Shown one piece after another: positions 1 through 36,011 of a DNA stretch of 36,011 nucleotides. The stretch comes from Candidatus Nitrosopumilus sp. (lineage in GTDB: Archaea > Thermoproteota > Nitrososphaeria > Nitrososphaerales > Nitrosopumilaceae). The stretch covers positions 1-36,011 of the forward strand of contig VMDM01000028.1 in assembly GCA_008080815.1 (NCBI GenBank), read 5' to 3'. Positions within the stretch are counted from its first letter, which is position 1; every line of letters begins with the position of its first letter. The notes beneath the pieces were generated by a model that did not search any database, had not been told where the DNA came from, and saw only the letters and a list, made by a program, of their open reading frames with translations. The translations under genes and the position numbers were made by a program.

Positions 1-232
1 CTTCAAGTGAGATTCCTGGATGGATTAAAAACAACGCAGGCTGGTGGGCTGATGGAACAATTGATGACGCTTCATTTATTCAAGGTGTACAGTTCTTGAT
101 TAAAGAAAATATCTTGCAAATTCCTCCCACAACTCAAGGTGCAGGAACTTCAAGTGAGATTCCTGGATGGATTAAAAACAACGCAGGCTGGTGGGCTGAT
201 GGAACAATTGATGACGCTTCATTTATTCAAGG
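1..232 (+). repeat. 85-nt direct repeat, period 147 nt
   Basis: Bases 1-85 and 148-232 are identical as read by eye and encode the core of the two tail modules. The linker between them is unrelated. Identity at the DNA level, including wobble positions, suggests recent duplication or gene conversion between the modules. Confidence 0.85.
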
Positions 233-275
233 AATTCAGTTCTTGATTAAAGAAGGAATTCTCAGAGTTCAGTAG
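1..275 (+). CDS. C-terminal end of a secreted protein with two W-x-K-N-N-A-G-W-W-A-D tail repeats (partial)
   Basis: The reading frame is open from base 3 and stops with TAG at 273-275; the start lies upstream of the window. Only the tail is visible: two copies of a module of about 34 residues beginning I-P-G-W-I-K-N-N-A-G-W-W-A-D-G, with the second I-P codon pair exactly 147 nt (49 residues) after the first. A short Pro/Thr/Gly/Ser linker separates them. The next two larger genes carry the same kind of tail. I do not recognise a named domain; modules like this occur at the ends of exported proteins of ammonia-oxidising archaea, so a surface role is likely but inferred. The N-terminal function cannot be seen. 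Confidence 0.85.
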   Translation, partial: SSEIPGWIKNNAGWWADGTIDDASFIQGVQFLIKENILQIPPTTQGAGTSSEIPGWIKNNAGWWADGTIDDASFIQGIQFLIKEGILRVQ

Positions 276-311
276 TAAGGTTTTAAATTAATTTTGTGAG
301 TAGATAGTGTA

Positions 312-518
312 ATGAAAGATATCAATGACATAATGCCAAAAATTCCCAATATGAGATGGGGAGCATTAATGAATCGTCCGCCAACTAATGAGAAAGTTGA
401 AGAGATGAACAAAATTTTCCCCAGCAATGGTAAATGGCACACTGTCTTTGAAGATAAAGAATCTGTGACAATTGACGGAAAAGAGATTCGTAAAAAAGAT
501 CCGGCAAAGTGGACTTAG
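312..518 (+). CDS. Small hypothetical protein, 68 residues
   Basis: An ATG-started frame ending in TAG at 516-518. The product is soluble, mixed in charge and rich in lysine and asparagine, with no signal peptide, membrane segment or cysteine. It reads M-K-D-I-N-D near the start and ends K-W-T. I do not recognise a family. It lies 36 nt after the preceding secreted-protein gene and its stop is 1 nt before the TTG proposed as start of the next gene, so the two may be co-transcribed. Codon use looks like that of its neighbours, which supports a real gene. Function unknown. Confidence 0.6.
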   Translation: MKDINDIMPKIPNMRWGALMNRPPTNEKVEEMNKIFPSNGKWHTVFEDKESVTIDGKEIRKKDPAKWT

Positions 519-519
519 A

Positions 520-2076
520 TTGAAAGTAAATTTTCTTCTAGTTGTAATTTTTTCATTAATTTTGTTCTCATCAGGAATTAATCTTGTTTATTCACATGGA
601 CTAGGAAGTGAAACCTTACCTCCTGTTGACTATAACGGAAAACAAATTACAATTGAAGTCTCTTCAACTCAAAAAACTGATGAAACTGGTGATGATCAAC
701 AAATTTCAATTGCTCTTATTGATTTTGAATCCAAAATCACTCTTAGAGATGTAACATTTCTAATTAAATCTGAAAAAGGTAATCAATTTCTTTTTGAAAA
801 GGAATTCAAAGCAGATAATGGATTTTTAGTTTTTAATTTTGTCTCAGAAAATAATGACTCTCTAGTAATTGAAGAAGTAGAAGATACCAATCCATTTGGT
901 TCTTTGTTGGGACTTGAGAGCAGATTAATCAATGTAAAGGGTCCAAAATTAAGTGATGGTGGTTTATACAAATTTGATATTGAAATTTTAACAATTGGTG
1001 ATTACTCACAAAATCTGACAAATACTTTGGAATTTAATGCAGGAATTTCACTTCCTCAAATAAGTTCAAAGATAATTGATGATCCTGATTTTGGACCTCA
1101 AACAATTGATCTTATTTCATTTTATGATGAAATTTCTGATTTTTCCTATGATGCAAATTCCAAACAATTTTCATTTTTTATGCCATTTGATTGGTCTGAA
1201 TCAAATATCGAACAAACTTCTGTTGTTCATGAAGAAATTGACATTCCAAAGGGATTTGGTCCACTTCTTGTTTCAGGATATTCAATATCTGTAAATGATG
1301 TGAAATTGGAAGATAATGTAGTAACTATCGATGATTACTTTTCTGAAAAACGCTTGGTTCATTTTACAATTTATCAAAAGGAATTAGAAAAAATTTCTGC
1401 AAATTCTAACAATGAATCTGGAATGCATTTTCTTATCAAACCTGATAGAGATTACACACACTTGAGCTCAGTGACAGACAATGGTCAATTCCGAATTCTT
1501 GTTTCTTGGGAACCTGAAAATCTTTCAAGTAATTCAAATGGAAAATTAATTTTTGATATAACTGATGTATTTTTACGAAATAAACCAGTATCTACCAATT
1601 ACGATCTTAAAATAATTCAAAATAAACAAATTATCTTTGATACATCTGGTGTAAGTATTGATTCAAGAGATGTACACAATACAGTTGAATTTTTCATTCC
1701 TGAAAATATTTCTGGAATAGTTTATCTAAATTTTGAAAATTTGGGAAACAATCCACTTGCCAAAACCTCTTTTCCAATTGTTATTGACAGTAAATTAATT
1801 CAAAATCAAACAAATATTCCTGGATGGATTAAAAATAATGCCGGCTGGTGGGCTGATGGAACAATTGATGATAATACCTTCATTCAGGGAATTGAATTTA
1901 TGATTAAAACCCAAATCATTGTAATTCCTGAAACCCAACAAAAATCAATTGATTCACAAGAAATTCCTAGCTGGATTAAAAATAATGCAGGCTGGTGGGC
2001 TGATGGAACAATTGATGATAGTACATTTGTAAATGGTTTGCAATATTTAGTAGCAAATGGAATTATACAAATTTAG
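520..2076 (+). CDS. Secreted protein with signal peptide and two C-terminal tail repeats
   Basis: I place the start at TTG 520 rather than the upstream in-frame ATG at 472. From 520 the protein begins M-K-V-N-F-L-L-V-V-I and runs straight into a classic signal peptide ending near V-Y-S-H-G, and the start falls just after the stop of the previous gene. The 518-residue product is mostly beta-rich, polar and free of further membrane segments, as expected of an extracellular protein. Two tail modules start near residues 433 and 482 (I-P-G-W-I-K-N-N-A-G-W-W-A-D-G and I-P-S-W-I-K-N-N-A-G-W-W-A-D-G), again 49 residues apart. No enzyme motif was seen. Likely surface or secreted, function unknown. Confidence 0.8.
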   Translation: MKVNFLLVVIFSLILFSSGINLVYSHGLGSETLPPVDYNGKQITIEVSSTQKTDETGDDQQISIALIDFESKITLRDVTFLIKSEKGNQFLFEKEFKADNGFLVFNFVSENNDSLVIEEVEDTNPFGSLLGLESRLINVKGPKLSDGGLYKFDIEILTIGDYSQNLTNTLEFNAGISLPQISSKIIDDPDFGPQTIDLISFYDEISDFSYDANSKQFSFFMPFDWSESNIEQTSVVHEEIDIPKGFGPLLVSGYSISVNDVKLEDNVVTIDDYFSEKRLVHFTIYQKELEKISANSNNESGMHFLIKPDRDYTHLSSVTDNGQFRILVSWEPENLSSNSNGKLIFDITDVFLRNKPVSTNYDLKIIQNKQIIFDTSGVSIDSRDVHNTVEFFIPENISGIVYLNFENLGNNPLAKTSFPIVIDSKLIQNQTNIPGWIKNNAGWWADGTIDDNTFIQGIEFMIKTQIIVIPETQQKSIDSQEIPSWIKNNAGWWADGTIDDSTFVNGLQYLVANGIIQI

Positions 2077-2129
2077 TAATGAAAAATCACTTGTTTTATA
2101 TTCTAATTATGAGTAATTAGACTGAAATC

Positions 2130-3395
2130 TTGAAGATAACTAATTATTTTAAAAAAATCAATTTACAAAAAAATTTCTTTTTACTAGTATTCCTATTTTC
2201 AGTCAGTTCGATTTACTTTTCATTTTCAGAAAATGCTTACGGTGAAATTTTTATTCCAAAACAAGAATATGATGGATATTTTGATACCGAATCTGTATAC
2301 ACTGTTGTTGGAAACGTAAAAAATCAAAATGAATTTGCTGTAATTCCCACAATTACAATTACTGTGATTGATAATGGTAATGAAATAAAAAAATCATTTC
2401 AACATGTTCCAATTCCTGCAATGTATGATATTCCATTTAAAATAAAAATTCCTGAAATAAAAAGTGAAAATCCAGAATTACTTCCTGCAGAAATACAATA
2501 TACAATTACTGAAAAAGATTCAATTAATCTTCAAGTAATTTATGATCGAACTCTAGTTACACATGAAGATGGTCATGTAACAGGTAGAATACAAAATATT
2601 GGTTATGAAACTGTCTATAATCCAAAGGTCTACGCAATCGTTCATGGTTATGAAAAATATATTTTAGATGTTGCACACAACATAGAAAAAATTGAAAAAA
2701 TAGAACCTGGTGAAATTGTTACTTTTTCAATTTATCCTGATCCTTCTGTAACAGACCCTGTTAGATTCTATTCTTGCTTTGCAGCAGTAGATACCACTGT
2801 TATTCCAATAAGTATTCCCAAGAATGATGGAATATTTGATTTCAGATATGATGCAGGTGCATGGTTTTCTGCTGCAAAATTCAATGATGATGGGACCGAA
2901 TTATCCATAAGAGGTTACAATAGTTATCCGTTTGAAACTTTTGTAAATTTTGAATTTACTCCAATATCTGGAGATGAAAAATTTCAAGTCTTAGTTGACG
3001 ATGAGCCTATTGATTTCATACAGAGTGTTGATGAGATGGGACAATTCCATGTAGCATTTAATATGAAACCATATTTTCAGGAATTCGTAACAATTTCAGG
3101 CTTTGAAGAAGGAATTCCTGTAAATATTTCAAAAACTCCATTATGGATGAAAAATAATGCAATGTGGTGGGCAGAGAATCAATCATCTGATTCTGAATTT
3201 TTAGAGGATGTGAATTTTCTTTTTGATAAAGGAGTCATTTTTGTTGCAGGACGGCAAATTGTTCCAGAATCTTCATGGGAAATTCCTCAATGGTTTAAAT
3301 TTACTGCTGAGTGGTGGGCAGAAGATAAAATTTCTGAAGATGAATTTCTTAATGCAATAGAAAATCTTGTCAAACGTGAAATAATCAAAATTTAG
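2130..3395 (+). CDS. Secreted protein with divergent tail repeats
   Basis: TTG start at 2130. The 421-residue product has a charged N-terminus, a hydrophobic stretch at about residues 15-35 and a probable cleavage site near N-A-Y-G-E, so it is exported. The body is beta-rich and resembles tandem Ig-like folds, with phrases such as V-V-G-N-V-K-N-Q-N and G-R-I-Q-N-I-G typical of FxLYD-like or CARDB-like domains; this is a weak resemblance. The tail has two divergent modules at residues 336 and 385 (P-L-W-M-K-N-N-A-M-W-W-A-E and P-Q-W-F-K-F-T-A-E-W-W-A-E), once more 49 residues apart. It is the third such gene in a row. Function unknown; probably cell surface. Confidence 0.8.
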   Translation: MKITNYFKKINLQKNFFLLVFLFSVSSIYFSFSENAYGEIFIPKQEYDGYFDTESVYTVVGNVKNQNEFAVIPTITITVIDNGNEIKKSFQHVPIPAMYDIPFKIKIPEIKSENPELLPAEIQYTITEKDSINLQVIYDRTLVTHEDGHVTGRIQNIGYETVYNPKVYAIVHGYEKYILDVAHNIEKIEKIEPGEIVTFSIYPDPSVTDPVRFYSCFAAVDTTVIPISIPKNDGIFDFRYDAGAWFSAAKFNDDGTELSIRGYNSYPFETFVNFEFTPISGDEKFQVLVDDEPIDFIQSVDEMGQFHVAFNMKPYFQEFVTISGFEEGIPVNISKTPLWMKNNAMWWAENQSSDSEFLEDVNFLFDKGVIFVAGRQIVPESSWEIPQWFKFTAEWWAEDKISEDEFLNAIENLVKREIIKI

Positions 3396-3430
3396 ATTTT
3401 TTAAAAAATTATTCAAAACAAATAATCTTA

Positions 3431-3450
3431 TTATAGAAATTTTTTTCTAT
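3431..3450 (+). promoter_or_regulatory. TATA box and overlapping inverted repeat upstream of the rhomboid gene
   Basis: TTATAG at 3431-3436 ends 23 nt before the TTG start at 3459, the spacing of a leaderless archaeal promoter. A perfect 7-bp inverted repeat (ATAGAAA at 3433-3439, TTTCTAT at 3444-3450, 4-nt spacer) overlaps it. Confidence 0.5.
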
Positions 3451-3458
3451 TATACTAG

Positions 3459-4241
3459 TTGCTACCATTAAGAGATGAAAATCCGCATCCGCCAGGTTGG
3501 AAACCAAGAGTAACATATGCTCTCATTGCTGTAAATGTGATAGTTTTCTTTTTTGAAGTAGCAGTTACGGGACAATTTTTTGATTTTACAAATCAAAATG
3601 CATTTAATTTGTTCTATAATTGGGGTGCAGTTCCAGGTTGTGTTGTTGGAGGAAATGTATTAAACATTGATTTTGGTGCAGGACCAGTAAGAATTTCATG
3701 CCCTGATGCACCGTATGTTTCACTACTTAGTTCAATCTTTCTTCATGGTGGTTTAATGCATCTTGGAGGAAATATGTTGTTTTTATGGATATTTGGTGAT
3801 AATATTGAATTAAAATTTGGAAGAGCAAAATATCTTGGAATTTATTTAATGTGGGGAATTGGAGCTGGTTTAATCCATATTCTAGGTGATGTAAATAGTG
3901 CAATTCCCGCTGTTGGTGCATCAGGTGCAATCTCTGGAGTTCTTGGAGCTTATCTTGTAATATTTCCCAAAGCTAGAATCATGACTTTCATGATGTTAGG
4001 ATTCTTTTGGAGAATGATGCATATTCAGGCACGATGGTTTCTTCCATTTTGGCTAGTCTTCCAAAATCTACTTCCATTTTTTGTAGGTGGATTTGGTGTT
4101 GCTGGAGGTGGCGTGGCTTATCTAGCTCACATTGGTGGTTTTGTAATTGGACTTGCAACTGGATATCTTTACAAAAAGACACATGGTTCAGAATTCACTT
4201 ATGGTACCCGTTACGGATACAGAGCTGGCGATTATAGATAG
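3459..4241 (+). CDS. Rhomboid-family intramembrane serine protease
   Basis: This 260-residue protein has the multi-helix layout of rhomboids, which cut substrates inside the membrane. The catalytic serine is in G-A-S-G-A at S155 and the partner histidine in A-H-I-G-G at H224. The conserved H-G-G-L-M-H-L-G-G-N stretch precedes them in the expected order, and a W-G-A-V-P motif is present in the first large loop. The start is TTG 3459, supported by the TATA box 23 nt upstream. It follows three genes for exported proteins; whether it processes any of them is not shown. The family call is firm, the substrate unknown. Confidence 0.93.
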   Translation: MLPLRDENPHPPGWKPRVTYALIAVNVIVFFFEVAVTGQFFDFTNQNAFNLFYNWGAVPGCVVGGNVLNIDFGAGPVRISCPDAPYVSLLSSIFLHGGLMHLGGNMLFLWIFGDNIELKFGRAKYLGIYLMWGIGAGLIHILGDVNSAIPAVGASGAISGVLGAYLVIFPKARIMTFMMLGFFWRMMHIQARWFLPFWLVFQNLLPFFVGGFGVAGGGVAYLAHIGGFVIGLATGYLYKKTHGSEFTYGTRYGYRAGDYR

Positions 4242-4280
4242 TCTCTAAAGAATAAATGAATGCAAATTTTTTAAATTTAC

Positions 4281-4457
4281 ATGCCATTGATTAAAGTCTC
4301 AATGTATCCTGGGAGAACTCAGGAACAAAAAGACGAGTATGCAAAAGCAATTACAAAAGCAGCAGTAGACATCTTGAAGACAAAAGATAGTCACGTAATT
4401 GTAATCTTTGAGGATAATCCCAAAGAAAATTGGTTTTTAGCTGGAAACCAACTTTAA
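4281..4457 (+). CDS. 4-oxalocrotonate tautomerase family protein, 58 residues
   Basis: A 58-codon frame beginning ATG CCA, giving M-P-L-I-K-V-S-M-Y-P-G-R-T. After removal of methionine the N-terminal proline would be the catalytic base of the tautomerase superfamily. The R-T-x-E-Q-K stretch followed by a long helix, then V-I-V-I-F-E-D-N-P-K-E-N-W-F-L-A-G, matches the short (about 60-residue) 4-OT-type monomer, which works as an oligomer. The substrate cannot be told. It lies 39 nt after the rhomboid gene with an AT-rich stretch in front. Confidence 0.88.
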   Translation: MPLIKVSMYPGRTQEQKDEYAKAITKAAVDILKTKDSHVIVIFEDNPKENWFLAGNQL

Positions 4458-4506
4458 TTCTTTTTCAATTCCATTACTTGAAATTATTTTTTCATGAAGG
4501 TTTATC

Positions 4507-4513
4507 TTATAAT
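4507..4513 (+). promoter_or_regulatory. TATA box for the nitrilase-family gene
   Basis: TTATAAT ends 22 nt before the ATG at 4535, consistent with a leaderless transcript. Confidence 0.55.
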
Positions 4514-4534
4514 GATGCACAAATAATTTAGAAC

Positions 4535-5341
4535 ATGAAAATAGCAGTTGTTCAATTTAAAGCCTCAATTAAAAAAGAAGAAAATTTAAAAAAAATTATT
4601 CAATACATTTCAAAAGCTTCAAAAAATAATTCTAGTCTCGTAGCATTTCCTGAATTTATGATGTTTTATACAAATTCAAAACAAACAGCAAAACAACTGG
4701 CAGAAAATTCAGAAACAATTGATGGAAATTTTGTTAAATCAATTGCGTTATCTGCAAAAGAAAATAAAATTCAAGTTGTTGGTTCATTTTATGAAAAAAG
4801 TAATAAAAAAGATCGTGTATATGATACTTCGTTCATAATTGATCAAAATGGAAAATTAATTTCATCTTATAGAAAAATTCATCTCTATGATGCATTAGGT
4901 TTTAGGGAATCTGATAAGATGAAATCAGGCTCAAAAATTTCCAAGCCTGTAAAGACTTCAATTGGAAAATTAGGTATGATGATTTGCTATGATTTGAGAT
5001 TTCCTGAGATGTCTAGAACATTGGCAATTGCTGGTTCCGAAGTACTTGTAATTCCTTCTGCATGGGTAAAAGGAAAAAGTAAGGAAGAACATTGGATAAC
5101 AATTAACAAAACTAGAGCAATTGAAAATGGTTGTTACGTAATTGCTCCTGATCATGTAGGTAACATCTACTGCGGAAGAAGTCTTGTAGTTGATCCCTAT
5201 GGAAAAATTTTACTTGATATGAAAAAACGACAAGGTATTGGTTATGCAAACATTGATCTTAAAAAAATTAAAGAAACCAGAAAAGTTCTTCCACTATTAA
5301 AAAATAGAAGAACAGATGTTTATCCTACTTTACGGGTTTAA
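4535..5341 (+). CDS. Carbon-nitrogen hydrolase (nitrilase/omega-amidase-like)
   Basis: A 268-residue single-domain nitrilase-superfamily enzyme. The catalytic triad is visible: E40 in F-P-E-F, K114 in Y-R-K-I-H-L and C151 in M-I-C-Y-D-L-R-F-P-E. The last motif and the length match the Nit2/omega-amidase branch, which hydrolyses amides of small dicarboxylic acids, although related members act on other amides such as deaminated glutathione. It should be cytosolic, with no signal peptide. Its 3' end overlaps the convergent zinc-ribbon gene by 17 nt. Family certain, substrate inferred. Confidence 0.92.
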   Translation: MKIAVVQFKASIKKEENLKKIIQYISKASKNNSSLVAFPEFMMFYTNSKQTAKQLAENSETIDGNFVKSIALSAKENKIQVVGSFYEKSNKKDRVYDTSFIIDQNGKLISSYRKIHLYDALGFRESDKMKSGSKISKPVKTSIGKLGMMICYDLRFPEMSRTLAIAGSEVLVIPSAWVKGKSKEEHWITINKTRAIENGCYVIAPDHVGNIYCGRSLVVDPYGKILLDMKKRQGIGYANIDLKKIKETRKVLPLLKNRRTDVYPTLRV

Positions 5342-5786
5342 TTCTTGTTTTACAATTAAAATTGGAACATTGACTAGTCCAACTTTGTTTTCGTGAATAG
5401 CGAAAAATTATCAGTGGCCAAGAGCATTCCATACATGGCTTCTTTGTAGCTCGAAGCTTTGCTTTTTGAAGTAATGGTGATGATGCTGTACATCCTCCGT
5501 AAAAATTTGAACAACCCATGAATCTCTTTTTTGTTGTTCTTGAACGAATTACCATTAACTGACCTACTTTACACAATGGACAGGCAACAAGTCCCTTTTT
5601 TGGAGAATTTGTACCTAAAATCATGTATTTTTTTTCTTTTGATGACCATGAGAGATAACCATTTGAATCTAAATATTGTAAGATCTCTTTTTTGAAAAGT
5701 TCAATTTTGGACTTGGTGATTTTTACTTTGTGTCTAGATGTCTCTTTTTTTATTTGAATTATCTTTTGACTTGTTTTACTTTTCAA
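5325..5786 (-). CDS. Topoisomerase-type zinc-ribbon protein, hypothetical
   Basis: A 153-residue basic protein read from TTG at 5786. The first 50 residues are lysine-rich and helical. The rest holds C-P-L-C-K-V-G-Q-L then F-M-G-C-S-N-F-Y-G-G-C, followed by C-M-E-C and C-S-N-F-N-C. The C-P-x-C...G-C-S-N-F pattern is that of the zinc ribbons at the end of bacterial topoisomerase I (zf-C4_Topoisom), here without any catalytic domain. A nucleic-acid-binding role is likely but not shown. The gene is divergent from the thiolase operon (50 nt between starts) and convergent with the amidase. The exact start is uncertain because no ATG is available nearby. Confidence 0.75.
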   Translation of the reverse strand: MKSKTSQKIIQIKKETSRHKVKITKSKIELFKKEILQYLDSNGYLSWSSKEKKYMILGTNSPKKGLVACPLCKVGQLMVIRSRTTKKRFMGCSNFYGGCTASSPLLQKAKLRATKKPCMECSWPLIIFRYSRKQSWTSQCSNFNCKTRIKPVK

Positions 5787-5808
5787 TGAAGATATTACTA
5801 AAACGATT

Positions 5809-5814
5809 TTTATA
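5809..5814 (+). promoter_or_regulatory. TATA box for the thiolase/DUF35 operon
   Basis: TTTATA ends 23 nt before the ATG at 5837, within the 50-nt divergent promoter region. Confidence 0.6.
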
Positions 5815-5836
5815 GGGATTCAGGTCAGTCTGTTTT

Positions 5837-6991
5837 ATGGAAAAGGTTTGCGTTCTTGGTGCTGGAAGTACCAAATATGGAAAATTACCTGATAGTATTG
5901 CAGATATAACCACTCAGGCATCAGTTGCAGCCATAGAGAGTGCTGGAATTAGTCCAAAAGATATCAAAGCATCTTACATCTCTAACGTTTTCGGTGTTGC
6001 TGATAAACAGGTACACATTGGACCTGTCTTAATGAGTAGACTGGGAATATCTGATAAACCATCATTAACAATTGAATCTGCTTGTGGAAGTGGTTCTGTT
6101 TCATTTAGAGAAGCTTATGCAAATGTTGCAGCCGGCTTTTATGATTGTCTTCTTGTAACTGGTGTTGAAAAAGTAACTCACACAGGTACTGAATGGACAA
6201 CAACATACTTTGCATATTGTTCTGACTTTTTCTATGAAGGTCAAGCAGGTGCATCATTTCCAGGATTGTTTGCATCTATGGCAAGAGCTTACTTGACAGA
6301 GTTTGGTGCAACTGAAGAAGATTTTGCTCAAGTTGCAGTAAAGAATCACGACAACGGTGTTCTTAATCCAAAAGCTCACATGCAAAAGAAAATTACAATT
6401 GATGATGTTATGAAGTCTGCAGTAGTTGCAAGTCCACTAAAACTTTATGATTGCTGTCCATTTTCTGATGGTGCAAGTTCAGTTATCTTATGTTCAGAAA
6501 AATTTGCTAAAGAACATGGTGGAGATTATGTTGAAGTTATTGGTTCAGGACGTGGAGGTTCTCCAGCAGCATTACAAGGAAGAGAACACATGACAACAAT
6601 TCCAAGTACAAAACTTGCAGCAGCAGATGCTTACAAGATGGCAGGTATCACTGCAAAAGATGTAGATTTTGCAGAAGTACATGATTGTTTCACAATTGCA
6701 GAAGTAGTTGATACTGAAGATCTTGGTTTCTTTGAAAAAGGACAAGGCATTCAAGCTGTAAGAGAAGGAAGAACAAAATTAAATTCAGATATCTCAATTA
6801 ATCCATCAGGTGGTCTAAAATCCAAAGGTCATCCAATTGGTGCCACTGGTGTTGGACAAGTTGTTGAAGTTTATGATCAATTAACCGGAAAAGCAGGTGC
6901 AAGAACTGTTAAAGATGCAAAAATTGGTCTTACTCATAATTTTGGTGCAACTGGAGCAAGTTGTGCTGTACATATTTTCCAGAGTGTCTAA
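5837..6991 (+). CDS. SCP2-type thiolase (acetyl-CoA C-acetyltransferase)
   Basis: A 384-residue thiolase-fold enzyme of the SCP2-like archaeal type. The nucleophile is C83 in E-S-A-C-G-S-G, with H282 in E-V-H-D-C-F and H332 in K-G-H-P-I-G-A-T-G. Enzymes of this type condense or cleave acetyl-CoA and acetoacetyl-CoA. In ammonia-oxidising archaea a beta-ketothiolase is needed at the end of the 3-hydroxypropionate/4-hydroxybutyrate carbon-fixation cycle and also for the mevalonate pathway; the sequence does not say which this one serves. It forms an operon with a DUF35 protein whose start is 1 nt after its stop. Confidence 0.92.
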   Translation: MEKVCVLGAGSTKYGKLPDSIADITTQASVAAIESAGISPKDIKASYISNVFGVADKQVHIGPVLMSRLGISDKPSLTIESACGSGSVSFREAYANVAAGFYDCLLVTGVEKVTHTGTEWTTTYFAYCSDFFYEGQAGASFPGLFASMARAYLTEFGATEEDFAQVAVKNHDNGVLNPKAHMQKKITIDDVMKSAVVASPLKLYDCCPFSDGASSVILCSEKFAKEHGGDYVEVIGSGRGGSPAALQGREHMTTIPSTKLAAADAYKMAGITAKDVDFAEVHDCFTIAEVVDTEDLGFFEKGQGIQAVREGRTKLNSDISINPSGGLKSKGHPIGATGVGQVVEVYDQLTGKAGARTVKDAKIGLTHNFGATGASCAVHIFQSV

Positions 6992-6992
6992 G

Positions 6993-7358
6993 ATGTCTAT
7001 TGAACAACAAGTAATTGAACGTGCTAAAGAAGGAAAACTACTTACTCACAAATGTACTAGTTGTGGATTTTTACATCTCTCTACTGCATACTTTTGTGCC
7101 AAATGTGGAAGCAAGGGCTTTGAGGATGTTTTATTGGATGGTGTAGGCTCAATTGCTACCTATACGATTATCACCGTTGCTCCATCTGGCTTTGAAAAAT
7201 ATACTCCATACGCATTTGTCGTAATGGCCGTAGATAATTCAGAACTTAGAATTTCTGGATTTATGGAAGGAATTGCAACCCCTGCAGATTTACCTGTTGG
7301 AACTAGAGCAAAAATTACTGGTTTTGATGAGAGAGGAATTCTCATTCAAAAACAGTAA
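6993..7358 (+). CDS. DUF35-type zinc-ribbon/OB-fold protein, thiolase partner
   Basis: I start at ATG 6993, 1 nt after the thiolase stop, giving 121 residues. A zinc ribbon (C-T-S-C-G...C-A-K-C-G) occupies about residues 18-38 and an OB-fold follows, with G-V-G-S-I-A-T-Y-T-I and the acidic/glycine turn pattern typical of the family. In methanogenic archaea a protein of this kind bridges acetoacetyl-CoA thiolase and HMG-CoA synthase in one complex, and it is found next to SCP2-type thiolases widely. A scaffold or acyl-CoA channelling role with the upstream enzyme is therefore likely. Confidence 0.9.
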   Translation: MSIEQQVIERAKEGKLLTHKCTSCGFLHLSTAYFCAKCGSKGFEDVLLDGVGSIATYTIITVAPSGFEKYTPYAFVVMAVDNSELRISGFMEGIATPADLPVGTRAKITGFDERGILIQKQ

Positions 7359-7428
7359 AAATATTTGCTTGATTAATTAAAAAAATTCAAAATCGATTCT
7401 TAATTATTTTATTTCATTTAGTATTTTC

Positions 7429-7590
7429 ATGTCAGTAGAAATTACATGTGGAAAATGTGGTGAAAAGATTACTACCATGAAGATGCTAAAGTCATTAAAA
7501 GATGTAATGAGTTCTTATGGTGGAAAATGTCCGTCATGTGGACAGAAATTATCAACATCAGAGTTTTCAATGGATATAGAAGAAAAATAG
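7429..7590 (+). CDS. Tiny zinc-ribbon protein, 53 residues
   Basis: The ATG at 7429 opens a 53-codon frame ending TAG at 7588-7590. The product has two knuckles, C-G-K-C-G at residues 7-11 and C-P-S-C-G at 34-38, separated by a short lysine/methionine-rich helix, so it should bind one zinc ion. It ends in an acidic tail. I do not know the partner. It stands alone between the thiolase operon and the HTH/ATP-cone gene, with AT-rich promoter-like DNA upstream. Confidence 0.75.
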   Translation: MSVEITCGKCGEKITTMKMLKSLKDVMSSYGGKCPSCGQKLSTSEFSMDIEEK

Positions 7591-7612
7591 ATCTTCCAAG
7601 AAGCATTTTAAC

Positions 7613-7633
7613 AAAGATCATATTTAGATCTTT
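7613..7633. promoter_or_regulatory. Inverted repeat AAAGATC-N7-GATCTTT
   Basis: Perfect 7-bp arms at 7613-7619 and 7627-7633. It may be the terminator stem of the tiny zinc-ribbon gene or an upstream operator of the next gene; T runs follow it at about 7641-7649. Confidence 0.45.
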
Positions 7634-7657
7634 AGAAAAATTTCTTTTCTATCTCAC

Positions 7658-7672
7658 TTAACATAATGTTAA
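7658..7672. promoter_or_regulatory. Perfect palindrome TTAACAT-A-ATGTTAA overlapping the core promoter of the HTH/ATP-cone gene
   Basis: Seven-bp arms around one central base. It overlaps the likely TATA element TTAATTAA (7669-7676), which ends 22 nt before the ATG at 7698. A homodimeric repressor bound here would block promoter access, so autoregulation by the downstream HTH protein is a reasonable guess. Confidence 0.55.
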
Positions 7673-7697
7673 TTAACCATGATCCTGTCCAGTCATT

Positions 7698-9902
7698 ATG
7701 AAAAGTAAAGATAAAGAATTAGAATTAGATGTTGATCCAAATTTAGATGATGATTTTGATGCAGATTTAGATGATGATGTTGATGATGATATAGATGCAG
7801 ATTTAGATGATGATTTTGATTCAGATGATGAATCACCAAAACGTGGTGGAATTTTACAATCTACATCAAAACGTGTAAGAATGATCTTTTCTGTGATGGC
7901 AAGTCCTAACAGAATCGATATATTGAGAATTCTCAACTCCAAAGGTCCATTAACATATTCTGAGCTAAAATCACTAGCGGGTTTCAAATCTAAAAAAGAA
8001 AGTGGTAAATTTGCATATCACTTGAGAAAATTACTAAGACAATCTCTTGTTGCATTAAACAAATCTGAAAGAAGATACACAATTACAAATCTTGGAAAAT
8101 TAGTCCTTAGTTTAGCTAGACAAATTGAAGAACGCTCCATTATTGAGAGTGGAAAAATGTATGTTCGTACTACCCATGAATCTATTGAAGAGTTCAATTC
8201 ACACAAAATCATTCAATCTCTTGTGCGTGAAGGCAGCATGCCTCTGGAATTGGCACAAAAAATTACTGAAGAGGTTGAAAATAGAATTTACAAATATCAA
8301 ACTACCTATCTCACAGGCTCATTAATTCGAGAATTAGTAAATTCTGTATTACTTGAACATGGTCACGAAGAATATCGAAACAAACTTGCAAGATTGGGAT
8401 TGCCTGTGTTTGATGTTAATGATATGCTAACAAACTTAGATAGTGTTGATAACGGAGCTGAAGGATTATTATTCAAAACAGGACAACAAGTTTTCGCTGA
8501 ACATCTTTTAACAAATGTTTTACCAAAAGATGTTGCAGATTCTCATCTATCTGGAGATATTCATTTAACAAATCCTGGAGTTTGGTCAATGATTCCAGAT
8601 ACAATATTTGTGAACATCAAAGAATTATTAGAAGATGGAGTTGATCTTGGTGGAAAATACTTGGATGTTTCAAGAATTGCATCATCAAAACAAATTGAAG
8701 AGATTAGCAGCTCACTTTCAATTGTAATCTCATTACTTTCTAAAGAAGCATCACAAGAAATTGTAATTGATGGATTAACATCATTGTTTTCAAAATATTC
8801 AAAGTCAACTGAAGAGCTGGAAGCAAATATTTTATCTGCATTTGCAAATGCATCAACTACTTCAAAGTTTAACAAATCTGGAACTGTTGTATCAATTAGA
8901 CTACAATTAGGTACTGATACAAAAATTGTCAACTCCATAATTAACGCATACAAAAATTATGTCAAAATTACTCCTATACCAAAAATTGGATTAATCATTG
9001 ATCATGACAAAGGTAAAGTCTCTGATGTTTCAGGTGTAGTTTCAGAAATTATTTCTAATGGTGGAAATGTAATGTTTGCAAAAGGTCAGACATCCAGCTC
9101 TGGTGTCACTAATTCTACAACAAAGAATTCTGGTCCATTGTCCATTCTATTAGAATCAGTTTCAATCAACTTGCCAAGATTAGCATTTGAATCAAACAAA
9201 GATGAAACTTACTTTAGAGCTAGATTGGCATTACTGATGAAACCAGCTTTGGCTTCCATGTCATTGAGAAAGAAAGACATTTCAGATCTTACACGTCGTG
9301 GTCTTAATCCTATTTTGGCCAAAAATACTCAATACATGCAGAGAAGTCCTGTTTCTCTCGTTATCAATCTAGTAGGACTCAAGGAGGCTGTTTTCAACAT
9401 CTTGGGCTTCCAAGATGATAAAGAAGGCAGAGAAATTCTTCACAAAGTCGTAGAAACCGCAGTCGATGTAGGCGTCAAAAAAGGAAAGGAACTAGGCGAC
9501 CCTGTGGCCATTTCCATGACTGAAAATCCAAGTTCATCACGATTTGCAGTATTAGATGGCGAAAAATATGGTAAAAATTCTTCATTAAACTCCATGGAAG
9601 GTGATTCTTACTCTGAAGGTGTTGTAATTGATTCAACAGATGTATCTGAACTATCAGCAAAGAGTGATGTCGTCTCTGAATCCAATAAACTATCAAAATT
9701 ACTCAATGGAGGACTGCTAGTCAAAGTCAACATTGCTCATAATTCTAAATCGACGGAAATCAAACAGACTATTGAAAAAATGTCAGAATTGACATCATCA
9801 TTCAAACCTGTTATGAAAATCGCAATTTGTGGTGAATGTGGATTTAAAGATGAACCCTTTGAAGACAAGTGTCCTAAATGTAAGTCCCCTTACATTGTCT
9901 GA
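7698..9902 (+). CDS. HTH + ATP-cone + cysteine-free NrdD-like protein, probable nucleotide-sensing regulator
   Basis: A 734-residue multidomain protein. Residues 1-45 are an Asp-rich tail. About 60-140 form a winged-helix domain of ArsR type (M-A-S-P-N-R-I-D-I-L-R-I-L-N, then Y-H-L-R-K-L). About 155-240 form an ATP-cone, the allosteric dNTP/ATP module of ribonucleotide reductases. The rest resembles anaerobic reductase NrdD (V-W-S-M-I-P-D, S-L-V-I-N-L-V-G-L-K-E-A, S-R-F-A-V-L-D-G-E-K-Y-G). The only cysteines are C711, C714, C725 and C728, a terminal zinc site, and the protein ends six residues later, before where a glycyl-radical motif would follow. Catalysis is therefore excluded. With NrdJ next door, it is probably a regulator that reads nucleotide levels; that role is inferred. 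Confidence 0.8.
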   Translation: MKSKDKELELDVDPNLDDDFDADLDDDVDDDIDADLDDDFDSDDESPKRGGILQSTSKRVRMIFSVMASPNRIDILRILNSKGPLTYSELKSLAGFKSKKESGKFAYHLRKLLRQSLVALNKSERRYTITNLGKLVLSLARQIEERSIIESGKMYVRTTHESIEEFNSHKIIQSLVREGSMPLELAQKITEEVENRIYKYQTTYLTGSLIRELVNSVLLEHGHEEYRNKLARLGLPVFDVNDMLTNLDSVDNGAEGLLFKTGQQVFAEHLLTNVLPKDVADSHLSGDIHLTNPGVWSMIPDTIFVNIKELLEDGVDLGGKYLDVSRIASSKQIEEISSSLSIVISLLSKEASQEIVIDGLTSLFSKYSKSTEELEANILSAFANASTTSKFNKSGTVVSIRLQLGTDTKIVNSIINAYKNYVKITPIPKIGLIIDHDKGKVSDVSGVVSEIISNGGNVMFAKGQTSSSGVTNSTTKNSGPLSILLESVSINLPRLAFESNKDETYFRARLALLMKPALASMSLRKKDISDLTRRGLNPILAKNTQYMQRSPVSLVINLVGLKEAVFNILGFQDDKEGREILHKVVETAVDVGVKKGKELGDPVAISMTENPSSSRFAVLDGEKYGKNSSLNSMEGDSYSEGVVIDSTDVSELSAKSDVVSESNKLSKLLNGGLLVKVNIAHNSKSTEIKQTIEKMSELTSSFKPVMKIAICGECGFKDEPFEDKCPKCKSPYIV
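7741..7829 (+). repeat. Low-complexity GAT-rich repeat encoding an Asp-rich tail
   Basis: The 20-mer beginning ATTTAGATGATG at 7741 recurs at 7801 (60-nt period), and GATGCAGATTTAGATGATGA recurs with a 36-nt shift. The repeat encodes alternating D-L-D-D-D and D-A-D units. It may vary in length between strains. Confidence 0.75.
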
Positions 9903-9988
9903 AAATCATAATCTCTCTTTTCTAATCTAGTAACAATTTCAATCAAACACGATCATCGTCACTCTCCTATCAATAATTTCGGAGCGGT

Positions 9989-10018
9989 GTCAAAAAAATT
10001 GACTCAATCTCTTGTCAA
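9989..10018. promoter_or_regulatory. Alternating GTCAA/TTGAC elements upstream of nrdJ
   Basis: GTCAA at 9989-9993, TTGAC at 9999-10003 and GTCAA at 10014-10018 give two overlapping inverted repeats in the 181-nt gap before nrdJ. A TATA-like TTATAA lies downstream at 10044-10049. They could be operator half-sites, but arms of five bases are short and may be chance. Confidence 0.3.
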
Positions 10019-10083
10019 GATCAAAATTTTTGAAGCACACAAGTTATAACCTCTAGATTTCTAACTCTGGCGGGGAAGTTATT

Positions 10084-12735
10084 ATGGACAATTCACAAAT
10101 AGAAAATACTATCGATCAGATCAAAAAGAGAAGTGGAACTGTTACCTCTTTTAATCAAGATAAAATTTCAAATGCCATTTTCAAGGCATTAGCAGCCGCC
10201 TCTAAAGCCGACCGCGGTTTAGCAGAACAACTATCTGAAAAAGTTGTTAATAAATTGGTTGAACAAGGATTCACAAAAACACGTTCACCAACTGTTGAAG
10301 ATATTCAAGATATTGTAGAGTCAACTTTGATTGATTCTGGAAATAGCGATATTGCCAAAGCATACATCGTCTATAGACACGAGAGAAGAAAACTTAGAGA
10401 AGAAAAGATGAAGGTCTTAAACCTCAAGGCTTTGGATCCAGTCTCTAAAAAATTCGATCTTAACTGCCTTAGAGTATTGGCATCAAGATATCTATTTAGA
10501 AATTCAAAGAATGAAATCATAGAGTCACCAACACAAATGTTTGAGCGTGTTGCAATTCTTGTAGGAATTGGTGATATTCTCTATGATGCACAAATCTTTG
10601 ACAAGTCTGGTTCACATTCTCAAGATGTAGAAGAAGCCAAATCTTATCTTGACAAGTTAGATGCCTTTGATTACAAATTCAAGATTGGTGATTACTATCT
10701 AAACAAATGGCACTTTAGATCCATGATTAATCACTATGTTACGCTCGCAAGTGCGGGAAAAATGAAGATCAGCTTCAAAGATCTACTGACTCTTCTTGCA
10801 GCCAAAAAATTAGATGATTACGAACAAAAAATCACTGAATACTTTGAACTAATGGTTGCTCAGGACTTTTTGCCAAACTCACCAACTATGATGAATGCAG
10901 GTGGACGACTAGGTCAGTTATCTGCATGCTTTGTTTTGGGAATGGAAGATGGCATGGAACAAATCATGAAATCAACATCTGATGCAGCATTAATCTTCAA
11001 ATCTGGTGGAGGAGTTGGAATCAACTATTCTGATTTAAGAGAAGAAGGTGACATTGTAGCATCAACATCTGGTGTTGCATCTGGTCCTGTATCATTCATG
11101 AACATCATCAACACAGTTACTGAAGTTGTAAAACAAGGAGGTAAGAGACGTGGTGCAAACATGGGAATCATTGAAGCATGGCATCCTGATGTAGAAAAAT
11201 TCATCACAAATAAAACAGAACCAGGAGTTCTTGAGAACTTTAACGTAAGTGTTGGAATCTGGGAAGACTTTTGGAACGCACTTGTAAATACAACTGATGG
11301 AAACTATGTTCTACGTAGTCCACGTGACAAAAAACCAGTTAAAGAAATCAATGCACATCAACTCATTGATTTAATTGCATTATCAGCATGGAAGAGTGCA
11401 GAACCTGGTTTGATCTTTTTTGATCAAATTAACAAGTACAACGTATTTGCAAAAGCAAGACAAGCTCCACTTAGAGCAACAAACCCATGTGGTGAACAAA
11501 GTCTTTACCCATACGAGTCATGCAACCTTGGTTCAATCAATCTTGTGAATCTTGTAAAGAGACAAGCTGATGGAACCTATGAATTTGATTGGCAAAGATA
11601 TGAAGAGACAATCAGAAAGACAACTAGATTCTTGGATAACATCATTGATGTAAACCACTATCCAGTTGCTGAAATCAATGTAGCCTCTAAAGAATCAAGA
11701 AGAATTGGTCTTGGAGTAATGGGCGTGGCAGATCTCTTGTATAAATTGAGAATCCCATACAATTCCCAAGAAGGATTTGAACTCCAATCAAAACTCTCTG
11801 AAGCACTAACATACTATTCAATGGAAGAAAGCGTAGCTCTTGCAAAATCAAGAGGTGAATTCCCATTATGCGCAAAAACAGAGTATCCAGAAGGAAAAAT
11901 TCCAGTAGCAGGATATTATGAGAGACCAAAAGAATCTCATTCCTATGAATGGGATGCACTAGTTGAAAAAATCAAACAAAATGGAATTAGAAATGTTTTG
12001 ACAACTACTGTTGCACCAACTGGAACACTATCTATGATTGCAGATTGTTCTAACGGAATGGAACCTGCATTTGCACTAGTGTTTGAGAAGAGAGTCACTG
12101 TCGGTAGATTCTTTTACACAAACAAAATTGTCGAACAAGCTCTAAAAGACAATGGTCTTTACAACGATGAAATTCTTGAAAAGATTGCAGACAACTATGG
12201 TTCCTTGAAAGGAATTCCTGAGATTCCTCAATGGATGCAAGATGTCTTTGTTACTGCAATGGATATCCATTGGGCTGATCATTTGATGGCACAAGGTGTC
12301 TGGCAAGACTGGATTGGTAATGCTATTGCAAAAACAATCAACATGCCATATGATGTAACTGCAGAAGATGTAAAGTCTGCATATTTGTTGGCACACGAGA
12401 TAGGCTTGAAAGGAATCACAGTTTATCGTGATGGTTCAAGACACACTCAAGTATTGCATATGACAAGTGATAAAGCATCAAAGAACTTTGATGTAACTCC
12501 TAGCCCATATGTTACTGAATTTGTTACCACACAAATTACAAACCCATACATCAAATCTCAAGTAAATGCAGCCCTTGCTCTAAAGGTCCATGACGAAGAG
12601 ATTGTTACAGCACCTACAACACATGAAGAGGTTTCAGAAGACCGCTTGTGTCCTACATGCAAGAATAATCTTGTCTTTGTAGAAGGTTGTAGTATCTGTA
12701 TTGAATGTGGATTCAGTGGATGCACTTCAGGATAA
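10084..12735 (+). CDS. nrdJ: Adenosylcobalamin-dependent (class II) ribonucleotide reductase
   Basis: An 883-residue reductase that makes deoxyribonucleotides from ribonucleotides using a B12-derived radical. An ATP-cone lies at about residues 15-105. C282 in L-S-A-C-F and C480 in Y-E-S-C-N-L-G-S form the likely redox pair, and C469 with E471 in N-P-C-G-E-Q are the thiyl-radical cysteine and base. The P-T-G-T-L-S-M-I motif of the family follows near residue 650. The C-terminus has C-P-T-C and C-x2-C-x2-C-G cysteines that deliver electrons or bind zinc. B12 dependence fits ammonia-oxidising archaea, which make cobalamin. Its own promoter lies in the 181-nt gap. Confidence 0.95.
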   Translation: MDNSQIENTIDQIKKRSGTVTSFNQDKISNAIFKALAAASKADRGLAEQLSEKVVNKLVEQGFTKTRSPTVEDIQDIVESTLIDSGNSDIAKAYIVYRHERRKLREEKMKVLNLKALDPVSKKFDLNCLRVLASRYLFRNSKNEIIESPTQMFERVAILVGIGDILYDAQIFDKSGSHSQDVEEAKSYLDKLDAFDYKFKIGDYYLNKWHFRSMINHYVTLASAGKMKISFKDLLTLLAAKKLDDYEQKITEYFELMVAQDFLPNSPTMMNAGGRLGQLSACFVLGMEDGMEQIMKSTSDAALIFKSGGGVGINYSDLREEGDIVASTSGVASGPVSFMNIINTVTEVVKQGGKRRGANMGIIEAWHPDVEKFITNKTEPGVLENFNVSVGIWEDFWNALVNTTDGNYVLRSPRDKKPVKEINAHQLIDLIALSAWKSAEPGLIFFDQINKYNVFAKARQAPLRATNPCGEQSLYPYESCNLGSINLVNLVKRQADGTYEFDWQRYEETIRKTTRFLDNIIDVNHYPVAEINVASKESRRIGLGVMGVADLLYKLRIPYNSQEGFELQSKLSEALTYYSMEESVALAKSRGEFPLCAKTEYPEGKIPVAGYYERPKESHSYEWDALVEKIKQNGIRNVLTTTVAPTGTLSMIADCSNGMEPAFALVFEKRVTVGRFFYTNKIVEQALKDNGLYNDEILEKIADNYGSLKGIPEIPQWMQDVFVTAMDIHWADHLMAQGVWQDWIGNAIAKTINMPYDVTAEDVKSAYLLAHEIGLKGITVYRDGSRHTQVLHMTSDKASKNFDVTPSPYVTEFVTTQITNPYIKSQVNAALALKVHDEEIVTAPTTHEEVSEDRLCPTCKNNLVFVEGCSICIECGFSGCTSG

Positions 12736-12776
12736 AAAATCACAACTTTTTTACTTTCTTTTTATCTTGAAATTTT

Positions 12777-13898
12777 ATGGCTAAAACTATTGTAGGCATT
12801 GGTATTGGTGTAGCAGTAGTTATTGCCATCATTGCAGTAACGTTATCATCTGGTTCAGAACTTGGTACAGAAAAAAGTTCTTTTAATCAGAATCAGAAGA
12901 TTGGTCTCGTAATAAATTCACCATATCAATCTACGACACTACAACAACTGGATCAAATTTTTCAAACTGCCTCCTCAAGTGGAATTGGTAGAAGTAATGT
13001 CTATCTATTTTGGAATACAATTGAACCTGAAAAAAATGAATTTGATTGGTCTTATTCTGATCCAATTATGAGTTTCAATAAAAAAAATAATCTCAAAGTC
13101 ACTTTGTATTTTTCTGTGATTAATGGAGAAACTCTCGGTCCATTTCCGTATTGGATTGGAAAACCACCAATTCAGTCACTTGACTCAGATAGAGTTGTAA
13201 TTGTAATTGATGAAATTTTATCTAGATATGATATTGTAGACACTGTAATCTTTTCAGGTGAAACAGAATCTCAATTCAGATATAATGAACAAAATATTCC
13301 TCCCTATGCAGAACTCTTTAACACAGTATATGATCAAATAAAACAAAAACATCCTGATGTAAAAATTGGAAACTCTTTTGGATTACATCATGTCTTAAAC
13401 AAGAACTTGGAGCATATTGTTGACCAATTAAGTTTGGGTGATTTTGTTGCATTTTCATATTTTCCAGTTGATTCAGTTAATGAAATTGTAAAAACACCTC
13501 AACAAGCACATGAAGATTTACTTTTATCCATTGATTTGGCCAAAAACAAACCTGTTGGCTTTTTTGAAGTAAGTTGGAGTACATCTGATTTTGTGGGTGG
13601 TAATGAGGAAAATCAATCCGAATTCATCGATAAATCATTTGAGATTATTTCTGAAAATTCCTCACAGATTGAATTTTTCACATGGTACAGATTGTATGAT
13701 AAACCTGATGAATCTTGTATGCTAAAGATTCAAGAAGACGCAGATTCTTCGATTCCTACATTGGGATTAGGTGCAAGTAGTGAATTTGTTGTTGAACGAT
13801 TGGGTCATTATCTGTGTGAATCAGGACTCATCACAGAAAACAATCAAAGTAAAAGTGGCTGGGAAGAATTTACAAATCAAATCAAAATGATACAATAA
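12777..13898 (+). CDS. Membrane-anchored TIM-barrel glycoside-hydrolase-like protein
   Basis: 373 residues starting at ATG 12777. Residues 3-24 form one hydrophobic helix (signal anchor or cleaved signal), so the body faces outside. The body reads like a (beta/alpha)8 glycoside hydrolase: Y-L-F-W-N-T-I-E-P-E-K-N-E-F-D-W is the usual strand-2 phrase. Acidic residues at strand ends, E162 in F-S-G-E-T-E and E264 in F-F-E-V-S-W, could be the acid/base and nucleophile. I cannot name a GH family. The stop overlaps the nep1 start by 1 nt, so the two are translationally coupled despite unrelated jobs. A T-rich promoter lies between 12741 and 12776. Confidence 0.7.
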   Translation: MAKTIVGIGIGVAVVIAIIAVTLSSGSELGTEKSSFNQNQKIGLVINSPYQSTTLQQLDQIFQTASSSGIGRSNVYLFWNTIEPEKNEFDWSYSDPIMSFNKKNNLKVTLYFSVINGETLGPFPYWIGKPPIQSLDSDRVVIVIDEILSRYDIVDTVIFSGETESQFRYNEQNIPPYAELFNTVYDQIKQKHPDVKIGNSFGLHHVLNKNLEHIVDQLSLGDFVAFSYFPVDSVNEIVKTPQQAHEDLLLSIDLAKNKPVGFFEVSWSTSDFVGGNEENQSEFIDKSFEIISENSSQIEFFTWYRLYDKPDESCMLKIQEDADSSIPTLGLGASSEFVVERLGHYLCESGLITENNQSKSGWEEFTNQIKMIQ

Positions 13899-14566
13899 TG
13901 TTCTCATTAATTTTAGCTGAATCTTCATTGGAATTAGTTCCTCAAGAATTGAAAAATCATCCATCTGTAATCTCTCATGCAAGAAAATTAGGCAAGGTTC
14001 CATCAAAAATTCTGCTAGATAATTCATGGCATTTTGCTGCAATGAAAGGAATCACTAATGAACTCAAAAGAGGAAGACCTGATTTAGTTCATTTTTCAAT
14101 TTTAGAATCTACAACTATTCCATTATTTTTAAAAAATAAGATGAATCTTTATGTTCACACAATCGATGATAAAGTGATTAGATTTTCAAATGATGTGCAT
14201 ATTCCAAAATCATATCATCGATTTCAAGGACTGATTGAAAAGTTATTTCAAGAAAAAAAGATCACATCAAACAATAATGAATTACTTTCAATTAAAGAAC
14301 AATCTTTTTCAGAATTATTGAATTCAATTAATCCCTCTCAAACAATAGGTCTCTCAACTGTTGGTATGTCCACGTCTTATGAGAAACTTGCATCAGAAAT
14401 TGACCAAGATACATGTGTAGTAGTAGGTGGATTTCAGAAAAGCCATTTTTCAGAATCCATCACAAAGAGTTTCTCAAAAATTTATTCAGTTGGAAATGAG
14501 TCATTTGAAGGTCATACAGTAGTTTCAAGGATACTCTACGAATATGAAAAAACCATTTTTATGTAG
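13898..14566 (+). CDS. nep1: Ribosome biogenesis SPOUT methyltransferase Nep1 (Emg1)
   Basis: 222 residues with the features of Nep1, which N1-methylates a pseudouridine in the small-subunit rRNA (position 914 in archaeal numbering) using SAM. The G-R-P-D-L-V-H motif near residue 59 is the RNA-binding/dimer signature. The SPOUT knot near the C-terminus contains C-V-V-V-G-G-F-Q-K-S-H-F, with S-V-G-N-E following. The ATG at 13898 overlaps the previous stop. The gene stands just upstream of tRNA-Gly and other translation genes. Confidence 0.93.
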   Translation: MFSLILAESSLELVPQELKNHPSVISHARKLGKVPSKILLDNSWHFAAMKGITNELKRGRPDLVHFSILESTTIPLFLKNKMNLYVHTIDDKVIRFSNDVHIPKSYHRFQGLIEKLFQEKKITSNNNELLSIKEQSFSELLNSINPSQTIGLSTVGMSTSYEKLASEIDQDTCVVVGGFQKSHFSESITKSFSKIYSVGNESFEGHTVVSRILYEYEKTIFM

Positions 14567-14587
14567 GAATAAAATTTTGCATTTTGT

Positions 14588-14661
14588 GCAGTCATAGTAT
14601 AGCCTGGTTAGTATCTGGGGTTTCCAACCCTATGACGCGGGTTCGAATCCCGCTGACTGCA
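14588..14661 (+). tRNA. tRNA-Gly, anticodon UCC
   Basis: A 74-nt cloverleaf. Acceptor stem GCAGTCA (14588-14594) pairs with TGACTGC (14654-14660), discriminator A14661. The D-arm is GTAT/GTAT using G-U pairs. The anticodon stem TGGGG/CCCTA encloses TTTCCAA, giving anticodon TCC, which reads GGA and other glycine codons. A 4-nt variable loop and the T-arm GCGGG-TTCGAAT-CCCGC follow. No intron is present and CCA is not encoded. A T-rich TATA-like element across the nep1 stop codon, about 25 nt upstream, is a likely promoter. Confidence 0.95.
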
Positions 14662-14692
14662 TTTTTATTATTTTGATGAAAATAGAAATTTA

Positions 14693-14995
14693 ATGAAAGA
14701 GAGTCTTCGAAAGATAGCCATTGAACGAATGCAGATTCTTATCAATAATGCAGTAGCCAATTCAAAATTAAATCCTGAACTATCTGAAAGACAAGCTAAT
14801 TTGGCAAGAAAAATCAGCACTCGTCATAAAATTAGAATGCCTTATTTTATGAAGATGGTTTTCTGTAAAAAATGTAAATCTTTCATTTGTCCAGGATTAA
14901 ATTCTACCATAAGAATGGGACGTTCTCAAACAAAGTCGATCAGAATTACATGCCACTTTTGTGGGCATACGTATAGGAAACTTCTAGCTCAATGA
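14693..14995 (+). CDS. rnp4: RNase P protein component 4 (Rpr2/Rpp21 family)
   Basis: A 100-residue basic protein. The first half is two helices with the family phrase Q-A-N-L-A-R-K-I-S-T-R-H-K-I-R-M-P. The second half is a zinc ribbon with C58-K-K-C61 and C87-H-F-C90. This is archaeal RNase P protein 4, which with Rpp29 supports the RNA subunit in trimming 5' leaders of tRNAs. It lies 31 nt after tRNA-Gly, a fitting neighbour. Confidence 0.93.
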   Translation: MKESLRKIAIERMQILINNAVANSKLNPELSERQANLARKISTRHKIRMPYFMKMVFCKKCKSFICPGLNSTIRMGRSQTKSIRITCHFCGHTYRKLLAQ

Positions 14996-15002
14996 TTTAT
15001 AA
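14996..15002 (+). promoter_or_regulatory. TATA box for the S19e gene
   Basis: TTTATAA directly follows the rnp4 stop and ends 25 nt before the ATG at 15027, a clear leaderless promoter. Confidence 0.65.
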
Positions 15003-15026
15003 GACGATTCTCGATTTTTTTTCTTC

Positions 15027-15479
15027 ATGGCAAAGGTATACGATGTACCAGCAGATGTATTGATCTCAAGGTTAGCAGAGATTCTAAAAAGTGAAGATAT
15101 TCCTGCTCCTTCATGGATACCATTTGTAAAGACTGGTGCTCATGCTGATAAACCTCCTCAAGATAGAGAATGGTGGCACACAAGATGTGCATCAATCATG
15201 AGAAAAATTTACGTTCATGGACCAATTGGCGTTAATGAATTAAGAAAAGATTATGGCGGAGGCAAGCCTTCTGGTTATGGCGCTGCACATCATAAAGATG
15301 CAGGTGGTGCAATTATTAGAAATGCAATTCATGGATTAGAAAAATTAGGTTACCTTGAAAAAGTTGAGAAGAAAGGCAGAATTGTTTCAAAGCAAGGAAT
15401 GCAAAAATTAGATAGACTTGCAACTGAAATTCTAAAAGAAATGATTGTTGAAAATCCACAATTGAAAGTTTACCGCTAG
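15027..15479 (+). CDS. rps19e: Ribosomal protein S19e
   Basis: 150 residues covering the whole archaeal/eukaryotic S19e family. M-A-K-V-Y-D-V-P-A-D at the start, P-S-W-I-P-F-V-K-T-G, then D-R-E-W-W-H-T-R-C-A-S-I-M-R-K-I-Y and Y-G-G-G-K-P are hallmark stretches. It is a small-subunit head protein needed for 30S maturation, present in archaea and eukaryotes but not bacteria. The PDCD5-like gene starts 7 nt after its stop, as commonly seen in archaea. Confidence 0.97.
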   Translation: MAKVYDVPADVLISRLAEILKSEDIPAPSWIPFVKTGAHADKPPQDREWWHTRCASIMRKIYVHGPIGVNELRKDYGGGKPSGYGAAHHKDAGGAIIRNAIHGLEKLGYLEKVEKKGRIVSKQGMQKLDRLATEILKEMIVENPQLKVYR

Positions 15480-15486
15480 ATTCAAA

Positions 15487-15768
15487 ATGAGTTTTCCAGA
15501 ATCTGATGATTATACTCAAGATAATTCACAAAATGAAATTTCAGAACAAAAAGAACAGATTTTAAAACAAATTCTTTCACCAGAAGCAAGATCTCGACTA
15601 AATAATATCAAAATGGTAAAACCTGAATTAGCAAATTTGGTTGAACAATATCTAATTGGAATGGCAACACAAGGAAAATTACCGGGACAGATCTCAGACG
15701 ATCAATTAAAGCAAATTTTACTCTCAACTCAACAACCCAAGCGAGATTTCAAATTCAATCGTGTCTGA
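15487..15768 (+). CDS. PDCD5/TFAR19-family DNA-binding protein
   Basis: 93 residues. After a polar N-terminus comes the family core: I-L-S-P-E-A-R-S-R-L-N-N-I, then V-K-P-E-L-A-N-L-V-E-Q-Y-L-I and K-L-P-G-Q-I-S-D-D-Q-L-K-Q-I-L. This three-helix fold matches archaeal homologues of human PDCD5, annotated as DNA-binding and often encoded next to S19e or L39e genes. The N-terminus is shorter in basic residues than usual. Its cellular role in archaea is unclear; co-transcription with S19e suggests translation or chaperone links. Confidence 0.9.
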   Translation: MSFPESDDYTQDNSQNEISEQKEQILKQILSPEARSRLNNIKMVKPELANLVEQYLIGMATQGKLPGQISDDQLKQILLSTQQPKRDFKFNRV

Positions 15769-15809
15769 TCCCAATAAAATATAATTATAGGTAAAGACTG
15801 ATTTTACTC

Positions 15810-16886
15810 ATGAAAGCAGTCGTATACAATGAATATGCACCAGATGATAATTATGCTAAGATCCTTAAAGTCCAGGATATAGACGAACCAAAACCAAAAC
15901 CAGATGAGGTAATTTTTACAAATAAAGCCTCAGCTCTGAACTATAATGATATTTGGGGAATGAGAGGAGTTCCAGTAGCTGTTCCACTTCCACATGTTTC
16001 AGGTTCTGATGTAGCTGGAGATGTAATCGCAGTAGGCGAAGATGTCCAAAATTTCAAAGTAGGAGATAGAGTAGTTTCTCACTCTAATCTTGCATGCAGA
16101 GTTTGTAAAGCATGTACTGATGGAAGAGAATTTGATTGTACTCGAAGACAAGTTTGGGGTTTCCAAACAGGACCACTTTGGGGTGCTTACTCTGAACAAA
16201 TTCATTTACCAGAAGTAAACGTTTCAAAAATTCCTGATGGAGTTTCATATGAAGATGCAGCAGCAGCCTCAATGACCCTTCTTACTTCATGGCACATGTT
16301 AGTTGGAAGAGCCAAAATTACTCCAGGACAAACCGTTCTAGTAATGGGTGGTGGTTCTGGTGTAGGAAGCTTTGCAATTCAAATTGCAAAATTATACAAC
16401 TGTGATGTTATTGCAACTGCAAGTCCAGACAAACTAGAGAAATGTAAGGAACTTGGTGCAGATTATGCAGTAGACCACAGAAAAGACGATTGGCAAAAAG
16501 AAGTCTTCAAAATTTCAAAAGAAATCGCAAAAACAAAAGGTGAAGCACCTGGAATTGATCTTGCATTTGATCACATTGGTCAAACTCACTTCAACAAACA
16601 ACTCACCTTACTGAAATATGGTGCATCACTTGTTTCATGTGGTGCAACAACTGGTTATGACGCACAAATCGATCTTAGACACATATTCTTTAAGGGAATT
16701 AATGTCTTAGGTTCAACACAAGGAACTAAAGCTGAATTAGATCAAGGTCTCTATTGGATGGGTCAAGGTAAACTAAAATCGATTGTTGACTCTGTCTATA
16801 CCTTTGAGCAAGCAGCAGAGGCTCATACAAAAATGCTAAAGGGTAATTTCTTTGGCAAAATCTTAATGAAGCCTGAAGGCGCTTAG
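15810..16886 (+). CDS. MDR-superfamily zinc-type oxidoreductase (alcohol dehydrogenase/enoyl-CoA reductase-like)
   Basis: 358 residues with a GroES-like domain then a Rossmann NAD(P) domain. The structural zinc lobe is intact: C96, C99, C102 and C110. The nucleotide loop is G-G-G-S-G-V-G at 180-186. At the position of the catalytic-zinc cysteine of true alcohol dehydrogenases it has N-Y-N-D, so this is more like the quinone-reductase/acryloyl-CoA or crotonyl-CoA reductase branch. In an organism using the 3-hydroxypropionate/4-hydroxybutyrate cycle an acryloyl-CoA reductase is required, and this is a candidate, not proof. A CitE-like lyase follows 7 nt later. Confidence 0.88.
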   Translation: MKAVVYNEYAPDDNYAKILKVQDIDEPKPKPDEVIFTNKASALNYNDIWGMRGVPVAVPLPHVSGSDVAGDVIAVGEDVQNFKVGDRVVSHSNLACRVCKACTDGREFDCTRRQVWGFQTGPLWGAYSEQIHLPEVNVSKIPDGVSYEDAAAASMTLLTSWHMLVGRAKITPGQTVLVMGGGSGVGSFAIQIAKLYNCDVIATASPDKLEKCKELGADYAVDHRKDDWQKEVFKISKEIAKTKGEAPGIDLAFDHIGQTHFNKQLTLLKYGASLVSCGATTGYDAQIDLRHIFFKGINVLGSTQGTKAELDQGLYWMGQGKLKSIVDSVYTFEQAAEAHTKMLKGNFFGKILMKPEGA

Positions 16887-16893
16887 TCATTTA

Positions 16894-17751
16894 ATGACTC
16901 AGCTCTTCAGAAGTCTCATTTTTGTTCCAGGAAACAATCCTAGATTTTTAGAAAAAGCTAAAGCTCTATCTTCAGATATTGTTTGCTTTGATTTAGAGGA
17001 TTCTGTTCCTGATTCTGAAAAAAAAACTGCTAGAAATTTAATAAAAAATTCTCTGAAATCTAGAAATGATTATCACTCACAAATTTTTGTACGAACTAAT
17101 TCTCCTCAATCTGGAAAAATTTTAGATGATCTGAAGGAAATTGTTCAGAAAGGAATCGATGGAATAGTAATACCGAAAGTTAACAATATTTCAGAATTAA
17201 AGAAAATTCAAAAAGATCTAATACAAATTGAGAAAAAAAGAAAACTCAAACCAATTCAAATTCTCCCATCAATTGAATCCAGTGAGGGTGTTGTTAATGC
17301 ATATCCAATTTGCTCATTTAGCAAAAGAATCCATGCAGTAGTTTTTGGAATTTTTGATCTTCTAAATGATCTAGGTGTTGAATACACTAAAGATTCAGAG
17401 GGTGCAAAATATTCCCGCTCAAAAATACCCGTAGATGCAAAAGCTGCGGGAGTTTCATGTATTGATGGAATTTGGCAGGATCTAAATGATGCTAAAGGAT
17501 TTGAAAAAGACTGTATTTTGGGAAAGAGTCTCGGATATACTGGAAAAAGCTTGATTCATCCTGATCAAATTGAATTAACCCATAAACTCTTTGCACCAAC
17601 AAAAAGTGAAATTGAATGGGCAAAAAAAGTCTGCGAGATATATGAAAAATCTACAAAATCAGGTAAAGGTGCTACCACTGTTGAGGGAAAAATGATTGAT
17701 GAAGTTCATTACAAACAGGCTAAATCCATTATAGATATATCAAAAAACTAA
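16894..17751 (+). CDS. CitE-like HpcH/HpaI-family lyase (malyl/citramalyl-CoA lyase type)
   Basis: 285 residues, the length of stand-alone CitE-like proteins. R6 in F-R-S-L-I-F-V-P-G-N binds the CoA phosphate in relatives. D-L-E-D-S-V at 33-38 and the metal ligands E128 (S-I-E-S-S-E-G) and D155 (G-I-F-D-L-L-N-D-L-G) are present, so a Mg-dependent aldol cleavage of a short hydroxy-acyl-CoA is expected. No CitD/CitF partners are nearby, so it is not citrate lyase; malyl-CoA or citramalyl-CoA lyase/thioesterase is more likely. It probably shares a transcript with the MDR oxidoreductase. Confidence 0.88.
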   Translation: MTQLFRSLIFVPGNNPRFLEKAKALSSDIVCFDLEDSVPDSEKKTARNLIKNSLKSRNDYHSQIFVRTNSPQSGKILDDLKEIVQKGIDGIVIPKVNNISELKKIQKDLIQIEKKRKLKPIQILPSIESSEGVVNAYPICSFSKRIHAVVFGIFDLLNDLGVEYTKDSEGAKYSRSKIPVDAKAAGVSCIDGIWQDLNDAKGFEKDCILGKSLGYTGKSLIHPDQIELTHKLFAPTKSEIEWAKKVCEIYEKSTKSGKGATTVEGKMIDEVHYKQAKSIIDISKN

Positions 17752-17795
17752 ACCTATCCCGAATTAGTTAAAGGTAACAAGCAACTATTCAAAAT

Positions 17796-18506
17796 ATGAT
17801 CAATTTACTTGATCCAAATAATGTAATCACTAGAATGTTTAATTCTGAAAGATACGAGGACATGTACGAATATTGTAAGGATCTTTTATTAAAAATTCCA
17901 AATGACATGTTAGCATTACAAAATTGTGCTCTAGCTTTAATCTATCTCAAAAGATTTGATGAAGCTATAACTTATTGTGATAAAGTCCTATCAATTAATT
18001 CTGATGATAACTTTGCAATTAAAAACAAAATTTTTGCATTGGAAGGATTGGGTAATTACAGTTTGGTTATTGAATTATGTGATGAAATTTTAAAAAAAAA
18101 TCCTAGGGACTCTTGGATCATAAATAGTAAAGGTCTATCATTGAATGAATTAGACAGACATACCGAAGCCATCATCTGTTATGATGCGTCATTATTACTA
18201 GATCCCAAAGATGTAACAGCACTAATGAATAAAGCAATATCACTTAGTCATCTAAAAAAATTTGAAGAAGCAATTCAATACTATGATCTTGCTCAGAAAG
18301 CTGACCCATCCTTAAAGGAAATTCCTAGGGTAAAATCCCAATTATTTCAAAAATTAGGCATGGAAGAGAACGCATTTCTTGCCGCTCAGGGAATTTTGAA
18401 TGCGGATATGGAAAAAATTAAACAGGAAGCCCGAGAAAATAAATGCACTTTATTTCATCAAGTGTGTGAAAATGAATTTAAGAAATTTGAGAAAAATGAT
18501 TTCTAA
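17796..18506 (+). CDS. Tetratricopeptide-repeat protein
   Basis: 236 residues made mostly of 34-residue helix-turn-helix repeats: A-L-A-L-I-Y-L-K-R-F-D-E-A-I, then G-L-S-L-N-E-L-D-R-H-T-E-A-I and A-I-S-L-S-H-L-K-K-F-E-E-A-I are consecutive copies. I count about five repeats. No signal peptide or membrane helix is seen, so it should be a cytosolic protein-protein adaptor. The partner is unknown; the gene stands between the CitE-like lyase and the riboflavin genes, with a 44-nt gap upstream. Confidence 0.88.
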   Translation: MINLLDPNNVITRMFNSERYEDMYEYCKDLLLKIPNDMLALQNCALALIYLKRFDEAITYCDKVLSINSDDNFAIKNKIFALEGLGNYSLVIELCDEILKKNPRDSWIINSKGLSLNELDRHTEAIICYDASLLLDPKDVTALMNKAISLSHLKKFEEAIQYYDLAQKADPSLKEIPRVKSQLFQKLGMEENAFLAAQGILNADMEKIKQEARENKCTLFHQVCENEFKKFEKNDF

Positions 18507-18516
18507 AAATAAATGA

Positions 18517-18523
18517 TTTTATA
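18517..18523 (+). promoter_or_regulatory. TATA box for riboflavin synthase
   Basis: TTTTATA ends 23 nt before ATG 18546. Transcription from it would begin at or after an upstream in-frame TTG at 18534, so it decides in favour of the ATG start. Confidence 0.6.
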
Positions 18524-18545
18524 GTTCACCTTTTTGTTTTCTTAC

Positions 18546-19130
18546 ATGTTTACTGGAATTGTAGAGGGAATTGGAACCATTGAAGAAATATCTACAAAGA
18601 CAAAAAATCGTAGTGCAATTCAGATGACAGTTAATTTAGGAAAGAACTCCAAGGGATTAAAAATTGGACAAAGTGTTGCATTAAATGGAGTATGTCTTAC
18701 TGCAATCAAAGTTGATAAATCAAATTGTATTTTTGAAATGATTGAGGAAACTACAAAAAAAACTGATTTAGGAAATTTGAAAGTTGGTGGTATTGTAAAT
18801 ATTGAACGAAGTTTGAAAGCTGGTGAACGACTTGAAGGTCATTTTGTTTTAGGACATGTTGATGGTGTTGGAATTATAAAGAAAATTTTGAAAAAACCAA
18901 AAGAAGTTCAAGTCTGGTTTGAATTACCAAAAAAATTATCAAAATATGTTGTTAAAAAAGGCTCTATTGCTGTAGATGGAATTAGTTTGACTGTAGTAGA
19001 TATTAAAAATAATCTTGCATCTGTATCTTTAATTCCTCATACCATAGAAGTTACAAATTTTAAAACCAAAAAAGTTGGAGATAAACTTAATATTGAAACT
19101 GACATTTTGGGAAAATACATTTTGAAATAA
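18546..19130 (+). CDS. ribE: Riboflavin synthase, two-lumazine-domain (alpha) type
   Basis: 194 residues from ATG 18546. The start M-F-T-G-I-V-E-G-I-G is the invariant beginning of the trimeric riboflavin synthase, and the TATA box excludes the TTG 12 nt earlier. Two homologous lumazine-binding barrels follow: A-L-N-G-V-C-L-T in the first; G-H-F-V-L-G-H-V-D-G and A-V-D-G-I-S-L-T-V-V in the second. The enzyme dismutates two 6,7-dimethyl-8-ribityllumazine molecules into riboflavin and the pyrimidinedione. This is the bacterial/eukaryotic-type enzyme, not the unrelated pentameric one of methanogens. It is separated from ribB by 78 nt with its own promoter. Confidence 0.95.
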   Translation: MFTGIVEGIGTIEEISTKTKNRSAIQMTVNLGKNSKGLKIGQSVALNGVCLTAIKVDKSNCIFEMIEETTKKTDLGNLKVGGIVNIERSLKAGERLEGHFVLGHVDGVGIIKKILKKPKEVQVWFELPKKLSKYVVKKGSIAVDGISLTVVDIKNNLASVSLIPHTIEVTNFKTKKVGDKLNIETDILGKYILK

Positions 19131-19151
19131 AATTTCTTATTTACCACTTTT

Positions 19152-19165
19152 TTGGTAGTTACCAA
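19152..19165. promoter_or_regulatory. Inverted repeat TTGGTA-GT-TACCAA upstream of ribB
   Basis: Perfect 6-bp arms with a 2-nt centre, preceded by another TACCA at 19142-19146. It lies 13 nt upstream of the TATA element at 19179-19185, where an activator or repressor might bind. It may also act as part of the ribE terminator. Confidence 0.4.
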
Positions 19166-19178
19166 TTTTCTAGTAAAC

Positions 19179-19185
19179 TTTATAA
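19179..19185 (+). promoter_or_regulatory. TATA box for the ribB-ribH-arfA operon
   Basis: TTTATAA ends 24 nt before the ATG at 19209. Confidence 0.6.
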
Positions 19186-19208
19186 TCAGACTGCCTACAA
19201 TTTGATTT

Positions 19209-19874
19209 ATGAGTTTAGAAAATGCTTTACAATCCCTAAAACAAGGTGAATTTGTATTATTACACGACTCTACAGGCAGAGAAAATGAAATTGATATGGT
19301 AGTTGCAGCCCAATTCATTACTCCTGAACATGTTGCTAGAATGCGACAAAATGCTGGTGGTTTACTCTGTATTGCAATTGATAATCAATTTGCAAAATCA
19401 CTTGAATTACGATATATGCATGAAATTTTAGCAGATTCTGATATTTCTAACAAAGAAATGATAATGGGTCTAGCACCTTATGGTGATCATCCAACCTTCT
19501 CCTTATCAGTTAATCATTATCAAACCTATACTGGAATTACTGACCAAGATAGATCTTTGACAATAAAAGAAATGGCAAATATCTATAATCTTGAAAATAA
19601 ACAGAAAAAGTTTGCATCTTCATTTAAAACTCCTGGACATGTTCCACTTCTAATTGCATCACAAGGTCTTTTAGCTGCTCGACAAGGTCATACTGAAATG
19701 TCTGTGTATTTAGCTCAAATTGCTGGTCTCACTCCAGTAACTGCAATATGTGAAATGATGGATGCTCAAACATACTCTGCATTGTCAATTGATAAAGCAG
19801 AAAAATTTGGTAAGCAAAATGGAATTCCATTAATTGATGGAAAAGAACTCATTGAATATGCCAAGGTGCATTAA
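19209..19874 (+). CDS. ribB: 3,4-dihydroxy-2-butanone 4-phosphate synthase
   Basis: 221 residues, the single-domain RibB without a GTP cyclohydrolase II fusion. It converts ribulose 5-phosphate into the four-carbon precursor of lumazine plus formate. The acidic metal loop D-S-T-G-R-E-N-E-I-D is at 21-30 and the G-H-T-E motif lies at about residue 159 in R-Q-G-H-T-E-M-S-V-Y-L-A. First gene of a five-gene run of near-zero spacing that ends with arfC; ribH starts 2 nt after its stop. Confidence 0.95.
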   Translation: MSLENALQSLKQGEFVLLHDSTGRENEIDMVVAAQFITPEHVARMRQNAGGLLCIAIDNQFAKSLELRYMHEILADSDISNKEMIMGLAPYGDHPTFSLSVNHYQTYTGITDQDRSLTIKEMANIYNLENKQKKFASSFKTPGHVPLLIASQGLLAARQGHTEMSVYLAQIAGLTPVTAICEMMDAQTYSALSIDKAEKFGKQNGIPLIDGKELIEYAKVH

Positions 19875-19876
19875 TT

Positions 19877-20293
19877 TTGAATATTGCAATTGTAGTTTCA
19901 GAGTTTAATGACGAAGTAACGTCACGTATGCATTCAGTAGCAAAAGAAAAAGCAGATTCCCTAAAATTAAAAATCACTCACACTTGTCATGTTCCAGGAG
20001 CATATGATATGCCCATTATTGTTGATGCCCTTTTACAAAGAAAGGATGTTGATGCAGTGGTCACTCTTGGCGCAATAATTAAAGGTCAAACCAAACATGA
20101 TGAGGTAATTTCTCATGCTGCTGCTAAAACATTAACTGAATTATCCATAAAATACCAAAAACCTGTCTCATTGGGTATTTCTGGACCTGGAATGCAGGAG
20201 AGACATGCTTATGCACGAATTAGACCTGTTGCTGAGCGTGCTGTTGAGGCAGTTCTCAAAATTTCAAACCAACTTAAGGGACTTTCAAATTGA
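19877..20293 (+). CDS. ribH: 6,7-dimethyl-8-ribityllumazine synthase
   Basis: 138 residues from a TTG start, 2 nt after ribB. S-E-F-N near the start, H-V-P-G-A-Y-D-M-P and G-A-I-I-K-G-Q-T-K-H-D-E-V are the substrate-binding loops; the histidine of the last is the catalytic base. It joins the ribB product with 5-amino-6-ribitylaminopyrimidinedione to make lumazine, the ribE substrate, and normally forms pentamers or 60-mers. Its TGA stop overlaps the TTG of arfA by 4 nt (ATTGA), indicating translational coupling. Confidence 0.95.
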   Translation: MNIAIVVSEFNDEVTSRMHSVAKEKADSLKLKITHTCHVPGAYDMPIIVDALLQRKDVDAVVTLGAIIKGQTKHDEVISHAAAKTLTELSIKYQKPVSLGISGPGMQERHAYARIRPVAERAVEAVLKISNQLKGLSN

Positions 20294-21042
20294 TTCAACT
20301 TAGTATTCTCAAAATTACTGGTTATGGGCCATGGACACTAACTTTGGGTAGTGACCGAGAACATGAATTACAAATGCTTCAGGCATCACTCTATAAAAAA
20401 ATACAAAAGTTATTCTCTGATTTGAATTCTCTAGTTTTCCAGAATCGTTCTGATGAATTTTTTGTAGTATCAAATAAAATATCATTAGAAAATCATATAG
20501 AAATTCAAAAAAATTTAGAGAAAGAATTTGAAATTAAATTGAATATTTCAATTGGATATGGTGATACCCCTTATGATGCAAATTTAATGGCATATGATGC
20601 AAAGAAAAATAAAATTTTTCTTAGCGAACAATATAACATTTTTGGAAAAATATGTCCAGATACAAATCCACAAGTTACTATCATGCATTTAGATGTAGAT
20701 GATATCACGTCTAGAGCAAAAACAAATTCTCCATATGAGATCTCCTCAATTATTTTCCAATTATACTCCAAGATGTCAAAATTTTTCTTGGAAAAAAACT
20801 CACTGACTTTTTTTATGGGTGGTGATAATTTCATGGTTGTTGCAACTGATTCTGCAAAAAAGGCGACCTCTCAATTCATCGAGATGATAAAACAGGAAGA
20901 AAAAATATTTCTTAATTGTGGAATAGGAAACGCAGTAACATGCAGAGAAGCTATCAAATTAGCCACAAAATCACTTGATACCATACGAGAAATTAGAGAT
21001 TCTGGAAAAGAAAAACCTGAAATCTACGAGTTGTCATGTTAA
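20290..21042 (+). CDS. arfA: GTP cyclohydrolase III (archaeal riboflavin pathway, ArfA)
   Basis: 250 residues from TTG 20290. The family signature is visible: I-T-G-Y-G-P-W-T near the start, N-R-S-D-E-F-F-V, G-Y-G-D-T-P-Y-D-A-N, and the second ferredoxin-like half containing H-L-D-V-D-D and F-F-M-G-G-D-N-F. ArfA opens GTP to the formylamino-pyrimidine phosphate, the first step of archaeal riboflavin and F420 synthesis, and uses metal-binding Asp residues as in nucleotide cyclases. The separate formamide hydrolase ArfB that should follow is not encoded in the window. Overlaps the next gene by 7 nt. Confidence 0.93.
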   Translation: MIQLSILKITGYGPWTLTLGSDREHELQMLQASLYKKIQKLFSDLNSLVFQNRSDEFFVVSNKISLENHIEIQKNLEKEFEIKLNISIGYGDTPYDANLMAYDAKKNKIFLSEQYNIFGKICPDTNPQVTIMHLDVDDITSRAKTNSPYEISSIIFQLYSKMSKFFLEKNSLTFFMGGDNFMVVATDSAKKATSQFIEMIKQEEKIFLNCGIGNAVTCREAIKLATKSLDTIREIRDSGKEKPEIYELSC

Positions 21043-22226
21043 TTAAAAACATCAGTGTGTTGTTTGAGGAAGAACTTGACTATTACTTTGAACTTGATAT
21101 TAGAATTGAAAATGATAAATTTGTAAAAATAAAACCAAACATTAAACCAGAAAAAAATGAGAAAATCATCAATGGTGAAGGATTACTTTTAATCCCTGGT
21201 TTTGTTAATTGTCATACGCATATTGGTGATTCTATTGGAAAGGACTTTACCATCAACAGCTCTGTTGATCAAAGAATTCATCCTGTTTTCGGTGTAAAAA
21301 CAAAAATTTTAAAAAATTCCTCCAGTAATAATTTATCAAATTTCATAAAAAATTCATGCCATTCAATGATGAGAAAGGGAATTACAACATTTGTTGATTT
21401 TAGAGAAGGGGGTTTAGATGGAGTAAAATTATTACGTGATTCTACTGCATCAATTCCAATTCGAGCAATCATTCTTGGAAGAGTTGACTTTTACAATAAT
21501 TCAAAAGAGATTAAAAACAACACTTCATTTCCAGTAGAAAGAAATTCAGAATTGAATCAAATTTTAGAACAATCTGATGGTTTGGGAATTAGTGGCGCTA
21601 ATGAATACAGTGATTCGAATCTCAATCATTTCTCAAAAATTAAAAAAATTCGAGCCATTCATTCTTCTGAAACTTTGGAGAGTGTTAAAAATTCACTAAA
21701 AATTACTGGTAAATCAGAAACAATTAGAGCCCTTAAACTCAAACCTGACTTCCTAGTACACATGACATTTGCCTCAACAAATGATCTAAAGAAAGCGGCA
21801 AAAATCACTAGAGGGATTGTTGTATGTCCACGAGCAAATGCCTCTCTAGCTGAGGGAATTCCTGATATTGAATTAATGAAAAAGGCTGGTTGTACCATTG
21901 GAATTGGAACTGACAATGTTATGATAAATTCTCCAGATATGTTTCGAGAGATGGATTACTTGTGGAAAGTAACAATGGGAGTAAATAAAAAAAGAATTGA
22001 ACCAAAAGAAATTCTTAAAATGGCAACAGTAAATGGTGAAAAAATACTTCAAAAGAAGATCGGAATAATAAAAGAGGGTTATTTAGCTGATTGTATTTTC
22101 ATTGATAAGCATTCAATAGATTTGGAAATAATGCATAATCCTTATGCTGCAATTGTTCATAGAGCTTCTGAAACATCAATACGTGCAGTGATGACTGGAG
22201 GAAAAATTGTTCATGGAAAAATCTAG
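21036..22226 (+). CDS. Deaminase-type amidohydrolase within the riboflavin operon
   Basis: 396 residues of the amidohydrolase superfamily. Small beta-domain halves flank a TIM barrel. Metal and catalytic positions match cytosine/guanine/adenosine-type deaminases: H60 and H62 (C-H-T-H), H209 and E212 (H-S-S-E, the catalytic Glu), H242 (V-H-M-T-F) and D293 (G-T-D-N). No carboxylated lysine of the dihydroorotase kind is evident. C-P-R-A-N-A-S-L near residue 270 is also typical of the nucleobase deaminase group. It overlaps arfA by 7 nt and arfC by 14 nt. I infer that it deaminates a pyrimidine intermediate between ArfC and RibH; a formamide hydrolase role replacing ArfB is the alternative. Confidence 0.85.
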   Translation: MLIKNISVLFEEELDYYFELDIRIENDKFVKIKPNIKPEKNEKIINGEGLLLIPGFVNCHTHIGDSIGKDFTINSSVDQRIHPVFGVKTKILKNSSSNNLSNFIKNSCHSMMRKGITTFVDFREGGLDGVKLLRDSTASIPIRAIILGRVDFYNNSKEIKNNTSFPVERNSELNQILEQSDGLGISGANEYSDSNLNHFSKIKKIRAIHSSETLESVKNSLKITGKSETIRALKLKPDFLVHMTFASTNDLKKAAKITRGIVVCPRANASLAEGIPDIELMKKAGCTIGIGTDNVMINSPDMFREMDYLWKVTMGVNKKRIEPKEILKMATVNGEKILQKKIGIIKEGYLADCIFIDKHSIDLEIMHNPYAAIVHRASETSIRAVMTGGKIVHGKI

Positions 22227-22869
22227 ACCAAAAATAACAATTAGTTCTGCAATATCCATTGACGGAAAAATATCATCAAAATGTAATGATTCAAAATTAT
22301 CTTCTAATGATGATCTAAAGAGATTACATAAACTACGTTCAACATATGATGCAATACTTGTTGGAAAAAATACTGTCTTAAAGGATAATCCACTTTTAAC
22401 TGTCAGATTCACAAAAGGGAAAAACCCGATACGAATTATTTTAGATTCAAGAGGAGAAATTCCAAAAGAATCAAAGATTTTAGTCACTTCAAAAAAATTC
22501 CCAACAATAATTGCTGTTTCCAAAAATATTTCAAAAAATAATTTAGAAAAATTAAAACAATTTCCAGTCGAAATTATAATCTCTGGAAAAGATACTGTAA
22601 ATTTAAAAAATCTTTTAGAAAAACTTGTACAAAAAGGAATTAAATCCATTTTAGTTGAAGGTGGAGGAACTACAAATTGGGAATTTGTTAAAAAAAATCT
22701 TTTTGATGAAATCATAGTTACGATTTCACCATTCTTACTAGGTGGCGAAAAATCAATTTCATTTATTCGAGGTTCTGGATTTTCAAAATTATCAAAATCG
22801 CCAAAATTAAAAATTCATTCAATTAAGAGGCTAAGTAATCATTTAGTAGTCAATTACAGAAAAGTGTAA
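22213..22869 (+). CDS. arfC: Diaminopyrimidine-phosphate reductase (ArfC, RibD-C-like)
   Basis: 218 residues from ATG 22213; a TTG two codons earlier is possible but less likely. It is a stand-alone RibD reductase domain: S-S-A-I-S-I-D-G-K-I-S at the start, Y-D-A-I-L-V-G-K-N-T-V-L-K-D-N-P-L-L, and L-V-E-G-G-G-T-T-N-W near residue 152, the NADPH and substrate sites. It reduces the ribosyl side chain of 2,5-diamino-6-ribosylaminopyrimidinone 5-phosphate to ribityl. There is no N-terminal zinc deaminase domain as in bacterial RibD, so the deamination must come from another protein, and the overlapping amidohydrolase is a natural candidate. Confidence 0.93.
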   Translation: MEKSRPKITISSAISIDGKISSKCNDSKLSSNDDLKRLHKLRSTYDAILVGKNTVLKDNPLLTVRFTKGKNPIRIILDSRGEIPKESKILVTSKKFPTIIAVSKNISKNNLEKLKQFPVEIIISGKDTVNLKNLLEKLVQKGIKSILVEGGGTTNWEFVKKNLFDEIIVTISPFLLGGEKSISFIRGSGFSKLSKSPKLKIHSIKRLSNHLVVNYRKV

Positions 22870-22905
22870 GTTATTATACTAATTTCTAAAATCGTTTTTA
22901 AGAAA

Positions 22906-23166
22906 TTGGCAGTAAAATCTTCAAAGAAAAAGGCAGCACCTAAGAAAAAGGCAGCACCTAAGAAAAAGGCAGCACCTAAGAAAAAGGCAGCACCTAAGAA
23001 AAAAACTTCTACTAAAAAGAAATCCGCTTTTGGTGGATATGCAATTAGTTTTGCAGGTAGAAAAGAAACTGTAGAGCAAGTTTTTGGTTCAAAACCTATT
23101 GCACCAAGTGAAATGACAAAAAAGATTTGGGCATTTGTAAAATCAAAAAAACTCTCCAATAGATAA
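22906..23166 (+). CDS. Lysine-rich KKKAAP-repeat protein, probable nucleic-acid binder
   Basis: 86 residues from a TTG start at 22906, 36 nt after arfC. Residues 4-40 are lysine-rich, with four perfect K-K-K-A-A-P units and a fifth divergent K-K-K-T-S-T, like the tails of histone H1 and of bacterial HU variants. The C-terminal 40 residues are a small folded domain whose end, S-E-M-T-K-K-I-W-A-F-V-K-S-K-K-L-S-N, resembles the first half of a SWIB/MDM2 domain. A chromatin-associated function is likely but inferred. Codon use inside the repeat is uniform, which marks recent expansion. Confidence 0.8.
   Translation: MAVKSSKKKAAPKKKAAPKKKAAPKKKAAPKKKTSTKKKSAFGGYAISFAGRKETVEQVFGSKPIAPSEMTKKIWAFVKSKKLSNR
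22924..22995 (+). repeat. Four perfect 18-nt tandem repeats (KKKAAP)
   Basis: Units start at 22924, 22942, 22960 and 22978, each AAGAAAAAGGCAGCACCT. Perfect identity suggests copy-number variation by slippage. Confidence 0.95.
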
Positions 23167-23172
23167 TCAATT

Positions 23173-23190
23173 GTTAACGTTTACGTTAAC
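23173..23190. promoter_or_regulatory. Palindrome GTTAACGT-TT-ACGTTAAC upstream of the hemerythrin gene
   Basis: Perfect 8-bp arms with a 2-nt centre, beginning 6 nt after the stop of the lysine-rich gene and about 63 nt before the hemerythrin ATG at 23254. No T run follows it directly, which favours an operator over a terminator. A TATA-like stretch lies at about 23225-23233. Confidence 0.5.
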
Positions 23191-23253
23191 TAATTTTCTA
23201 TATTTTCTAAATTTTTAGATAAGATATAGATATGGTAAAATCAGCTTTCCATC

Positions 23254-23811
23254 ATGTCAACTGCATCATTGAGAAAAGATCATGAGCTTATTGAAAAAGT
23301 AATTAAAGCAATGGAATCTACAATTCAATTATTAAATGATGGAAAACAAATTCCTGAATCAATCTTAATGCCTGTAATAGATTTCTCAAAAAATTTTACT
23401 GATGTTTGTCATCATAGTAAAGAAGAAAAATCATTATTTCCGGCATTAGAACAAGCTGGAATGCCAAAAAATATGGGTCCAATAGCAATGATGTTAATGG
23501 ATCATGAACGTTCAAGAGAAATTGGAAAGAACATGGAACAATCCGCTCAACAATATTTGTCCTCTGGTGATTCTACAAAACTAATTTTAGATATGAAACA
23601 ATATGTGGAACATATTACTGAACACCTTTGGAAAGAAAACAATCGATTATTCATGATGGCAGAGGCAAGACTACAATATGTTTCCAAAAAAGTTGATGAA
23701 GAATTAAATCAAATTGAATCAGAAAAATTACAGGATTTAGGAAAATCAAGAGAACATTATGAAAAATTAGCAGAAGTTCTCACTTCTGATGTTGAAAATA
23801 TTGGAAAATAG
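23254..23811 (+). CDS. Hemerythrin HHE-domain protein
   Basis: 185 residues. A four-helix bundle with the di-iron ligand pattern: H10 (K-D-H-E), H53/H54 and E57/E58 (C-H-H-S-K-E-E), H84 (M-D-H-E-R-S) and H120/H124 (V-E-H-I-T-E-H). Such proteins bind oxygen, nitric oxide or iron, or sense them. For an aerobic ammonia oxidiser exposed to NO, a role in NO or oxygen handling is attractive but inferred. A charged helical extension of about 45 residues follows the domain. The next small gene begins 2 nt after its stop. Confidence 0.9.
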   Translation: MSTASLRKDHELIEKVIKAMESTIQLLNDGKQIPESILMPVIDFSKNFTDVCHHSKEEKSLFPALEQAGMPKNMGPIAMMLMDHERSREIGKNMEQSAQQYLSSGDSTKLILDMKQYVEHITEHLWKENNRLFMMAEARLQYVSKKVDEELNQIESEKLQDLGKSREHYEKLAEVLTSDVENIGK

Positions 23812-23813
23812 CC

Positions 23814-24113
23814 TTGGTATCTAGTCTTTTTGGTAAAGTTTTAGCCATAAGAAAATTTGTATCTGGTGATATTGAAATTGATTTTCAACATGATGAAGAT
23901 ATTTCTGTATATAGATACTCTACGGATTCTTCAAAAAGTAATTTTCCTAAAGAACTTGCAGAAACTTTGATTTCAGCCATAAATTTTGGAATTTGTGTTG
24001 AAATCTTCTTTGATGACTCTGGAAAACCAACTCATCTACAACTTGAGGAATGTGATGAAGATGATGAATTTGATGACGAGGATGATGAAGATTCTGTTTT
24101 TGAGGAATCATGA
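23814..24113 (+). CDS. Small acidic-tailed hypothetical protein
   Basis: 99 residues from TTG 23814, 2 nt after the hemerythrin stop, so likely in the same operon. The first 70 residues look like a small alpha/beta fold (V-S-G-D-I-E-I-D-F; I-C-V-E-I-F-F-D-D-S-G-K). The last 25 are almost entirely Asp and Glu. I recognise no family. The acidic tail could bind metal ions or basic proteins. Confidence 0.65.
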   Translation: MVSSLFGKVLAIRKFVSGDIEIDFQHDEDISVYRYSTDSSKSNFPKELAETLISAINFGICVEIFFDDSGKPTHLQLEECDEDDEFDDEDDEDSVFEES

Positions 24114-24235
24114 ACTTTGAAGGTATCTCAAAGATCAAGGCGTTCCAAGATCGCTGTGATCTGTTCTCAACGTTAAATTGAGTTCCTCGTCATTGTAATT
24201 ACTTTGAATTTATACTTAAAACATTCCAGTTTTGG
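24114..24235. other. Convergent intergenic region
   Basis: A 122-nt gap between two converging genes. It holds a short inverted repeat, CTCAA/TTGAG with a 7-nt loop, near 24166-24182, perhaps a shared terminator. I found no C/D-box pair and no convincing small frame. Confidence 0.3.
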
Positions 24236-25627
24236 TTATTCTACGTAATGATTGTGAGTCAAATTATCATAAAATCTAACTGATTTAACATTAACAAATT
24301 CCATCATTCCATATCTTGATAATTCCCTACCAAAACCACTGTGTTTGATTCCACCAAATGGAATTCTAGGATCTGAAATCACAACATTGTTGACACTAAC
24401 TATTCCTGATTCAATTCTTCTGGACATTTTTTCTGCTTTAGCAAGATCTCTTGTCCAAATACTAGCACCTAATCCAAATTCAGTATCATTTGCTAACTTA
24501 ATTGCCTCACTTTCATTTTCGACAATTGTGATAGGTGCAACTGGTCCAAATGTTTCCTCATTTGCAATTCTCATGTTTGTTTTCACATTAGTCAAAATTG
24601 TTGGTTGATAAAAAAATCCATTTCCATCAATCTCTGAACCTCCCAACAAAACTTCGGCTCCTTTTTCTTTTGCATCATTTACAATTTGAGAAATTGTTTC
24701 AAATCCCTCTTTGCTAGATAATGGTCCAATATCTGTATCTTCGGACATTGGATCACCAACTTTCAGCTTTGATGCTTTTTTAATGAATGATTCTATGAAT
24801 TCATTTGCAATATTTTTTCCCACAAAAAATCTTTTTGAGGCTACACAACTTTGACCACAATTGATGAATCTACCTTTGACTGCTCCTTCTGCAGCCTTGT
24901 CAATGATTGCGTCATCTAAAACAATGAAAGGATCGCTACCTCCTAATTCTAATACACATTTTTTTAAATTCATAGCAGCTCTTTCCCCTACTTTGGCTCC
25001 CGCATTGGTACTGCCTGTAAATGTTACAGCATTAACATCTGAATCAATGAGATGATTTGCTGAATCCACACTTCCAACCACTGTCTGAAATATTCCCTCT
25101 GGAATTCCTGCATGAGCAAATGCTTTCTCAATCTCTATTCCTGATTGCATTGTAATCTTAGATGGTTTCATAATGATGACATTTCCTGCCATTAAACATG
25201 GTGCTGCAAATCGTAAAGCTTGCCAATATGGAAAATTCCATGGCATAATAGATCCAATTACTCCTAATGGCTCAAATGTCAAGAAACTTTTTCTTGCATC
25301 TGTATTTAGAATTTCATCTGCAAGGAAACTATCACCATGATCCGCATAAAATTCTAAAGCCCATGCACATTTTTCAACTTCACTAATTGACTCTTTGATA
25401 GCTTTGCCCATTTCTGCGGTTGCAATTTTTGCAAGTTCCACTTTATTCTTCTTTAGATATTCAACTAAATTGTAAATGTAACTCCTTCTACTTTCATAGT
25501 CTTTTTTCCATTCTGGAAATGCTCTTTTTGCTTTTGCAACTAATTGAAGAACTTTTTCTTTATTCATTGAATCATACGTGTTAATAATTTCTCCAGTTGC
25601 AGGGTTGATTGTTGATATTTGATTCAA
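24236..25627 (-). CDS. Succinate-semialdehyde-type aldehyde dehydrogenase
   Basis: 463 residues from TTG 25627. NAD(P)-binding Rossmann and catalytic domains of the ALDH superfamily: P-W-N-F-P near residue 130, F-T-G-S-T-N-A-G, E-L-G-G-S-D-P-F (general-base Glu) and G-Q-S-C (nucleophile Cys) at about 258. The length and the lack of a long N-terminus match short GabD/YneI-type succinate-semialdehyde dehydrogenases. Succinic semialdehyde is an intermediate of the 3HP/4HB cycle, so this enzyme could drain or balance it; that link is inferred. A T-rich promoter lies in the 41-nt gap upstream. Confidence 0.9.
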   Translation of the reverse strand: MNQISTINPATGEIINTYDSMNKEKVLQLVAKAKRAFPEWKKDYESRRSYIYNLVEYLKKNKVELAKIATAEMGKAIKESISEVEKCAWALEFYADHGDSFLADEILNTDARKSFLTFEPLGVIGSIMPWNFPYWQALRFAAPCLMAGNVIIMKPSKITMQSGIEIEKAFAHAGIPEGIFQTVVGSVDSANHLIDSDVNAVTFTGSTNAGAKVGERAAMNLKKCVLELGGSDPFIVLDDAIIDKAAEGAVKGRFINCGQSCVASKRFFVGKNIANEFIESFIKKASKLKVGDPMSEDTDIGPLSSKEGFETISQIVNDAKEKGAEVLLGGSEIDGNGFFYQPTILTNVKTNMRIANEETFGPVAPITIVENESEAIKLANDTEFGLGASIWTRDLAKAEKMSRRIESGIVSVNNVVISDPRIPFGGIKHSGFGRELSRYGMMEFVNVKSVRFYDNLTHNHYVE

Positions 25628-25668
25628 GAATTTTCAATAAGAGTTGTAGTATTTATTTTTAGTATATT

Positions 25669-26184
25669 TTAGAACACTTGCTGCATATCTTTCTTAATCT
25701 CATCAATCTTTTTCTGATATGCTTTTTTAGATTTATCATTCTTTTTTAGATTTAGCACACTACCACATGAAGGACATTTGAACATGCCTTCTAGTGCCTC
25801 TTCAAAAGTAACTCTTGGGCAATCTTCATTTCCACAATGGTAGAAATCAGATGCATTTTCATAATCTAATCTTTGTTGTAATCTTTCCTCAATCTTTTTC
25901 TTTTGATTTTCAATAAAATGTTCTACCTCTTCTCTTCTGGTTCTCCATCTATAGACAAACCAACCTTTTCTTTCATCCTTGACTCTAATTCCTGTAATTA
26001 GGGATTTTCCAAAAAGATCATAGAGTACTTTTCTAACCATGTTGATTCTTAGACCTGTAGAACTAGCTATTTCTTCATCTGTGGCATCTTCAGCTTTTAG
26101 TAAAGAACGTGCTACTTTCAAATACTCATCGCCTCCAATCATTGAAGCAATTCTAACAAAAGGATCTTCGTATTTGTCTACCAC
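25669..26184 (-). CDS. tfe: Transcription factor E (TFE, TFIIE-alpha homologue)
   Basis: 171 residues from GTG 26184. An N-terminal extended winged helix (about 5-85, with L-R-I-N-M-V-R-K-V-L-Y-D-L and G-W-F-V-Y-R-W) is followed by a coiled coil and a zinc ribbon with C117, C122, C137 and C140, then a basic tail. TFE stabilises the open complex of RNA polymerase with TBP and TFB. In minus-strand order it follows phoU-like, hflX and trm56 genes, with trm56 ending 24 nt upstream. Confidence 0.95.
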   Translation of the reverse strand: MVDKYEDPFVRIASMIGGDEYLKVARSLLKAEDATDEEIASSTGLRINMVRKVLYDLFGKSLITGIRVKDERKGWFVYRWRTRREEVEHFIENQKKKIEERLQQRLDYENASDFYHCGNEDCPRVTFEEALEGMFKCPSCGSVLNLKKNDKSKKAYQKKIDEIKKDMQQVF

Positions 26185-26208
26185 GATACCATCTCAAATT
26201 TTCTAATA

Positions 26209-26742
26209 TTAATCCCTTGTTTCTTCCATAACGACATTTTTGCCTGTTTTACTTGGAATTATTCTTCTTTTGGCTTTTTGAAAAATCAAATCAAATTGAG
26301 CACCATTTTGTATTCTATCTAATAATATTGCTAAAGCACTAATTTCTGAGTGAGGTTGACTTCCAACTCCTACATTATAATCAGCTAATTCATAAATCTC
26401 TCTAGGAACTTTTTCAGCACCCACCACTATCAAAATTTTATTTTCTGATGAAATATCGGTTTGAATTTTATTGATTTTTTCACCGTACATCGATAAATGA
26501 ACAATCTTAAAATCTTGTTTTTTCTTATTTTTAACAATCATCTTCCAATTATCAATAAACTCAATTTCAAAATCTCCTCCCCAAGTTTCATTCACCTTGT
26601 AAATTGTCTCACCAATCTCTGGATTAATCTCAGACATGAAAATTTTCTTTGCTCCAAATGCTCTTGCAACCAGAGCAACATGGGTAGTAACTCTGTCATC
26701 TCTTACTAATCGCTGACCTATTCTTAATACTTCAATTTCCAA
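26209..26742 (-). CDS. trm56: tRNA (cytidine-56-2'-O)-methyltransferase, aTrm56
   Basis: 177 residues from TTG 26742. A SPOUT fold: [19 protein letters not shown] at the start is the diagnostic aTrm56 motif, and the C-terminal SAM-knot contains I-V-V-G-A-E-K-V-P and [20 protein letters not shown]. It methylates C56 in the T-loop of archaeal tRNAs. The start overlaps the 3' end of hflX by 11 nt, so the two are coupled. Confidence 0.94.
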
Positions 26743-27841
26743 ATGTTTCTTTGACTCCTAAATTATCTGAATTTATTTGATTATTTTCTAAAATTCCTTT
26801 AATTAGTTGATTCAGTTGCAATAAATTTAATCCCTTTTTCGCTGAAATTGAAATTACTTTTTTATTTTCTAGTAAATTTAAAAATTTAATTTTTTCATCA
26901 ATTTCTTCAGTTGAAATTAAGTCTGCTTTATTCATTGCAAATACCAATTTATCCTTATTAATTCCAAGTTCGCTTAATGTTCTCATACAACTTGTAAATT
27001 TCTTTTTTAATTCAAAATCAGAATCAGCTATATCAATCACCACAATAATAAGATCAGAATATGATAATTCTTCAAGTGTTGATTTGAATGCATCAATCAT
27101 GTATGCAGGTAATTTACTGATAAACCCAACAGTATCCGAAATTAAAAAAATCTCTTCATCAATTTCTAACCTACGAATTGTAGTTGATAGAGTTGTAAAT
27201 AATTCACTACTTTCATCTCTTGTTTCTCCAGTTAATTTGTTAAATAATGTCGTTTTTCCAGCAGATGTATATCCTGCTAATGAAATGATTTTGAAACCCA
27301 GTCTTTTTCTTCCTTGTCGGTGTAATTCTCTTTGTTTACCTGCTTTCTCTAGTTTTTGTTTTATGGTTTGCATTCTATGTTTAATGTCATTATAGTAAAC
27401 GTCAACTTCGAATTTTCCTATTCCCATAAATCCTGGCTGTTCGCCCATACTCGATAATCGAACTTTTTCTTTTGCCCTAGCCATTTCGTATCTTAATTGT
27501 GCTAATTTTACTTGTAACTTTGATTCTGCACTAGAAGCACGACTTTCAAAAATTTCTAAAATCAATGCTTCTCTGTCCAAAATTTCTCTATGAAGAACTG
27601 AAGCGAGATTGTAGTTTTGACTAGGTTTTAAAATTTCATCAAAAACGATCACATCAGGTCTCAATTTTTCAGCCATTTCATCTAATGTTTCTAGAACCTC
27701 CTTACTAATTCCAAATTTTGGCTTTTTGAGAAAATTTTGTTTTATGGTGTGTACAATTCTATATCCAGCTGCATCACACAGGCCTTTAGCCTCGTTAATG
27801 ATATCTTCTTTATTGTATGTGATTAAAATTGCTGTTCTCAT
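26732..27841 (-). CDS. hflX: GTPase HflX
   Basis: 369 residues from ATG 27841. The N-terminal HflX domain with a coiled coil (about 105-180) is followed by the GTPase domain: G1 at 190-198 (G-Y-T-S-A-G-K-T-T), G3 D-T-V-G-F at 236-240 and G4 N-K-A-D at 304-307. HflX binds the large ribosomal subunit and rescues or splits stalled ribosomes in bacteria; the archaeal protein is thought to act similarly. It overlaps trm56 and lies 50 nt after the AbrB-PhoU gene. Confidence 0.95.
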
Positions 27842-27891
27842 GACTATTTTCCTTAAATTTTATGTTGAAAATCCTACTCTCTATTAAAAAT

Positions 27892-28938
27892 TCATGCTTT
27901 TTTCTTAAGCGTCTTCTCGATATTCATATTCAAAACAATCTCTCCTATATCACTTGCATATTCAGAGATCCTTTTGATATTTTCTGTAATTCTTCTGACC
28001 CTGTAGCTTTCTTCATCATCTTTTAGGGCTTTGCTGACATCTCGAATTCTTTTTTCATATTTTTGAATTTCTTCTGTTTTGATAATTGTTTTTTCAGCTT
28101 GAATATAGTCTTCTTTGAATAGAGATAGACAAGCATCATCAAGAACTGACAAACCAAATTCATTCATTTCAAATAATTTATCTAAAATCTCTTTTTTAAT
28201 TGGTTTTTTAAATTCAAGTAAATCTTTAGCAATAAATGCTGCATGATCCCCTACTCTTTCAATATCCTTCACAACAATTCTATACCCCAGACAATCACGA
28301 GTACTTGAAAATCCCATCTCTTTTAACATGTGTTCATTTTCAATAGCAATTTTTAATTGTCTGATGATGTAAAATCCAAATCTATCCACTTCGTCATCTG
28401 TATTGATTACCTCTTCAGCTAATTCCATATTGTTTTCTTTAACTGCAAGTAATGCATCACTTGACATTGATTTTGCAAGATGTAACATTCTCTTAAATGC
28501 ACCATCTACTGATAATTCTAGTAAATTTACCAAAACTTGAATTATTATTCCATTACTTGAATCGGAAATTATTTCTGAACCCATGAGCATTCTTTTTACC
28601 GCTTCTTTGACCGCATTTCTTTGTGGTGGAATCAATCTTCCATCTTTAGATTTTATGTTAATTGTTTTGTATCCTAAAAAATACAATGAAATTAATTTTC
28701 TAATTAACGATGAAACTTCTTCAGTAGCAGAAATCTCTAAAAGCGCTTCTTCTTTTTTTTGTTGGAATGTACCAAACTTTGGAGGAAAGATTTCCAGTCC
28801 TGAACTTCCCTTTCTAATCATTTTGATTTGATCACCCTGTTTTAAGCCCAAATCTACAATCCACTGTTTTGGTAATGAAACTATGTAGGAAGACTTGCCT
28901 GTAAATTGAATTCGTCTTGTTTCCTCTCTTTCTTCCAT
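27892..28938 (-). CDS. AbrB-PhoU fusion, phosphate-uptake regulator-like
   Basis: 348 residues from ATG 28938. Residues 7-50 are a SpoVT/AbrB-type swapped-hairpin DNA-binding domain (R-R-I-Q-F-T-G-K-S-S-Y-I-V-S-L-P-K-Q-W). The rest is two PhoU-like three-helix bundles with the acidic repeats D-E-V-D-R-F-G-F and K-D-I-E-R-V-G-D-H-A, which bind metal clusters. Archaeal proteins of this build are annotated as phosphate regulators. A 9-bp-arm palindrome sits between its TATA box and start codon, which suggests autoregulation. No phosphate transporter is visible nearby. Confidence 0.92.
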   Translation of the reverse strand: MEEREETRRIQFTGKSSYIVSLPKQWIVDLGLKQGDQIKMIRKGSSGLEIFPPKFGTFQQKKEEALLEISATEEVSSLIRKLISLYFLGYKTINIKSKDGRLIPPQRNAVKEAVKRMLMGSEIISDSSNGIIIQVLVNLLELSVDGAFKRMLHLAKSMSSDALLAVKENNMELAEEVINTDDEVDRFGFYIIRQLKIAIENEHMLKEMGFSSTRDCLGYRIVVKDIERVGDHAAFIAKDLLEFKKPIKKEILDKLFEMNEFGLSVLDDACLSLFKEDYIQAEKTIIKTEEIQKYEKRIRDVSKALKDDEESYRVRRITENIKRISEYASDIGEIVLNMNIEKTLKKKA

Positions 28939-28958
28939 AAACTAATTGAATTAGTTTA
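28938..28958. promoter_or_regulatory. Palindrome TAAACTAAT-TGA-ATTAGTTTA at the AbrB-PhoU start
   Basis: Perfect 9-bp arms with a 3-nt centre. On the minus strand it runs from the TATA box (28962-28967) to the A of the start codon at 28938, covering the transcription start. A repeat of the half-site AACTAAT occurs near 28997, toward the plus-strand PUA gene. Confidence 0.65.
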
Positions 28959-28961
28959 ATC

Positions 28962-28967
28962 TATATA
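28962..28967 (-). promoter_or_regulatory. TATA box for the AbrB-PhoU gene
   Basis: TATATA on the minus strand, with 23 nt between it and the ATG at 28938, the usual leaderless spacing here. Confidence 0.6.
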
Positions 28968-29027
28968 GTTTTGTGATTGTCTACATAGCAACATTGAACT
29001 AATATTCATTACATTCAATCAAAAATT

Positions 29028-29495
29028 ATGGAACATCTTCAGAAATTCAAGTATTCAATTGACGCATTATTTGGACCAGGAGTTTCTAAATTAATTCCAA
29101 AAAAAATTGACATGACATTTTCAAAAAAAACTGGTAGAATTAGAACAATCTCATCTGAAAATAATCTTCTATGTACTCTGAGAATTGATGGAGGATTAGC
29201 AATTACTCCCTTTTTTGCTCAAATTTTGATCAAATCCAAAACTTTTCGAGAAAATTGTGTTGAGGTTAGTGAAGATGCAGCACCCTTTATTGAAGAAGGA
29301 CGCTCTGTATTCTCAAAACATGTAACAAAATGCGGTAAAAATGTCAGAATTTCCTGTGATACACCAGTAATTTTCTCAGATAAAGTAATTGCAGTTGGAA
29401 AAGCACTTTTGTCATATGAGATGATTAATGATTTTCAACGAGGTGTAGCAATCAAAGTCAGAGATAGTTTAAAAAGTCGAGAGGTACAAAAGTAA
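29028..29495 (+). CDS. PUA-domain protein (archaeosine-transglycosylase-like RNA-binding)
   Basis: 155 residues. The C-terminal part, V-E-V-S-E-D-A-A-P-F-I-E-E-G-R-S-V-F then D-T-P-V-I-F-S-D-K-V-I-A-V-G-K-A, is a PUA RNA-binding domain as found at the end of archaeal TGT and of pseudouridine synthases. The N-terminal 75 residues resemble the adjacent C2 domain. No catalytic domain is present. A stand-alone PUA protein next to NAC fits a role near the ribosome or tRNA. The NAC gene starts 2 nt after the stop. Confidence 0.85.
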   Translation: MEHLQKFKYSIDALFGPGVSKLIPKKIDMTFSKKTGRIRTISSENNLLCTLRIDGGLAITPFFAQILIKSKTFRENCVEVSEDAAPFIEEGRSVFSKHVTKCGKNVRISCDTPVIFSDKVIAVGKALLSYEMINDFQRGVAIKVRDSLKSREVQK

Positions 29496-29497
29496 CT

Positions 29498-29839
29498 ATG
29501 ATGCGAGGGGGAAATCGCGAAATGCGAAGAATGATGGATAAGATGGGTCTAGATATGAATGAATTATCTAATGTTCAAGAAGTTATAATTAAAACTGATA
29601 AAAAAGAGATCATTATTTCAAAACCTTCAGTTACTGAAATGAAAGCCAAAGATAATTCCATTTTTACTGTAACTACTGACGGTTATGAGGAAAGAGAATT
29701 AGAGGTCCCAATTTTCTCTGATGAGGATATTGAACTTGTATGTCAACAAGCTGGTGTGGATTCTGAAAAGGCAAAAAGTGCTCTTGAGGAAGCCAAAGGC
29801 GATCTTGCGAGAGCCATATTGCTTTTGACAACAGGCTAG
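29498..29839 (+). CDS. nac: Nascent polypeptide-associated complex, alpha-type
   Basis: 113 residues. A Met/Arg-rich start (M-M-R-G-G-N-R-E-M-R-R-M-M), then a NAC beta-barrel with V-Q-E-V-I-I-K-T-D-K-K-E-I-I-I and a C-terminal UBA domain (E-D-I-E-L-V-C-Q-Q-A-G-V ... A-K-G-D-L-A-R-A-I-L-L-L). The archaeal protein forms a homodimer at the ribosome exit tunnel. The first or second of two adjacent ATGs could be used. Co-transcribed with the PUA gene. Confidence 0.95.
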   Translation: MMRGGNREMRRMMDKMGLDMNELSNVQEVIIKTDKKEIIISKPSVTEMKAKDNSIFTVTTDGYEERELEVPIFSDEDIELVCQQAGVDSEKAKSALEEAKGDLARAILLLTTG

Positions 29840-29906
29840 CTGATTTTGTGCCTAAAAATCTACTAAAAATGAATGATTTAAGTAATGGAAATTACCTTCA
29901 AATCTC

Positions 29907-30242
29907 ATGAGTAGCGTTGCCGAATCAAAAGTTACGAATATCGTCAAATCTTTGAATGTTTTAGAAGATGATCTTGATTCTTTAAACAGCAAAGTTGGTG
30001 ACATGAAAAAACAGCTTAATGTAAAGGCTTTAAACGAAATTGACACATTAATGGAAAAAACTCGTCAAATGGCAACAGAAGAAGCTTCCAAAATCATTGA
30101 AGCATCTAAAGAAAAAGCCAAATCTGAATCCTCTAAAATTTCCCAAGAAGGCGAATCCAAATTATCTGAAATTCAATCAAAAATAGATGCAAACTTTGAT
30201 GATGCAGTCAAACATGTCGTATCTAGAGTTTTGAAAGTATAA
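29907..30242 (+). CDS. Coiled-coil protein, A-type ATP synthase subunit H-like
   Basis: 111 residues, almost wholly helical with heptad pattern and rich in Lys, Glu, Ser and Ala. The C-terminal half (E-A-S-K-I-I-E-A-S-K-E-K-A-K-S-E ... I-D-A-N-F-D-D-A-V-K-H-V-V-S-R-V-L-K) resembles subunit H (AhaH) of the archaeal A/V-type ATP synthase peripheral stalk. No other ATP synthase genes are in the window, so the assignment is moderate; it could be another coiled-coil protein. Confidence 0.6.
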   Translation: MSSVAESKVTNIVKSLNVLEDDLDSLNSKVGDMKKQLNVKALNEIDTLMEKTRQMATEEASKIIEASKEKAKSESSKISQEGESKLSEIQSKIDANFDDAVKHVVSRVLKV

Positions 30243-30252
30243 ACCTAAATTC

Positions 30253-30258
30253 TATAAA
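30253..30258 (+). promoter_or_regulatory. TATA box upstream of the RuvC-fold gene
   Basis: TATAAA ends 28 nt before the ATG at 30286. That ATG is out of frame with the long downstream coding frame. Confidence 0.5.
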
Positions 30259-30272
30259 ATCTAACCTATATC

Positions 30273-30926
30273 ATTAATCCTGAAAATGAAATACGCATTG
30301 GAATCGCTACCACATTTGGTAAATCCTACTATCGATTTTCTAACATATTAAAATCTCTAAACCTTCCCTTTGATTCTATTTTACCTGAAGAAATAATCCA
30401 CTATGATGGTGATATTGTATTTTCTACATATTCTGATTCTCCACAATCTGATAAAATCCCCATTCTTTATGATGACATAATTGAAAATCTCCCTACAGTA
30501 ATTCGAGGTAAAATTTTACAAAAATTAAATCAGAATTTCGAAGAAGAAAATATCCTAATTGGAATTGATCCTGGAAAACGAATTGGTTTATCCATTTTTT
30601 ATTATGGAAAAGAGATTGAGAGTTCTTTTTTTCCATCAATTGAAAAATTAGTTTTTCATATAGTTTCAGTTTTGGCAGGATTACGAGCTAAACGAAAAAT
30701 TGTTAGAATTGGAAATGGTGACATGATAATGGCAAAACAAATTGTCCAAATGCTTAATCTTCAATATTGCTCATCTTTTGAAATAGAATTTGTAGATGAA
30801 AAAAATACTAGTGTAAAAATCAAAAATTTCAATCAGCGAGGGAAACGAGATAGACTGTCTGCAAAATTCATTTCTCAAAGAGAGGGCTTTAGGCACTTTA
30901 TTCTTCCATTATCATTAACAGGTTAA
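30273..30926 (+). CDS. RuvC/YqgF-like RNase H-fold protein with non-canonical or frameshifted start
   Basis: The frame ending at 30926 is open back to 30258 and clearly coding well before its first TTG at 30672: I-R-I-G-I-A-T-T-F-G-K-S and G-I-D-P-G-K-R-I-G-L-S appear upstream. The latter, with G-N-G-D and K-R-D-R-L-S-A-K near the end, is the acidic-site pattern of RuvC-like nucleases. No ATG, GTG or TTG exists in frame between 30258 and 30672. Either translation starts at ATT 30273 (or ATC 30270 or ATA 30291), or one base is missing just after ATG 30286: one added A would give M-K-I-R-I-G-I-A in frame, at the spacing expected from the TATA box. Coordinates use ATT 30273, about 217 residues. 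Function otherwise unknown. Confidence 0.75.
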   Translation: MNPENEIRIGIATTFGKSYYRFSNILKSLNLPFDSILPEEIIHYDGDIVFSTYSDSPQSDKIPILYDDIIENLPTVIRGKILQKLNQNFEEENILIGIDPGKRIGLSIFYYGKEIESSFFPSIEKLVFHIVSVLAGLRAKRKIVRIGNGDMIMAKQIVQMLNLQYCSSFEIEFVDEKNTSVKIKNFNQRGKRDRLSAKFISQREGFRHFILPLSLTG

Positions 30927-31108
30927 AAAATAGATAATTTTCTTGATTTATATTGAGTATACATATTTATTGAAGTTTTTTCAGGTTTTTTTGAAATTAT
31001 TTATTTAGAAAAAAAATAATTTATAATTTTTACATCTTTTATTAAAAATCATGAAATTTTTAGGTGAACGATCCTTAAATACTAAGATTTCTATAAGAAA
31101 ATACCAAG

Positions 31109-31549
31109 ATGACATGTAAAGGAATTTGTGTTAGATATAAGGCTCAAAAGCCTGTTGGTACTGGAAGATATGCTTCTGGACAACGTCGATGTCAAATTTG
31201 TGAAATATTCATCAAATGGGAAGGACTTTGGTGCCCTTGTTGTGGATATAGATTAAGAACTAAACCACGAAATTTGAAATACAAAGCAAAATTACGTGCA
31301 AGAGTTGAAGCTGATTCTATTGAAGCTAAAGCAGTAAATGAAATTGAAAATGAAGTTGAAGAAATTGTTGTTAAAACAAAATCTAAAGCTAAAACTGCAA
31401 AAAGCAAGACAAAGTCTAAAGAAAAAACTGCATGTCAATACTGTGAAAAATTATTTGTCTATCCAGACAAGCATGAGGTTAACTGTAAAAAAAACCCAGC
31501 AAACAGTAATGCAGAAAATCAAGATGAATCAATAGCAATAAAAGCATAG
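31109..31549 (+). CDS. Zinc-finger protein with lysine-rich linker
   Basis: 146 residues. The N-terminal part has M-T-C-K-G-I-C, R-C-Q-I-C-E-I-F-I-K-W-E-G and W-C-P-C-C-G-Y-R-L-R-T-K-P-R-N, a cysteine-rich module I associate with ammonia-oxidising archaea. A highly charged linker with K-S-K-A-K-T-A-K-S-K follows, then a C2HC-like finger (C-Q-Y-C ... H-E-V-N-C). Nucleic-acid binding is likely. It has its own AT-rich 182-nt upstream region, in which AAATTATTT at 30994 pairs with AAATAATTT at 31014, perhaps terminating the previous gene. Confidence 0.8.
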   Translation: MTCKGICVRYKAQKPVGTGRYASGQRRCQICEIFIKWEGLWCPCCGYRLRTKPRNLKYKAKLRARVEADSIEAKAVNEIENEVEEIVVKTKSKAKTAKSKTKSKEKTACQYCEKLFVYPDKHEVNCKKNPANSNAENQDESIAIKA

Positions 31550-31566
31550 GCTATGTTCAAAAATCA

Positions 31567-31908
31567 TTGAACCAAACCTTACCTTTTTCTTCAAAATCTA
31601 TCAGTTTAGGGAATGAAATCTTTAGTATCCGAATTCTAAAATTTGATAACGCCTATTTTGTATCTGTTTCTCAAGGTCCAGAAAAAATCGGTTCTCTTGT
31701 CGCATCTATATCTGGTGGACCGGTTCCAACTACAACCACAATAATTCCGTCCAAAAACAATTTCCTGTTTTCTAAATTAATTTCTGAACAAATTAGTGAT
31801 AAAATCAAAGGTATTGCTCTAGTCTCCACATTTCTAAATAAGGAGTTGGAAATATCTACGGGAAAAGCCTTAATGTTGGAGATTCTAGAGATGATTCAGA
31901 ATGACTGA
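31567..31908 (+). CDS. Small protein overlapping ubiD; possible PAC3/PAC4-like fold
   Basis: 113 residues from TTG 31567. The pattern of a beta-hairpin pair (F-S-I-R-I-L-K-F-D-N-A-Y-F-V-S-V-S), a T-rich turn (P-V-P-T-T-T-T-I-I), a helix and a strand (G-I-A-L-V-S-T-F-L) resembles small proteasome-assembly chaperones of the PSMG3/PSMG4 type. This is pattern recognition only, with no invariant motif. It overlaps ubiD by 8 nt, so coupling to the decarboxylase is the firmer fact. Confidence 0.65.
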   Translation: MNQTLPFSSKSISLGNEIFSIRILKFDNAYFVSVSQGPEKIGSLVASISGGPVPTTTTIIPSKNNFLFSKLISEQISDKIKGIALVSTFLNKELEISTGKALMLEILEMIQND

Positions 31909-33229
31909 TCTCAGAACCTATATTTCAGAGGTTAAAAAAATCAAAGAATTAAAAATTATTAAAAAACCAGTTTCTACAAAATTCGAAATTGCTGCTTTAA
32001 CTGCTAAAGTTGATGGTAGCGATGCCATATTATTTGAAAATATTAGAGGTACTGATTTTCGTCTAGTTTCAAATTTGGTGGGTACGAGGAAAAGATTTGG
32101 AATTGCAGTAGGTGGAAATGAGAAAAAAATTCATGAAAATGTAATTTCTTCAATTAAAAATTCTAAAGCTCCAAAAATTATTTCAAAAGCAAAATTTGAA
32201 GAAAATCGTTCTAAAACTATTGATTCCATGCCTATAGTAACACATTTTGAGAAAGAATCAGGACCATTCATAACCTCATCAATTGCATATGTAAAAAACC
32301 CTGAGACTGGAAAGCAAAATTCATCATTTCATAGAATGATGCCAATTGATCAAAACCACCTTTCAATTAGAATGGTTGAGGGTCGCCATTTGCACAAATG
32401 TTTTGTTGATGCAAAAGAACACAAGGAAGATCTTAAAATTGCGATTACTGTTGGAGTCCATCCTGCTATCTCTATAGCTGGAGCATATCAAGAACAATGG
32501 GGAAAAGACGAAATCAATATTGCTAACGCATTATTGGGTGGAAAATTAACTTTAAAGAAACTCTCTTTTTCAGGATTATCTGTTCCATCCTCTGCTGAAA
32601 TTGTAATGGAAGGGAAAATTCTACAAGATAAAACTCATCCTGAATGGATGGTCGAAATGCTCAAAACGTATGATCATCAACGAATGCAACCTGTTTTTGA
32701 AGTTGAAAATCTATTCTACCGAAATAATCCAATTTTTCATGATGTCCTTTCAGGATTCTCTGAACATAGATTGTTGATGGGAATGCCAATAGAATCAAAA
32801 TTAAATGGAGAACTAAAAAAATCATTCAAACAAACTATTCAGGTTTCAATGACAAATGGCGGATGTAATTGGCTTCATGCCGTTGTCCAAATTAAAAAAG
32901 GAAAGGAATCAGATCCTAAAAAAATTATAGAAAAAACTTTTGAAGCTCATAGATCATTAAAACAAGTAACTGTTGTTGATGAAGATATTGATCCAAATAA
33001 TGCTGAACAAGTTGAATATGCAATGGCTACTCGTTTTCAAGCTGATAAGGATCTCATAATTCTAAAAAATGTTAGAGGTTCAAGTCTGGATCCATCAAGT
33101 GATCAAAAGAATCTTCAAACTGCAAAAATGGGAATTGATGCAACTCGCTCATTATCAAAAAGACCCGAAGGCTTTGAATTAGCAAAAATTCCAAAAATGG
33201 ATAAAACTAGCCTCGAAAAATATCTTTGA
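31901..33229 (+). CDS. UbiD-family decarboxylase, probably anhydromevalonate phosphate decarboxylase
   Basis: 442 residues, full-length UbiD. The prFMN-binding middle part includes F-H-R-M-M-P-I-D-Q-N-H-L-S-I-R and T-V-G-V-H-P-A-I, with E-I-V-M-E-G-K-I following. Archaea with the modified mevalonate pathway use a UbiD-type enzyme to decarboxylate trans-anhydromevalonate 5-phosphate to isopentenyl phosphate, and thaumarchaea are expected to need it. That substrate is inferred from family knowledge; other UbiD substrates remain possible. The prenyl-FMN maker UbiX is not in the window. The start overlaps the upstream small gene by 8 nt. Confidence 0.9.
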   Translation: MTDLRTYISEVKKIKELKIIKKPVSTKFEIAALTAKVDGSDAILFENIRGTDFRLVSNLVGTRKRFGIAVGGNEKKIHENVISSIKNSKAPKIISKAKFEENRSKTIDSMPIVTHFEKESGPFITSSIAYVKNPETGKQNSSFHRMMPIDQNHLSIRMVEGRHLHKCFVDAKEHKEDLKIAITVGVHPAISIAGAYQEQWGKDEINIANALLGGKLTLKKLSFSGLSVPSSAEIVMEGKILQDKTHPEWMVEMLKTYDHQRMQPVFEVENLFYRNNPIFHDVLSGFSEHRLLMGMPIESKLNGELKKSFKQTIQVSMTNGGCNWLHAVVQIKKGKESDPKKIIEKTFEAHRSLKQVTVVDEDIDPNNAEQVEYAMATRFQADKDLIILKNVRGSSLDPSSDQKNLQTAKMGIDATRSLSKRPEGFELAKIPKMDKTSLEKYL

Positions 33230-33285
33230 AAAATTCTCTAAACTTAATCAATTAAATTTGGATACTTCTTTATTATCTCATTAGA

Positions 33286-33771
33286 ATGACTCCTGAACAT
33301 ATCCCATCTCAAAAGAGTCCATCAGAATCACATGCTGAAGTAATTGTCAGAATGTTTCCATCTGATGCAAATCCTGCTGGAAATGTATTCGGTGGTGAAA
33401 TTCTAAAACATATTGATATGGTTGCAGGTATTGTTGCTCAGAGACATTCTCAATCTAATGCAGTTACAGTTAGTATGGATAGCGTTACTTTCCTCAAACC
33501 CGTTTTTGTTGGAAATGTATTGTCTTTGAATGGACGCATTAATTACGTACATAATTCATCCATGGAAATTGAAGTAAAAGCTGAAGCTGAAGATATTGTG
33601 ACTGGAATTCGGACAACCACTGGAACAGCATATGTAACATTCGTAGCCCTAGATGAACATGGAAAACCAAAGAAAGTTCCTGAATTATCTCTAAAGACTG
33701 ATGAAGATAGGCAGAAGTTTGAACAAGGCAAAACTAGAATGGAAGAACGAATTAAAAATCGAAAAAAATAA
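33286..33771 (+). CDS. Hotdog-fold acyl-CoA thioesterase (YciA/BACH type)
   Basis: 161 residues. The signature N-P-A-G-N-V-F-G-G-E-I-L-K-H-I-D near residues 24-40 and V-S-M-D-S-V-T-F-L-K-P-V are the active-site loop and second strand of YciA-like thioesterases, which hydrolyse acyl-CoAs. The C-terminal helix is charged. Substrate length is not predictable. It lies 56 nt after ubiD and precedes the tryptophan-repeat protein. Confidence 0.92.
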   Translation: MTPEHIPSQKSPSESHAEVIVRMFPSDANPAGNVFGGEILKHIDMVAGIVAQRHSQSNAVTVSMDSVTFLKPVFVGNVLSLNGRINYVHNSSMEIEVKAEAEDIVTGIRTTTGTAYVTFVALDEHGKPKKVPELSLKTDEDRQKFEQGKTRMEERIKNRKK

Positions 33772-33821
33772 CTCCTATTTTTAGGGAACACTTTAAGAAT
33801 TACGCCCTTTAATGATAATTA

Positions 33822-34235
33822 ATGTCTGAACAAGAAAAAAACAATGAATGGGATTCATTGTGGCAAGAATACACAAAAGCTCTCGAAAATTGGAAATCAA
33901 TTTTTGAACAGATTCAGAACGCTAGTAACGAAATGCAAAGTAAGTTCAATGATGTTTGGGAAAAAGCCACTAAGGAATCAAGTAATGAGACAATGAAGTT
34001 ATTTGGTCAAAATTGGCAAAAAGCAATGTCCGATGCAGGAATAACATCATTCAAAGATTTTTCTGATAATTGGCAGAAATATCTTAATGAAAGTAACATG
34101 AGTGCTTTCAAACAATTTGTTGATTCATGGCAAAAAACATTGAGCTCATCTGGAATAGAACAAATGAATGCATATGGTGAAATGATGAAAAAATTTACCG
34201 AGACATGGGGCACAATGTGGCCAAAAAACTCGTAA
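33822..34235 (+). CDS. Helical tryptophan-repeat protein, phasin-like
   Basis: 137 residues, all helical and polar, with no membrane segment. Three consecutive 19-residue units occupy 58-76, 77-95 and 96-114, each with F-x3-W-Q-K, for example F-K-D-F-S-D-N-W-Q-K then F-K-Q-F-V-D-S-W-Q-K; a fourth weak unit reaches 133. Amphipathic helices with regularly placed aromatics resemble phasins or PhaE-type proteins that coat polyhydroxyalkanoate granules, but no synthase is in the window. The stop is 1 nt from the convergent minus-strand gene. Function inferred only. Confidence 0.75.
   Translation: MSEQEKNNEWDSLWQEYTKALENWKSIFEQIQNASNEMQSKFNDVWEKATKESSNETMKLFGQNWQKAMSDAGITSFKDFSDNWQKYLNESNMSAFKQFVDSWQKTLSSSGIEQMNAYGEMMKKFTETWGTMWPKNS
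33993..34220 (+). repeat. 57-nt (19-residue) degenerate repeat units
   Basis: Units at 33993-34049, 34050-34106 and 34107-34163, plus a weak fourth to 34220. The protein repeat is clear; the DNA has diverged. Confidence 0.7.
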
Positions 34236-34236
34236 A

Positions 34237-34914
34237 TTATTCCCATTTTGTTAATTCTTTAATTTTTTCAATTGATTCATCATAAATTCTCTTAATTACA
34301 GGAATGTAAGTTTCAACTGCATAAGCAACCTCTATCTCACCATCAAAATCTATGAATGATGAAGCAGTTATCTGATTCTGTCGAATCAAGGGCTCTTGAT
34401 TTTTTCTTCGCTTTTGATTAATTAATTCTAAAAATAATGGAGTTTGACGATTAATTTCAATTTTAAGTTGATTTTTAGATACTATCTTTTTTTCATTCAA
34501 TGTAATGGATATTGGTAAATTGATATCTTTTTGATATCTTTCTTTAGCTCTTAACATTATTTTAATTTCTGGAAATTGTTTTTCATTTTTCTCAATTTGT
34601 GATAAATGATGAATAAACTTCGAAAATACTTGGATATGTTCATTTTCAATTTTGTTTGAAAACCAGTTTGAGAAATCTATTGCTTTTAGATCATTTTTTT
34701 CTATTGCTTTTCTGTAAAATACCTGTTGAGATATTTTTTCTCTACAAAATAATCCAAAATTTTGATCGGCTTCTTCAAAAATCTTTTCTCTAATTTGATT
34801 CACATTGTGGAGAAATCTTTTCAAAAAATATTCCACATAGAATGGATCAGGTTCATAGATCTTTAATTGATTTAATTCTAATTCACAGTTTCTAAAAAAT
34901 CGGTCAATATTCAT
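34237..34914 (-). CDS. Hypothetical protein, 225 residues
   Basis: Starts at ATG 34914, overlapping the stop of the upstream minus-strand gene by one base, so the two are coupled. The protein is charged and mostly helical (K-I-F-E-E-A-D-Q-N-F-G-L-F-C-R-E-K-I), with a beta-rich middle (I-N-L-P-I-S-I-T-L-N-E-K-K-I) and no signal peptide or membrane helix. I recognise no family or catalytic motif. Confidence 0.75.
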   Translation of the reverse strand: MNIDRFFRNCELELNQLKIYEPDPFYVEYFLKRFLHNVNQIREKIFEEADQNFGLFCREKISQQVFYRKAIEKNDLKAIDFSNWFSNKIENEHIQVFSKFIHHLSQIEKNEKQFPEIKIMLRAKERYQKDINLPISITLNEKKIVSKNQLKIEINRQTPLFLELINQKRRKNQEPLIRQNQITASSFIDFDGEIEVAYAVETYIPVIKRIYDESIEKIKELTKWE

Positions 34915-35294
34915 TAAATTTTTTCAATAGTGTCATTGATAAATTTTGATTTTGACTTTAGGCTTTGAGCCAATTCCTTAAAAATTTCATTAACGCTAAC
35001 ATCTACTAGATTTATAGTTGCATTTTCCTTGACAATCTGTTTCTCAAATTTCTCTTTTATGGCAAAAGATACTGAGGACCAATGCAATGTTCCTTTTAGC
35101 TGTTCTTCTACAGTTACATTTGTTGTAGGGAAATTAACTGCCGAAAACACTATTCCATTTGTCCACTGCATTGTAGGAATTCCCCCGCCTGATGTTCTTG
35201 AGCTAAATGCAATCTGTTTTACCCAATCATCAAATTTGTACTCGATAACCTCATGAATGATTAATTTTTTCCAGGGTTCTATTGAAATTTCCAT
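34914..35294 (-). CDS. Hypothetical protein, 126 residues
   Basis: Starts at ATG 35294 on the minus strand and overlaps the next gene by one base. It is beta-rich in the first two thirds (W-K-K-L-I-I-H-E-V-I-E-Y-K-F-D-D; G-T-L-H-W-S-S-V-S-F) and helical at the end. It could form a complex with the 225-residue product. No family recognised. Divergent from the acidic gene at 35394. Confidence 0.75.
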   Translation of the reverse strand: MEISIEPWKKLIIHEVIEYKFDDWVKQIAFSSRTSGGGIPTMQWTNGIVFSAVNFPTTNVTVEEQLKGTLHWSSVSFAIKEKFEKQIVKENATINLVDVSVNEIFKELAQSLKSKSKFINDTIEKI

Positions 35295-35393
35295 AAATTG
35301 TATCTGAAATCTATTTTCTTATTCTTAATTTGAATGATTGTAAATTTGATGATTTAGACTGGCTTATTTAGTAGAAAATTATCGTATTTTTTA

Positions 35394-36011
35394 ATGGCAA
35401 AATGGGCTGATTATCTAATTTCACAAGTAAGTTATTCAAAAGATCATGTTGTATCAGTTGCTATCAGACATTCTGACTCAGAGAAGGGAATTTCTACAGG
35501 TACTCCCATCGACAGAATGACCATAATATCTGATATAAAAAATGGTATAACTTACCTTACAATTTTTCAAGGAAAAAATACCTGGTTGAAAGGTGACCAA
35601 ATCCGAACATTTTCCATTTCTGGAAATCCTTTTTTGAGAATTGATGGCAATAGAGTTGAGTTAGATAATCTCGGACAAATTCCTGAAGTAAAAAAAGAAC
35701 TATTGGATAAATTTTCCCAAAATGAAATTATTGTTCAATTAAAAATTGATGAACAAAAGAGTTCAGATACCGAAAAAAATTCTCAACTCATTAATGAGCT
35801 TAAATTAGAATCTCTACCTGTAACTCAAGTAACTGAAGAAATAAAGCCAGAACCACCACGTCCCACTACCAAAGGCTCTTTGCCAATGGAAACTGATGAG
35901 GAATTACCTCAAGAACTTGATTTAGCTCCAGAACCTGTTACTGAAGAAACTACTCTCAAGACTGAAGAACTTCCAGAAGAACCAGAAGAGGAAGCTACTC
36001 CAGAACAATTA
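35394..36011 (+). CDS. Acidic protein with DUF3892-like N-terminus (3' end beyond window)
   Basis: The ATG at 35394 opens a frame that is still open at the window end (206 codons seen). Residues 1-65 look like a small beta domain with Y-L-I-S-Q-V-S-Y-S-K-D-H-V-V-S-V and M-T-I-I-S-D-I-K-N-G, similar in layout to DUF3892. From about residue 120 it becomes a long Glu/Pro/Thr-rich disordered region (P-E-P-P-R-P; E-E-L-P-E-E-P-E-E-E). The function is unknown. A TATA-like stretch lies about 25-30 nt upstream. Confidence 0.75.
   Translation, partial: MAKWADYLISQVSYSKDHVVSVAIRHSDSEKGISTGTPIDRMTIISDIKNGITYLTIFQGKNTWLKGDQIRTFSISGNPFLRIDGNRVELDNLGQIPEVKKELLDKFSQNEIIVQLKIDEQKSSDTEKNSQLINELKLESLPVTQVTEEIKPEPPRPTTKGSLPMETDEELPQELDLAPEPVTEETTLKTEELPEEPEEEATPEQL

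Follow-up and report, generated by a model that had tools for sequence, protein, structure and literature searches.

NrdR (TIGR00244), the bacterial repressor of ribonucleotide reductase (RNR), is a protein of ~150 aa in which an N-terminal zinc ribbon that binds DNA is joined to an ATP-cone, and it is found beside RNR genes. It binds DNA in its form loaded with both dATP and ATP (PMC9110341) and has been described as rare among archaea (PMC12176259). In active class III RNR (NrdD; PF13597, TIGR02487) the cones are paired by dATP and driven about 40 Å apart by ATP (PMC12662201), and an Asn-x-Asn (NxN) flap closes over the substrate (PMC11226230, PMC12662201).

The DNA analysed here, in the following called the window, comprises 36,011 nt from Candidatus Nitrosopumilus sp. 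(VMDM01000028.1, positions 1 to 36,011 forward) and belongs to an assembly (GCA_008080815.1) of 1.07 Mb in 52 contigs which is 87% complete; its closest relatives are 80–85% identical. At 7698–9902 on the plus strand it encodes a protein of 734 aa which consists of a winged helix, an ATP-cone, a dead NrdD body and a zinc ribbon, and which we refer to as the dead-NrdD protein. We suggest, with a probability of roughly 0.68, that this protein, as an analogue of NrdR, regulates RNR transcription by sensing nucleotides and that it evolved from class III RNR. The open-access papers searched contain no description of this protein family.

Domain organization and loss of catalysis

The reading frames of the dead-NrdD gene and of nrdJ lie where a preceding sequence-only reading had placed them, and the fusion of winged helix, ATP-cone and NrdD-like domain which it had described was recovered in full by Pfam searches above the cut-off. 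The winged helix–turn–helix (residues 60–146, 7875–8135) is matched by DUF7347/HTH_20 (PF24038, PF12840) at residues 63–137 and contains the predicted recognition helix ESGKFAYHLRKLL (residues 101–113, 7998–8036). It is followed by the ATP-cone (PF03477, E 1.1e-8, residues 154–226, 8157–8375) and by the NRDD family (PF13597, E 4.4e-25), whose best stretch covers residues 485–730 and whose second stretch covers residues ~252–371, corresponding to a C-terminal (9150–9887) and an N-terminal part (8451–8810) of the NrdD fold. The Asp-rich N-terminal tail (residues 1–51, 7698–7850) had been counted as part of the same architecture; its length turned out to be very variable among homologues, it is missing in many of them, its mean pairwise identity is 0.46, and it lies outside the core. 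Profile searches of the assembly, 87% complete as stated, returned the dead-NrdD protein as the sole NRDD protein and only two ATP-cones, namely its own and the canonical cone of NrdJ (10117–10389, plus strand).

A structural match of the body to NrdD had been named beforehand as one of the points on which the earlier reading should stand or fall, and this match was obtained. A structure search with an AF2 model returned 32 PDB entries at E ≤ 0.001, which are without exception class III RNR; the next match (E 0.008) is an unrelated protein. The model was built on a shallow alignment of 49 close homologues (pLDDT 51, pTM 0.44) and reaches TM-scores of only 0.3–0.4 with the NrdD structures, so that it backs the NrdD fold but not its details; the sequence profiles support this fold independently of the model.

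That radical catalysis is impossible, as had been claimed, is borne out by an alignment of 39 distant dead homologues with 34 active NrdDs. The first catalytic Cys is replaced in 39/39 dead homologues, in the window copy by Thr302 (8601–8603), and the second Cys pair, the radical position, is likewise replaced in 39/39 (Gly469-Val470 in the window copy, 9102–9107), the Gly itself being kept throughout, whereas the active NrdDs retain the catalytic cysteines and the radical Gly. In the thaumarchaeal copies the radical Gly is absent as the chain ends after the zinc site. The dead copies of other lineages have a degraded glycyl-radical loop in which the Gly is replaced; a few distant rows of this alignment show a Gly at or next to the radical position, where, however, the RxxGY context is lacking. 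The NxN flap was not found in the dead copies inspected but is present in the active neighbours. In the window copy the zinc-ribbon cysteines C711, C714, C725 and C728 (9828–9881) are indeed the only cysteines and the chain stops at residue 734, six residues past the last of them and with no glycyl-radical loop; many relatives have one or two additional, non-conserved cysteines. Retained in the dead family are the zinc cysteines, the invariant N491, P493 and R494 of the NLPR-motif, and the core of the cone.

In a 1.23-Mb genome (G108, locus L127, 5821–7914) the homologue breaks off ahead of the zinc ribbon, and no trace of a CxxC is found downstream in any frame; here the zinc site has been lost naturally. 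In a 2.05-Mb genome (G305, locus L128, 5002–7127) the reading frame of the homologue is broken near residue 490 into two frames that overlap, for which a frameshift, a sequencing error or a pseudogene are possible causes.

Distribution, phylogeny and conservation

A sampling of 398 genomes from the whole phylum revealed homologues of identical layout in 265 of them, and among the relatives of the window the protein was found in 140/150, or in 93/94 when near-complete genomes are considered. The cysteine-less proteins, whose phylogeny had been proposed as a check, form one clan apart from the active NrdDs: a single branch splits the two groups in a tree of 103 rows (SH-aLRT 100) and in a more careful tree of 46 rows (100/100), where it occurs in 100% of the bootstraps. 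The tree is unrooted and therefore supports the clan but not the direction of change; the sole plausible direction is that catalysis was lost. Repeated recent origin of dead copies from a local NrdD is ruled out by the single branch. No relatives of the dead-NrdD protein were detected among the viral contigs searched; the phage matches (21–24% identity) are ordinary NrdDs.

The mean column identity of the dead-NrdD protein is 83%. Within Nitrosopumilaceae its mean pairwise identity, taken column by column, reaches 0.993 for the winged helix, 0.959 for the cone and about 0.80 for the NrdD body, compared with 0.894 for the catalytic region of NrdJ and 0.83 for its cone. Thus, the winged helix is the best-conserved part of the protein, with 99% versus 89% for the catalytic region of the neighbouring reductase. 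In addition, the GKFAYHL motif of the predicted recognition helix is kept with small changes between proteins of 26–29% overall identity. This conservation of winged helix and motif would be the pattern expected of a DNA-binding regulator.

Association with ribonucleotide reductase genes

As the sequence-only reading had stated, the dead-NrdD gene precedes a B12-dependent reductase: nrdJ, at 10084–12735 on the same strand, encodes an adenosylcobalamin-dependent class II RNR of 883 aa. In 130/130 thaumarchaeal loci with enough sequence, a set which contains near-duplicates, nrdJ likewise follows the dead-NrdD gene directly and on the same strand; four further loci are cut off by the edge of the contig or locus. 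In one genome the nrdJ frame has 1266 aa instead of the usual ~890 (G061:C6:7386-9980), which suggests an intein or an insertion in the class II RNR.

Outside the thaumarchaea nrdD or nrdJ lies directly downstream of the dead-NrdD gene in several families. The downstream reductases are mutually non-orthologous and comprise three kinds of nrdD and three kinds of nrdJ. One order-mate (L121) has another class II enzyme as its downstream RNR, in which a TSCPD domain but no ATP-cone was detected. Other families have an nrdD of one of the three types or an nrdJ (L141) as the next RNR, and even within one clade the type of nrdD has been swapped (L206 versus L137, L153 and L204). As the downstream enzymes are non-orthologous, the association tracks function and not one particular enzyme.

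Profile searches detected class II RNR in 61/61 genomes of the window's family, usually as a single match. The activase NrdG was above the cut-off in 0/61 of them with only weak matches far below, under a strict model whose cut-off is exceeded by only 3 controls. Thus, the dead-NrdD protein serves no anaerobic RNR in this family.

In most non-thaumarchaeal loci without an RNR nearby pyrB or pyrI adjoins or closely follows the dead-NrdD gene, pyrB being convergent. Since the gene order regulator-nrdD-pyrB-pyrI occurs in several families, this adjacency would be what remains of such a locus once nrdD has disappeared. In locus L151 (5814–8661) a dCTP deaminase, another gene of the dNTP pool, lies 77 bp downstream of the dead-NrdD gene on the same strand. 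In six loci (L137, L142, L153, L204, L207 and L208) a glutaredoxin-like gene is located between the dead-NrdD gene and the active nrdD, and its product is a possible reductant for that NrdD type.

The nrdJ promoter

The nrdJ upstream region (9903–10083) is strongly conserved across Nitrosopumilaceae and much better than the upstream region of the dead-NrdD gene. It contains the conserved TATA-like box TTATAA (10044–10049) and, ~50 bp upstream of it, the inverted repeat TGTCAA-N5-TTGAC (9988–10003), which we regard as the candidate operator. In the window this is a perfect GTCAA-N5-TTGAC whose only other copy in the genome lies within a coding frame. The general form TGTNAA-N5-TTGA is found in 35/41 nrdJ upstream regions, where about 0.4 would be expected from shuffled sequences, and in nearly every case at −84 to −97 from the nrdJ start codon; as the motif was read from the very alignment used for counting and orthologous promoters share descent, these numbers show conservation and not binding. 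Of the two promoter elements named in the earlier reading, the one at 9989–10018 thus stands in the part covered by 9988–10003, whereas the palindrome at 7658–7672 is not conserved. A further element, CGATCATCG (9950–9958), is conserved in nrdJ promoters and occurs once in the whole 1.07-Mb genome, and TATGAA-N-TTCATA is present in the nrdJ promoters of most relatives but decayed in the window.

An operator shared by nrdJ and the dead-NrdD gene itself can be dismissed, as TGTNAA-N5-TTGA occurs in none of the 102 upstream regions of the latter; autoregulation is therefore unsupported. In other thaumarchaeal families the candidate operators are unrecognisable. A riboswitch in the intergenic region was also considered and rejected: Rfam gives no match there, its only match in the window being a tRNA.

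Proposed function of the dead-NrdD protein

As in NrdR, an ATP-cone and a DNA-binding-type module are combined in one protein beside RNR genes, and the dead-NrdD protein likely reads ATP/dATP as NrdR does. Yet the architecture differs: the dead-NrdD protein uses a winged helix and a dead NrdD, NrdR has no RNR body, and the zinc ribbon of the dead-NrdD protein is C-terminal and of the NrdD type and not N-terminal. The protein does not match the NrdR model TIGR00244, nor does any other protein of its own genome. A profile search of all 398 genomes gave NrdR above the cut-off in 36, all but one of family f6, where it lies beside one nrdD type, and in none of the thaumarchaea. As it has neither the zinc ribbon of NrdR nor a match to the model, the dead-NrdD protein is to be seen as an analogue and not as a member of NrdR. 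With class III NrdD it shares the whole-length fold, the position of the ATP-cone and the C-terminal zinc site, but the catalytic Cys, the radical Gly and the NxN flap are missing, a winged helix has been added at the N-terminus and it falls into a separate clan. Taken together, the protein is neither NrdR nor an active NrdD.

The same logic is known from the ROK-family repressors (NagC, Mlc), in which a winged helix is fused to a dead metabolic enzyme that has retained ligand sensing; these are bacterial proteins with a sugar-kinase body and other ligands. Archaeal ArsR-like winged-helix regulators (DUF7347, HTH_20) match the N-terminal domain but have neither the RNR body nor the cone.

The combination of a dead body, DNA-binding and ATP-cone modules and recurrent pairing with non-orthologous RNR genes makes an NrdR-like role the best reading, and the dead-NrdD protein probably works like NrdR. 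The earlier proposal of an NrdR-like regulator is thus supported in part, namely in these features. As to the mechanism, the body probably retains the RNR dimer and perhaps the nucleotide pocket, and the cone would distinguish ATP from dATP. The winged helix, which is fused ahead of the cone, would bind to an inverted repeat in the promoter of the RNR gene, in the window the candidate operator at 9988–10003. A movement of the cones like that in class III RNR would bring two winged helices together or apart, so that DNA binding would be switched on or off according to the dNTP level. For the sign of control our guess is repression at high dATP; the location of the operator relative to the TATA box would suit an activator as well.

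Several findings count against this regulator reading. One is that the candidate operators are absent upstream of the dead-NrdD gene itself and unrecognisable in other thaumarchaeal families. Another is the cone, which lacks the Lys-Arg pair that contacts the nucleotide phosphates in StNrdD, has VRTS at this position and is missing the K-R-D-G hairpin motif; the VRTS-type cone is also found in active archaeal NrdDs, so the dead-NrdD protein may still bind nucleotides. A third is that many non-thaumarchaeal copies adjoin pyrB/pyrI and not an RNR gene. This adjacency, together with the copy abutting dCTP deaminase, could mean that the protein regulates pyrimidine and deoxynucleotide metabolism more widely and has the carbamoyl transferase genes pyrB/pyrI among its main targets. 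We consider this quite improbable because pyrB is convergent and not co-directional, because the order regulator-nrdD-pyrB-pyrI suggests that the adjacency is a leftover of nrdD loss and because the thaumarchaeal neighbour is nrdJ. It is unlikely, too, that the protein is an allosteric partner of the reductase, that is, a pseudo-subunit which binds NrdJ or NrdD and tunes its activity with the winged helix as a protein–protein module. Winged helices can bind proteins, the gene adjoins RNR genes, the RNR fold is kept and the RNR of L121 has no detected cone of its own, all of which would fit; but the partners belong to two RNR classes and are non-orthologous, which is hard to reconcile with one specific interface, the recognition-helix motif is kept between otherwise distant proteins, and in one family the RNR is located elsewhere in the genome, beside its own NrdR.

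Much less can be said for the idea that the old RNR pocket now carries out a different reaction, such as the hydrolysis of nucleotides. The invariance of the NLPR-motif residues and of the zinc site would agree with such an activity, but the catalytic elements of the RNR mechanism are all gone, conservation is lower in the body than in the DNA-binding part and the zinc site is missing from one member of the family, which leaves only a very slight chance for this explanation. A decaying RNR relic kept by chance beside nrdJ is hardly credible: the lost catalytic residues and the split gene in G305 are what decay would produce, but this idea is largely refuted by the conservation (93/94 near-complete relatives, 83% column identity, 99% in the winged helix).

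On the level of the phylum we put forward, tentatively and at slightly less than even odds, that a family of RNR-derived pseudoenzymes senses dNTPs and controls transcription: in an ancestral archaeal lineage a copy of NrdD would have lost catalysis, gained a winged helix and come to control the downstream RNR, be it class II or III, with the NrdD dimer and the cone movement reused as a switch that pairs the DNA-binding domains. The dead-NrdD protein is a concrete candidate for a regulator of dNTP levels in thaumarchaea, which are very abundant among marine archaea. In it a metabolic enzyme would have turned into a regulator of its own replacement, and the ATP-cone would have been reused for transcription control a second time, independently of NrdR.

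Genes flanking the locus

Upstream of the dead-NrdD gene, at about 7432–7590 of the window, there is a small zinc-ribbon ORF (CxxC...CxxC) whose end is conserved in relatives. Directly after nrdJ a protein of 373 aa is encoded (12777–13898) which has a hydrophobic stretch at its N-terminus and matches nothing in Pfam, and a similar gene also follows nrdJ in L127. It is succeeded by a gene for an EMG1/NEP1 rRNA methyltransferase (13898–14566) and then by a tRNA gene (14588–14661).
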